Under the pieces are notes generated by a model that searched no databases, was not told where the DNA came from, and saw only the letters and a program-made list of their open reading frames with translations. A program made the translations under genes and the position numbers. A DNA stretch of 64,000 bases from Benincasa hispida (Eukaryota > Streptophyta > Magnoliopsida > Cucurbitales > Cucurbitaceae), in the NCBI RefSeq assembly GCF_009727055.1, contig NC_052350.1, forward strand, positions 31,740,012 through 31,804,011. The letters run 5' to 3'. Shown piece by piece: positions 1-64,000 of this stretch (its first letter is position 1; the number at the start of each line of letters is the position of its first letter).

Positions 1-2216
1 TTGCACCATTTAATTCATCTAGCATGTCATCCAATCTAGGAATAGGATGTCGATAATTTATCGTTATTTTGTTGATGGCTCGACAATCAACACACAACCT
101 CCATGTTCCATCTTTCTTGGGCACTAAAATGACTGGAATTGAACAAGGACTCATGCTTTCTCGAACATAACCTTTACCCATGAGTTCTTCCACTTACCTT
201 TGAATTTCCTTGGCCTCGATTGGGTTGGTCCTGTATGCCGCCATATTTGGAAGCATTGCCCCGGGTATGAAGTCAATTTTGTGCTCAATTCCTCTTAAAG
301 GAGGTAGACCCGTAGGTACATCTTCATGTGGAAACATGTCATTAAATTCCTGCAAAAGAGATTTAAAAGCACTAGGCAAACCATCATTAGAGTTAGGTTC
401 AGATACTAAACACATTCCTTTGCACATAAGTACAAAGTTTGGTGCTTCGAATGAAAACGTATTCCTCTCTTCCCCTTTTCTCATAACTAAACTCACATTC
501 TTTATTTTTTCCTCAAAATCACTCTTTTTTCTCTCTTGATTTTCACTCACCTTTTGCAACTCACTTTTCTCTCTTTTTTCGCTCTTCTCCTTTAACTTAC
601 TTTCTTCTCTCCTCTCTTGATCCTCAAATTCTTTTCTTTTTTCTTTTTCTAATTTCACTTGATCGCATTGTACTTCATATGGAGATAATGGAAGCAAAGT
701 AAACTTCTTCCCATTCAAAGTAAATGTGTACTTGTTCAACAAACCATCATATGTGGCTTCTCTATCATATTGCCAAGGTCGGCCCAATAACATATCACCC
801 GCATGCATAGGTACTACATCGCAAAGAACCTCATCCTTATATCTTCCCAAAGTAAAAGAAATAAGAACTTGGGAGTTTACCTTCAATTCTCCTGTGTTTG
901 TTAACCATTGAAGTTTATATGGTATTGGATGTGGATGAGTAGTGAGTTGGAGTCTTTTTACAAGAAAGCTACTTACTACATTTGTGCAACTTCCACTATC
1001 AATCACCAAGCTACATGGGGTTCCTTCAATCAAACACCTTGTGTGAAATAAGTTCTCCCTTTGATCTTCAACTTTCTCCTCCTTGACTTGCACATTAAGT
1101 ACTCTTCTTGCAACTAAGGATATAGAGTTACCTTCTTCAATGGACTCATCATCAAAAGCTTCGGATTCTTCCTCAAGGCTGCCACCTTGTTCATCACATT
1201 CATCTTCAGAATCAATAATTCCATTTCTTATGACTGTGACTTTTTTATTAATACAATATTTGCTCATGTGCCCAAATCCTTTGCACTTCCAACATTGAAT
1301 GGAACTAGATTTCTCTCTTTCCTCCTTTGAAGCTTCATTCTTTTTCGTATAGGTGCTACCGGCTTCCACTCTTTTAAGAGCCACAAACTTCCCTTTTGCT
1401 TCACCCCTATTCACAAAACCATCCTTGTTCCAAACATTAGAATTTGAAAAGGTATTAGCTTTAGAATTATACCTCTTGGAATGTTCCTTTTCTTCTCTCA
1501 ATTGTTCTTCAATTTTGATTGCATAATGATACATATCTTCCAAGTATAGTTGAGGATATCTATCAACGATATGAGCAATTTCTTGATTTAAACCTCCAAG
1601 GAATCTAGACATGGTATCTTCTTCTTCTTCTGGAATATTTGCTCTTTCTATCAAAGTTTCCATCTCTTGATAATATTCAGCTACACTTTTTGTTCCCTAC
1701 CTCAAAACTTGCAATTTAGTTCTAAAATCTCTTTCATAATGTTTTGGAACATACCTCTTTCTCATGGCTTCTTTAAGTTCTTCCCAAGTTTCAATGGGAT
1801 CCTCCTCTTTCCTCTTTCTCTCAGATTTGAGATGTTGGTACCAATTTCCCAAATGGTTAGTGAACACAGCAATGGCAAGTCTCATCTTCTTATTCTCACT
1901 GAATGTGTTGCAATCAAACACATGTTCTATCTTCCTTTCCCATTCATGCCTTCGCATCTGACGTTCCACAAAATGGTGGAATTTTGAGCTTGATTCCACT
2001 ATCTCTATCTTCATAGATTCTTTCTCCTCGTCTAGGGTGCATATTATTTCTTCCTCTTCCTCTCATGTTTCCTCTTCCTCCAATTTGTCTTTCTTGTTCA
2101 ACTAAGTCAATTACTCCTTCATCTTCTTGTAAGACTCTTTGTTTTTGTGCCCTTCTTTCTTGCCTATCTTCCCTCATCATTTCCATCATGCCTTGAATGG
2201 CTTGAAGAATAGTCAT
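1..2216 (-). pseudogene. Ty3/gypsy gag-protease-RT fragment, broken
   Basis: Read on the minus strand, this runs from a gag N-terminus (about 2216) through the gag domain (around 2014-1697), a CCHC zinc knuckle (C-W-K-C, then x4-H-x4-C, near 1290-1250), an aspartic protease with the D-S-G triad in VIDSGSCTNVV, and into reverse transcriptase at 1-230 (VPKKDGTWR and [11 protein letters not shown] are readable). The RT runs off the window edge, so the element continues leftward. It is broken in at least three places: a frameshift in gag near 1960, an in-frame stop at 1697-1699, and an in-frame stop near 194-196 just before RT. The family assignment rests on domain order and the zinc knuckle, protease and RT motifs. 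It is a dead copy rather than a host gene. Confidence 0.93.
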
Positions 2217-3755
2217 ATTAGTATCTTGTACTTGTGGTACTCCTTCACCCTAATAAAAGGACCTCACCACACTTCTCCCAATTTCACTCAAGAACACTCG
2301 TGTTTATCACTCAAGGGTAAGCTTTTGGTACTAGGTCAAAGATGTAAGGGTTGGCTTATATTTTTGGTGCAATCTCACTAAAAGTTTGATAAAAAAAAAA
2401 TCATAATGATCAACTCTCACAAACTAAGATTAGAGTAAATAAACTTACACTAAAAATAAAACAATCTGGATTTTTTTTCCTCAAATGAATGACAAGAAAC
2501 TTTCATGTGCTTTGGATCTTTGATTTCTTTTTTTCTTTTTTTTCAGCTACTGTTTTTCTTCTTCTTTTTTTTTTTTTTTTTTTTGCTAATGTTTTTTTTT
2601 TTTTTTTGCTGACTTTTTTTTTCTTTAAGATCCAGGCTAATTTGAAGAAGTTTTGAAAGTAAAGTTGTAGTAGTCTTAACCTACAAGAGTAAGTCAAATT
2701 CTAATGGGAAAAAATAAAAGTAAAATAAATAAATTGAAACAAAGTAAGATAACACTTCTACAGGAACAATGCTATAGTCAAATGATAAGCTGCCGCTGTG
2801 GCCTTGTTGGATGCAAAGCTAAAGGTTCTTCTAAGGAATCCTTGCAACACTGTGGATCACAAAGAAGACTACTTAGATCGAACTTAAATAAATCTTATGA
2901 ATGATCACTGCTTAGATTCTAAGACAACTCACTCCAAAATTAGTATTGAAATCAAAAAACTAAAATCAATGAATTTGATTTAAAGATCAATCTAGAAGCA
3001 AAGATTGCTGGAAAGGAAAAATCTTCAGGGACACAATCCAAAAGGGTTAGAATAAGCACAGAGCTTTTTACTATTGATAATTTGAGTTTGAAGAACATAA
3101 AAGCCATTTATAGGTCAAATTGGTCTGGATGCAAGAAAACTCAAAAGTCATATTCAAATACAATTAATGCCAAATAATTTGTTAGAAAATATTTAAACCA
3201 TTTGAAACTTTGAAACATTGAATTGCATTACAAATTATAGTCCAAATGCAATCTAGAATGTAGAAAAGTCTTTAAATTATGCCCTTAAATATATCCTCTA
3301 TAAGGTGGCAAAGTAGATATGCCGTTTAACAGCTAAGTTTGACATTCACATTCGCCATGCCCATTGCACACTTTGAACAATATTTTGCTTTACGAAAATC
3401 TGCAACACTTTTTTTTTACCCAACATGTCATCTTCTAAACTTAAAAGGACTTTTCCATAGTCATCTTCATGTCATTGCTCTTCTTTGACCATTCTTGAAC
3501 TAACATTATATAAAACTTTGGTCTCAAAATTATTTGTCGGTTCTTGTTGTTGAATTTGCATTAAGTTTTTGAAGATGTCAATGTGAATGCTTCTGAATCT
3601 CTCTTTGTCTTGCTTCTTGTAATTGTCCTTTAGGCAACATGCATTAGTTCAATGGTTAAGTCATATCACCACCACTAAAGAGCCTCGAGTATTCTCGAGT
3701 GAAAACCCAAAGGTGGGCTTTGGTGAATTGGTAGAGGAAGAGGAAACACGAATCG
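2217..3755. other. Non-coding leader or LTR-like stretch
   Basis: No coding potential is visible. It probably holds the untranslated leader and LTR remains of the minus-strand gypsy copy beside it, but I could find neither a clean primer-binding site nor an LTR boundary. A T-rich low-complexity block (2521-2630) gives rise to spurious Lys-rich ORFs on the other strand. Confidence 0.5.
2521..2630. repeat. Poly-T/pyrimidine low-complexity tract
   Basis: Several long T runs are separated by short TTC or GCT interruptions. This is simple sequence, probably slippage-prone. Confidence 0.85.
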
Positions 3756-4950
3756 TTATAGGAATAAAAGCAAGTGGGAGGGAAAAAGACGCATATGGCA
3801 TAGCAGAAATGCCTTACGTTTAAGGAGGAGCCTAACAGGATCTGTAGGATTACTGAAGATCGTTAGGAAAGGTACACGATCGTTTAGATAAACCGGCACA
3901 CTATACGATCGTTTAGAGAAGCTATCTGATCGTGTAGAAAATAGAGTGCGATCGTTTAGCGCGAGGGAGACGATCATCTACACGAAGAGCGACTATCGTA
4001 TAGGTTCTCAGACAATCGTTTACTTCTACAACAGCGCGCTTAATCCTGAATTCTCTATCAGCGATCTACGAAAGACGATCAAAAATTAAAAAAAAAAATA
4101 TTTAATTCATCGGTTACATTAACCAACGCTCCACTAACTCATCTCCCGAACGGTGAAATTTGGGTTAATATTCTATATAATAACCAATTAATTAATTTAA
4201 ATATAATATACATCATATATTTTTATTATCCTATAATTGATATCACATTCACTATAGTATTTTCTCCTCTATCAATTTATATGAAAATATATTTCTACTT
4301 TCTCTCTAAAATATGTAATCTCATAACATCAGCCAATTAATATCAATAATAAGAAATTTAACCAGCCATCCAATTATATCATATAGTAGAATAGCCGATT
4401 TAACCCTCTATGTGTCATATTTGAAGCATTTCAAAATTAAACTCAAATACTGGTTCTCGACTTTATCCAAGCTACCCAGGGGACCTAATGGACCTGTGGC
4501 TCAAGCTTCCAACAATCCGTGAAATAGCTGACCTAAAACCTTTAGCCACGAGATCCAGCCATCTGTAACTGTCAGGGCATTCCACTAAAGACCAACAGCT
4601 GAACTCTTCTATACGCGAGATAATTTTTCTATGTCCATTGGATATAACCAATCATGAGTACGATGACCCTTCACAGAATGCTCGTAAGTATGCTAGGCCA
4701 ATTACCATTTTGCCCTGTAGTTACATCTCACTCCTTAAATACCACTGAATTCTCTAATGAACAATACAACATAGTCCAACTATGTATGAACACCTCTCGG
4801 GCCAAGAGAAGGTGTGTGGCACCACATCGTTCAAGCCCCAGAATCAGCCCTTAAGGGAGCTATCTATCTACTTACCCCTGCCTCGAGGAAGGAGTGAATT
4901 CCATCTTGTGTAGCTGAATTCCCAGCTTCCAAATCAGACGAATCCCCAAT
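3756..4950 (-). mobile_element. Truncated copia-type LTR (family copy, inverted)
   Basis: This is the reverse complement of the LTR family seen at 18990, 20823, 33776, 54300 and 58648. Shared landmarks include the block around 4480-4870 with GGACCTAATGGACCTGTGG and the region ending in ACACAAGATGGAATTCACTCC read on the minus strand. The 3' part (3870-4030) carries the family's degenerate ACGATCGTTTAG-type repeats. The copy stops abruptly near 4950, where gag-like sequence begins, so it lacks its first several hundred bases. Confidence 0.75.
3865..4030. repeat. Degenerate ACGATCGT-core repeats inside the LTR
   Basis: The core CGATCGTTTAG and variants recur at irregular spacing about seven times. 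The same motif class recurs at 22320-22550 and 54850-55030 in other copies of this LTR. Confidence 0.75.
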
Positions 4951-5130
4951 GTTTCTTGGCTAAGACCTCAAAAAGGCTTGCCAAGATGTACGCTCAAGCC
5001 TTTTCATTTTCTCATAACCAGCGTTCGTATGCCTCTCAAATATTTTGAGCGACATTTGAAGTGGGGACTTGAGGACACTCCTCAACAAGGATAAATCTCA
5101 GGTTATCAATGATCAGAATTATATTGATTG
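4951..5130 (-). pseudogene. Ty1/copia gag fragment
   Basis: On the minus strand this matches the gag reading seen better at 35753-36480 and 36591-37238, including the LAKKHEP-like and WKNTIN-like segments, but with frameshifts. Only the N-terminal part of gag is present, next to its leader (5131-7062). Confidence 0.7.
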
Positions 5131-7062
5131 TATTTTTCCAGGTTGTGTAATTATCACCGGTAAGTTTGTCGACGACAAGCATATTAAGAGTTGCAGAAGT
5201 CATATTTTTAAAGTTTACTGTAACATAAATTTATTTATATTAGTAATCCATGCATTACCCAATTTGGGTAAACCAATAAATTTTAGCAAAATAGCGTAAT
5301 GCACCATGTGATATTTATTTTGCAATGATGTTTCAGTGGGGCGGGGTAAAAGCCGCCTTAGGGTGATCAAGTACCTCCTCACTAAAATGAGACCATTTCA
5401 ACCATTAATTACAACAAAAAACAACTTTTTGTTCCTATAATTATCAGCCATCATTGTTTGATCCAAAAATTGTTAACTAGCTTAACATTTTCTTGTAAGT
5501 GCAACCTCACATTTTAGATTCTAGATTTTTGCCCCGATGAGCCAATCGCAAAGAAACCCGATTTGGGAAATAACTAAACTAGCCTTATCAATTTCTAGAG
5601 TTTGGGTAAACAACCATGCAAATATCATCCGTAGAGGGACATAAGCAAAGGTGCCTCAAGGCCGAGCATGAAAATTTACTACAAACTAATATGAGAGATC
5701 GTGAGATATATTGACACACATTTTTCTTGTAGCAATTTTATCTAATTCATCTTCCAGATCAGTGCCCAAGTAAAGGTGTTCCGTTTCTGTCACCTTAAAT
5801 ACCCCAGCCTAGACAGAATTAACCTTAGACAAAGATCCCTTATAGATACATTTGCTACAACTTTAATCCTTTATTAAAACCAATTTAATCCTATTAAACT
5901 ATTAAAAATCCTGAACTTATTTCTAATCTTATTAGAAAAACTATGAACTTAGGTCTATGTGAATCATATTTTAATTTTTTTTTTTAAATGATTTTAACCT
6001 AAGTGAGCATGCAACTATTTATTATTGATTTTAATTTCTAATTTAATTTAATTATAACAATTATATAAAATGAAATAAATTAAAACCAAACATTGCATGT
6101 GGAATCATACTTAGAAAATTATAACAATTATAAAATTAACTAAAATAATGATATGCTTAGTGCAATTGCAAATTTAATTTTCATTATTTAAACCTACATA
6201 ACCATTGTATATTAAAGTAATGATAATTTAAAATAAGATAACATTCATACATACATCTAACTATATATTATAACTCTTATGATATAAATGATGCATAACA
6301 ATGTTACTAATGCATGCAAATATATATTATAACAATTATAATGTTTATGATATTATATGATGCATGAGTATGCTATAATATTAAATCATGCAACTATATT
6401 ATAACAATTATAATGTTTATGGTATATGGTAAATAATGCCTAACCTACGGTGGAATTTTACTATATGGCATATATTATGACATATATAAAATAAATAAAT
6501 CATACATTCAATGCATATTTTCAATAAACAATTAGTTGAACCGGGATTGAACTCCTAAATAATTAATCAATTTAATATAACATTTATATTAATTTAATTA
6601 ATTAAATAACTATTTATTACAAAAAAAACTTCAAAACAAGTTGAACCGGTCCAGTCCCACGAACTGCAGTTGAACCGAACCTGCGAACCGTGCGAACTGC
6701 TCTAACCCCACAAACCGCACACAGACTAAATGCAACGCTCACCCCTTTCCCATCTTGAAGCGTATGTTTCCCTTCGTTTTTTTCTTTGGCCCCGTTTTCT
6801 CCAGAATTTCATCGAAAAAATCATGAACAATGCAGGCTTAATCAATAATCTAGTGCAAATTTATGCCCAAAACAATGGGCCCTTACAAACTAGTTTGCAA
6901 AAACAAAAACAAAAACAAAAAATCTATACGGTCCAACCCCAAAAATATCGAAAAATTGCAAAACCTCATTCATCAACATGAATTTCAGAACAGTAAATAT
7001 AATCTCACCATAAAAATTATAAATTAATTATGAAAACTGAGAAAATTGGGAATAAGAATGTC
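5131..7062 (-). other. Copia-type untranslated leader, inverted
   Basis: This AT-rich non-coding stretch is homologous in order and text to 32034-33475, 37239-37852 and 27407-29958. Recognisable blocks are the CACTAAAATGAGAC segment near 5385, the TTCCGTTTCTGTCACCTTAAATACCCC block near 5780, and a GAACCGG-rich block near 6640-6720. No gene is seen. Confidence 0.7.
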
Positions 7063-7077
7063 GCTCTAATACCAATT
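7063..7077 (-). promoter_or_regulatory. Retrotransposon primer-binding site (initiator tRNA-Met type)
   Basis: GCTCTAATACCAATT is, on the minus strand, a one-mismatch version of the TGGTATCAGAGC site complementary to the 3' end of tRNA-iMet. It separates the leader (left) from an LTR (right), as expected for a minus-strand element. Confidence 0.75.
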
Positions 7078-8590
7078 TAAGAACTGTAAAGTCCGAAGCG
7101 GAAGCAAGATCAGTACCAATTTTAGTTTTTCACAGAATGTAAAATATAGAAAATATAAAATATGCATTCTAAAATAAATTTTATTTTATAACATGTTTTT
7201 CAAAGAAAATACAGTGAAAGAATAATAGGATTTCCAAAATCCAACCTCTTGAAGACAAGATTCTTCATGTATTTCTTTTTCGGTCCAATCACGAATACTC
7301 TTGATCTCTCCTAAGGATCAAGAACACCATCGGCAACTCAAATCACCCATATGGTCCTTAACACTCAATTCCAATAGTAAGATTACTTACCTCAAATAGC
7401 AAGTCTAAATTAACAAGCAAACTAATCTGTCCTCGACAATGCAAAATCTTGAATCAAACCCTATGCATAAACCAAAATTTACTTCAACACGTAAAATTTA
7501 GTCCTAAAATACAAGTTCACCTTAAAACGTCTCCAAACTACTTAACCAAATAGTGGCTTGACCTAAGCTCACTCCAAAGCTTCGAACAATAATGTAATCC
7601 TTTGCACATTCCACAATAGGCATTAAAACCCACATTACAATGATTATATCAAGACCCAGAAGGATTCCAAAGTCTGATTATCACCTAAAAAAATCACCCA
7701 TATGGTCCTTAAACACTTGATGGTGATCAAGCCAATATTCTCCAAATCTTGAATCTAGAATTCCAATATTATGGGTTAATCAATCTGGACCAAAATCTTA
7801 GATGGCAACAATAAATCTCCAAGAAATTCCAAAAAAGAAAGAAACACTTACCCAAAATTGTCTTGAAACTAATCTCAAATTTGGTGAACACCTCAAAATC
7901 CTTCGATTCTATTCAACAGCGATTACAGACAAACCAAAGTTTCAAACAACGATCCAACCGTTCAAAATGAAACTCTATATGTCCCGGACGGATTGACCAA
8001 ATTTTAGCACGATCCAACGGTTCAAAATCTAGCATCAACAATTTTTTAAAAGCTGTAGCTGAAAAATCAAATTGCTTTCTCTCCGATTTTCTGCATCTTT
8101 TCACTCTCCTTTAATTTCGAAAATTTCCAATTCTTTCGTTTTCTTTTTTTTCAAATTTTAAAAATACAAATAAAATATTTTATCACAATATCTCGAAAAT
8201 CTCTAAAAATTCTATTAAATTAATAAATCAATTAACTTCTCAAATTACCTTAATTTAGGCTTCAAAAATCAAAATTAATGACATAAAATCCATCGATTTG
8301 ATACAAATTAAATTCTTTCAAATATTTAAATCAGTTTAAAACCACATAAAATTAATTATCTCCTTAATTGTTTTAAGTTGGCTCCAAAATCCAAAATCAA
8401 AATCAAAGTAGGCAAAATTCAATATGTTCAAGATAATTAGTTTGAATATCTAATCAATTAAATTCAATTTAACCAATAAAAGCTTTTCAATTATTTCAAT
8501 TTAATCCTTATTTCCAAAAATGAAAAGGAAATTAAAACTCAATAATCTTAGATAACTAACTTAAATTTTCTTAAAATTCGAGATGTTACA
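7078..8590 (-). mobile_element. LTR beginning TGTAACATCTCG (minus strand)
   Basis: This is bounded on the left by the primer-binding site and on the right by the reverse complement of a typical LTR start (TGTAACATCTCGAATTTT). Length is about 1.5 kb with no ORF of note. It is the 5' LTR of the minus-strand element whose leader lies at 5131-7062. A matching 3' LTR is not seen in this window. Confidence 0.65.
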
Positions 8591-9779
8591 ATTATTATAA
8601 CAATCGAAGAGCTATTCAAATTCCTCATAGTGATGTTTTCCATGAAAGATCAAATACATCGAGTATTATTTCCACTTAGTTTGTCATAATCTTCAAAGCA
8701 AAGCGCTACTATAATCCATCTCCACTATAGAGTAGCCACAAATATCTTCACAAAAGTATTGTAACATGGTTGTTTCACTTAGTTAAATTGATCTCTACCT
8801 TACCACCTTGAATTTGAGGGAGTGTATTACTATATATTGAACTTAAATTAGCAAAATTTGAATCTTCAATTTAAGTTTACTCACACAAGATTTCCTAAAA
8901 AACGTGTTTTGTGAAGATGAACTTGTGCTTATGTTGATTTTGGAGATGAACTTGTGCTTATATTGATTTTATGTAAATGTTCGATTTCCAGTACTTGAAT
9001 CAAATACTCCTATAGTTTTCTTTGTTGAATGCATACGCTTGAGAAGCTAGTGTGAATACTCTTGAAATCTCAAATTAATGTTGGTATCTTCTTACTTGTA
9101 TCTTGGAGGAATTTGAAGCTTCAAAAATTTAAAGAGCATTTTGATTGTAAAGAAAATTATCTCTATACTCTAAAATCTAAAATTTCCAAATCTTTCAAAT
9201 GAAAGAAAACTCATCTATTTATAAAATTCTCATGTGGGCTTATTGATCCATGTACCTAGCCCTTAGGCCCAACAAATTTTATTTTGGACTTGGTTGACCT
9301 TTTGCTCAAATTAAGTCTATTTTTTTTGTAATTCAATCGAACTTCAACCCAAATATTAATATCAAATTTAACCAAATTATCTATCGATTCAACAATCACA
9401 ACAAAAACACGATATCATCAAGATTTACAACTTATCTTTAATTTCAATTTTTGACATGTCCATTTTTAATTAGTCTTAAATTTAATCATCAATCTTTTCA
9501 TTAACGTGATAAATAATTTGTCATTGATCCAAACTTTCTCGTTCAACAAGGCTAACTAGCCAATAACACATGCAATTTACATGAAATATATATTTTGAGG
9601 TAGTATATAGCAAAGAAGTTTAAAATATATATATAGTACCTAGAGAAAAAAAAAGTTCAAAATATTGTAACTATTGAAATATATCTTTTACATTGTTTAA
9701 ACTAAATAGTTGTAACAATTTAAAGAGAAACAAAATAGAACTTAATGAAATTTTAAAAAGTAAGGGACATGATCATTCA
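8591..9779. other. Intergenic, no gene seen
   Basis: AT-rich sequence with scattered retroelement remnants. GAGGGAGTGTATTAC near 8816 resembles a polypurine tract followed by an LTR start, and there is a short direct duplication around 8915-8975. No ORF has protein-like composition. Confidence 0.5.
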
Positions 9780-10135
9780 TTCAAACATATTTTCACCGTT
9801 AGATCATGATGTTGCTATATTCAAGACCCACCAATATACAAAAGAATACATCGCTTCATCATCATCATGTAACCACTTTTAGTTATAATGGAGGAAATGG
9901 AGTTATCTCCACCATTTGATCGCGATGTTCAATATCTATAGTCTAGATCACACCCACATACAAGAAAAGATATACCACATAGTCATCTACCCAAATAGTT
10001 ATAACAGGAGAAAATAGGTTATTTGTTCAAACATATCTCCACCACTAAATCAAGACGCTTCATATCTACGGTCTTGATCACACATTTACATGAAAGAATA
10101 CATTATCTCACACGTAACTACTTTTACCTAAATAG
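9780..10135. repeat. Three degenerate tandem copies of about 118 bp
   Basis: The units start near 9780, 9897 and 10016. Each contains a TTCAAACATAT or TCTCCACC block, an ATCxxGAxG(C/T)T block, a TCACACxxACAT block and an (A)GTTATAA block. Divergence is high, so this is an old array. Confidence 0.6.
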
Positions 10136-11040
10136 TTGTAACAAATGACAAAATAGAAATTATTAAAAAAATGTAAAAGTAAGATGGGGATGATAAGATT
10201 CTCCACTCAAACGGGATGTATAGAAGGGAAGAACTAATTGGAGGGAAAAGAAAAAGAAATTTATTTTGATACCATAAATTCTTCTATACTTCATGTATTT
10301 AGTCACCTGAAAAAGAAATTCTTATATACTTCATGTATTTAGTAGTCACCTGAATTATTGACTGTACAATTATAAATTTATTCAACAAAATACTCAATTT
10401 GATACCAACTATATCAAACTTCAAAAGAATATTGTCACGAAACAATGTGACATTGTTCAAGTCTTAGTTTGCACATCTCAAAACTATCATAATCATTGGA
10501 AAAGAAACCTATTAGAATGTTGGACAAAGATTGAGACTTAAATGCCGACATAAAGACATTTCAATGGAAAATAGTCATCATCTTAAAATATAGATCTTAG
10601 ATACATTTTTTTTCTCTCATTTATTGACATTATGTGAAGTGAGGGAATCAAGTTCGAGATTGATAGGAAAGGTACTATATCAATTGAGCCATGCTCATTT
10701 AGGCGAACCATTCAATTTGTGTGTTAGAAGTTATAAAAATGTATTAGAAAAGAAATTAAAACTAAATGTAAGATAGTTGATTAGTATGAAATGTAAAGGC
10801 ATGGGTTTAGTTTAGTTGTTAGGGGTGTTGTATTAAAAAGAGAGTGTTTCGGGGAGGTGGTGTGTTTGATTCAACATTCATCCCTTTTTTTAAAAAAAGA
10901 AAAAGAAACAGAAATGAAAATCCCGGGTTTTTCTGTGGTTCCATTGAAAGAAGAAAAAAAAGGGGAAAAGAATTCCATTCAAATCTCCCTAAAATTCTCC
11001 ATCCTAAAAACTCCCCCAAAAATTGTTTTCTCTTTCCCCC
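10136..11040. other. Upstream region of the kinase gene
   Basis: Non-coding. It holds a short direct duplication of the TATACTTCATGTATTTAGT block at about 10290-10345. Part of the promoter must lie here or just downstream, but no TATA box could be assigned with confidence. Confidence 0.4.
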
Positions 11041-11057
11041 AAAAACTATTGTATTGT

Positions 11058-11181
11058 ATGTTCCCACGATCCTATGGCTTCTTCTTCTTCTTCTTCTCGT
11101 TCTTCATTAATCGCACTTAATTTTTTGGTGTCTCATTCCCCAAATTTCTTCCCCATCTTCTGTCGCCGGGTCCTTCAATAA
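11058..11181 (+). other. Upstream ORFs in the putative 5' leader
   Basis: ATG at 11058 opens a 20-residue ORF ending at 11120. ATG at 11074 opens an overlapping 35-residue Ser-rich ORF ending at 11181. Another ATG at 11232 opens a 15-residue ORF ending at 11279. They lie in CT-rich, leader-like sequence ahead of the kinase start. Whether they are transcribed depends on the unknown transcription start. Confidence 0.4.
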
Positions 11182-11279
11182 CTTTGGAGGACCCAGCGTC
11201 CTCTTCCATTACCATTCTTCCCCCCATTTCCATGACATTCCTTCTCTTCTTCTTCTTTGCCAAATCCACTGCTCCTTGA

Positions 11280-11320
11280 TTTTTTTTTTTTTTTTTTTTG
11301 TTATTATTATTATTATTATT
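11280..11320. repeat. Poly-T followed by TTA microsatellite
   Basis: About 19 T residues, then a run of TTA triplets (11301-11320), directly upstream of the kinase coding start. Confidence 0.9.
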
Positions 11321-11393
11321 TGGTTTTTTGTATTTTTTTTCCAGATCTGGGGGATTTAATTGAAGCAAGAGAAAGGAGTTTGAAAGGAGGAGA

Positions 11394-11449
11394 ATGATGA
11401 GTTGCTTTCCGTGTTTTTCGTCTCAGAAGAGCAAGAAAGGGATTGATAA

Positions 11450-11482
<33 letters not shown>

Positions 11483-14400
11483 CAATTCTGAATCGTCTTC
11501 CTCCTCCGGCCACCGCACTCCTCCGCCCCCAAAGTCCCCTGGTTTGTTCTTCTCTATTCATTCTCCTTTCTCCTATTCTAAATCATTTCTTTCTTTCTTT
11601 TTTTTCCTTTTTTTCATCTGCTTTGTTCTTATTTCCTCTCAATCATATGATTTTCCCTTAAGGTTGATGTCGATTTCGATGTCTATGGATATTTTTTTAA
11701 AAAATTATATAAAAAAAATCAAAAATAAAAACAAAAAATTTAAAGCCCGTTTAGTAACTATTTGGTCTTTTGTTTTTGTTTTTTAAAATTAGGTCTATTT
11801 CATCTACATTTCTTATAATAATTAACATCTTTCTTAAGTACAATAACTTTTTGAAAGCTACATTTTTTTAGTCTCAAAATTTAGTTTGATTTTTTAAACC
11901 ATTGGTGAAAGTAAATAACAAAACAAGAAATTTGAAGGTGGAAGTAGTATACATAGGCTTGATTTTAAAAAACAAAAACCACAAACAAAATGATTACCGC
12001 CTAAATTATAAATACACTCTCATGTCAGATGTAGAATCTATGAAAACGTAGAAATATCGATGAAAGCCTAAATTAATAGATACACCCTCGTGGCAAATGT
12101 AGAATCTATGAAAACATAAAAATATTGATGAAAGCCTAAATTAATAGATACACCTTCATGTCAGATGTAGAATCTATAAAAATATAGAAATGTTGATGAA
12201 TGTCTTATGGAAATTTAATTTTATTGTTTTACAATGGTTACAAACACACCAAAAAATCTCTTACGAAAAAAAACAAATTGCAAACCTACGTATGGTGGTA
12301 GTCCCAATTATATTACACCCTCAAACTTTCAACTATAAAAATTGAGACCTAAACTTATATAGGTATTAAAATTAGATCCTCAAACTTACAATAATTCTAG
12401 AAATTAGACTTCCAAATGATAACAATTGAGCCCTCAAATAAGTTTCTATCATTTGGGGTCTAAATCCTACCATTATTATAAGTTTGAGGCCTATAACAAT
12501 TGTGTAAGTTTCGGGCTCAACTTTTACAATAGAATATAATTGCAACTACCAGCAAATTTTTAGAGTGATTTTGCAATTTGCAAAAAAAAAAAAAAAAAAA
12601 TCTCTTAACGACACAGATTTTTAAAACAAATTTAGACAATCATATTTAAGAAAAAAGAAAAAAATAGATGAAATACTCTAATTCACAATAAGTTTCAAAA
12701 AAAAAAATCTCTTAAAAAAATCTCTTTAAAAATTTAAAAAAAAAATGGTTTTTAGAATGTGACTAGGATAGTGAAAACATTTTCAAGAAAAGGGCAAATC
12801 AAATAAGTTGTATTCATAAGCTAAAGTTTCATGACCACTGACCCTCAAATTTCCTTTTCCTTTTTTTTTTTTTCTTTTTTGTTCTTTTAAATAAGTTAAC
12901 CTAATAAATACTTTCAAATCTATACAAGAATTTAGGGGAAAGAAAAAAGAAGTTTTATTGTTTTAAATTTGGCAAAAAACTCGAACATATCTCGATGACA
13001 CGCAAGTAATAATCAAGCAAAATTTTCAACTTACATATTGATTAATGGTTATCATTTATCTGCCTATATTTTTACTTCTTTACATTTTCAATTATTATTT
13101 GTTTTAGTCTTAGCCATTGTCTTTGCAATATTGATCTAAATTATGCAAAACCGACTTCTATCCTTTACTTTATCAAATTACATGTAAACCAACTCAATTA
13201 ATATATATATTGGAAAATTGTTTCAAATGGTAAGTTATTATTTCAAATCCACCATTGTACACACGATGTTATTCATCGTGTGTACAATAGTAGATTTGAA
13301 ACAATAACTTACTAAAAAGATAAATTTGAACATTTTGAAATGATAAATCATTAATTGGAGAGAAATGCATAGGTATAGAAGATAAATTGAAACTTTTAAA
13401 TTATGAGATTTAAAATATAACCTAACGGTACAAAATTATACATTTAGCCAAATACAAAACTAAGAAAAGGGTATGTGTTATTTCATGGGGAAAAAATCGA
13501 ATTACCAAGATCCCATTTGGTGATCATTTGATTTTTCGTTTTCATTTTTGAAAATTAAGTCTATTTCATCCACATTTCCCACCTTTCTTACATTGATTTG
13601 CATCTTTCTTAAGTACAATGATTAAATTTTTAGCCAAATTCCAAAAACAAAAATAACTTTTTGAAAGCTACATTTTTTAGTTCTCAAAATTTGGCTTGGT
13701 TTTTTAATCTATTGATGAAAAATAGATAACAAAGGAAGAAATTTTGAAGTGAAAAAGAGTTCATAGACTTAATTTTCAAAAACAAAAACACAAAACAAAA
13801 TAGTTACCAAACGAGGTCCAAGATATTTAAACTTTCGAATGATAATTAAGTGTTGACTATGCCAACAATATCAAATAAGAATAATGTAGGATCATAAAAT
13901 TGAATAATAAATTATAGTATGCACAAAGATCCCGACTTGAATTAAACTTTATTTTTATTTTTTATTTTTTTGAAAAACAGAGGTTAAATCAAAGCCTGTT
14001 GAGGAAATCAAGGACAAACCACAAGAAGGTGAAAAAATAGATGCCCAGAACTTCACTTTCCGAGAGCTAGCCACTGCTACAAAGAATTTCCGCCAGGAAT
14101 GTCTTTTGGGTGAAGGTGGGTTTGGGAAAGTCTTTAAGGCTACCCTTCAAAGTGGCCAGGTAACTAACCAAATTCTACCCATCTTTTTTCGCTCTTTTTT
14201 CTAATATTTCTGAGTGTTCAAGTCAGTTTATGCACAACCTTACTGAATAACCTACCAGATTTGAATGTCAAGAAAACTCACAAGTTATTAAATTATAAAA
14301 AGACCTTTAGGATAAGGAGTTGGTTATTATAATCCTAGATTATTATAGTTATTTTACAATAGCATGAGTTTGAGGTGTAAACTTAGTTTGAGAAGGAAAT

Positions 14401-17315
14401 AGTAAATATTGTAGCAAAGAATAAAAAATGATAAATGTAAAATAGTAAAAACTGTAGCAAATAGTAAATACTATAACAAATAAAGATTTTAAAATAGTGT
14501 TGATTGTAGCTAGTTGAGGGTTTTGAAATAGTATTTACGGTAATAAGAGGTGGTTATTATAGTGTTAGAATAGTTGTTGTCCCCAAAACCCTCTAAGTGG
14601 TTATGGACCTTTTTGACTACTAGGGAAGATTGGTTATTCGATGTCAAAGAAACTCATTTGACCCCACCATGGATTGAACATATTATATGCCTTTTTTTAC
14701 CCCTAGGTCAACTCATGATGGTTAGATTTTATCTATCTTGATTACAAGAGGTTAGTCAGGCATGACTTAAGAATTTGTTTGGATTTTTTAAACCAAACAT
14801 ATATTAATATTGCTTTTTATGTGTCAATACATTTAAATTTATTTTTCTGTATTTATAATATTCGAAAAAAGAAAAGAATCTTCATGGAAATTGTTTACGT
14901 TGTGTATTTTTGAAGGTGGTGGCCGTGAAGCAGCTCGATAGAAATGGGCTACAAGGAAACAAGGAATTTCTTGGTGAGGTTAAGGCACTGAGCCTTCTAA
15001 AGCATCCAAATCTTGTGAAGTTTAATGGATATTGTGCAGATGGAGATCAAAGAATTTTGGTCTATGAATATATGCCAGGAGGTTCTTTGGAAGATTGTCT
15101 CTTTGGTATGTACAATTCTATTCTCTAAGCTTATGAAGTTGCTGTCTACTTAATTCTAGTGCATTTAAAGTTTTCATATAGTTTAACAATATTTACAAAA
15201 TGATTATGTGGTTTTGCATATTAGATAAACGTGGATGGAATGATTTATAGCATGATGTGTACAATTATAAGAAAAGAATTGGACAGTTGAACTAAAGTAG
15301 CTCATGCAACAGTGGTTATTTTTGAAATAAAATATCAAACCTTTTTTCACCGCTCTATCTAGTCTCCTCAAGCTCCTGTTCTTTGTTTGCGAACATTATT
15401 TCGATTCAGCTACATATCAAATAAACATGTTTCATCAGTATTAGTTTAACTACATGAAACTATAATATATTATTTCGATTCAGCTACATATCAAATAAAC
15501 ATGATTCATCAGGATTAGTTTAACCACATAAAACTATAATACAAAGTTCGATTGAATTGTTTAAGCTTCATGAACTAAAATATTGATCCAATAGCTATAC
15601 TATAGTTTAGAGAACCAGTATCATTACCATTAGCCATTCATAATGTGAGAAACTACTCTCTAAAATTTCATATATTGATAAATGTCATCAAACTATGCTT
15701 CAATATTGGCAGATAAAAAAGAAGATCGGAAGCCAATGGATTGGTTTGTTCGTATAAAAATAGCATCAGGAGTTGCTAAGGGATTGGAATACCTGCATGA
15801 CCAAGCAGATCCTCCCATAATATTTAGAGACTTGAAGTCATCAAACATCTTGCTAGATGAAGATTTCAATCCAAAGCTTTCTGATTTCGGGCTAGCGAAG
15901 CTTGGCCCCGGCGGTGATAAGTCGCCATTGCCATCGAGGGTCATGGGGACCTACGGCTACTCTGCTCCTGAATACACAAGAGGTGGTCAGCTTACTTCCA
16001 AGTCTGATATTTACAGCTTTGGAGTTGTTATGCTTGAACTCATTACTGGAAGAAAAGCCATTGACACTACAAAGCCAAATAACGAGCAGAATCTTGTTGC
16101 TTGGGTATGGTTTGCTTTTCAATTTGCATTGTGTTTAGATTTAAAGTTAGTGTTGTTTCATGAAAATTTTAGTTCCAGTTTTAAAAATCCTTTTTTTACA
16201 GCATTTTAAAAGTCTAAGCCAGATTTGAAATGTACGTAACTTTTGTTTATAAATCTGACAGAAAAGCATTCTTAAGAACTCGCAAAGAAGCAAGCATAAT
16301 TTTTGAAATTATGAAACCACAAATCAAATTACTATCAAACAAACCCAAATTTATAATACATTACTTAGTATAATTTCTTGCTTTCAGATGATGGATCTTT
16401 GAAAACCAACGGGTTATTTTTAATAATTCAAAATTATTAGTGAGATTCACTTATCTATTAAAAATGAACTCACAAGATAGAGGCATTTTCCTTCTGCTTT
16501 GCTCTAGAATTTTACCGGCTATGTAACAGGCACAACCATTTTTCCGAGATCCAAAGAGATTTCCAGACCTGGCAGATCCGCTCCTCGGGCGGTTGTTCCC
16601 GGAGAAAGATCTGAATCAGGCCGTCGCCGTTGCTGCCATGTGTCTGCAAGAGGAAGCAGAAGTCCGTCCTCTGATCGGCGACGTCATGACGGCTCTCAGT
16701 TTCCTTTCCACAGTTCCAGACGAGAATCTCCGTCCACTTCCTTACCCGCCGGAGCCGGAACCCGAACCTGAGGAGGAGAATCAAGATGATGATTATTCCT
16801 CTTCAGATTCTTCAGATTCCGATACCGAATCTCGAAAAATCGGAAAAGACAAAGACAGCGCATCTGCAAATTTCACAAGCGCAAGAAACCACGAAACAGA
16901 TACCTCAGATGATGAAGATGAACGAGAAGGAAAAAAAAGCAAATCAGGCAAGAAAAAAGCGAAAAACAAAGAATCTGAACAGAAACGAGTCGTATTCAAA
17001 GACGATATACAACCACCGCCAAATCACACCAGAAAAGATAGCTCCTCATCAAGCGATGGAGGCTCTTCACCTAGAAGCAGCAACGCATCGGAAAATAGAA
17101 GAATCGACAGCCTTGAAAGTAGCAGAGATTCAGAAGGAGGAGGAGATTCATCGTTCAAACTGCAAAACGAACCTTCCGATAATGTAAATATTAACGATTC
17201 TACATTAGAGCATACCAGCAGTAGGGAATCGCATACTGGCAACGAAGAATTCGAAGCTCATAATAACTACAGCAGCGATTCCGACGACGGCTCTGAACAT
17301 GGCGGCGAAGAATGA
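11394..17315 (+). CDS. Receptor-like cytoplasmic kinase VII, PBS1/PBL type
   Basis: Five exons join in frame with GT-AG introns: 11394-11541, 13981-14159, 14916-15105, 15713-16104 and 16530-17315 (1695 nt, 564 residues). This is a Ser/Thr kinase of the PBS1-like family, whose members relay signals from plasma-membrane receptor kinases, mostly in immunity. Seen in the sequence: N-terminal MMSCFPCF with two cysteines likely to be S-acylated; Asn10 at residues 20-29; the family's [13 protein letters not shown] block at 74; glycine loop 92-100; catalytic Lys114 ([13 protein letters not shown]); catalytic D212 in an FRDLKSSN loop (F where animal kinases have H; Y or H is usual in plants); DFG at 230-232; [11 protein letters not shown]349 in the RPLIGDV end motif; then a roughly 180-residue acidic Ser-rich tail. 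Start: the next codon (11397) is also ATG and gives MSCFPCF, closer to relatives. Gly2 is absent, so N-myristoylation is not expected. The closest subgroup is probably PBL5-7/23-27, by general resemblance only. Confidence 0.95.
11451..11480 (+). repeat. AAT microsatellite encoding poly-Asn
   Basis: Ten perfect AAT triplets in frame in kinase exon 1 encode Asn 20-29. Length polymorphism between cultivars is likely. Confidence 0.95.
11745..12003. mobile_element. MITE-like element, copy 1 (kinase intron 1)
   Basis: Begins GCCCGTTTAGTAACTATTTGG and ends with a degenerate inverse (AAAATGATTACCGCC). The interior matches the copy at 13512-13817: the AAAATTAGGTCTATTTCATC block, the CTTTTTGAAAGCTACATTTTTTTAG block and AAATTTAGTTTGATTTTTTAAACC. 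This copy is internally shorter. Confidence 0.75.
12001..12205. repeat. Tandem repeat, three copies of about 68 bp (intron 1)
   Basis: The unit runs CTAAATTAATAGATACACC, then GATGTAGAATCTATGAAAAC, then a GATGAAAGC block. The three copies differ at several sites. Confidence 0.85.
12296..12551. mobile_element. Fold-back MITE-like element (intron 1)
   Basis: The left end TGGTAGTCCCAATTATATT pairs with the reverse complement of the right end (AATATAATTGCAACTACCA). Inner arms with CAAACTT/AAGTTTG also pair. Size is 256 bp and it is non-coding. Confidence 0.7.
13231..13312. repeat. Near-perfect hairpin (intron 1)
   Basis: Arms of about 38 bp around a 5-nt loop. 13231-13268 (TAAGTTATTATTTCAAATCC then ACCATTGTACACACGATG) pairs with 13274-13312 with very few mismatches. 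It may be a small fold-back element; a small-RNA role is only conceivable. Confidence 0.8.
13512..13817. mobile_element. MITE-like element, copy 2 (kinase intron 1)
   Basis: The left end CCCATTTGGTGATCATTTG and right end CAAAATAGTTACCAAACGAGG are imperfect inverted repeats. Interior blocks match copy 1 at 11745. About 306 bp and non-coding, close to the exon 2 acceptor. Short elements with TTTGGTAAC ends are, as far as I recall, common in cucurbit genomes. Confidence 0.8.
15395..15542. repeat. Tandem duplication, 2 x 74 bp (kinase intron 3)
   Basis: Both units begin ATTATTTCGATTCAGCTACA and end AAACTATAATA. They differ at only a few positions, so the duplication is fairly recent. Confidence 0.92.
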
Positions 17316-18116
17316 GAAATTTGGGGGGAAATCTGAAGAAGACCAAGAGGGAAAATGTTCCAATTTTTCTTTTCTCGTGAGGGGGGGAAAATACTATTTT
17401 AAGTAGTAGCTTGGAGTGTTTTAAAAGATTTCACTCTTCATTGAATTTCTCTTTTTCTTTTTTTTCTTTTTTTCTATTTATATCTTATAATCGAATGTTG
17501 ATACGTCATGAAAAATTTATACCCATTTTAAACCCAATCAAATAACTAAAAAAATGAGTTAAGTTTATTATATAAATAATCTTTTGTTTTCTATATTACA
17601 TGGAAGATATGTGTTAATTAGTTTAGCTATGTTTTTATTAACTCATTCATAATTAAATTTATCTTGTTTTTTTAAATTGATATTGTTATATACTAGTCTT
17701 TCAATATGTGTGATGTGTCATGGTCATACTTTGTCTAGGGTGTGTGTTCATGGTAGAATGCTATGTCGACTCCTTTTTCTCATGTTTTCATCTTATGTAT
17801 TTCATTATTCATGTTAGTTTACTTTCCTAGTAATTTTTTTAGTTTGTGAATTCTTGCCATTTTCCATGTGCAAGGGTGACATAACAAAAAAAAAAAATAA
17901 TAATAATATACTATAAGACTGGTTGGCAATCCTTCATATTACGAGTTATAAACTATCTAAGTTATTGTTGTCTCTTTCTTGCTTGCTAGCTTGCAAATAG
18001 CATGATTTGCTCGAGGGCAAGAATAAGTGTTGCACTACTGCTTCATGAGTCTTAAAGAAGTATGATGGTGACAATTGATATTAGAGTCTTAAGATGTCTT
18101 AGAAAGTCGGGTCGTT
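17316..18116. other. 3' flank of the kinase gene
   Basis: AT-rich with no ORF. The first 150-250 bases presumably hold the 3' UTR, but no canonical poly(A) signal could be assigned. The last 200 bases look like an LTR end (TTACAA at 18115-18120) before a primer-binding-like site. Confidence 0.45.
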
Positions 18117-18120
18117 ACAA

Positions 18121-18132
18121 TTGGTATCAGAA
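18121..18132 (+). promoter_or_regulatory. Degenerate tRNA-Met primer-binding site
   Basis: TTGGTATCAGAAG follows an LTR-like TTACAA end. It marks the start of an internally deleted gypsy copy on the plus strand. Confidence 0.6.
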
Positions 18133-18318
18133 GGAAACCTCTCCCAATAAGATGTGGTTCGGGGATGAACCAAGTGGAAGCTGGTGGGCATGTAATGACT
18201 CGTCTAGAAGGGAGACATGACTGAACTGAGATCACATATGAATGAGAGAGATTCTAAGGACATGAATACAATGGTTAAGAAGGGCTTAAGAGAATTAAAA
18301 GTTACTACCTATACCAAC

Positions 18319-18995
18319 AAGATGACCATAAAGAACAAGTACCCTCTTCCTAGGATTGATGATTTGTTTGACTAGGTGCAAGGAGCTACAATATTCTTCA
18401 AGATTGATCTTCGTTTAGGATATTGTCAGTTAAGGATAAAAGACAGTGATATTTCGAAGATAGCAATCCATTCCATATATGGACATTACGAGTTCATCAT
18501 AATGTCATTTGGCCTGACAGATACCCTACAGTTTTTATGGACCTGGCGAATAGAAGTTAGTTTATGCACAAGTTCTCACGGTATCAGATGGATCAGGAAG
18601 TTTTGTTACTTGCAGTGATGCCTCCAAGAAAGAATTGGGCGTGTGCTGATGCAGCAGGGTAAAGTAATTGCTAATGTCTCTCGTCAGTTGAAGAATCATA
18701 AACGAAACTACCCTACGCATGATTTGGAGTTGACAGCAGTGGTTTTCGCTTTAAAGATTTGGAGACATTATTTGTACGGAGAGAAGATACAAAATTTCAC
18801 AGACCATAAGAGCTTAAAATACTTATTCACTCATAAGGAGTTAAACATGAGACAACACAGATGGCTAGAGTTAGTGAAAGATTATGATTGTGAGATTTTG
18901 TACCATCGTGGCAAGAAAATATGGTGGCAGATGCTTTAAGTAGAAAAATAGCCCATTCAACAACCTTAATTACCAAACAGAAAATCACTCAGCCT
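18319..18995 (+). pseudogene. Ty3/gypsy RT-RNase H fragment, internally deleted
   Basis: RT begins KYPLPRIDDLFD, then an in-frame stop (18373-18375), then [19 protein letters not shown] and MSFGLT. Sequence holding the YxDD catalytic box is missing: after the frameshifted VFMDLANR segment the text jumps to RNase H (SDASKKELG, then [24 protein letters not shown] and [10 protein letters not shown]). It ends near ADALSRK, where a copia-type LTR fragment replaces the remainder. The gag-to-RT deletion lies near 18317. It is a dead element; its leader and gag remnant start at 18121. Confidence 0.9.
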
Positions 18996-20386
18996 ACCAT
19001 TTTGGGAATTCGTTTGATTAGGGAGCTAGGAACACAACTACACAATAAAGAAATCACTCATTCCCCAACGTCGAGGCAAGTAGATAAATTGCTCCCTTAA
19101 GAGCTAATTCTGGGGTTTGAACAATATCGCGCCACACCCTCTCCTAGCCCGAGAGGGGTTTGGTCATAGTTGGACTATGATTTATTGTTCATTAGTGGGA
19201 TTAGTGGCACTTAAAGAGTTAGATGTAACTATAGAGGGAAAACGGTAATTTTGGCCCATGTGTACTTACGAGCAATTTGTGAAGGGTCATTGTACTGTTG
19301 ACTGGTTATATCCAATTGACACAAAAATATATCTGTGATACAAAGAGTGTAGCTGTCGGTCTTTAGTGGAGTGTCCGAAAGTTAACGGATGGTGAATAAT
19401 TTAATTAAAGAGTTTAATTAATTATACACGTACCGTTAGAGCTTCAAGTTACAGGTCCATGAGGTCCTCTCTATAGCTCAACGAGAATTAATGAGAATCA
19501 ATTTTTGGATTAATTTGAATCTTTTAAATTAATTGAGGGAATTAATTATATGTGATATAATTAATTTAATTTAATTATATATGATATAATTACTATAATG
19601 TAATTGATACATTATAATATAAAGTTTATTTGAGAGAGAATAAATATTTGAATATGATTCAAATATTAATTATGTGAATTGGATTCATATAATTAAGTTT
19701 AATATAAATGTGATTTATATTAAAAGTCATTAGTGAGAAAGAAATTAAAACTATAGGTTATATTGTATTTGATACAATATAGAAACTATAGGTTATATGT
19801 TATATTTGATATAACATATAGTTTAATGTACATTATATGACAAGGTAATTATCTTATAAATATATATTAATTGATTTATTAAAATAAATAAATTTTATTT
19901 AATTTATTTTTTAAAATCAATTTTGGGAGGGAGTTGAATCCCCCTCTTTTCTCTCTTCAACGTGATAGTGGGGAATATGGAGTGGTTGTTCTTCTTTTCC
20001 CTCTGTTTTTACATAAACTAAGTTATAGACCACAAAAGTTTATAGATAGGTTATGAATCCTCATTCTTCTTTTTCTCTCAACTCTAAAATCCCCCGCCTT
20101 TAAAATAGTCGGAGCCCATGTAACTCCTGAATTCTCACTCAAAGAATAATGATGTTTCCACCATGGTGGTGTTTGTCGGTTCGAGGGATTCCATTGAAGA
20201 AGGTAAGAGTTCCCAAACCCATTTTATTCTTCTACATAATGTAATTTCAAGCATGTTGTATTTTCTAATTAAATGCATAATTTTGTATGTTCTTCTCTGT
20301 AAAAATTCTTTTTTTTTTTTTTGGGTAAAAATTGGGATTTGGGTCTGATCCCCATTTTTGCTCACGAACTTTTAGTGGTTCCTTTA
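18990..20386 (+). mobile_element. Copia-type LTR, 5'-truncated
   Basis: It starts mid-LTR at CCTACCATTTTGGGAATTCG, the same block as at 21400, 34330 and 59190. It continues through the TGTCGGTCTTTAGTGGA block (19350) and the AT-rich tail to a primer-binding-like site at 20388. The 5' junction is directly against gypsy RNase H sequence. Confidence 0.8.
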
Positions 20387-20387
20387 A

Positions 20388-20400
20388 TTGATATCAGAGC
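20388..20400 (+). promoter_or_regulatory. Primer-binding site after the LTR
   Basis: TTGATATCAGAGC differs by one base from the tRNA-iMet site TTGGTATCAGAGC. Confidence 0.7.
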
Positions 20401-20822
20401 GGGGGTTTTAGCCCAAATATCTTCAAAATTTCAAAAAGATTTTACAATTTAATGGAGGGATCAAACATTATGTATAATTCATGTGATGGTTGTCTATGAA
20501 TGTTATTTGCAATTATGAATGTTTTCAGGATTGGGCATTTAGATTGTTTGCTTTCATTTACAAAATTGTTTTGTAAGAGCCCATGTTTGGGGCATTAAAT
20601 CGCTATCGAGACTGTATTTTTATGTTGTGGAGTCGTTCGTGAGTGTCCCGGTCGATTTCTAAAGAAAACGAGGCAAAATTTTGTGGCGTTTTGAAGGAGT
20701 TCAAATCTGTACAGTAGGCGAATGTACAATAGCGTCTTGACATTGCGATGCTGCAGACGATAATCTTTTCCATAGTGTTGCGACTCTAGGGCACGACATC
20801 ACGATGCTCGAGATGGAGAAGA
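20401..20822. other. Retroelement leader, no ORF
   Basis: Non-coding sequence between a primer-binding site and the next LTR start. No gag reading frame was seen. Confidence 0.55.
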
Positions 20823-22945
20823 TGTTGGGATGATGCCCTAAACTCTCGTGTCCTATAGTTTGTAAACACAACTTTGAACAAACGCTTGTAATGTATAATA
20901 TATGATATTTTCTTCACTTATTGTCTTTGAACATTGGATGTTTTAATTTCTTTACGACAAATCAATAAACTAAAATTCCTGGTTGTCATTATGTAACTTA
21001 AGCATGTATGTGGAGACATACAAATGGATCATGTCTTAAGTGATAATCAAAATAGTCTGTAGTATATGGATATGGGAGGGAAACCTTATCCTAGTAACAC
21101 TAAGGATGCGGCCCGCTTTGTAGAATAGTTACAAGTGTTATGACTTGCTACAAATGGTCTGATCCTGATCATTCATGTGAGGACATGCGAGTGGGGGCGT
21201 CCTATACAAAGAGTTTGTATAAGACCTGACCACGAAGTGTTAATGTCTCGTTATATAACACCATTCATGACAGATACTTCACTTCACTAGGATGACCATA
21301 GGTAACATGAACTCGATCCTGAGTGAGTTGGGAACTCTTTCCTTTGAGGGCGGTCCTTTGATTTGGATGGGTGCGAGTGGCCTGATCGTCGACTCAAACC
21401 TACCACTTTGAGAATTTATCTGATTTAGGAGTTGGGAACTTAGCTACACAAGATGAAATTCACTCCTTCCCCAAAGCAAGGGTAAGTAGATAGATTGCTC
21501 CCTTAAGGGCTGATTCGGGGGCTTGAACGATGTGGCGCCACACACCTTCTCATGGCCCGAGAGGTGTCCACACATAATAGGACTATGTGTTGTGTTGTTC
21601 ATTAGAGGGTATTAGTGGTACTTAAGAAGTTAGATGTAACTACAAGGGCAAAACGATAAATTACCTTAGCTGTACTTACGAGCATTTATGAAGGATTGTC
21701 GTATTGTTGATTGTTATATCCGATGGACACATAATATATTTTTGTGGTAAGAAGAGTTCAACTGTCGGTCTTTAGTGGAATGCTTGGCAGTTAACGGATG
21801 GTGGATCTCATGGCTAAAGAGTTTAGTCAGTTATTTCACGTATCGTTGGAGATTCGAGCCATAGTTCATAAGGTCCCTTGATAGCTCAATGGATTCAAGT
21901 TGAGAATTAGTTTTTGGGTTAGTTTGAAATGTTCAAGTTGACAGGGGCAGTTTTGATTATATATGATATGAATTGAACTGATTAATTTATAATTGATATG
22001 ATAACTTTATGTATGAGATACATTATTTGGAGGAAAAATGGATTATTATATTATATATAATTTATATCTAGTGGAGGAGAAAACACTATGGTTTGTATGT
22101 GATATTAAACTATAGATTATGAATAATAATATGATTATATTTATTATTTTTAATTGGACAAATATGGGATAATTGGGCCGTCGTTTTCTCTGTAACCTTG
22201 TGTTAGTGGGAGGTTTTCAATCAGTTTTTGTAACTGAAGATAAAATGAAAATCGTTTTCATTTTGCTATAGATCAAGTAATTCGCTCACGCATAGTGTAT
22301 ATTGCCCATTGATAGCAAACTGAGAGACTATACGATAGCTCAAAGTTTCTACACGATCGTATACACGCGCGCCTCTTTTCTAAATGATTGCTTAAGTTTT
22401 ACTAAACGATCGTCTAGCTCCCGAGCGTTTACTAAACGATCGTCTATACGATCGCAACCTATTTACTACTCGATCATGTACTTCTTCTAAACGATTAAGC
22501 ATTGTTTATACGATAAACCCCGCCCTTCTCCCACTTGCTTGGTCGTTGTATACGATCTTCATATCCTCCTCCCCTCTACCAAATTCCAACAGAGCCCACA
22601 CTTTGGATTCTCACACCGAGAATACCAAGGGTTCTAAGTGGTGGAGTCATCCCCATTTTTCTGTTCGTGTGGAGGCCATTCATGAGTAGATGACCAGTGG
22701 TGTTGGTGAACGATTACTTGGACATTCCAGCGAGAGCGAGAGGAGCAGTCCCTATTTGAGAAAACGAGTTTTGCTGAAGGAGTGTCTTCAACTGGTATGT
22801 ATTCGTTCTCTTATTGTTTATTTGTTAAAAGCATGCCGGTAATTTGTTGTTTAATGCATATCTTGTCTGTTAGATTGTAAATGTGGAAATTTTGTCACAA
22901 TGTATTTAAAATGATCTGCTTCCGCTCAGAGGTACTCTTGTATAA
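20823..22945 (+). mobile_element. Copia-type LTR, near complete
   Basis: It starts TGTTGGGATGATGCCCTAAA, matching starts at 58648 and 33776, and ends around CTTCCGCTCAGAGG near 22920-22945. It includes the TCTTTAGTGGAATGCTTGGC block near 21770 and an ACGATCGT-rich block at 22320-22560. The following leader (22946-23348) is cut by a CACTA insertion and resumes at 32034. Confidence 0.8.
22320..22560. repeat. TAAACGATCGTCTA-type repeats inside the LTR
   Basis: Palindromic ACGATCGT or TACGATCGCA cores recur with irregular spacers, matching 3865-4030 and 54850-55030. Confidence 0.75.
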
Positions 22946-23348
22946 AAGTTCCTTCAGAAGACACGTGGTTTAGGTCCGGTTTGCAATTGGTTCATGGTCT
23001 GCTAGTCCGATTTGGTTTTGGGTTCTTTAGTTCGAGTTATTTGGGTTCCTATGGACTGCTTTGTGGTATGGTTCAAGGCTCGGTTCACTGTTTCAAACCG
23101 GATGACTATTATATTGTAATAGTTAGATTTTATTTCTTTTAGGTTTCCAATCTAGATCCATGAATATTTTTAAATTATGAATGTGATGTGTGACTTATAG
23201 TTTATTATTATATGTCATAATGTATGTCACATAGTATAAAATCCCACAATAGGTTATGCATTTAATTTCATGCATCGTTTATATTATAAATGTTATAATA
23301 TATTTTTAGTTGCATGATTTATTTTTTATAGCATGCTCATGTATCATA
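22946..23348 (+). other. Copia-type leader, 5' part (split by CACTA)
   Basis: Contains the GGTCCGGTTTGCAATTGG and CGGTTCAC blocks that mirror the GAACCGG-rich leader at 6640 and 29200. It is interrupted at 23348 and continues at 32034. Confidence 0.65.
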
Positions 23349-23364
23349 TACTACAAGAAATCTG

Positions 23365-23520
23365 GGCTTTAATGTCAGTTGAAAAAACTAAAAACGAATG
23401 TATATTGTCGGTTTTGTTTTTTTTTTTAAAAAAAAACCGGATCTTTAATGTCGATTTTAAACCAACATTGTACGTATAACTTTAATGTCGATCTTAAACC
23501 GACATTAAAGATCCGCTTAA
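23365..23520. repeat. CACTA left subterminal repeats
   Basis: CTTTAATGTCRGTT and its inverse AACCGACATTAAAG recur about four times on both strands. Such sites typically bind the element's transposition proteins. Confidence 0.85.
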
Positions 23521-23696
23521 TTTTTCCTCACACTTTCTATTTTCCCCCATTTATTTTTTCATATCCCGCTTCATTCTCCCCTCTATTTTCTTTTTCCTCT
23601 CATTCTCACACTTTCACTCACCCAAAACCCACGCGAAACCCATGTCCTATACCTCTGATGGCTCGTCCTATCTATCTCCGATAGCTTTTCAAGCGG

Positions 23697-24050
23697 TGCA
23701 AATGTTAAGATAAGATAACATGCAACAGAAGCAAATAGAATCAATAAACACTTTAATTATATTTAATTTGAGTGGGCCGCATCCGATAGTGTTACCAAAA
23801 TAAGGCACCCAACCTTATTGTATACTATAGATTATTTTGACTATTTACTTGAACCCGATCTACTTTTATGTCTCCATATAAAATTAAGTATTCATATAAT
23901 AGCCATGGATCTTAGTTTATTGGATTTAGACTTTAAAAGTGCAATTTATAGGTTCAATAACAACTTTATTGAAGTAATGTTGAATAACATCTTTATTGAT
24001 AATAGAATGTGTTTTTACAAACTGCGAGTTTTAGGACATACAACCTAACA
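23697..24050 (-). mobile_element. 3' LTR of the nested copia element, internally deleted
   Basis: On the minus strand it starts TGTTAGGTTGTATGTCCTAAAACTCG and ends CTTAACATTTGCA. It lacks about 1.3 kb compared with the full family LTR at 59769-61520. It abuts a polypurine tract (reverse of ACTCCCACTTGGACT at 24053-24067). Confidence 0.8.
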
Positions 24051-24067
24051 ATACTCCCACTTGGACT
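24051..24067 (-). promoter_or_regulatory. Polypurine tract of the nested copia element
   Basis: AGTCCAAGTGGGAGTAT on the minus strand lies immediately before the 3' LTR, as expected for plus-strand priming. Confidence 0.75.
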
Positions 24068-24198
24068 AAAACTCCAGTGGATAAATATATGCAAATATAT
24101 ATAATGTTGAGTACAATGAGAGAATAAAAAGTCTAAATACAATAAACTAGGGCATCAAATACCCATAAATTCTCCCACTTGCTCTAGTTATAAGTATC

Positions 24199-27100
24199 TC
24201 ATAGACCTAGTCCTACTAGGTGACCCTCAAACACTTTAGCCGATAGGGCATTTGTAAATAGATCAGCTAAGTTGTCTTGAGAGGCTATCTGCGTGACAAT
24301 CACATCTCCTATGTGTACAATCTCCCTGATGAGTTGGTACTTCTGCTCGATGTGCTTTCCACATTTATGGCTTCGAGGTACCTTTGAGTTTGCAACTGAT
24401 CCACTATTCTTATAATACAAAGTGACAATAGGTGCATATTTGGAACCACTTCCAAGTCAGTTAGGAACTTTCTAAGCCATAATGCTTCTTTTGCTGCTTC
24501 ACTTGTCGCTACATACTCAGCTTCCATTGTGGAGTCAGCAATACAATTTTGTTTGATACTCCTCCACACTATTGCTCCTTCATTTAGAGTAAATATTGAC
24601 CTCGAAGTTGATTTTCTTGAATCAATCAGTCTAGAGGTCAATATCAGTGTATCCAGCAACGATCAGATCCTTAGCACCATATATGAGCATACAATTCCTC
24701 ATTCTCTGAAGATACTTGATGATGTTTTTTACGGTAGTCCAATTATCATATCTTGGATGGGACTGAAATCTGCTGACTATTCCAACTGCATAGCATATGT
24801 CATGACGAGTACACAACATGGCATAGATTAAGCTCCCTACTGCTGATGCATACGGAATTCGTTTCATAACCTCAACATCTTGAGGTGTCTTAGGATTTTA
24901 TTCTTAGACAGATGAATTCCATGTCTGAAAGGCAACATTCCTTTCTTGGAATTTTGCATTTTATATCTAGACAACATCTTGTCTATATAAAATGCCTGAA
25001 ATAATGCTAAAGTTATGTTCTTTCGGTTCTGATCTATTTGGATCCCAAGAACATATTGCGCTTCACCCAATTTTTTCATTTGGAATTGTGTAGCAAGCCA
25101 TCTCTTGACGTCAGCCAGAAAATATACTTCATTTTCTATGAGTAGAATATCATCAACATATAGAACCAGAAAAGTGACAGTTTTGTTAACAATTTTCTTG
25201 TAAACACAAGGTTCGTCAATATTTTGGTCAAAGCCATAAGATTTGATCGCAGTGTAACTCTTATATTCCAGGATCAAAACGCTTGTTTCAATCCATAAAG
25301 GGATCGATTAAGCTTGCAAACCTTTTGCTCTTGACCCCGTTCAATAAATTCTTTTGGTTGATGATACTCACCTCAAGATAGCTATTTAGGAAGGTTGTCT
25401 TGATATCCATTTGCCAGATTTCTTAATCATAAAATGCAGCTATGGACAAGAGTATTCTAATAGACTTTATCATGGCAACCGAAGAGAAGGTTTCTTCATA
25501 GTCCATCCCTTCTCTTTGGGTAAACCCTTTTGCCACAAGCCTAGCTTTGTAGGGTTGTACCTTTCCAGGTTGGTCTCATTTTCTCTTATAGATCCACTTA
25601 CAACCGATGGGTTTTATCATTTTTGGTTGATCTATAAGGTCTCATACTGAATTGAAGTACATTGACTCCATTTCAAAATCCATGGCTTTAACCCACCGTT
25701 CTTTGTCCACATCTTCCATTGCTTGTTTGAAAGTTAATGGATCCTCTAAGCCATCATCGAATATGATGACTTGAGTTTCAATTAAACCCATGTACCGGTC
25801 AGGCTGTTGCATAACCCTCCCACTACGTCGAGGCACTCTCAACTCTTGAGAAGGACGTGGAGTATCAGTTTCATCAACAACTCTTGTTGATATACCTGCA
25901 CGGTCTACAACTCTTGTTGATGCATTTATCGTTTCTCTGGTCATTTCATCTATTACTAACCTACTGCGAAGTTGATGATTCTTAATATGTCTTCCTCTAG
26001 GTATACCTTTGAACGATGTTCCAGTTTCTTAGAATTTTGCACCAACATGTGTGTTGGGCATCCTCATATCCTGAAGTGATATAAACTATCTTTACGTCCT
26101 CTCCAAAGCTCGTAAAGTGTTTCATAAACACCTTTTGAGGGAGCTATGTTCAAAATATACACCGTAACCTCAATTGTGTATCCCCAAAAAGAATTTGGCA
26201 ACTGGACATAACTCATCATAGAACGAATCATGTCTAACAAGGTTCTATTTCTCCTTTCTACCACCCCATTTTGTTGTGGTGTGCCAGTTGCTATGAGTTG
26301 TGACTAGATTCCGTGTTCTATCAAGTAGATATGGAATTTCAAGTCCATATACTCGTCATCTCGATCTGATCGAAGTGTTTTAAACTTTTTACCTAATTTG
26401 TTCTCAACTTCTGCCTTATATTCCTTAAACTTTTCAAGTGTATTAGATTTACAATGTATTAGGTAAATGTAGCCATACCTTGAATAATCATCAACGAAGT
26501 TGATGAAATATCCATACTCTCATCTAGCTTTAACATTCATCGGACTACGGAGGTCTTAATGTACCAACTCTAAGGGTTCCTTGGCTCTAAAACCTTTTCC
26601 AAAAAATGATCTTTTAGTCATTTTACCCTCAAGACCAGATTCACACAGTGGTAATGAACTTTCTTCTAACTGATTTAGATGATCGTCCTTAACCAATCTC
26701 TCAATCATGTTGAGATTTATGTGGCCAAGTCTCAAGTGCCAAAAATAGGCACTTGGAGAAACTTTCCGTTTCTTATTTTGAGTTTCAGTCATTTTAAACA
26801 TCTCTATGTTCAAAACAGCTTTTACCTCAGTCGGTTTTAACATGTACAAGTTATTTTCTAATTTTTTAGAACAAATTTAATATATTTCGAAGTAATGAAC
26901 ACTTCATTATTTTCAAAAGAAACTTTGTAATTTCGTTCTAGCAAACATGAGACGGATATTAAATGCCTTTTCATAGAAGGAATATAATAAACATTTTCAA
27001 GTAAAATGTACCCCTCTCCTATAAATAACTTCATATCTCCCACTGCTTTAGCTGAAACAACCTCCTCGATCCCTACCTTAAAGGTTGCTTCGCCTTCTGT

Positions 27101-27406
27101 ATGTTGTCTCCAGGAACTAGTTTCCTAAGAAAAAATACATAAATGATTAGCGACACCTGAATCTATTATCTAAGTCTTTTTATCGTTTTCCACTAAGCAT
27201 GTAACGATGACTAGTAAATCACATTTACTATGTCGTTCGAATTTTTCATTCTCATCCATATAGTTCAAAACTTTAGATGAGTTGGGAGATAGAGGACAAT
27301 CCTCTATTAAAACTTGTTTTGAATCATCATTTGCTAGTAATTTGCATGTTGAATTATTATTACTGTTAATTAAAGTGGAAGTAAGTATTTTAGAAGAATT
27401 CGACAT
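24199..27406 (-). pseudogene. Ty1/copia polyprotein, degenerate
   Basis: Read on the minus strand from 27406: a short gag-like start, a protease D-S-G (IIDSGVANH, near 27165), the GAG-pre-integrase HLRLGH and C-x2-G segments (26849-26556), integrase (TGTPQQNGVVERRNRTLLDM, near 26290-26240), RT with LVLYVDDILLI (25277-24864), then RNase H (STMEAEYVATSEAAKEALWLRKF, near 24500) and a tail (DNLADLFTNAL). The order protease-integrase-RT-RNase H identifies Ty1/copia. At least ten stops or frameshifts break it. Most of gag is missing, fused directly to the leader at 27407. Confidence 0.93.
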
Positions 27407-27959
27407 GGAAAATTAAACATATTCTTATTAGTAAATTGCCACTAAATCCAAAATCAAGTTTTAGCAAAAAAAGTAATAATGTACCCATAATCATTATTTA
27501 TTTGCAACGATACTATAGTGAGTCAGAATAAGTGCTATCGAAGGGCAGTCAAATACTCCTTCACTAAAGTAAAACAATCTTAACTAAATATTGTCTCCAA
27601 AATAACTCATATTCCAATAGTCATTTAGCTACCGTTTTTAATCAGAACTTACTAACACTTTAGTAATTCTGTAAGTGTAACCCTCCATTTTCAGACCTCA
27701 GAGGTCGACCCCAACGATGCTATCAAATTGGAAAGTCAAGGTTGGAAAACGACCTAAGAAATCCTATCCATTTTTGGAGTTTGAGTTGTTCTGAATCCCA
27801 TGTTACAACCCTCCGAGGGGATAGCCATTGTTAAATGACTAGCAAGGTCAACTCAAAGACGACAAACAGGCGCAACATAGGAAACTCACGGTCCAAACAA
27901 ACGGAAGAGACCGCAGGACATATTGATACATATCCTTCACCCACTTACTATGAACTACT

Positions 27960-28400
27960 TCCCCTATTCACCTTGATGTTGACCCATACAAACACTTTCT
28001 GAATGAAGGTCACTCCCATGGTGACACAAAGCTTCATATGAATATCACGGTGTGAAGTTTCTAGGGACGTGAGAGTTGAAAACAACATATCGTATATTTG
28101 ATTTTACGTTGAATAACTTCCCCTCATCTACCTTGATCTTGACTCATGCAAACACTTTCCAAATGGAGGTCACTCCCACGGTGACACGAAGTGTCGCATG
28201 AATCTCACGGTGTGAAACTCTTAGGATGTGAGAATGAAAAACAAAACATCAATTTTGATTTTACTGTGAACAACTTCCTCTATTCATCTTGATCTAAATT
28301 CATGAAAACATTTCCCAAATGGAGGTCACTCCCAGGGTGACACGAAATAAAACAAGAATCTTGATTGTGAACTCTCAGGGACGAAGCTAAAAATAATATA
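27960..28400. repeat. About 160-bp tandem units in the copia leader
   Basis: Three diverged units. Each contains CTTGAT-TT, then CATGxAAACACTTTCxxAAT, then GGTCACTCCCAxGGTGACAC, then a CTCACGGTGTGAA block. Confidence 0.75.
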
Positions 28401-29288
28401 TCATATATGTTATTAGTTTCTCACTGAAGCGTTATCAAATTCCCACTAAAGCAGCATTCTAATAACATATAATATATGATATTAAACTCCCATTGAAGCG
28501 TTCTATTTGTTTGGGTATATTTTTACTCAGGTTTATTCTTGCTAATTATACAACCTAAGTCTAGGTGTTTATCCAAGTATAACATTTATATTTGGATTCA
28601 ACCTACAATGTCTAGGTGATAAACCAGTTTTAAAACTCACACTGCTCACATTTTGCTCATAAAACTGGTTAACAATGCTCAATTATTCGGCCATAATCCC
28701 CAGGTAAGAGGTGTTCCGTAGATCGTCAACTTAAGTACCTTTAGCCTTAGACAGGATTATATACCGGTTGAGTTTATAACCATTTTACAAGATGTCGACC
28801 TATTTTAATTATTAAAACAGGTGGTTAACCTATGTGAGCATGCAACTTATCTTTGTTATGGATTTTAAATGTCTAATCCAATTTTATAACAACTTACAAA
28901 ATTTTAGACATGCTGAGCATCCATAACATACATAAAAGGCATTCAACATTTAATATAACATTTATATTAAAACATTTGAAACCCTATACATGCATACTAT
29001 ATATTATAACACTTCATGTAACATGCTTCCTATGGTGGTATTTTAAATCTACATGGCATACTTTATGCACATACAAGAATTATTTAATTATAACATACAT
29101 CACATGCATAAATAATTAAACATAGACTAATATGATTTTAGTTTTGGCATTATCAAGCAAACAAAAGCCTAATTATTACAAAATTCCGGCTCCAAAACGC
29201 TTTTGGATCGCTCAAACTACCTTGAACCGGACCCGAACCTCTCGAACTAGACCACCAATGCTCAAAATTGGGTTGAACTGGGCAAAAA

Positions 29289-29685
29289 CCATCGAGTACC
29301 ATCAAACATCGAGTATGCCCTCAATCATCGAGTATTTCACTAAATACCATCGAGTTGCTCATCGAGTACCATCGAGTATGGCATCGTGCGTCGAGTATTT
29401 CACAAAATACCATCAAATTGCATAGAGTACCATCGAGTATGGCATTGTGCATTGAGTATTTCACAAAATACCATCGAGTACCATCGAGTATGGATTGTGC
29501 ATCGAATATTTCACAAAATACCATCGAGTACCATCGAGTATGGATCATGCATCGAGTATTTCATAAAATACCATCGAGTATGAGCTTCGAGTACCATTGA
29601 GTATGGCATCATGCACTGATTATTTCATAAAATACCATCAAGTTGCTCATCGAGTACCATCGAGTATGGCGCATCGAGTATTGGG
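29289..29685. repeat. TACCATCGAGTA minisatellite
   Basis: About seven imperfect units of roughly 55-65 bp, built from TACCATCGAGTATGGCATCG, TGCATCGAGTATTTCACAAAA and short linkers. Long reading frames here are artefacts of the repeat. Confidence 0.9.
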
Positions 29686-29958
29686 TAGTGGCTGAAAAAT
29701 CCAGTTCCTACTGCTCGACCTTCATCACTTCTTTCTTCAATTACATCCTAATTGCAACTCTAATGACTCCAATCGAATTACAAACACTTAAACACAAATT
29801 AAGGCCCATCAAACAAGAGCCAATTACAAGAATTACGACATAATTGAAGAGAAAACAATGTCAAAACTCAGAAAACCATATCAATTTATCATTTTCATAC
29901 AACTTATGAAAAACACCCACAAAAACTCAAATTAACGCTAATTGAGTACTTAAATCAC

Positions 29959-29973
29959 GCTCTGATACTAATT
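29959..29973 (-). promoter_or_regulatory. Primer-binding site of the nested copia element
   Basis: GCTCTGATACTAATT on the plus strand is one base from the perfect tRNA-iMet site on the minus strand. The LTR beyond it is cut to about 30 bases (TGCAAGAACCACGAATGCAG). Confidence 0.8.
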
Positions 29974-30004
29974 GCAAGAACCACGAATGCAGCGGAAACG
30001 ACGA

Positions 30005-31570
30005 GACCATAACCCATCGACTATTCTTCTTCTTTGGCGTTCTCTCAAGCGACGGTATGGCCTCATTCGGCATTCTTCATCTTTTATTATCACATTGTTA
30101 TAGTTGGAGCTATTACCCTGTTCTCATTGTTTCTGATGTTATCAATAAATCTGATTCACAATCACAATTCCTGTGCCATTGGATCAATTCAGAGGTACTG
30201 AGATTGGGGTTTTAAAATATTTAGGACACACATCACTTTGAATGTGCTAACATTGAGGATGATGACAACGATGGTGGATCGGAGACTCATGGCACCTCGG
30301 ACGTCTTGGCCTTCTCCAGATCAGTCAACAAAACTAACTCTTCTTTCGAGTGATGTTCTGTTCTGAATCAGTTTAAATATATATTATGTTTCTCTTCTAT
30401 TTCTATTTAATCTTTAACTATCTGCTTTGATTTTGTGTTCTTGAAGTTAAAACTCAAATTGTCAACCATCCCCTTTAACACAAACTGGTTTATGCTTACA
30501 TTGAATGCCAAAAACTCTATAAATGTTCTCTTTTTTTGGCATTTTTACCTCTCTCTTTATGAATCAAATGCTTTTCAATGTGTTTTATATGTATTTGAGA
30601 TTGTCATGTTTTTTAATTTTGATGCGTTTTTAAGGTTACAGCTCCACCACAAGTAGCTTCTCTTGTTGAAGAAATTAGCCGTGAAAATCATCCTCCGAGA
30701 TCTTCTATTGAGTTGGGAGCGGATCCTCAACTGGAAAACTTCATGGTACTTTTTGTTTGTTTGTTTTAAATTTCCTTTTGTAATTTTTTGGTTCTTTAGA
30801 AACATTCTTGATAAGTAAATAAAAAAAAAAACAACTGGTACTTTAGATATGTAAGTTATGATTTATATTTTATTTTAGTCTCTAAACTCGGGTGATTTAA
30901 ATATGATCCCTTTTAGGTTAATGCATTGTTATGAGAATTGAGAAATGAGAATGACCTTCCTTTTAACATTGTCTTCTTTTTTAGTATGTGGCTTTACTTT
31001 GGAGTTCTATTTAAGGTGTCTCATGCCAATAGTGTTATTTATTTATGTATATAAGATTTCATCCATTTGTAACTAATTTGAGACTAGATTTACAATAGGT
31101 TTTGTGTACTCAAGATTCAAGTTGTTCTATTTAGAAGATAATTTTCTTTACTGAGTAAGAAAAATTGAATTGTAGCGATTATTTAATTACTTCTTTTGAT
31201 TATGACAAACAATTTGATTAGATGATATGTTAAGGAAAATGGTGCTAAGCTTTAATATGATCTTTCTACTAATAATTGAGCACAAGAGATCGTCACATTC
31301 TGTGGGTTAAGATACATTGTATCATTTTTCCTATTGCAGACTCTTTTTCAAGCAAGAGATGGAATTATCTTTGATTGGGTTCAGAATGCTAGAAAAGTTA
31401 ATTTTTAGATGTTATTGTAGTAAGTAATTATACCTTAGCGTATGTTAAATATTTATTATTGGTAATTTATTTTCTTATATTGGCTACTACTGGTGGCTCT
31501 TTTTTCTTCAGATTAGAGTTTAGCTATTGAGTCTCTGCTTTCTCCTCCAAATGGGTCGAATCAACATGAG
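30005..31570 (+). pseudogene. Exon-like host gene fragments inside the CACTA element
   Basis: Segments with coding-like composition alternate with AT-rich, intron-like spacers. 30210-30355 reads HHFECANIEDDDNDGGSETH (one frame, then SDVLAFSRSVNKTNSSFE and a stop). 30640-30746 reads TAPPQVASLVEEISRENHPP, SSIELGADPQLENFM and is followed by GT. 31340-31410 follows a CAG and reads TLFQARDGIIFDWVQNARK then a stop. Left of the copia insertion, 23641-23696 also looks like a gene start (ATGTCCTATACCTCTGATGG). I do not recognise the parent gene. This fits gene capture by a CACTA element, but it could also be degenerate transposon-encoded exons. Confidence 0.5.
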
Positions 31571-31904
31571 GTAACTTTTTCCTATCTAACCTAAAATCTA
31601 TGAACTTTCTCCTCCAAATATATGTGATTATAATATATGTATTCATGCTTTTGGATGTTGGGGCTATTTGGATACTTGCCTTTTAAAGAAATGAAGCAAA
31701 ATTGCTTAGTTACGAAGTCTTCTGATCCAAATTTGTGTACGTATAATAATCTTATTCACGTGCTCTGTTTGGTAGGAAGGTTAAGGATGCACTTATCGCT
31801 TGTATAGATCTGAACCATTATGCGTCTTCTGATTCAGTGTGCATTCGCCAGATTTGATCGTGGGTTTTTCAGATCTGGTCATCCATTACTTTGATTTTGA
31901 GGTA

Positions 31905-32033
31905 TACAATGACGGTTTAAAACCGACATTAAAGACCTTTTATAACACGATCTTTAATGTCGGTTGTCAATCGACATTAAAGCCTTCTAATGTTAGTTTT
32001 AAGCCAACATTAAAGCCCAAAATTCTTGTAGTG
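31905..32033. repeat. CACTA right subterminal repeats and terminus
   Basis: GGTTTAAAACCGACATTAAAG, CTTTAATGTCGGTTGTCAATC, CGACATTAAAGCC and AGCCAACATTAAAGCCC, ending TTCTTGTAGTG. Confidence 0.88.
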
Positions 32034-33475
32034 ATATAATATATGCATGTATGTATTAATAACATATCCATGCATCATTAGTATTATAAGCATTATAATA
32101 TATAGTTAAATGGATGTATGGATTTATGTTATAGATTATTTCATTACCTTATTATATAAATATTATGTGTAAGTAATGAAATGAAATTGCATGAAGCATG
32201 ACACTACCTTAGGTAATTTATAATTCTTATAATTTACTAAGTATGTTGATAGATGATTTTAATTTATTTCATTTGTTTATAATAGTTATAACTAAATTAA
32301 AGAAGAAATTAAAATCGATAAATCAGAATTGCATACAAACATTAGGTTAAATTCAATTTTTAAAAAATAGTTTTAAAATCTGAATAATATAGACCTAAGA
32401 TCACATTTATAATGAGATTGGAAATTTTGTTTGATTTTTTAATCGGTTTAATAGGATTAAATTGTTCTTAATTAAGAGATTAACATTGTAACAAATGTTT
32501 CAATAGGGAACCTTTTTTCTAAGGCTAGTTCTATCTAGGTTGGGATATTTAAGTTGACAGAAACGTAACACCCCTACCTAGGAACTGAGCTGGAAAGATG
32601 AATTAGATTGATTTGTTACAAGCATGCAATTATTGGTTAACGTTTTTTAAACTGTTTAATGAACCTTAATAAAAAAAATTGTTTAACTTTCCAAAGCAAG
32701 TGTTGTTTTTGGGCATATTAAACAATCACTTAGTTAAAATAAGTAGCCAGATTTTTCTAAGATAATTAACCCTAGGTAAAACGCTCAGTGGGAGGAAAAT
32801 GGGTATATGATACTTCATTTTTCCTCTTCACATTTCTCTCTAAAAGTTCACATTGTGAGATCTATACTCGGCCTCGAGGCATCTTGAGTGTCTCCCTACA
32901 GATGGTGTTTGTGTAGATCAATATCAAGGTGAATGGAGAGAATATTTATAGTAAGTGGGAGCGGGACGTGTGCCAACACATCCCTCGATCTCACTCATTA
33001 GTTTGAAATAAAGTTTCATGTATGGCCTCGTGGTATCTTGAGTATCCCCCTACAGATGACATTTTTGCATGACGCTTTTTTCAAACTCTAGAAATGGATA
33101 GAGTTACTTTAGTTTTTGCCCCAATCGTTTTTCCCTACAGTTGGCTCATTGGGGCAGAACTCTAGAATCAACAATGAGGGGTTACACTTACGAGAAACTG
33201 TTAAGCGAGTTTAACAATTTATTGACCGAATGATGGTGATTGATAGTTATTGTAACAAGGAGTTGTTCTGTTTATTGGTTGAGATTGTCTCATTTCAGTG
33301 AAGGGATACCTGATCACCATACGGTGTCTTTTGTCTTGCCTCACTGAAAAATCATTGCAAAATAAATGTCACTTCGGGTATATTAGATTTTGCTAAATAT
33401 TGATTGGTTTTTCCAAATGGTTTAATGTAAATAGACTAATATAAATAATTTGTATGGTTTCAGTAAATTCATTCA
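32034..33475 (+). other. Copia-type leader, continuing after the CACTA
   Basis: Continues the leader broken at 23348. Homology to the inverted leaders at 5131-7062 and 27407-29958 is visible in order. No ORF. Confidence 0.7.
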
Positions 33476-33775
33476 TTATCTTAATTTACTCATTGCCGAT
33501 AAACTAACAAGCCATAATTATACAACTTGAAAAAACACGATCAATACTATCCTAATCATTGATTACCTCTGGTTTGTCTTAATGGAGGTCTGTCCTCCCA
33601 TCCTAGCTCCAAATGTTGCTTCAAATGTTCGAGAAGCATACAAATAATGGACACAAGCAAACGAGAAGGCCCGAGCGTACATCTTGGCAAGACTTTCTGA
33701 AGTCTTGGCCAAGAAGCACGAGCCCATGCTCATGACCCGTGAGATCATGGAGTCCCTAAGGAGAATGTTTAGACT
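33476..33775 (+). pseudogene. Ty1/copia gag, N-terminal fragment
   Basis: Reads KNTINTILIIDYLWFVL, then CPPILAPNVASNVREAYK, a stop, WTQANEKARAYILARLSEVLAKKHEP and MTREIMESLRRMF with frame shifts. It ends abruptly at 33775 where a new LTR starts. Compare the better copy at 35753-36590. Confidence 0.85.
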
Positions 33776-35285
33776 ATTGGGGTTGATGCCCTAAATCTTG
33801 TAGGGTCCTATAGTTTGTAATTGTACTGTAAAAACTTATTATTTATTTAATAAAATATATGATATTTTATTTCACAATCAGTTGCATTAACCGCAAACCA
33901 ATAAACTAACATCCATGGTTATCTTGTAGCTTAAACATGTATGTAGAGACATAGGGGTGGATCATGTTTAAGTGATAACCTAAATGGTCTGTAGTAGATG
34001 GATAAGGTTGGATACTTTATCCTGGTGACACTACGAGTATGGCCCCCTTTGTAGGTGTTACAACTATTGTAAAGTGCTACAAATGATCTAATCATGATTA
34101 TTCATGTGGAGACATGTGAGTGGGGATATTCTATATAAAGGAGTTTATATATGATCAGACCACAAAATGTTTAGTCTCATTATACAACGCCGTTCATAAT
34201 TGAGACTTACATTTCACCAAGATGACCATAGATAACATGACCTAAATCCTAAGTGAGTTGTAAACTCCTGCTTATGAGGGCAGTCCTTTGATTTATATGG
34301 GTGAGAGTGGCTAAATCGTCGACTCAATAAGCCTACCATTTTGGGGATTCATCTGATTAAGAAGCTAGGAACACAGCTACACAAGAAGGAATTCACTCCT
34401 TTCCCGAGGTCGAAGTAAGTAGATAAATTGCTCCTTTAAGGACTGATTTCAGAACTTGAACAATGTGGCGCCATACCCTCTCTAGCCCAAGAGAGGTTAG
34501 TCATAGTTGCACTATGATCTATTGTTTATTAGAGGGATCAATGGTACTTAAGGAGTAACATGTAACTACAGGAGAAAATGGTAATTTTGGCCTAGTTGTA
34601 CTTACGAGCAATTTGTGAAGGGTCATCATACTGTTGATTGGTTATATCCAATAGACACAGAAATATATTTGTGGTGCAAAGAGTGCAGCTGTCGGTCTTT
34701 AGTGAAGTGCCCGATAGTTGACGGATGGTGAATAATTTAATTAAAGAGTTTATTAATTATTCACATACTATTGGAGCTTCAAGTTACAAGTCCATGAGAT
34801 CCCCTTGGTAGCTTAATAGGACTAAATGAGAATTAGTATTTGGATTAATTTAAATTGTTCAAATTAATTGATGGAATTGATTATATATGATATAATTAAG
34901 TCATTTTAATTATGACTGCAAGACCCACCCGTCGAGCAGGGACGAAAGTCGGCCTTAGTGATATTGATATAATTATTATAATGTATTTGATACATTATAT
35001 TATTTATGAGAGGAAGTAAATATTTGAATATGATTCAAATATTGATTTTATGAATTGGATTCATAATCGTTAAATTTAATATGGATATGATTTATATTAA
35101 ATGTCATGTGCGAGAGAAAAGAAACTATAGGTTATATTGTATATGCTTCAATATTAAAACTATAGGTTATATGTTATATTTGATATAACATATAGTTTAA
35201 TATATATATTATATGAAAAGTTAGTTATCATATTTATATATATATTAAATTATAATTTAAATAAATTAATTTAATTTGAATGAGG
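33776..35285 (+). mobile_element. Copia-type LTR, 3'-truncated
   Basis: Starts at the TTGGGGTTGATGCCCTAAAT block (first bases of the LTR altered) and runs through the CTACCATTTTGGGGATTCAT block (34334) and the CAGCTGTCGGTCTTTAGTGA block (34688). It joins leader sequence at about 35285 without the LTR 3' end or a primer-binding site. A short foreign patch near 34917-34965 (AAGACCCACCCGTCGAGCAG) is absent from the other copies. Confidence 0.75.
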
Positions 35286-35752
35286 GAGGGGGTTACAATT
35301 TTGCATCGTGGGTATCCCCCTAAAGGATGACAATTTTGCATGACACTTTATTCAATCTCTAGAAATGGATAGGGTTGCTTTAGTTTCATGTCCCAATCGG
35401 TTTTTCCCTACGGTTGGCTCATTGAGGCAGAACTCGAGAACCTAAAATGAGGGATTACACTTACAAAAATTGTTAAGCAAGTTAATAAATTCTGGACCGA
35501 ACAATGGTGACTGTTAGTTACAATGACAAGGTGTTGTTTTTGTCTAATGGTTGAGAATATCTCATTTAGTGAAAGGGCACTTGATCACCCTACGGTGACT
35601 TTTGTCCTGTCTCACTAAAACGTCATTACAAAATAGATGTCACTTAGGGTACATTAGACTATTTTGCTAAAAACTAAATGGTTGTCTTAGTGGTTTAATG
35701 CAAGTAGACTAATTATAAATATATTGTATTGTTTCAACAAACTTTTATTACA
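35286..35752 (+). other. Copia-type leader, left arm of the inverted repeat
   Basis: Same leader as 32900-33475 and, inverted, 37239-37852. Confidence 0.7.
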
Positions 35753-36590
35753 ATGGCTACCGTTACTCTAAACTTGCTTGCTGCTGATAAATTAACTGGA
35801 AAAAATTACGCTTCATGGAAAAACACGATCAACACAATTTTAATCATTGATGACTTATGTTTTGTCCTTATAGAGAACTGCCCTCCCTTCTTGCTCCCAG
35901 TGCTCCTCGAAATGTTGAGAGGCATACGAGTATTGAACACGGGCAAACAATAAGACCCGAGCATATAACTTGGCAAGTCTTAAAGAAGTATTGGCCAAGA
36001 AGCATGAGCCCATGCTCATGGCCCTTGAGATCGTGGTATCCCTGAGGGGAATGTTCGGACAACCATCCGCACAACTCAAGCATGACGCTTTGAAACACAT
36101 CTTCAATACTTGTATGCAAGAAGGGGCATCTGTTCGAGAACATGTTCTCAACATGATGGTTCACTTCAATGTGGCGGAGATGAATAGGTCTAGCATCGAT
36201 GAAGCCAGTCAGGTTAGCTTTATTTTGGAATTTTTACCTGAAAGTTTCCTCCAGTTTCATAGCAATGTTGTTTTGAACAGGATTAACTACAACCTAATCA
36301 CTCTGCTCAATGAGCTACATACCTTCCAATCCTTGATGAAAAGCAAGGAACATAAGGTTGAGGCAAATGTTGCTTCATCCTCAAAAAAGTTCCACAGAGG
36401 TTCGACCTCTAGGACAAAGTCTATACCTCCCCCCCCGGACCAAAAAGGGGAAAAAGAAGGGTGGGATAGGGAAAGCTAACCCTCTAATTGTTGCTCGAAG
36501 GGGCAGAAGGCCACTCAAGGCCACAAAGAAATTTGTTTCCATTGCAACCAAGGTGGGCATTGGAAGAGGAACTCCTTGGTTAGTAGCAGC
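35753..36590 (+). pseudogene. Ty1/copia gag with zinc knuckle, left arm
   Basis: Reads MATVTLNLLAADKLTGKNYA from ATG 35753, then a frameshift near 35900, then LAKKHEPMLMALEIVVSLRG and QEGASVREHVLNMMVHFNVA. After a further shift, a CCHC-type knuckle CFHCNQGGHWKRNS lies at 36534-36575, with the last Cys replaced by Ser. The gag ends at a junction with the inverted copy near 36590, so protease, integrase and RT are absent. Confidence 0.88.
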
Positions 36591-37238
36591 CTTTCCCTTT
36601 CTATCCTTCTTCTTCTTCCACTTTTTGGCGCCAAAGGAAGAAGGTATAGACTTAGTTCCTGAGGTCGAACCTTTATGGAACTTTTTAGATGATAAAGCAA
36701 CATTTGCTTCACCCTTCTTCTCCTTTCTTTTCAACAAGGATTGGAAAGTTTGCAGCACATTGAGTAGGGTAGTCAGGTTGTAGTCAATCCTGTTCAGAAC
36801 AGCATTGCTATGGAAGTGCAGGAAGCTTTCTAGTAAAGATTCTAGAATGATGCTAACCTGGCTGGCCTCATAGATGCTTGACCCATTCAGCTCCGCCACA
36901 TTGAAGTGGATCATCATGTTGAAAACATGTTCTCGAACAGATGCCCCCTCTTGCATACGAGCATTGAAGATGTACTTGAGAGCGTCGTGCCTGAGCTATG
37001 CGGACGATTGTTCGAACATTCCCTTTAAGGACTCCATGATCTCACGGGCGGTGAGTATGGGCTCATGCTTCTTGGCCAAGACTTCGTTAAAGCTTGCCAA
37101 GATATACGCTCGAGCCTTCTCGTTTGCCCTTGTCCAGCGCTCATACGCTTCTCGAACATTTCGAGAAGCAGTAGGAGGTGGAATGGGAGGACACTTCTCT
37201 ATCAGGACGAAACGTAGATCATCGATGATCAAAATCAT
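36591..37238 (-). pseudogene. Ty1/copia gag, inverted right arm
   Basis: Minus-strand gag reading ILIIDDLRFVLIEKCPPIPP, NEKARAYILASFNEVLAKKH, QEGASVREHVFNMMIHFNVA and SSKKFHKGSTSGTKSIPSS. It pairs tail-to-tail with 35753-36590. It is frame-broken near 37000, and no zinc knuckle remains on this arm. Confidence 0.88.
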
Positions 37239-37852
37239 GTTTATCGTGTTTTTCTAACTAGCGTATTTTTTGCCAATTAATTTGTCGGTGGCAAGTAAAC
37301 TAAGTGTAACGGTAGCCATATTAAATTGTTGGAAAAGAAAAAACATAATTTAGTCTACTTGAATTAAACCATTTTTAAAAAACCAATCATGTTTTAGCAA
37401 AATAGTCTAGTGTACCCTAAGTGACATCTTTTTGCAATGATGCTTCAGTAAGGTAGGACAAAAGTCACCGTAGGATGGTCAAGTGCCCCTTCACTAAAAT
37501 GTGACATTCTCAACCATTAAACAAAAACAACTCCTTGTAACTGTAACTAATAGTCACCATTGATCGATTCAGAATTTGAGTGTAACCCCTCATTTTAGGT
37601 TCTAGAGTCCCGCCCCAATGAGCCAACCTTAGGGAAAAGGTGATTCGAACAAGAGACTAAAGCAACCCCATCCATTTATGGAGATCAAATAAAGCATCAT
37701 GCAAAACTGTCATCCTTTAAGGGGACACCCGAGTTTCCACGAGGCGATGCATGAAACTTTATCCAACCTAATGAGAGAGACTGGGGGATATGTTATCACA
37801 CATCCTGCTCCTACTTACTATAAACACTCTTCCCATTTACCTTTGTATTGAC
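37239..37852 (-). other. Copia-type leader, right arm, cut by a gypsy insertion
   Basis: Inverted copy of 35286-35752 plus about 150 bases more. It is broken at 37852 by an LTR starting TGATAAC. Similar leader text resumes at about 50304. Confidence 0.7.
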
Positions 37853-39731
37853 TGATAACTTGTAGAAATACAAGTTATTTATATCGTTTTATTTAAATTA
37901 TGTGGCAAAAAGAAGGAAAAGTTGCGTCGATAGTATGGAAATTGGCTTAGAAATACGAAAATTGTAACGTGTTGTGAGCTCACCCGTTAACCCCATTGCG
38001 ATGGCAAAATGGAATGTCCAAGTCTTTGTTTTGCAGGAAACAGGTCACCACATGCGATAATCGCTCAGGATAAAAAAATGAACAACGCATCCACATTACA
38101 TGCGACAATCGATCAAGAACGAAAAAGAACAACACAATTGCAATGCTTCTAACGATCGATCATGGACTCAAGTGATCAACGCATTTCCACCGCATGCGGA
38201 AATCGACAAAAGATCCAAACAATTACCCGCATGCGGCGATCGATCGAAGATGTAAAGAGCAAAATCTCAAAGACTTATGACAGTGTACAACTTTTTTGTT
38301 GTACGATTCTGACAAATCAATCATGGAACAGAGTGGACGTTTCTACCAAGCCATGGCAGGAATTATCAGATTTTCAAAGTGGGACCACTAATACAGAAGG
38401 AGCTAAAGTCTATAAACAGCTTCCTCAAATTCAATGAAAAGGAGGTTGGTCTGAAGAGACAATTTAGAGAAAATCCAGGAGAAAGATGAGACAAGACCGA
38501 GAGGTAAGTCTCTGAGCAAGCAATTATTTCCATTCCCGAAGAAGAAGCTCCGTGCGAAAGGTCACTTCTACCTGGAAAGCAAGCTTGAGAGGGAAGCTTT
38601 CCACTCAATTTCTACCACACGCCGACAAGTACATCGTCTCCGATCGGGATCTGTGTTAAGACATTGACACTCTTTCCGTATTTGTTCTTATTTTCCATTC
38701 ATCTACCGTGTTCATCTTTAATCGTTCATTCACTATCTATAACAAATGTTGATCTCTAAATTTAAATATCATTATCATATTCATCATCATATCTCTGTTC
38801 TTTTCCATACATTCATCATCCATTTTCTTCATCATGTGTAACTAATCCCCTGGATAAAGGGGAAGGATTAAACGAGTGAGTTAATCCTTGTTAAGGAAAT
38901 CGGCTAAGTTTAGCTAAAGCATGCTCGACGACATCTTCACCTGTGAGAGCAGAAGTGAAGATGTTATTCCACCTCTCGAAAGAAGGTTGGAAGAATATGT
39001 TAACTAAAGCGAGAAGTATTTCCAGAGATGGAAACAACCTTGCGTTCATCACGTTCGCCCCTATTTTGCCATAGACATATGGGAACGCGGCCGATCACTG
39101 AAAGGTGTAAGCCAAGGGAAAGCGGAACCTTAGTTGCGGCCTCAACAAGATTGGCGAACTTGCGATGTCCTTTCCCTCAATCCATTCTCTTTCTGAAACA
39201 TTGCATAAGACTTGCCACCGCATTCATCAGATATTTTTTCACATCTTCACGGCCAGTCCTCACCCTGTATAATTAATTGTTTATTCATTTATTTTATCAC
39301 CGCAATTTACTTATCATTGCACTTTACTTTACCGCACTTTATTTACTATCACATTTTATTCTTTACCACAATTTATGCCTTACCACATTTTACTTTCAAA
39401 ACCAATTCATTATTCTTTTGTTTAACTGGTCGCATATACTACATTAGTATCGCATTTACTCACAAAAACCCCCATGTTCGACCTCATTTCACTCTGAGAA
39501 ACTTGCATTGGAATTATACTTGGTTCCAGCGTAAGAAAACTTATGACACGTGCACTACACGAACGCATACTACGTAAGCATTTAAGCATCCCCGCATACA
39601 TCATTTAGAACGTAGTATTGCATATTTTTATTATTGCAAAGTGCACATACATATACATACATAGACATACGTCGTCAGCAACCTAACAAGTTGTTGGATG
39701 ACAACACGACAACAAAATAAATTTTCGGTCA
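37853..39731 (+). repeat. 5' LTR of the gypsy element (about 1.88 kb)
   Basis: Starts TGATAACTTGTAGAAATACA and ends AAATTTTCGGTCA. Near-identical in layout to 46100-46782 plus 49092-50264. It contains clusters of AT/GATCGATC/GCATGCG motifs (38040-38260). Confidence 0.88.
38411..38419 (+). promoter_or_regulatory. Putative TATA box in the gypsy 5' LTR
   Basis: TATAAACAG here; the 3' LTR has TATAAATAG at 46661-46669. It is in the expected LTR position, upstream of a CT/AG-rich start region. Confidence 0.5.
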
Positions 39732-39740
39732 AAAAGTTTT

Positions 39741-39758
39741 TGGCGCCATTGCCGGGGA
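39741..39758 (+). promoter_or_regulatory. tRNA-Asp primer-binding site (copy 1)
   Basis: TGGCGCCATTGCCGGGGA matches, with one mismatch, the complement of the 3' end of plant tRNA-Asp(GUC), ten bases after the LTR. This is typical of Tat/Athila-type gypsy elements. Confidence 0.88.
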
Positions 39759-39813
39759 CGAAAACTTGAGTCATAGTGCATCATTCATTCATTTTTAATT
39801 CTTAACAAGTTTT

Positions 39814-39831
39814 TGGCGCCGTTGCCGGGGA
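39814..39831 (+). promoter_or_regulatory. tRNA-Asp primer-binding site (copy 2)
   Basis: TGGCGCCGTTGCCGGGGA is a perfect match, 73 bases after the first. A local duplication of the AAGTTTTTGGCGCC context is visible. Confidence 0.85.
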
Positions 39832-39928
39832 TTGGCAACGTTTAGTGTTGAATATTTTTGTGATATTTTGCAGGACAGATCTCTATTATACCGTCTATTT
39901 AACGTGGAGAACAGGCTAACGGTGTATG

Positions 39929-40216
39929 AGTACCGAGACTGAACCAGAATTCGAAGCCGACCCAGAGATCGAGCGTATTTTTGCGCACGAGCACACTAGA
40001 ACTGTATAAGGCGAAGAAAGAACATGGCTAATAACAACGACAGGCCCAAGAGGAATCAAAGGGTAAATCGGCCGACTTTTCATCAAGGTCTGAATCAGAG
40101 TCACCTCCAAAGTAGGCAATCGTACAACCAGCCTTCCTCATCCAATATCTCAATGAATACATCGTCCTTGGAAGCTCTGCTTAAGCAGTATATAACGAAA
40201 AATGATGCAGTTATGC
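39929..40216 (+). pseudogene. Gypsy gag N-terminal remnant
   Basis: Reads MSTETEPEFEADPEIERIFA, a stop, then MANNNDRPKRNQRVNRP and SSLEALLKQYITKNDAVM. The last segment resembles the Athila-type gag region before its central part. The frame then runs into an adapter sequence at 40217, so nothing beyond is genuine in this frame. Confidence 0.7.
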
Positions 40217-40254
40217 CTGTCTCTTATACACATCTAGATGTGTATAAGAGACAG
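40217..40254. other. Nextera mate-pair junction adapter (sequencing artefact)
   Basis: A perfect 38-bp palindrome: the Tn5 mosaic end CTGTCTCTTATACACATCT followed by its reverse complement. This is the Illumina Nextera mate-pair circularisation junction, not plant DNA. Translated through, it gives the well-known contaminant peptide SYTHLDVYKRQ. Confidence 0.98.
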
Positions 40255-40580
40255 GGGGTAAGCGTTGCGATGTTGGTGATACCATAAAAAAAACATCCGG
40301 TATGCATTGCGATGACGGGTGTATCTAGCGTTAATAGATACACTTTGCGCCCGTCTTCCAAAAATGCATTGCATTGATGGATGAGTTACCCGCGTATGTA
40401 CACTACGCCCTGTCTCTTATACACATCTAGATGTGTATAAGAGACAGGGGATAAGCGTTGCGATGTTGGTGATACCATAAAAAAAACATCCGGTATGCAT
40501 TGCGATGACGGGTGTATCTAGCGTTAATAGATACACTTTGCGCCCGTCTTCCAAAAATGCATTGCATTGATGGATGAGTG
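40255..40580. repeat. Duplicated segment flanking adapters
   Basis: 40255-40398 (GGGTAAGCGTTGCGATGTTG to GGATGAGT) recurs at 40448-40580 almost base for base, with an adapter before each copy. It is most simply an assembly artefact of adapter-containing mate-pair reads. Confidence 0.9.
40410..40447. other. Nextera mate-pair junction adapter, second copy
   Basis: An identical 38-bp palindrome of the Tn5 mosaic end and its inverse. It is followed by the second copy of the same genomic segment. Confidence 0.98.
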
Positions 40581-40790
40581 TGCTCATATGTACACTGTGC
40601 CTCTCCTCCACAAATACGCACTATGTCGATGGTTGTATTGCGCTGGTAGAAATACCGTACGCCCGTCCTCCAGAAATGCATTGCGTTGATGGTTGTGTTG
40701 TGCCAATACATACGTTGTGCCCATCCTCCGCAAATATGCATTTGTGGTAACGGATGCATTGCGTTAAATACTTAAAATTGCGCCCGTCCA
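40530..40790. repeat. Degenerate tandem repeat of about 65-70 bp
   Basis: Units contain a GCGCCCGTCCTCC block, then AxAAATGCATTGCGTTGATGG, then TTGTxTTG. About four units, each quite diverged. It is part of the gypsy internal region. Confidence 0.75.
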
Positions 40791-41160
40791 ATAAAATAAA
40801 ATAAAAAATGATAAAATATTGGCGGAGAGGGTAGTCAAATCGCTTCAGCTTCCGAGGGAATTATGACTTAGCAGATGAAAGGACGTCCTTTCTGCTAAAT
40901 CATAATGGGATGGGCGCGTGGCAGGCTTTTTGGAATACCGAAGCCTGCCACGTAGAGATTGCGTTGGCCTCATCAAGGTCCAACCTATAAATCGCACCCC
41001 CTTCAACCAAGGAACTCATTTGCATCTCGCTTAAGGAAACGAGTAGGATGGAGCGAAGCAGTTTGCGAAAGAAAAACCCTAAGTAAGAATTATCTCTATA
41101 TACTCATCCCCTTCTGAGCTTTCTTCCGAAACAAAAAAAAATTCCAACTTCTTTCACTTC
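40791..41160. other. Gypsy internal non-coding stretch
   Basis: Holds a short inverted repeat (AATTATGACTTAGCAGATGAAAGGACGTCC against GGACGTCCTTTCTGCTAAATCATAAT, around 40860-40906), a CTATAAATCGCACCCCCTTC segment near 40983, and no ORF. Confidence 0.5.
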
Positions 41161-41167
41161 ACTAAAA

Positions 41168-42450
41168 ATGGCTGGACAGTCTTCACACTCTTCTTCCCAA
41201 CCATCATCCTCTTCCCATGCCCCCGTCACCGCACGGGAGGCAGCTTTCCTTGCTGCCAGCCGCTGCCTCGCCGCCCAGCCTAAGCCTTCCACAAGAATCA
41301 ATGGAAAACCCTGGTGAAAGACCTCTATAGCAGCAAAACCACCCACCAACCAAGAGGGGCCGAGCACGGAGAGTGCCTTTGCCACCAGATCTGAGATGGC
41401 ACTCCCAGTACCTTCGACTGAAAGCGAACTGAAATGAAAGGATGACAAGGAGGTATTTGGGGGTATTTTGAGCAATTTAGAAAGAGAGGGAGGGTTACCG
41501 GAAGCATGAGTAGTGAACCAGCCTCTGCCGTCAAAGGAGTTGGCATTGGCTTCGCGAAGAATGGCCCTGGTCGTTTCGGATCCTAAGGAGACTGTTCCAA
41601 CAGACTCCAATAAGGGACCCATCAAGGCTGTTCTGAAGGTCGTAGAGGCGAAGAAGCAGCCAGGGACGCCCGAAGAGAAGAAGAAGAGAAAAATTAAAGA
41701 AAAACGGGTAGAAAAAGATGAAGTCGCTCGGTTGAAAAAGGAGAAGAAAGAAAATAAGAGAAGCGAAAGAAAACAACACAGGCGGGAAGAGAAGCGCTTA
41801 AAGAAGGAGGAAGAAAGAAGGTAGAGGGGGGAAAGTCTAGATTTTAATGGAGAATCAACCACCGTAAGGGTGGAAGAGGGAATGTCCGTGCAAGCTAGAG
41901 CATTAGCGCAACTACAAGTTTCATCACCACATACCAAATTAGTTGCGTCTGAAGATAGAGAAGACTCTGACATCACCCCTCTTATGTGGCGTCGCAAGGA
42001 GAATGCACCACAAGAGTCCACAAGTGACCCAAATTTCTTTCAACGCATAGCAGAGAAGAAAGAGAAAAGAAAAAGAGAATTAGAAGAGAAGATAGAAAAG
42101 ATGTCACGTGCGCGCCAAATCATCGCATCAGGCAATTTGTCTAGAAAGCTTCACGATGAGGAGGTCTACCATGAAAACACAAGAGGGAAGAAAAAGAAAA
42201 AAAAAAGGCTCGAGGATGAATAGTGCATTGTCCTTGCCTCAGAGCAATTTGAAAGAGAAATGAGAGAAGAAGAAGAAGCAGAAAAAAAGAAGGAGGAGAA
42301 GGAAAGACGCCGCAAAGCAAATGTCAGCGCGTCCAAGAAAGGAAGTGGAAGAATGGGAAAAGGAAAAGGATGAGCAACGCAAGGCGAGGGAACACAAACA
42401 AAGACAAAAATCCCACCTTGCATCTGCTTAAGACAAGGGCAAAGCGAAAA
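41168..42450 (+). pseudogene. Lys/Glu-rich N-terminal part of an element-encoded ORF
   Basis: Plus-strand reading starts MAGQSSHSSSQPSSSSHAP at 41168 and passes several stops (for example near 41315 and 41510) before long highly charged blocks (KKQPGTPEEKKKRKIKEK; FQRIAEKKEKRKRELEEKI). It precedes the transposon-protein domain below in the right order. A 305-residue minus-strand frame across 41104-42021 is a shadow of this charged, codon-biased stretch. Confidence 0.65.
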
Positions 42451-43345
42451 TGGAGAGCAGCGAGTTTGTGTCGACCAGGAGGCGCCCAATAACCAAGAAA
42501 GAGAATGATGACTTATGGATGGAAATGGGCTTCTTCCCTGCGTCGGCGCCACTACCGGATCTCATCACGAGCATTGTGGTGGAACATGGGTGGGAAACCT
42601 TCTGCCAATGTCCATCCATCGTTATTCCTACAGTAGTGAGGGCCTTCTATCACGACCAGCTCCTTGACACCAAAGATGCGGTGATCATCGAATGAAAGGT
42701 AGTGTCGTTCAGCGCAAAGGACATCAAAGAGCTCTATCAGTTGAAGACTTTCTCGAAAGCACGGGTAACAAGTTGATTGAGGATCCTAAAGAAGAGCATA
42801 TAGAGGATGCGTTGAAGGTATTAATGCAACTGGGCACCAAGTGGTCGGTGTCATTAACAGGCATAAGAACCCTCGCCTCCAATAGGTTGCTGCCAGAAGC
42901 GCGACTTTGGATTTATTTGGTGAAACGGAGACTCATCCCAACAACGCATGACAAAACAATTTCAAGGGATCGAGTTATGGCCACATACTGGCACGCGGCA
43001 TTCCGATCGATTGGCAGCTCATTGCGAAAGCAAGATTCGAGTTTTGTTGGCTGTGTGAGAGGCAAATCTCTTCCCGTGGACAATTTTCGAGGCCATATGC
43101 CTCTCTGTGGGCGAAAAGAGCCCATGCCTGAAGTCCACGGCATCATCCACACGAAGATCCTGAGAATGCTTCTCAAGGATTCATCTCATTGCCCCGAGCT
43201 TCCAATAAAAAGGCCCCTCATTGATTTAAATGCGCCACAACCACCAAAGCTAAAAAAGCAGCACCACAATGATAAAGGAAAGGAAATCGTTCAAGGCAGT
43301 TCGCCACAGAAGCAAACAGTTTACCCTTGGACCCTTTGCCTTTAA
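42450..43345 (+). pseudogene. 'Putative plant transposon protein' domain (Transposase_32-like), frameshifted
   Basis: Two overlapping frames (42450-42695 and 42692-43345) make up one domain. The first has FVSTRRRPITKKENDDLWME and VVEHGWETFCQ. The second has VEDFLESTGNKLIEDPKEEH, ALKVLMQLGTKWSVSLTGIR and LLPEARLWIYLVKRRLIPTTHDKTISRDRVMATYW. KW-x-V, LLPEARLW and RRLIPTTHD are hallmarks, from memory, of the plant domain found between gag-pol and LTR in some gypsy elements. A single frameshift separates the halves. Its function is unknown; it is not a DDE transposase. Confidence 0.82.
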
Positions 43346-43887
43346 TCATTCGCCCACTAAGCCTACAAAATGAGCCCCTTTCTCCTCTTCCCGAACAATT
43401 CACAAACCTCCTTCTTGCCTCTGACTCTAACCCCGCATCTCCAGCAGCATCCCCCCGCCATCCATCTCCACCTCACTTTTTACCCCCATCGCCGTATGTT
43501 GATGACCCACACGGTTTAGGAGCAGACCCTTCCGCTCAACCTCAAATCGATGTTGGTGAAACATCAACGGTGCATTCCACCATCGCATCCCTTGCTGCTG
43601 CCTTACCCGATATGCGGGTCTTCTTATCTCAACAACTTACCTTCTTCCGCCATGCATTAACAGAGTTGCAAGAGAGTAATGCAAAGTTGCAAGAGAGCAA
43701 TGCAGAGTTGCGAGATAGCAACGCAATGTTGCAACAAGGGATGGTCAATATTCAACGCAACATCTTCACCATTTGCCTGAATCAAAGACAGATGGCCGAG
43801 CGCAACCATGAGTACTTCAATTTCTTAACAACATATCTACATGGTCCCATGGTGCCTCCACATCTATTGCAACCTCTGCAATTTTGA
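43327..43887 (+). pseudogene. Element ORF C-terminal part (coiled-coil-like)
   Basis: Pro-rich start (PASPAASPRHPSPP) then a heptad-like, Leu/Asn/Gln-rich stretch with a repeated LQESNA-type motif and HEYFNFLTTYLHGPMVPPHL. It continues the preceding domain in another frame. A diverged second copy lies at 44528-44932. Confidence 0.7.
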
Positions 43888-44505
43888 GAAGCGCCTCAAA
43901 GAGTTCCTCCGCAACACTCTCCTCATCAAGAGCCCGCGCCGCAACTCTAAATTTGGGGGTGTGCCACATTCTCCACAATTGTGCATTTTTTTTCTTTGCG
44001 GCCATTCAATTTTTTATAGAAAGCTATACCTTGTATTCTTTTGTTCATACTTACAATTTTGTGTTGCGATATTTATAATTCTTTGTGTACTTAGATAAAT
44101 TTTATACAACTGAGTAATCATTCTTTCCTTATGCATTGGCCTCTTTACTTTTATCATCATTTGTCAATTATTGAATTCATGTATTTTCTTTTGCATTGTT
44201 TATTTGCGCTGCCATGATGAGTAGTGTGCATAACCTTAGCAAAATTTCTTTACACATTGCATTTTCTGCCTAACACTTGGACAATTCTTTGCAATAGTTA
44301 TACTTTACCTTCTCTATTACAAGACTCTGCTCAAAGCTTCTTTTCAAAATTTTGACTAAGTGTTTTGTCTTTTCTGTCCAAAACAACGCAATGAGAACCT
44401 TGCGCATCTCTAAATTTGGGGGTAAGGAAGGTCTGAGCAGATGCGATCAAGTGGATGCGGTAATATTAGGCAAATGCGTTCATCACCATAAAAAAAAAAA
44501 AAAAA
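43545..44505 (+). repeat. First copy of a block duplicated across an assembly gap
   Basis: Corresponds to 44525-45464. Both copies encode the HEYFNFLTTYLHGPMVP segment, continue through the same 3' non-coding text (GTTTGTCxTTTTxTGTCCAAAACAA, then GGTCTGAGCAGATGCGATCAA), and end in a poly-A run. Confidence 0.85.
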
Positions 44506-44524
44506 NNNNNNNNNNNNNNNNNNN
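44506..44524. other. Assembly gap (19 N)
   Basis: Nineteen unknown bases directly after a 15-A run, between two near-copies of the same block. The true length is unknown. Confidence 1.
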
Positions 44525-45464
44525 GATTTGGGTGAAGGCACTTCTACCCAACCCCAAAGCATTGATGGTGAAACATCGCAGGCACAGCCTACCATTGCCA
44601 CATTAGCTGCTGAACTTGCTGATATGCGTTCTCTTCTTTCTCATCAACATGACTTTTTCTGCCAACGAATAATGAAGGTACACGAGCGACAAAAAGAGTT
44701 ACAATGTAGTGTTGCTATGACAAGGCAGGTGCTGATCAACATTCAATGCAATATTTACATGATCCACCTGAACCAAAGGCAATTAGCAGAGCACAACCAT
44801 GAGTACTTCAACTTTTTGACAACATATCTACATGGTCCCATGGTGCCTCTGCATTTACAGCAACATCTGCATTTCAAAGAAGCTCCTCGAGTACCTCATC
44901 AAAATCCTTCTCCTGAACCTCCTCCTCAATAAATCTACAAATTCTTTTGCGGTCATTCTTTCATTTTATTCAATTCATTATTTCTATGTATAGAAGCTAT
45001 TTCTTGATTCTTTGTACATGCTGAAATTTTGTATTGCATTATTTGTAATTCTTTGTATACTTGGTTAATTTTAATATAACTAAGTAATAATTCTTTCCGT
45101 ATACGTTAGCCTCTTATTTATCATCCTTTGTCAATTATTGTGATTTTCTTTATCTTATATTTTGCGATATTCATTGTGCTGCCATGATGAGTTATGTGCA
45201 TACCCTTTGCAACATTTCCCACACTTTGTATTTTCTGACTAACACTTAGATAATTCTTAGTAATAGCACTATTTTACCTTTTATCCTTCAAGACTCTACT
45301 CAAACCTTCTTTTTAAAATTTTGACTAAGTGTTTGTCTATTTTGTCCAAAACAAGGACCTTGCATATCTCTAAATTTGGGTCTGGAGAAGGTCTGAGCAG
45401 ATGCGATCAAGCGGATGCGGTTATCATTAGAAAATGCGTTCATTGCCAAAAAAAAAAAAAAAAA
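44525..45464 (+). repeat. Second copy of the duplicated block
   Basis: Diverged from 43545-44505, so it is a genuine second copy rather than a pure assembly duplicate. It includes an ORF (44528-44932) with MVPLHLQQHLHF and PSPEPPPQ, then a poly-A run at about 45447. Confidence 0.85.
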
Positions 45465-46099
45465 TAATTTTCATACAAACTCCAATGTCAATGCAAGGGA
45501 AAATCAAAATCCCAACCTGATAAGAGTTGAGTCGTGAAAGAAACCTGCTCGTAGTTGGATGTTCGCATGACACCCATGGGAGCAAGCCAAAACGAAGGTA
45601 GGTTTCTAGGATCGATGCAATATAAAAAGAAAGAGAGAAAACAAGAATAAAAGAGACAACTCTACTGATCAGCATAAGTAAAACTTGGCTAAGGATCAAG
45701 AGTTAAAGTTGAACTTGGTACACAACCGAAGTTGGATGCTCGCATGACACCCGTGGGAGCAAGCTAAAACGAAGGGTGTAACCATGATCAACGTTCTCTA
45801 TAGGATGACGCAGACTAGGCCACCGCATAAAAGACGTACTTCATTGTTTTCGCAAGAAGAGGTAAAACATTCTTCTCAAAACTAGACGGGAACTTTGGGC
45901 AGAGGTTTATCGTAGATAAGAATAAAGTAGAGCATATTGAAGAATTTTCAAAGGATAGAAGGAACTTGTAGGGTTGAAAATTATGTAGAGGTGGAGCATT
46001 CAGAGTAGCCAATCGATGCAAAGTTAGGATAGGATTTGAGCTGAATTGCCTTAGTCGAGGATATGCTTGAGGACAAGCATATATCTAAATTTGGGGGTG
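45465..46099 (+). other. Gypsy 3' internal region with polypurine tract
   Basis: Two copies of a GGATGxTCGCATGACACCC block (near 45558 and 45731). The polypurine-type tract AATTTGGGGGTG (46088-46099) abuts the 3' LTR. Confidence 0.75.
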
Positions 46100-46660
46100 T
46101 GATAACTTGTAGATATACAAGTTATTTATACCGTTTTATTTAGATTATGCGGCAAAAAGAAGGAAAAGTTGCGTCGATAGTATAGAAATTGGCTTAGAAA
46201 TATGAAAATTGTAAAATGTCGTGAGCACACCCGCTAACTCCATTGCGATGGTAAAATGGAATGTCCAAGTCTTTTTTTTGCAGGAAACAGGTCACCGCGT
46301 GCGATAATCGCTCGAGGACAAAAAAATGAACAACACATCCACATTGCATGCGACAATCGATCAAGAACGAAAAAGAACAACGTAATTGTAACGCATGCGA
46401 TGATCGATCATGGACTCAAGCGATCAATGCATTTCCACCACATGCGGCAATCAATAAAAGATCAAAACAATTACACGCATGCGACAATCGATCGAAGATG
46501 TAAAGAGCAACGCAATCGCAAGGACTTCTGATAGGTATAGCTTTTCTATTGTACGATTCTGAAAAATCAATCGTGGAGCAGAACGGACGTTTCCACCAAG
46601 CTATGGTAAGAATTATCAGATCTTCAAAGTGGGGCCACTAATATAGAAGGAGACAAAGTC

Positions 46661-46669
46661 TATAAATAG
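46661..46669 (+). promoter_or_regulatory. Putative TATA box in the gypsy 3' LTR
   Basis: TATAAATAG; the counterpart in the 5' LTR is TATAAACAG. Confidence 0.5.
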
Positions 46670-46896
46670 CTTCCTCAAATTCAATGAAAAGGAGGCTGGT
46701 CTGAGGAGAAAATTTAGAGAAAATCTAGGAGAAAGACGAGACAAGACCGAGACGTAAGTCTCTGAGCAAACAATTATTGTGAAACCCAGATTTCCATTTT
46801 TCCTACTTAAGTAGGTGGTTAAGGAAATTAGTTAAGTAAAAGTTAAATCCTATGTTGAAGTGAAGGAAATTTCTAAGTGTTGAATAGATTTTCCTT

Positions 46897-47160
46897 GAGT
46901 AGCTTTGAGTTAAGCTTAAATCCCTGAAAATTGACTAAGTGTTGGACTAGGCATTGCTATGTGAGTAGCTTTGAGTTAAGCTTAAATCCCTGAAAATTGA
47001 CTAAGTGTTGGACTAGGCATTGCTATGTGAGTAGCTTTGAGTTAAGCTTAAAATCCATGAAAATTGACTAAGTGTTGGACTAGGCATTGCTATGTGAGTA
47101 GCTTTGAGTTAAGCTTAAATCCCTAAAAATTGATTAAGTGTTGGACTAGACATTGCTATG
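46897..47160. repeat. 66-bp tandem repeat, four copies
   Basis: The unit contains GAGTAGCTTTGAGTTAAGCT, then TGACTAAGTGTTGGACTAGG. Units start at 46897, 46963, 47029 and 47096; the first three are nearly identical. Confidence 0.95.
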
Positions 47161-47584
47161 CATTGGCCACAAGATCTTGGAAAGAGTACTTGGGCAAAGG
47201 GAAATTTTGGAAATTTGGCTAAGTATAGAAGTTGTGTTGATGTGTTGGAAGGTACCAATGCGTTGGAAGAAGTTGTGTTGATTGCCTACTATGCATTGAT
47301 AGCTTAATATGCGTTGAACATCCAAGAGTTTGTGGACGCATATGAAGGATGAACTCATGGAGGATGTCATCCGGACATGTGGCTTGTTAGGAAGAATTCT
47401 TAAGCCTTAAGTAAAAGAGGTGGCATCATAAGAAGACATACAAAGTTAAGGGCCATGCGTTGGTGAAAGGAGAAGAAGACACATTGGGTTGTGCTGATGC
47501 AAGATTGCGTTGATGGTGTAAGGAAGAGACACTTGGTCATGCGGTCAAGTAGGACGTGTCGGCCATGAAGCAATCTTGGATGTC

Positions 47585-47593
47585 TATAAATAG
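47585..47593 (+). promoter_or_regulatory. Putative TATA box in the solo LTR
   Basis: TATAAATAG in the middle of the LTR, the usual position for an LTR promoter. Confidence 0.45.
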
Positions 47594-50273
47594 GACAAAA
47601 GACTTCATTCTTCAGATCACAACTCAAAATAAATTTAAGAAGAGTGGGGAAGTTGAGGAAACCTTGCGTTGAGAGCAAAATCCATGCGTTGGACATAGAA
47701 GTTCAAAGAGGGCGCATTGGACAGTGAAGTCTGGAAAGCAGCATCAAATTAGAACGAGAAGTTCTCCCAGAATACTCGTGAGTTTGACGTAATTCAAAAG
47801 CCATCTGAAAGCTAAAAGAGTCTAGTTTTCATGGTGGGGCTGCCGGAGAAGAATCTTTAGGGAATCAGGCTGGAGAATGAGGAAAAGACAGAAGGGTCGA
47901 GCTGTCGGGTAAGCTGGGCCAGTCTTAATGTTTTGATGATTTCGGAAAAATCACAAGAATTTATGATCTAAGATTTTATGATAAGCTTCCTGAGACATTT
48001 TAGAACATGTTTGCAGAAGGAAGTATCTTAAAATAAGGTCTAGAACTATGAGTAATCTAAGCTGATATTTGAATCTGGAATTTAGGATTCAAAAGGGAAA
48101 CCAAGGAAACCTAAGGAACTTTGGAAAGGAAAGTTCCTAACCAACCAAGGTAAGTGGTTATTGTGTGTTGTATTGTTGATATGAATTCTATATATAGGTA
48201 AATATATATAGGGGATAATGTTAAATTAGCATGATCAGGGATATGTGTTTATCTGATTACTATGCTTGTTAAGATATTGCTTGTATGTTTGTGTTAGAAA
48301 CTGGAATTGTACCCGGGATATATAGTTAGCATGCTTGAAAAGGTACTTGGCAGAAAAATATAGTCGGCTTCAGTTGGCGGGAAATTATAGTTGGTGACGA
48401 CTGGCAGGAAATATAGTCAAGTTACCTAAGCATAGCTAGCGGGAATAGTTGATGTGCACATTGGCGGGATAATAGGGTATAGGGAAAGTTTCCACAGGAA
48501 TTGTTGTTGTCTTAGTATACGTGTGAAAGTACTGGGGATGTTTTGTTATGTGATAACCAGTAGTCAAGTTGGGGTTGATTGTTTTAACCAGCGGTCGAGC
48601 TAGGGATTGTCCAACGGTTTGGCTAGAAAATAATAATGAACTTGTGGTAATGTTCTTGTTGACTATGAATTGCTTTCCCAAAAGTATATTTCTGTTGACA
48701 AAGTTATTTGTTTATCTAAAGGCACCACTCATTGAGCTTTATTGCTCATGTTTTCTATGTTTTATGTTTTACCCCCCTCCCCACAGGTAACGAAAGGTGA
48801 GGTGTTCCAGGGTGCTACTAAAGTCAAGGTTTGTCGTGCCACAGTTACACTCCCGAAGGGTTTTACGATTGTTGTTGTAAACTTTGTAATTAAGTCTTGG
48901 AGTTGTATAAACGTTACATTGTTGTAATAAAATGGGCCTACTTAATCAGTTAGTTATTGAATTTGTACATTGGTATCAGAGTTATTTCCTCAAAAAGTTA
49001 TTAGGCAGTAAGTGTCAACGAAAGGGTTGATAACTGCTGCCAGTCATGCCCTTTCCCAAACTAAGAGGATGATCTGGGGCGGGGTGTGACAATTATTTCC
49101 ATTCCCGAAGAAGAAGCTCTGTGCGAAAGGTCACTTCTACCTGGAAAGCAAGCCTGAGAGGGAAGCTTTCCACTCCATTTCTACCACACGCCGACAAGCA
49201 CATCGTCTCCGATCGGGATCTGTGTCAAGACATTGACACTCTTTCTGTATTTGTTCTTATTTACTATTCATCTACTGTGTTCATGTTTAATCGTTCATTC
49301 ACTATCTGTAACAAACGATGATCTCTAGATTTAAATATCATTATCGTATACATCATCATCTTTCTGTTCTTTTCCATACATTCATCATCCATTTTCTTCA
49401 TCATGTGTAACTAATCCCCTGGGTAAAGGGGAAGGATTAAGCAAGTGAGTTAATCCTTGTTAAGGAAATCGGCTGAGTTTAGCTAAAGCATGCTCGACGA
49501 CATCTTCGCCTGTGAGAGCAGAAGTGAAGATGTTATTCCACCTCTCGAAAGAAGGTTGGAAGAATGCGTTAATTAAAGAAAGAAGTATTTCTAGAGACGG
49601 AAACAACCTTGTGTTCATCACGTTTGTCCCTGTTTCGCCATAAGCAAAGGGAAAGCGGAACCTTAGTTGCAGCCTCAACAAGATTGATGAACTTGCGATG
49701 TCCTTTCCCTCAACCCATTCTCTTTCTGACACATTTCACAAGACTTGCCACCGTATTCATCAGACATTTTTGCACATCTTCACAGCCAGTCCTCACCCTG
49801 TATAATTAATTTTTTATTCATTTATTTTATCACCACAATTTACTTATCATTGCACTTTACTTTACCGCACTTTATTTACCATCGCATTTTATCCTTTACT
49901 GCAATTTATGCTTTATCGCATTTTACTTTCAAAACCAATTCATTATTCTTTTGTTTAACCAGTCGCATATACCACATTAGTATCGCATTTACTCACAACA
50001 ATCCCCGTGTTGGACCTCAAATCACTCTGAAAAACTTGCGTTGGAATTATACTTGGTTCCAGTGTAAGAAAACTTGTGATACGTGCACTACACAAACGCA
50101 TACTACGTAAGCATTTAAGCATCACCGCATACATCATTTAGAACGTAGTATCGCATATTTTTATTATCACAAAGCACACATACATATACATACATAGACA
50201 TATGTCGTCAGCAACCTAACAAGTTGTTTGACGACAACACGACAACGAAATAAATTTTTGGTCACCAAGTTTT

Positions 50274-50291
50274 TGGCGCCGTTGTCGGGGA
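50274..50291 (+). promoter_or_regulatory. tRNA-Asp primer-binding site after the 3' LTR
   Basis: TGGCGCCGTTGTCGGGGA, one mismatch from the perfect site. Its presence after the right-hand LTR shows that this LTR once led into another internal region. Confidence 0.85.
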
Positions 50292-50303
50292 CGAAAACTT
50301 GAG

Positions 50304-50667
50304 GCCGAGAGTAGATCTCACGATGTGAACTTTTAGGGAGAAATGTGTAGAGGTTAAAGTGAAGTATCATATACCTCATTTTCCTCCCACTGAGTGTTAT
50401 ACCTAGGGTTAATTAACTTAGAAAATCTGGCTATTCATTTTATCTAAGTGTTTGTTTAATTTGCTAAAAAACAACACTTGTCTTTGATGATTAAACAACA
50501 TTGATTCAAGTCCCATTAAACTCTTTAACAGACTTTCATAAAATTTGCATGCATGTAACATATCTATCTAATTCGCCTTTCTATGTAGGTTCCCAGGTAG
50601 GGGTGCGACGTTTCCATCGACTTAAATACCCCAGTCTAGCCATCACAAGCCTTAGATAAAAGGTCCC
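50304..50667 (-). other. Remaining copia leader, distal to the gypsy insertion
   Basis: Inverted leader text (CATCTCACGATGTGAACTTT, then CCTCCCACTGAGTGTTATAC and GACGTTTCCATCGACTTAAA) continues the class of sequence cut at 37852, with some bases missing. Confidence 0.65.
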
Positions 50668-51104
50668 TGATGAAGAAAATTTGGAAGCGCAATTGTGTGA
50701 TGCATGTCTTAGGTTATGTGTTTGTTCTCATGCGTCGGTGGTCAAGCGTTGGAATGGAAAGTATGCGTTAATCTCTTATGCAATGACCATGCATTCCTAT
50801 CACAAGTTTTCTTGCGCTCTCACGAAGTATAACGAGATCGCAAGTTTCTCGGGTGATCCAAGGTCGAAATCAGGTACTAGCAAAAACTTGATGAAGAAAA
50901 TTTGGAAGCACAATTGTGTGATGCATGTCTTAGGTTATGCGTTTGTTCTCATGCGTCGGTGGTCATGCGTTGCAATGGAAACTATGCGTTAATCTCTTAT
51001 GCAATGACCATGCATTCCTATCACAAGTTTTCTTGCACTCTCGCCAAATATAACGAGATCGCAAGTTTCTCGAGTGATTTGGGGTCGAACTCAGGGACTT
51101 GTAG
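50668..51104. repeat. Tandem duplication of 221 bp
   Basis: 50668-50888 and 50889-51104 both begin TGATGAAGAAAATTTGGAAG and share GCGTTAATCTCTTATGCAAT. They are highly similar. Their ORFs are equivalent and lack recognisable domains. Confidence 0.93.
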
Positions 51105-52380
51105 CTAAATGTTATGCGGTAATGTGTTTATGGCGAAGAATAAAAGAATGTTGAGGGTTATGAGCTATGCACTACTCCTACTCTTAACTATCAGATTAAG
51201 CGGTGGAAGTATGACGGAGAGGTAGAGACACGAAAACTGTTAACGCGTAGTAAAATGCATGGAAAAATAGATAAAATGGCGAGGATGTCTTCACTATAAC
51301 ACTAAGCTTGACTGCAAGGGCAAACCCAGCCAACGCAAGCTATGCGATCATGCTATACACACTTGACGAAGACGCATGCGATGTATATGTGATAGTGTCC
51401 CGAGGTCTTATTTCTAAGTCTCTATTCTCACTCATGTGCTCTCACACATACACAAGATGACCGTGTACCACCATGTCCTACTTAAAGGGTGCATATGCTG
51501 TATAGTAGCAAATGGAGCTTATTCCTAAGTTCCCCATTCTTGTTTATGCGATCCAATCCGCCCACTCGAGTCTTGATTTGGTCTTTAGACTACTCTCCTA
51601 AGTATGTCTAAATGATGAATGATGCACTAATAAGACAAGGTAATCACATAAACATGGTTGATGTAAGATTATTCCTATCTCTAGTGAACACTTGCTTACA
51701 TTGCTTAATGTGATCAACTACTTACCCTACTGGGTAGTTGATTGTTGCTGATTCTACTCAAAGACAAGAATTGCATCCGCTTATAGACAAGCGTTGCTAC
51801 AACTTCACACTAAATAAATAAGGTTTTCTCAGAACACTCACGCAACGCACATATCCCGCTGGTTTGCTACATGCTTCATATTCCTATGCCGCATGATTAA
51901 GTATGCGATACTCTAGCAGTCTTACTTAGTAATGCAATGAAAGTAAAGGATGCTAAGTAAATGAAGATGGAGATGGAATCGAAGGAAAATATAGAAATGC
52001 ATTGATCACAAAATGTGTTAATCTCTTAAGCCACAATGTAATACAATACAAAGATAGAAGAGAAACGGAGGGCTAGATGGAAGCCGTAAAATCCGAACCC
52101 TAATTACTTCAAGTAAGAGTAAGTAATGTGATGTCTTCTATTGAGCTAAATGAAGTCGTGTCTTAGGAAGGGTAGAAGATGTAAGCAAGAAGAAATAGGC
52201 TCTTGGGTAGCTAAGTGTAAAAGTAGGACAAAACTCGGCTAGACTAAGAAAGGTCATGCTTGATGGTGAAATGCATAATAAGCATATGAATGAGACCATG
52301 CCATCTAATGAGGTATGGTGTTGAAGTAATATTGTGAGTGAAGTTAGCAAAAGAAAATTTGCTAAATCCTAGCCCTTCAT
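51105..52380. other. Repeat-derived non-coding, no gene seen
   Basis: ATGCGG/GCGTTA-rich sequence of the same style as the gypsy internal regions. No ORF with convincing composition and no termini identified. Confidence 0.4.
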
Positions 52381-53640
52381 CACCAATAGCGAGCCAGATG
52401 GCACAAAGAGGGTTCATGCTGGATTTTGGGCGGTAATATAAGTAAGAATGTCGAGTTCATTGGGTCATTTTGGACAAACTACTTAGGCTATTTGTGTAAT
52501 TCTAGTGGCATTCGAAAGCTCTATGTGTATATTTTTTGTGGCTGGGCTACTGGAAGGAAAACTCACCAGAATAAGGCCAGAGGGGGAAAATAAAGACGAA
52601 GGGTTCATTTCTCAGGTGATTCTAGGCCATCAGTGAAGAATTAAAGCTCCAGGATGAATTACGAAGCTTTTTGAGATAAAAATTTGAGGAAATATTAACT
52701 CAGTTATAAACAACCTTGTAGAATGAAACTTTTTAAGATGAGGCCTGGAAATTGAGTAATATAATTTTGAAGTTTGAACTGGAAATTGTTGAACAAGCAG
52801 GCAGCTGCTTGAATTGGGGCCAATGATGAATTTTTGAATCTTTAGATTAAAGGAAGAGGAATTTTGATCTGAAATTTTAAGGTAATGTTGCTAACTCATA
52901 AACATGTTTGTAGAAGGAAGTTTCTTCAAAAGAGGGCAGGATTTTAAGTTATAAATTTTTGAAGTTGTAACAGAGAAGCTGTGTATAAGCAGACAGCTGC
53001 TTGGGAAGAACAAACAAACAGCTCATATGGAGAAAAAGGATCTCGCTAATGAAGAAAATCTCATTAATTTTGTGCTGAGGATCTCGCTAATGAAGAAAAT
53101 CTCGCTAATTTTTTTTATAAGAATCTCGCTCTAGAAGGGAATCTCGCTAAAATGTGGGCTGAATCTCGGTAAGGTTAGTATCGCTAGATGACAGTTTGCC
53201 AGGAAAAGCTTGATCTCGCTCATGAGGATCTCGCTGATCTGAGGATCTCGCTCATGAGAAGCATCTCGCTAGTAAAGCTGTCTTTGTTGATGAAAGTTCC
53301 TTTGGTAAATGAACTATTTGAGGTATTTTGCTAAGAATTCTGAGTAATTTAACCGAAAATTATGTCCTTTCAGGCCAAGAAGAGCTAGGAGAGGTGTATA
53401 ACCCGTTAAGAGGCCAACGAATTGTGAGTGACTATGTGATGACTTACTGTTTTAATGATTTAAAAACTATGATTTCTTGAAGATATTTCCTATGCTAAGT
53501 TTTTAAATGGATTGCCAAGCAACATATTTGTGAAACTGTTTCTCATGTTAAGTACAACATGTTTTCCATGGAATTGAAATGATTTAGATATGTTATCTTG
53601 TCCAAATACTATTAGTATGTTTAAGTAACTCTATTTTTAT
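52381..53640 (+). mobile_element. Diverged gypsy-type LTR segment
   Basis: The block at about 52540-52700 (GGGCTACTGGAAGGAAAACT, AGAATAAGGCCAGAGG, GACGAAGGGTTCATTTCTC) parallels the 47820-48130 part of the solo LTR but is far more diverged. Boundaries are unclear. Confidence 0.5.
53038..53275. repeat. ATCTCGCT motif cluster
   Basis: GATCTCGCTAATG, ATCTCGCTCATGAGG and similar strings recur about a dozen times at irregular spacing of 10-35 bases. Confidence 0.85.
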
Positions 53641-53698
53641 GATGAATCAGTATGATGGATGAACTAGTATGATGATTTGAGCACTAAGCCTTAGTGTT

Positions 53699-53945
53699 CA
53701 ACTAAATGTTTATGACTAGTTATATGACGGATATTGAAGGACAATGAGAAGGTATCCTATCAACTAAATGTTTATGATTAGTTATAGGATGGATACTGAA
53801 GGACAATGAGAAGGTATCCTGGCAACTAAATGTTTATGACTAGTTATACGACGGATACTGAAGGACAATGAGAAGGTATCCTTTCAACTAAATGTTTATG
53901 ACTAGTTATATGACGGATACTGAAGGACAATGAGAAGGTATCTTT
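53699..53945. repeat. 62-bp tandem repeat, four copies
   Basis: The unit runs CAACTAAATGTTTATGACTA, then ACGGATACTGAAGGACAATG, then AGAAGGTATCC. Units start at 53699, 53761, 53823 and 53885. Confidence 0.95.
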
Positions 53946-54299
53946 GGATGATTTGAAGTTCTGCTCAACGGCTTCTATTTATAGAGTTTGATCACCGACA
54001 GCATTAATGGTCCTTATCTGAAATTCTGTAGCTAACGGTGTGATGGACGTGATGGATCTGCTCTAAATCTCTACTACAAACGGCGTGGTAGGTGAAATGT
54101 CAACATCACCTTTTGATACTCCTAAGATATGCGTTCATGCTTGGTTTCTAGAGTATCAACGCATTCTACCACTCTTGCGGTCATCCCTCTATTATGGTTA
54201 TTATTCTGTAGTCGCAATCTCTCTGTGATGACCTCATTCGCTTGACAGTCACAACCTCTATGTGATGGACGCATGCGGTTGATGGCCGCAACATCCATG
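53946..54299. other. Short non-coding junction
   Basis: GCG/CGC-flavoured repeat sequence (GACGCATGCGGTTGATGG). No gene or boundary identified. Confidence 0.35.
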
Positions 54300-55345
54300 C
54301 ATAAAAGATGGTGGATTACGTGACTAAAGAGTTTACTCAGTTATTCACGTACCGTTGGAGCTTCAAGCTACAAATTCATAAGGTCTCCTTGGTAGCTCAA
54401 TGGATTCAAGTTGAGAATCAGTTCTTGGAGTTAGTTTGAAGTGTTCAATATAACATGAGGAAATTCAATTATATATGATATAATTGGTGTAATGTATGAG
54501 ATACATCAAGTGGAAGATTAATGGAAATATGATTTACATTGAGTACCATAAAATAGAAAAAGAACTATGGTTTGTATGTTTCATGAGACGAAATATTAAA
54601 ACTATAGGTTATAAATATTATATGGTAAGTTGGTTATCATATTTATTTATAATAAATTAATTATGTGATAATTATATTTTTTTTCTCTAATAACCAATTG
54701 AATAGGAGGTTATTGATGGTTTTATGGTAACCATGAGATAAAAGGAAAAATATTGAGATAAAAGGAAAAATATTTTCCTAAATTTATAGGTTACTTCATT
54801 CAGAAAGTTTCTTGCAGACAAGCTATCAAGTGAAAGTATTTCACAAAGCGATAGCTCACAGAGACTAGACGATCATGGAATTCGACTACACGATAGTTCA
54901 TCAGCTGATCGTAGCTAAATGATTGTGTGGCATTGTCTATACGATAGGTTGCCATTTACTAAATGATCGAGACATTGTCTATACGATAGACAACTTCCTA
55001 TCTCCCACTTGCTTGATCATCTACACGATTATTGTCCTCCAGTCTCTTCCTCAAGCCAAGATCATACAGAGCCCACAACTCTTGGATTCTCACACCGAGA
55101 ATACCAAGGTAACCATTGTGGTGGTGTCCACTCACTTCGATTGGTTTCAAGAAGTTGAAGATCGTTCGTTGGGTTCGTGATCATTATGTTCGTTGTGTAC
55201 GTGCTGGTGATCGTGTTACACCGGTCGTTGCGTTCGAGGGTTGTGTTGTTGTGGACGCTTGTAGATTGATTGAGAGAGTTTGAAGAACTTTTCTTCAAAG
55301 GTGTGCATACTCTATCCCTTGATATTCTTTGTAAGCATGCTGTAA
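54300..55345 (+). mobile_element. Copia-type LTR, 5'-truncated
   Basis: Begins mid-LTR at GATGGTGGATTACGTGACTA. Continues through CACGTACCGTTGGAGCTTCA, the AT-rich tail, the ACGAT-type block (54850-55030) and TTCTCACACCGAGAATACCA (55088), which also occurs at 22610. Ends near 55345 without a clear primer-binding site. Confidence 0.75.
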
Positions 55346-55604
55346 TTTCGTGTTATGCATGACCTGTTAGTTTCCGTTTCTTGAATTGTAATTAATTATG
55401 TTCAATTTCGAATGGAATTTGGAACAATCCTTCCATTGCTCATGGAAATCCTCGTGCTTGATTTCCTTCCGTTTTGATATTTGTTTTGTTTTGAGTTTAG
55501 TTTTCTTATAGGATTGATTTTATGGTTTCAATTGCATTAGTCATGTTGTAATATTATTTCTTTATTTTAAAGTATTTTTCAGAGCTGTAGATAATGAGTA
55601 CATA
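55346..55604. other. Non-coding, leader-like
   Basis: No ORF. Contains a segment (TTTGATATTTGTTTTGTTTT, then GTTTAGTTTTCTTATAGG) that is repeated at about 55850-55970. Confidence 0.45.
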
Positions 55605-56285
55605 TGAAACTTGATAGACAGTGATAGTAGTCTATCATTGTCTGTCAATGATATTGCTGATAGACAGAGATAGAAGACTATCACTATCTATCACTTGATA
55701 GACAATGATGTTGTTAGTGATAGTAAATTCTTGTTGTGATATATTTTCATTATTGATATTTTGCTTGTTTGCTCAATGATAGATATATACTCATTTAGAT
55801 ATGTTTGGCTAGGGGGCTAGTTATTGGACTATGTATAGGGTTAGTTGGTTTGGTGTTTTGATATTTGTTTTTTTTTTAGTTTAGTTTGCTTATAGGATTG
55901 ATTTCATGGTTTCAATTGCACTAGTCATGTTGTGATATTATTTCTTTATTTTAAAGTATTTTGAGAGTTATAGATAAGGAGTACATAAGAAATTTGATAG
56001 ACAATGATAGTAGCCTATTACTGTCTATCGCTGATAGACAGATATAGAAGTCTATCACTAATAAACAGAGATAGAAATCTATTACTATCTATCACTTAAT
56101 AGATAGTGATGCTGTTGGTGAAAATAAATTCTTGCTGTGAATTATTTTGTAGTATTTTGTGTGTTGTATAAATCACTATGACTGTGTCTATTATGATGGT
56201 TAATAGTTGCTAATAGTTAGGGAGAGTAATAGTTAATGATAAACTTCTATCATTGTCTATCACTAATAGGCATATATCATTTGCT
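55605..56285. repeat. GATAGA / TCTATC interspersed motif array
   Basis: TTGATAGACAGTGATAGTAG, AGTCTATCACTGTCTATCA and variants recur on both strands, so local inverted repeats abound. Further clusters lie at 57200-57320 and 57970-58015. The segment around 55490-55740 is duplicated, diverged, at 55850-56110. Confidence 0.85.
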
Positions 56286-56314
56286 TAGTTGCTTATATTT
56301 GCATTTTTAAATAG

Positions 56315-57170
56315 ATGGAACAGGAACATCAAATAATAATGCAAGACAAAAACAAGACTTTGAAGATAACTATGTACATCACACTAGATGTAATACAAAA
56401 TATAAAGAAGCAATCAGATATTACTAATTTAAATACTTTTAGAAATGGTCCTTTCAGCCACTTTATAAATCTAAAAATCGAGAAAATGCCTACATAATTC
56501 ATAAACTACATGCTAAGAAAACCATGTGTCATAAAGAAGCCAAATGTCTTGGCTTCTAACTTTAACGATCGTATAGCAGAATTTGGAGTAAAAGAATTTT
56601 GCTTAATCACATGTTTAGATGGTACTTAGCTTCCTCCCATAGATTTAGAAGAAAAAGATCAAATCTCCAAAGTTAGGGGAAGAATCTTTAAGAATGACAA
56701 TTCCATTGATAAGAAAGACATTGAGAGAAGCTTGAAGTTCTTACACGATTCTGAAATTGATAGTGTCAAGGTTATATTGGCAAACCTCCTATTCTTGGCG
56801 TCTTTTTTAATGCCTAGGCAAAGACACAATGTTATTAACTGGAAACACATTGACATAATGGAGAGTAAACAAACCTTTTAAAAACTATCCTTGGAAATGA
56901 TTGTCATACAACCTGACATATCAATTTTTCAAAAAGGCTTTTTATAGTTGGAAGGATTATGTATGCCTTCAAGGTTTCCCTTTGGCACTATTTATTGAGC
57001 ATTTGAAACAATAACAAAACTTTCAGCACTAGATGTTGGATTCAGAAGAAAAATTGGCAATCAAAGTCCAAGAATAATATCATGAGAGTACTTGGAACCT
57101 GATCATTGGAGAATTCTCGAAGAGAATATCTTTCAAAGAAATGATGTACGTATCTCCTACAATTTCTCGT
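56315..57170 (+). pseudogene. DUF1985-like gene fragment, degenerate
   Basis: In successive frames on the plus strand: MEQEHQIIMQDKNKTLKI; RIAEFGVKEFCLITCLDGT, a stop, LPPIDLEEKDQ; DKKDIERSLKFLHDSEID, VKVILANLLFLASFLMPRQR, VINWKHIDIMES; a stop; then a frame with FQKAFYSWKDYVCLQGFPLA. FGVKEFxLITGL, the mid-domain LAxLLFLxxFLM and the LQGFPLA ending match, from memory, the DUF1985 domain seen in plant genes often carried by Mutator-like transposons and often fused to Ulp1-type proteases. No Ulp1 catalytic motif is seen. Several stops make it a pseudogene. Confidence 0.65.
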
Positions 57171-57443
57171 GTTCATTTTTATTATTGGCACTTATTTCTA
57201 GCAAAAACAGATAGTATCCTATCATTGTTTATTAGAGATAGACATTGATAGATCACTATCACTGTATATCTCTGGTACATAGTGATAGATTACTATCTGT
57301 GTCTGTCACTGAAAGATCAAATCCCTAAGCTTCTTAGTGTTTTTTTATCTAATGATTTAACATCTATTTACTTGTAGTTTTGTGTAATTCCTTTCCAATA
57401 GAACAAAAATCACAATCAACTACCTTCAAATATTTCATAAATT

Positions 57444-57677
57444 TTGAAGAAAAAGGAGAATGGACGGATAGAAAGAGAAACAAATAGAGAAGAAGTAAGA
57501 AATAAAGAAATTGAAGAATTATTTGGAGGAAAAAAGGATGAAAGGAAAAATATAATGGAAGAAATAGAAGAACTGAAAAAATGGCTAATAGAGGATAGAA
57601 AAAAAGCAAAAAAGTATGAAACAAGGCCAAGAAGAGATTATCAAAATGTTAAAAACAATTATGGAAAGACTGAATGA
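57444..57677 (+). pseudogene. Lys/Glu-rich segment after the DUF1985-like fragment
   Basis: MKKKENGRIERETNREEVRN, IEELFGGKKDERKNIMEEIE, ELKKWLIEDRKKAK. Strongly charged and coiled-coil-like, on the same strand as the DUF1985-like fragment and separated by intron-like sequence with GATAGA motifs. It is plausibly a later exon of the same captured gene. Confidence 0.45.
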
Positions 57678-58647
57678 TAGACTTCCAATTAAAAAAACTT
57701 CCACAACAACAAGAAGAATAAAAAGAGCTAGAGGAGACCATAGAAAAAAGAGCTCCTTCTTGTAGCCTACAAATTTCTCGAAGAAAATAATGATATTGAT
57801 AAAATGGCGAATTATATCGCGAAATACATATCAGGTAATTCTTTTGCTATGTGGTATTTTGTTTTTTAAATGTAACCATACATTTACTAACTAAACTAAA
57901 ATTATTTTTTCTTGTAGATTGAATTTGGGAATGACATACAAAAGGAAGGAAAGGTTTGTATATAAGTTTTTGTACTGATAGACAGTGATAGAAGTCTATC
58001 ACTGTCTACCACTACCTTTTTGTTTGTTTTTGATTTGTGTCTTTTGTTATAGGAATCTCATTCTTTCCATTATCTTTGTGTTTGATTTATGTTTTTTTTT
58101 TTAGGAATCTAACATCCATACACAAGTGCTTGAAACACAAGATGATTTGAAACTTATTCCAAGTGTGGATTTGGAAAACCCAAAAACACAACAATTGATA
58201 CCATGATTGGAGGATGGTCAAATACAAACAATAGAAAAGGAAAAGGTTTAATTCCTCTCATAAGCTACTTTTGTAACAACATAACTTTTCGAGATCTCTA
58301 ATTAGGGTCATTACTTCATAAACACCAGTTTAAAATCAAAACACTTTGACCATGGAACTAAAATTCATGAAAACAAATATAACAATTTCAAAACATTTTA
58401 TAAAAGTGAATAAACCAATAAACAAATAAAATTTTGTTCGGGGTCCTCTAAGAAAAAGAACATTTACAAGAATAAATTTTCCTGTCTAACATCAAGTCCT
58501 AAGCCAAAACATTAAGATAACTTGGAAACATAAAACTGAGCGGAAGCGTTGAATCAAGTCCCACGACACCGTCATGATTCTTTCTAATTATACGCCCAAT
58601 ATGTTCTTTGCAATACCTGAGAAAAAATGTTAAGGAAAGGTTGAGTA
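57678..58647. other. Non-coding flank of the degenerate gene
   Basis: Short exon-like pieces (AACCCAAAAACACAACAATTG near 58180) and a GATAGA block at 57975. No complete ORF or transposon end identified. Confidence 0.4.
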
Positions 58648-61600
58648 TGTTGGGTTTTATGCCCTAAAACTCGCAGATAGTGAATGTAATTAAATGACCG
58701 TCATTAATAAATATTTATTAATATTTTTCTCAATAAGCGTTATTGATATTTTATTTAATTTTGTCTTATTAACCCTAAAATCCAATAAACTAACATCCTA
58801 GGTTGTCTTATGAGTCTCGAACTGTATGTAGAGACATATAGAGATCAATGCTCAAGATATAGCTTAAAGGGTCTAGTATAAGAGTAAGGTTGGGTACCTT
58901 ATCCTGGTAACATTATGGATACGACCCACTTTGTATTTGATACAAACGCAGTGATCCATTGCATTCATGTAGAAGACATGCGAGTGGGGGTATCTTAGAC
59001 AATGAGTTTGCACAATATCGAACCGTGAAATAGTAACCACTAGATGTAACTCCGTTGACTAGTTAGGTTTCTATTTCAATAGGATGACCAAGGCAACTTA
59101 GTCTTACTCCTGAGTATATAATGAACTCATGTTCACAAGGGATTGTCCTTTGATTTGTATGGGTGAGAGTGGCCAGTTCGCCAACTCAATATGCCTACCA
59201 TTTTGGGGGTAAGACCGAGTGGGTAGCTGGGGACATAATCATACAAGATAGATTTCACTCATTCCCAATTTCGGGGTAAGTAGATGAGTGTTCACTTAAA
59301 TGGTGTCTCCGAGACTTGAACAAACGGCCCTACACTCTCACTGGCCCGAAAGGGGTTTCTGTTTAATGGTTGAACCATAAACAGGTTGTTTATTAGAGGA
59401 GAACTGATACTTAAGGATGTAGAGGTAACCAAGGGGTAAAATGGTAATTTGAGCCAGCTAGTGTTACGAACACTCGTGAATGACTAACTTGCTGTTATTG
59501 GTCTATATCCATAGACATAGAAACATATCTATAGTAAAAAGAGTGCAATTGTGGGTCTTTAGTGGAATGTACCCACAATTAACGAATATAGATTAATTTG
59601 GTTAATGAGTTTAGCCAATTAATCTCACATCATTGGAGCTTCTGATCTACAAGTCCATTAGGTCCCCTTCCTAGCTTGTAAAGGGTATTGAGATAATTTG
59701 TCATTAAATTAAATTTGAAATATTCAAATTCATAATTGGGAATTTTTTAATGTATGTTGATACATTTTTGTAAGAGTTAAACAACATGCAGCGGAAGTAT
59801 CAAGGATCTATAAGCATTATAATCCACTAATTTTGGCAAAAACTAAAGCATGCTCTTCATAAAAAAAAAAAGGGGGGGTTTAGAACATACATTTGATGAA
59901 CTCTCCAAGAAAACATCTGTTCAACTGCTATCTTCACTTGATATCAATGTGAACCACCTCAAAGCCTTGCCTACTATACTCTTGGAGCTTTAGGCAGAGT
60001 GTTGGGACTCAAGAACAACTTGAAGATGTGAAGAAACAAGAAAAGTTCACAGCAGCAAATTGAAGAAAACAGCTTCTTCTTCACCGTAATTTTTCTCTCA
60101 AAATTCTGTATTCCCCTTTATTCTTCAACAGCTCCAATCTTCTTTATATATTTAGATGAACATGCAAAGTAATGGAGTGCATGACTTCCAGCTCATGCTT
60201 GGAGAATCAACGTAAAGAAGATAATAGTTTGTGTGTGAGTATAAAGATGATGGTAATGGAGAAAACTCATTTTCCATTTTGTGCAACTATGCAAAACGTT
60301 TTTCCATTTTTCTTTTTAAAACACAAAATGACTTTTAAATCATTTTAATTTAAAAATTGATTTTCTTAAATTAATTTTTGCAATAATCATCTTCATATAT
60401 TTAAATCATATTTAAATATTTATTCTCTTGTTTCGTTTAATTTGAACGTTTCAAATTAATTTCTCAAGCTACCCTAAAGCGTACCATTTACGAGCTAGTA
60501 GGGGGACCTCGCGGACCTACAGATCATGGCCTCCAACGATCCGAGATTAATCGGCTAAACTCATTAGACCGATCTAACCCCCATTCGTTAACTAATGGGT
60601 GATTCCACTAAAGCCTATAACTGAACTCCCCTCACAGTAGTTATATTATGTCCACTCAATATAACCATGATTAGTAAGTTAACCCTTCACAGGTTGCTCG
60701 TAATAACGGTTGGGTCGAATCTCTGTTTTACCCCCGAAATTATCTATTATTCCTTAAGTTCCACTGATCTATTAATGAACAATTGATTTGTGATCCAATC
60801 AACAAATCGAATTCCTCTCGGGCCAATGAGAGGGTGAGGCCTCTTGTTCAAGACCCAGAATCAGCACTTGAAGAGAACAACCTCTCTACTAACCCTAATC
60901 GGGTAGGAGTGAATTACCTCTTGCACCCTATGTTCCCAGCTATTCATCCGGTCTTATCCCCAATATAGTAAGCTTATTGAGTAGAGACAATTGGTCTACT
61001 CTCACTGTTTGCAGATCAAAGGATAATCCCGAACAAACAGGAGTTCATAGTTAACTCAGGATTAAGGATTAAGTTACCTAGATCATCGCTTCGAAATATT
61101 CAGTCTTAAATAATAAACAATGTTATAAAGTAAAAGTGACAAGTTTCGTGGCCCGATCTTGCACAAAACTCATTTGCACAGGACACCCTCACTCCTCATG
61201 TCTCAACATGCACGAATTAGGATCACATCGTATGTAGCACTTTACAATATTTTGTAACAACTACAGAGTAGGTCGCATCCAATAGTAGTACCAGAATAAG
61301 GTACCTAAACCTTATTCATATATTATATATCATTTTGACTATATACTCGAACCAGATCCATTTGTATGTCTCCACATAAAGTTCAAGTACTCATATAATA
61401 GTCAAGGACTTAGGTTTATTAGATTTCTAAAAAACAATATATTCAACAACAACTTTATCGAATTCTCATAATAAGTTCTCATGTTTACAAACCACGAGTT
61501 TTAGGACATAAAACCTAATAATTTTAATATAATTTTTAATTTTAGAATTTATTATTAATTTTGGATATGATTCAAAATTAATAAATGAGGTAACAATATA

Positions 61601-62298
61601 TTTTAAAGAAGTTCAAATATTAATTAATATGAATAAGATTCATATTGAAAACTATAAGTTAAAAATAATGCGCATTAGATGCACATTAAAACTATAAGTT
61701 AAATGAGATAAATATATTTGAATATGATTCAAATGAGAAATTTAAATTAAATATGTGATATTTAATTGGATGATTAATTAACTGGAGAATTATTTATTTA
61801 TTTATTTATTTTTAATTTGAATTTAATTAAATTGATTAAATCAAAACTATAGGTTAAAATTAATGCACATTAGATACGCATTAAAACTATAGGTTATGTG
61901 AGAGAGGACCATTTAAATATGATTGAAATGGTTATTGTTTTTATTTATTAAATTAAATAAAATAAATAGTTTGATTTAATTAAATTAAATTAATAATTTT
62001 ATTTAATCTTAATTAAATAAAATGTAACTCCCCACGTAGCGGAGTTACTAGAGACGTGGGATGATTCCTACGTCTCCTCACTTTTCTCCCTCTCTCCCAT
62101 TCTCTGTATCAAAACAAAAAGGGAAAAAAAACAGAGAAGATCAATTGATCGATATTCAAAAACTTTCTGCGTTTTTTTGTTCTTTTTTTTTTTTTTGTCT
62201 TCTCTCTTCCCCCCAATTCCAAAAAAAAAAAAAAAATCTCACAATTCTCATCTCCTCAATTTCCCTGCAAGAATAGGGAGGACTCCAAGTGGTGGTGT
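58648..62298 (+). mobile_element. Copia-type LTR split by a second LTR
   Basis: 58648-59768 starts TGTTGGGTTTTATGCCCTAA and is interrupted at 59769 by an inverted solo LTR; it resumes at 61526. Family blocks are the CTACCATTTTGGGGGTAAGA block (59195) and the GTGGGTCTTTAGTGGAATGT block (59550). The 3' part is AT-rich with duplicated AAACTATAGGTTA strings (61840, 61883), and the LTR ends near 62298, where another LTR begins. Confidence 0.8.
59769..61520 (-). mobile_element. Solo LTR with ATTTT target duplication, 1752 bp
   Basis: On the minus strand it starts TATTAGGTTTTATGTCCTAA (TG changed to TA) and ends CTCTTACA. ATTTT flanks both sides (59764-59768 and 61521-61525), and the host LTR reads through. 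It is a same-family, inverted copy of its host, so this is the best full-length reference for the LTR in the window. Confidence 0.9.
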
Positions 62299-64000
62299 TG
62301 TCACATCCGGCCCTGAGCCCATCTCCTGAGCCTGGGGAGAGGTGTGAGGGACTGCAGATACCACCCTTTTATGATATCTACTGCCCATCTCTACCCTTTA
62401 CTCTTAGTAAATTTTAAGTCAAAGAGATAAACAACAACTGATTAAGTAAGCACATTTTATTACAACAATGTAATGTTTATACAACTCCAAGAATTAACTA
62501 GAAAATTTAGAACAACAACTCTTTAGAACCCTAGAAGTATGACCCTGGCTTGTGGCAGATCTTGACCTTAGTAGTACCCTGGAATCCCCTCACCTTTCGC
62601 TACTTGGGAAGAAAAACAGGAATGAATAAGCTTCACAAAGTTCAATGAGTGGTAAGGAACTTCTAGAGTCTATTTCAACTCATAAAAACAAGCATATCAT
62701 ATATATGAGGTTAATACTCAAACCTCAACCTTGAATGAGCCTGGTCTCAACTCTATCTGCACGCATGGTAGATAGTTAAACTGATACTAATCAAAATGAG
62801 TCTGTTCTCAACTTCTATCTACACACACGGTAGATAGTTAACTGTTACTAGTTATAAACGCTTACTCTCTTGCGTTCTCCTTTGTTCCCTATGTGCAGAT
62901 AGCTCCCCGCTCATGGGCTAAAAAGCTAGGACAATCGACCCTCTAACCATCCCATACGAGGTTCCTCCCACACGCTCAGGAACTAGACCTCTCGATCCCT
63001 TAACCATCCCGTGAGGTTCCATTTTGGGCTCAGGAACTAGGTCCATTGACTCCCTGACCATCCTGATCATATATTCTCATTCTCATGCTAGATACTCATT
63101 CATAACATAAGAATATATAATTTAATCTAGTAGATATACTTAAGACTTAAAGGAAAGTAACACTCACCTTGGTAAGAATAGGAACCTTCCTTCCTAGAAG
63201 TCCCTTGATCACCTCAGGCTCCCTTTTGAACCCTAAGATCGGGATTCAATTTAAAGCTCAGATTACTCATAATTATATGCCTTATCTCAAGATACTTCCT
63301 TCTAAAAATATGCTCTAAAATGTCTCAGGAATCTTACCTTAAAATCTTAGCTCAGAACGCCTTGTGGTTTGGCCGAAATTCTCAAAAGATCAAGACTGGC
63401 TCAAGCTTACTTGACAGCTCGACCCTTCTGTCTTTTCCTCACTCTCCAGCCTGATTCCTTGGAGCTTCTTCTTCAGAAGCCCTACCCTAAAAACTAGAAT
63501 CTCAAAACTTTCAGGTGGCTTTGGAATCACTCCAAATGCACGAGTATTCTAGGAGAAGTTTTCATCCCAATTTAATGTTACTTCTAGACTTCATTGTCTG
63601 ACAGCATCTCCTCCTTTTGGAACTTCATGACTGACGCATGGTCTCCTCCAAATTCACTTTCTAATACTCTATGTTACATTCTTTGAAGAGGATTTGGCTT
63701 ATGAATGGAAAATACAATCTGTGCTGATATTTATAGGCCAAAGGAAATGATCTTTATCATCTTTACCAAGTTTCAACACAAAATACCTCCTACTTTGGGG
63801 TGTTTACACCATGTTTTGCCACCACCTACTCCCTTTAACATTCACCTACTCACATGCCACACTCCTATTTGAGTTGTCTTTCTCATGCATAACACTTCCT
63901 TTGCATGAAACTTAATTCGTCCAGCTCCTACTAACTCAACTTCAACCTTCTCTCAGTATAGCCATTTGTCCGAGTGAACTCATCAACCTTGCGTAACGCA
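62299..64000 (-). mobile_element. Gypsy-type LTR, inverted, running off the window
   Basis: The reverse complement of the terminus (TGTCACATCCGGCCC at 62299) matches the TGTGACA end of the solo LTR at 46783-49091. GACCCTTCTGTCTTTTCCTC at about 63421 is the inverse of the block at 47870-47900. No coding sequence. Confidence 0.72.

What the first reader, a model, noticed from the sequence alone, without database searches (positions are those of the whole stretch)
40217..40447. Two perfect Nextera mate-pair junction adapters inside the assembly
The 19-nt Tn5 mosaic end followed by its inverse is the exact mate-pair junction sequence; two identical 38-bp copies cannot be natural plant sequence by chance. 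They explain the odd peptide SYTHLDVYKRQ in one reading frame. Sequence order between about 40216 and 40580 cannot be trusted, and the gag truncation at 40216 may be artificial.
Basis: partly seen in the sequence, partly recalled or inferred. Interest (0 to 1): 0.8.

Follow-up and report, generated by a model that had tools for sequence, protein, structure and literature searches.

The report
Leftover sequencing adapters in genome assembly
Two short synthetic adapters from a DNA-library method were built by mistake into this plant-like genome assembly, which holds thousands more of them, so the sequence next to them should not be read as biology.

Summary
Two identical 38-bp palindromes (Tn5 19-bp mosaic end plus its reverse complement) lie at 40217-40254 and 40410-40447; 0 are expected in shuffles. 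A published protocol prints this 38-mer as its biotin-labelled circularisation adapter (PMC7357533, passage). The window's own assembly (912.9 Mb) holds 9,991 exact copies against 0 for the reversed control. The 38-mer also occurs in 120 stretches (capped list) from 19 named bacterial assemblies, and 77 of 77 protein hits to the chimeric frame carry its translation, whole or in part. It is a mate-pair junction adapter left in reads and assembled.

The second junction sits between two near-copies of a ~155-bp segment, as if a short fragment closed on itself and was unrolled. That signature, in full, marks 14 of 49 other junctions tested in this assembly, against 1 of 2,000 control positions; the window's second junction meets it on one side only, loosely on the other.

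So the 193-bp repeat at 40216-40579 is at least partly false, and order across 40216-40602 is unreliable. Whether the gag-like frame truly ends at 40216 is untested. This is an artefact, ordinary in kind, notable for its scale here.

The parts
40217..40254 (.). Junction 1 (J1): mosaic end plus its reverse complement, 38-bp perfect palindrome
   Evidence: exact 38-mer printed as an adapter in PMC7357533
40410..40447 (.). Junction 2 (J2): identical 38-bp palindrome
40255..40409 (+). Segment X..Y between the junctions, copy 1 (155 bp)
   Evidence: nearly the same sequence follows J2
40448..40602 (+). Copy 2 of the segment, 146 of 154 aligned positions identical, diverging in the last ~25 nt
40603..40790 (+). 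Degenerate repeat array that continues from copy 2 without adapter (probably genuine plant sequence; end approximate)
40024..40216 (+). Gag-like frame (64 residues) that runs into J1; as an ORF it reads on through the adapter to a stop at 40287

Best explanation
Both 38-bp palindromes are junction adapters of a Tn5-type (most likely Nextera) mate-pair library, left untrimmed in reads and built into the assembly. Shown: the adapter's identity to a published circularisation adapter, its assembly-wide presence, and the local duplication. Inferred: J2 comes from a fragment of about 155 bp closed on itself, so that reads ran X..Y-adapter-X, and the assembler or gap filler placed them in a repeat array and made the 193-bp repeat (my odds for this step about 0.7). 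J1 was entered from the gag-like side and left through the same X end, either because the assembly graph collapses on the 38-mer common to all junctions or because another mate-pair molecule joined the two places. The sequences left and right of J1 therefore need not be neighbours in the plant.
For: Exact 38-mer as biotin ring adapter in PMC7357533. 9,991 exact copies in the own assembly, reversed control 0. 77 of 77 protein hits carry the adapter peptide, 76 in full, with differing Pfam domains where any is given. Full self-circle signature at 14 of 49 other own-assembly junctions against 1 of 2,000 control positions and at 21 of 135 junctions elsewhere against 0 of 2,000. Four adapters exactly 167 bp apart at C1:2861251-2861789, a 129-bp unit plus 38. 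No 9-bp target duplication at J1 or J2.
Against: 29 of 49 other own-assembly junctions, and J1, show no local duplication, so self-circles explain only part. J2 meets the signature on the X side (1 of 20 mismatches) but on the Y side only one base off and with 5 of 20 mismatches. Sequencing libraries and reads of this assembly were not available. 0 of 20,395 E. coli records and 0 of 50,697 phage records hold the 38-mer, so contamination is uneven between collections. The protocol that prints the 38-mer sheared DNA by ultrasound rather than by Tn5, so the letters alone do not name the kit.
Confidence: 0.96

Rival explanations
1. A natural Tn5/IS50-like or MITE-like palindromic element has multiplied in this plant genome.
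For: 9,991 copies in one genome is a number that a transposable element could reach; the 38-mer is a perfect inverted repeat.
Against: No cargo or transposase between the ends; no 9-bp target duplication at J1 or J2 or at the 49 other own-assembly junctions, and only 1 of 154 elsewhere; the same 38 letters occur in unrelated bacteria; a protocol lists them as a synthetic adapter. That the mosaic end is an engineered hybrid of the natural IS50 ends is recalled.
Confidence: 0.005
2. Adapter from another circularisation protocol that uses the same oligonucleotide on sheared DNA, not the Nextera mate-pair kit. Still an artefact.
For: PMC7357533 used this 38-mer on DNA sheared by Covaris.
Against: Nothing direct; library records of this assembly were not available. 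That the Nextera kit is the common source is recalled.
Confidence: 0.1
3. The adapters are artefacts, but the 193-bp duplication itself is real: two true units of the repeat array that happen to carry adapters at the same place.
For: The array has further diverged units downstream, and the last ~25 nt of the two copies differ, so the copies may come from two true units.
Against: Both copies begin at the same base right after an adapter and agree over 128 bp without a difference, and adapter-bounded duplications recur at other junctions of this assembly.
Confidence: 0.25

Closest known systems
Mate-pair (Nextera/Tn5) circularisation junction adapter
   Same: All 38 letters agree with the ring adapter printed in PMC7357533; orientation genome-CTGTCTCTTATACACATCT|AGATGTGTATAAGAGACAG-genome is that expected for two tagged ends ligated to each other (recalled chemistry; steps described in passages of PMC6298255).
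   Different: It stands in an assembly instead of having been trimmed from reads.
Adapter-contaminated public assemblies, e.g. Enterococcus sp. 10A9_DIV0425 and Scytonema tolypothrichoides VB-61278
   Same: Same 38-mer at several places, in part with the same local duplications.
   Different: Scale: 9,991 copies in one 912.9-Mb assembly, whose two contigs seen are 96.4 and 61.3 Mb long.

Membership tests
Mate-pair junction adapter artefact | Exact 38-bp mosaic-end/inverse palindrome with no extra base | tested here: met
Mate-pair junction adapter artefact | Present at many unrelated places of the same assembly | tested here: met
   9,991 copies, reversed control 0
Mate-pair junction adapter artefact | Present, letter for letter, in unrelated organisms | tested here: met
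   none in phages or E. coli records
Mate-pair junction adapter artefact | Absent from the organism's DNA (long reads or PCR lack it) | not testable with these tools
   no reads of this assembly held
Self-circularised short fragment (for J2) | Flanks repeat as X..Y-adapter-X..Y | tested here: inconclusive
   X side met (1 of 20 mismatches at 155 bp), Y side 5 of 20 and one base off; met in full at 14 of 49 other own-assembly junctions
Tn5/IS50-like transposon insertion | 9-bp target duplication | tested here: not met
   for J1 and J2
Tn5/IS50-like transposon insertion | Transposase or cargo between the ends | tested here: not met
   0 nt between the arms of each palindrome; 155 bp of array sequence between J1 and J2

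The most novel reading that the evidence does not exclude
A large plant-like assembly carries about ten thousand undetected mate-pair junctions, a good part of them with false local duplications, enough to make spurious minisatellites, chimeric gene models and misjoins throughout; the window shows one such place.
Probability: 0.9. Interest if true: 0.25.

Novelty: not a real feature. Interest (0 to 1): 0.12.

Why it matters
It is a quality warning, not biology. Repeats, reading frames and element borders near any of the 9,991 copies (about one per 91 kb) should be masked or checked again. The X..Y-adapter-X..Y anatomy is a simple test for false tandem duplications in short-read assemblies, and SYTHLDVYKRQ is a handy tag for chimeric predicted proteins.

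Tried and rejected
Natural transposon or MITE: rejected (no target duplication, no cargo, same letters in unrelated bacteria). Fold-back duplication at junctions: 0 of 154 junctions in other public records had flanks complementary at 18 or more of 20 bases. In that of 154 had an N within 500 bases, but only 1 of 51 in the own assembly did, so nearness to gaps is not general. Gag relatives: no Pfam family for the piece, no candidate in the protein search. Of the 77 hits to the 87-aa chimeric frame, every one carries the adapter peptide whole or in part; some align over more of the query (up to 89% at 31% identity), and I did not test whether that is more than chance. Other gag-leader copies among own-genome loci in hand: one match in L131 (81% over 201 bp), which does not reach the truncation point, and a 38-bp match in L169. 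Literature: SYTHLDVYKRQ in 0 papers of the held library; 0 papers for the term sets. Searches gave listings; from them only PMC5053417, PMC6298255 and PMC7718744 were opened, for passages. The library lacks most subscription journals, so this does not show that the artefact is undescribed.

Limits of the counts; 156 junctions (154 from other records, 2 of the window) became 137 (135 and 2) after dropping repeated flanks and junctions without 20 clean bases on each side; 3 of its 21 full signatures have k=20, where the two tests coincide. One-sided matches were 13 right (one of them J2) and 10 left, against 3 and 4 of 2,000 control positions; 49 own-assembly junctions plus 2 of the window; these 49 are all the places that one search listed, the first on contig C1, not a random sample of 9,991, and several are neighbours (L145 holds four). 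L144 was left out because it overlaps L145. One-sided matches there: 3 right (one of them J2) and 4 left, against 10 and 9 of 2,000; 28 pairs from other records and the window's own pair; one search did not include the own-genome loci.

Full report
Observation. The window holds exactly two 38-bp palindromes, 40217-40254 and 40410-40447, each the 19-mer CTGTCTCTTATACACATCT followed by its reverse complement. No other place matches the 19-mer with up to 3 mismatches, and 100 dinucleotide shuffles gave none. SYTHLDVYKRQ is one reading frame of the palindrome, on both strands.

Identity. A published protocol prints precisely this 38-mer as the biotin-labelled ring adapter with which sheared fragments were circularised (PMC7357533, passages seen). 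Passages of PMC6298255 describe Nextera mate-pair chemistry: tagmentation with biotinylated junction adapters, gap fill, circularisation, shearing, capture, then trimming with NxTrim. A passage of PMC7718744 says that such trimming and sorting reduces mis-assemblies. Passages of PMC5053417 describe the same kit steps for Arabidopsis. That the kit's junction has these very letters, and that the mosaic end is an engineered hybrid of natural IS50 ends, is recalled and comes from no call.

Scale. The window is G000:C2:31740012-31804011 of an assembly of 912,946,352 bases in 1,791 contigs. That assembly holds 9,991 exact copies of the 38-mer (the same number on either strand, because it is a palindrome); the pattern read backwards gives 0. 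This is about one per 91 kb. The 10 kb before the window hold one more 19-mer on the + strand; the 10 kb after it read all N.

Elsewhere. It is in 7 stretches of viral contigs, in 5 of 72,556 plasmid records, in 0 of 50,697 phage records and in 0 of 20,395 E. coli records. A protein search with the 87-aa chimeric frame gave 77 proteins at E up to 10. All 77 carry the adapter peptide, 76 of them in full; of the 5 sequences printed, 4 carry it twice. Where Pfam domains are given they differ from protein to protein, and 76 of the 77 come from ENA only. Such a distribution fits a reagent, not a gene family.

Anatomy. J1 and J2 are 193 bp apart and share the right-hand flank. The 155 bp after J1 (40255-40409) recur after J2 (40448-40602) with 146 of 154 aligned positions identical; they differ at base 4 and in the last ~25 nt. 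After copy 2 a degenerate array runs on to about 40790. A short fragment X..Y closed on itself would give reads X..Y-adapter-X..Y. I tested for this pattern with 20-nt flanks and up to 2 mismatches on each side. It is met in full at 14 of 49 other junctions of this assembly, against 1 of 2,000 control positions, and at 21 of 135 junctions in other records, against 0 of 2,000. At C1:2861251-2861789 four adapters follow one another at exactly 167 bp, which is a 129-bp unit plus the adapter. J2 meets the X side (1 of 20 mismatches at 155 bp) but the Y side only one base off and with 5 of 20 mismatches, as if circle and neighbourhood came from different copies of the array. J1 shows no such pattern, nor do 29 of the 49 other own-assembly junctions. 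Of 29 junction pairs within 1 kb (28 from other records, 1 in the window), 2 share the right flank (the window's among them) and 3 the left, so the window's arrangement has a precedent.

What follows and what does not. The two palindromes are artefacts, and the 193-bp repeat reported by Tandem Repeats Finder is at least partly false. J1 joins a gag-like frame, 64 residues from 40024 with no Pfam family and no homologue found, to array sequence. Apart from 12-13 nt matches, the array segment has no copy upstream in the window. J1 could be a chimeric circle, a long-range mate pair or a graph collapse on the shared 38-mer; these were not told apart. The frame's end at 40216 coincides with the adapter and may be artificial, but no other copy covering that point was seen, and the search of the own genome did not complete.

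Surroundings. Long repeats 37853-38528/46100-46778 (89%) and 38521-39770/49090-50303 (90%) look like the two LTRs of one retrotransposon, the second broken by an insert. A frame inside it matches PF20167, putative plant transposon protein, below the curated cut-off (31 against 45 bits).

Verdict. What is added here is its assembly-wide scale and a self-circle anatomy that explains part of the local duplications.

Noticed in passing
37853-39770 and 46100-50303: Two ~90% identical long repeats that look like the LTRs of one ~12-kb retrotransposon; the downstream copy is split by an insert of about 2.3 kb at 46778-49090.
   Followed up: partly
44506-44524: A run of 19 N, the only one in the window, lies just between two 72% identical stretches 43515-44504 and 44527-45464; possibly a collapsed or mis-scaffolded repeat.
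   Followed up: no
36381-36956: Overlapping, oppositely directed frames (35970-36479 + and 36381-36956 -), the first with a match to copia-type gag just under the Pfam cut-off; the region belongs to related repeats in inverted order.
   Followed up: no
L145 (G000:C1:2860000-2863000): Four adapters at exactly 167-bp spacing, a tandem array that looks wholly artificial.
   Followed up: yes
L170 (G000:C2:31804012-31814011): The 10 kb directly after the window read entirely N, either a gap or a withheld stretch.
   Followed up: no
own-genome loci L130-L169 (without L144) and window: 107 mosaic-end 19-mers against 52 complete 38-mers, so 3 single mosaic ends stand outside pairs: partly trimmed adapters are rarer than whole junctions in this sample.
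   Followed up: no
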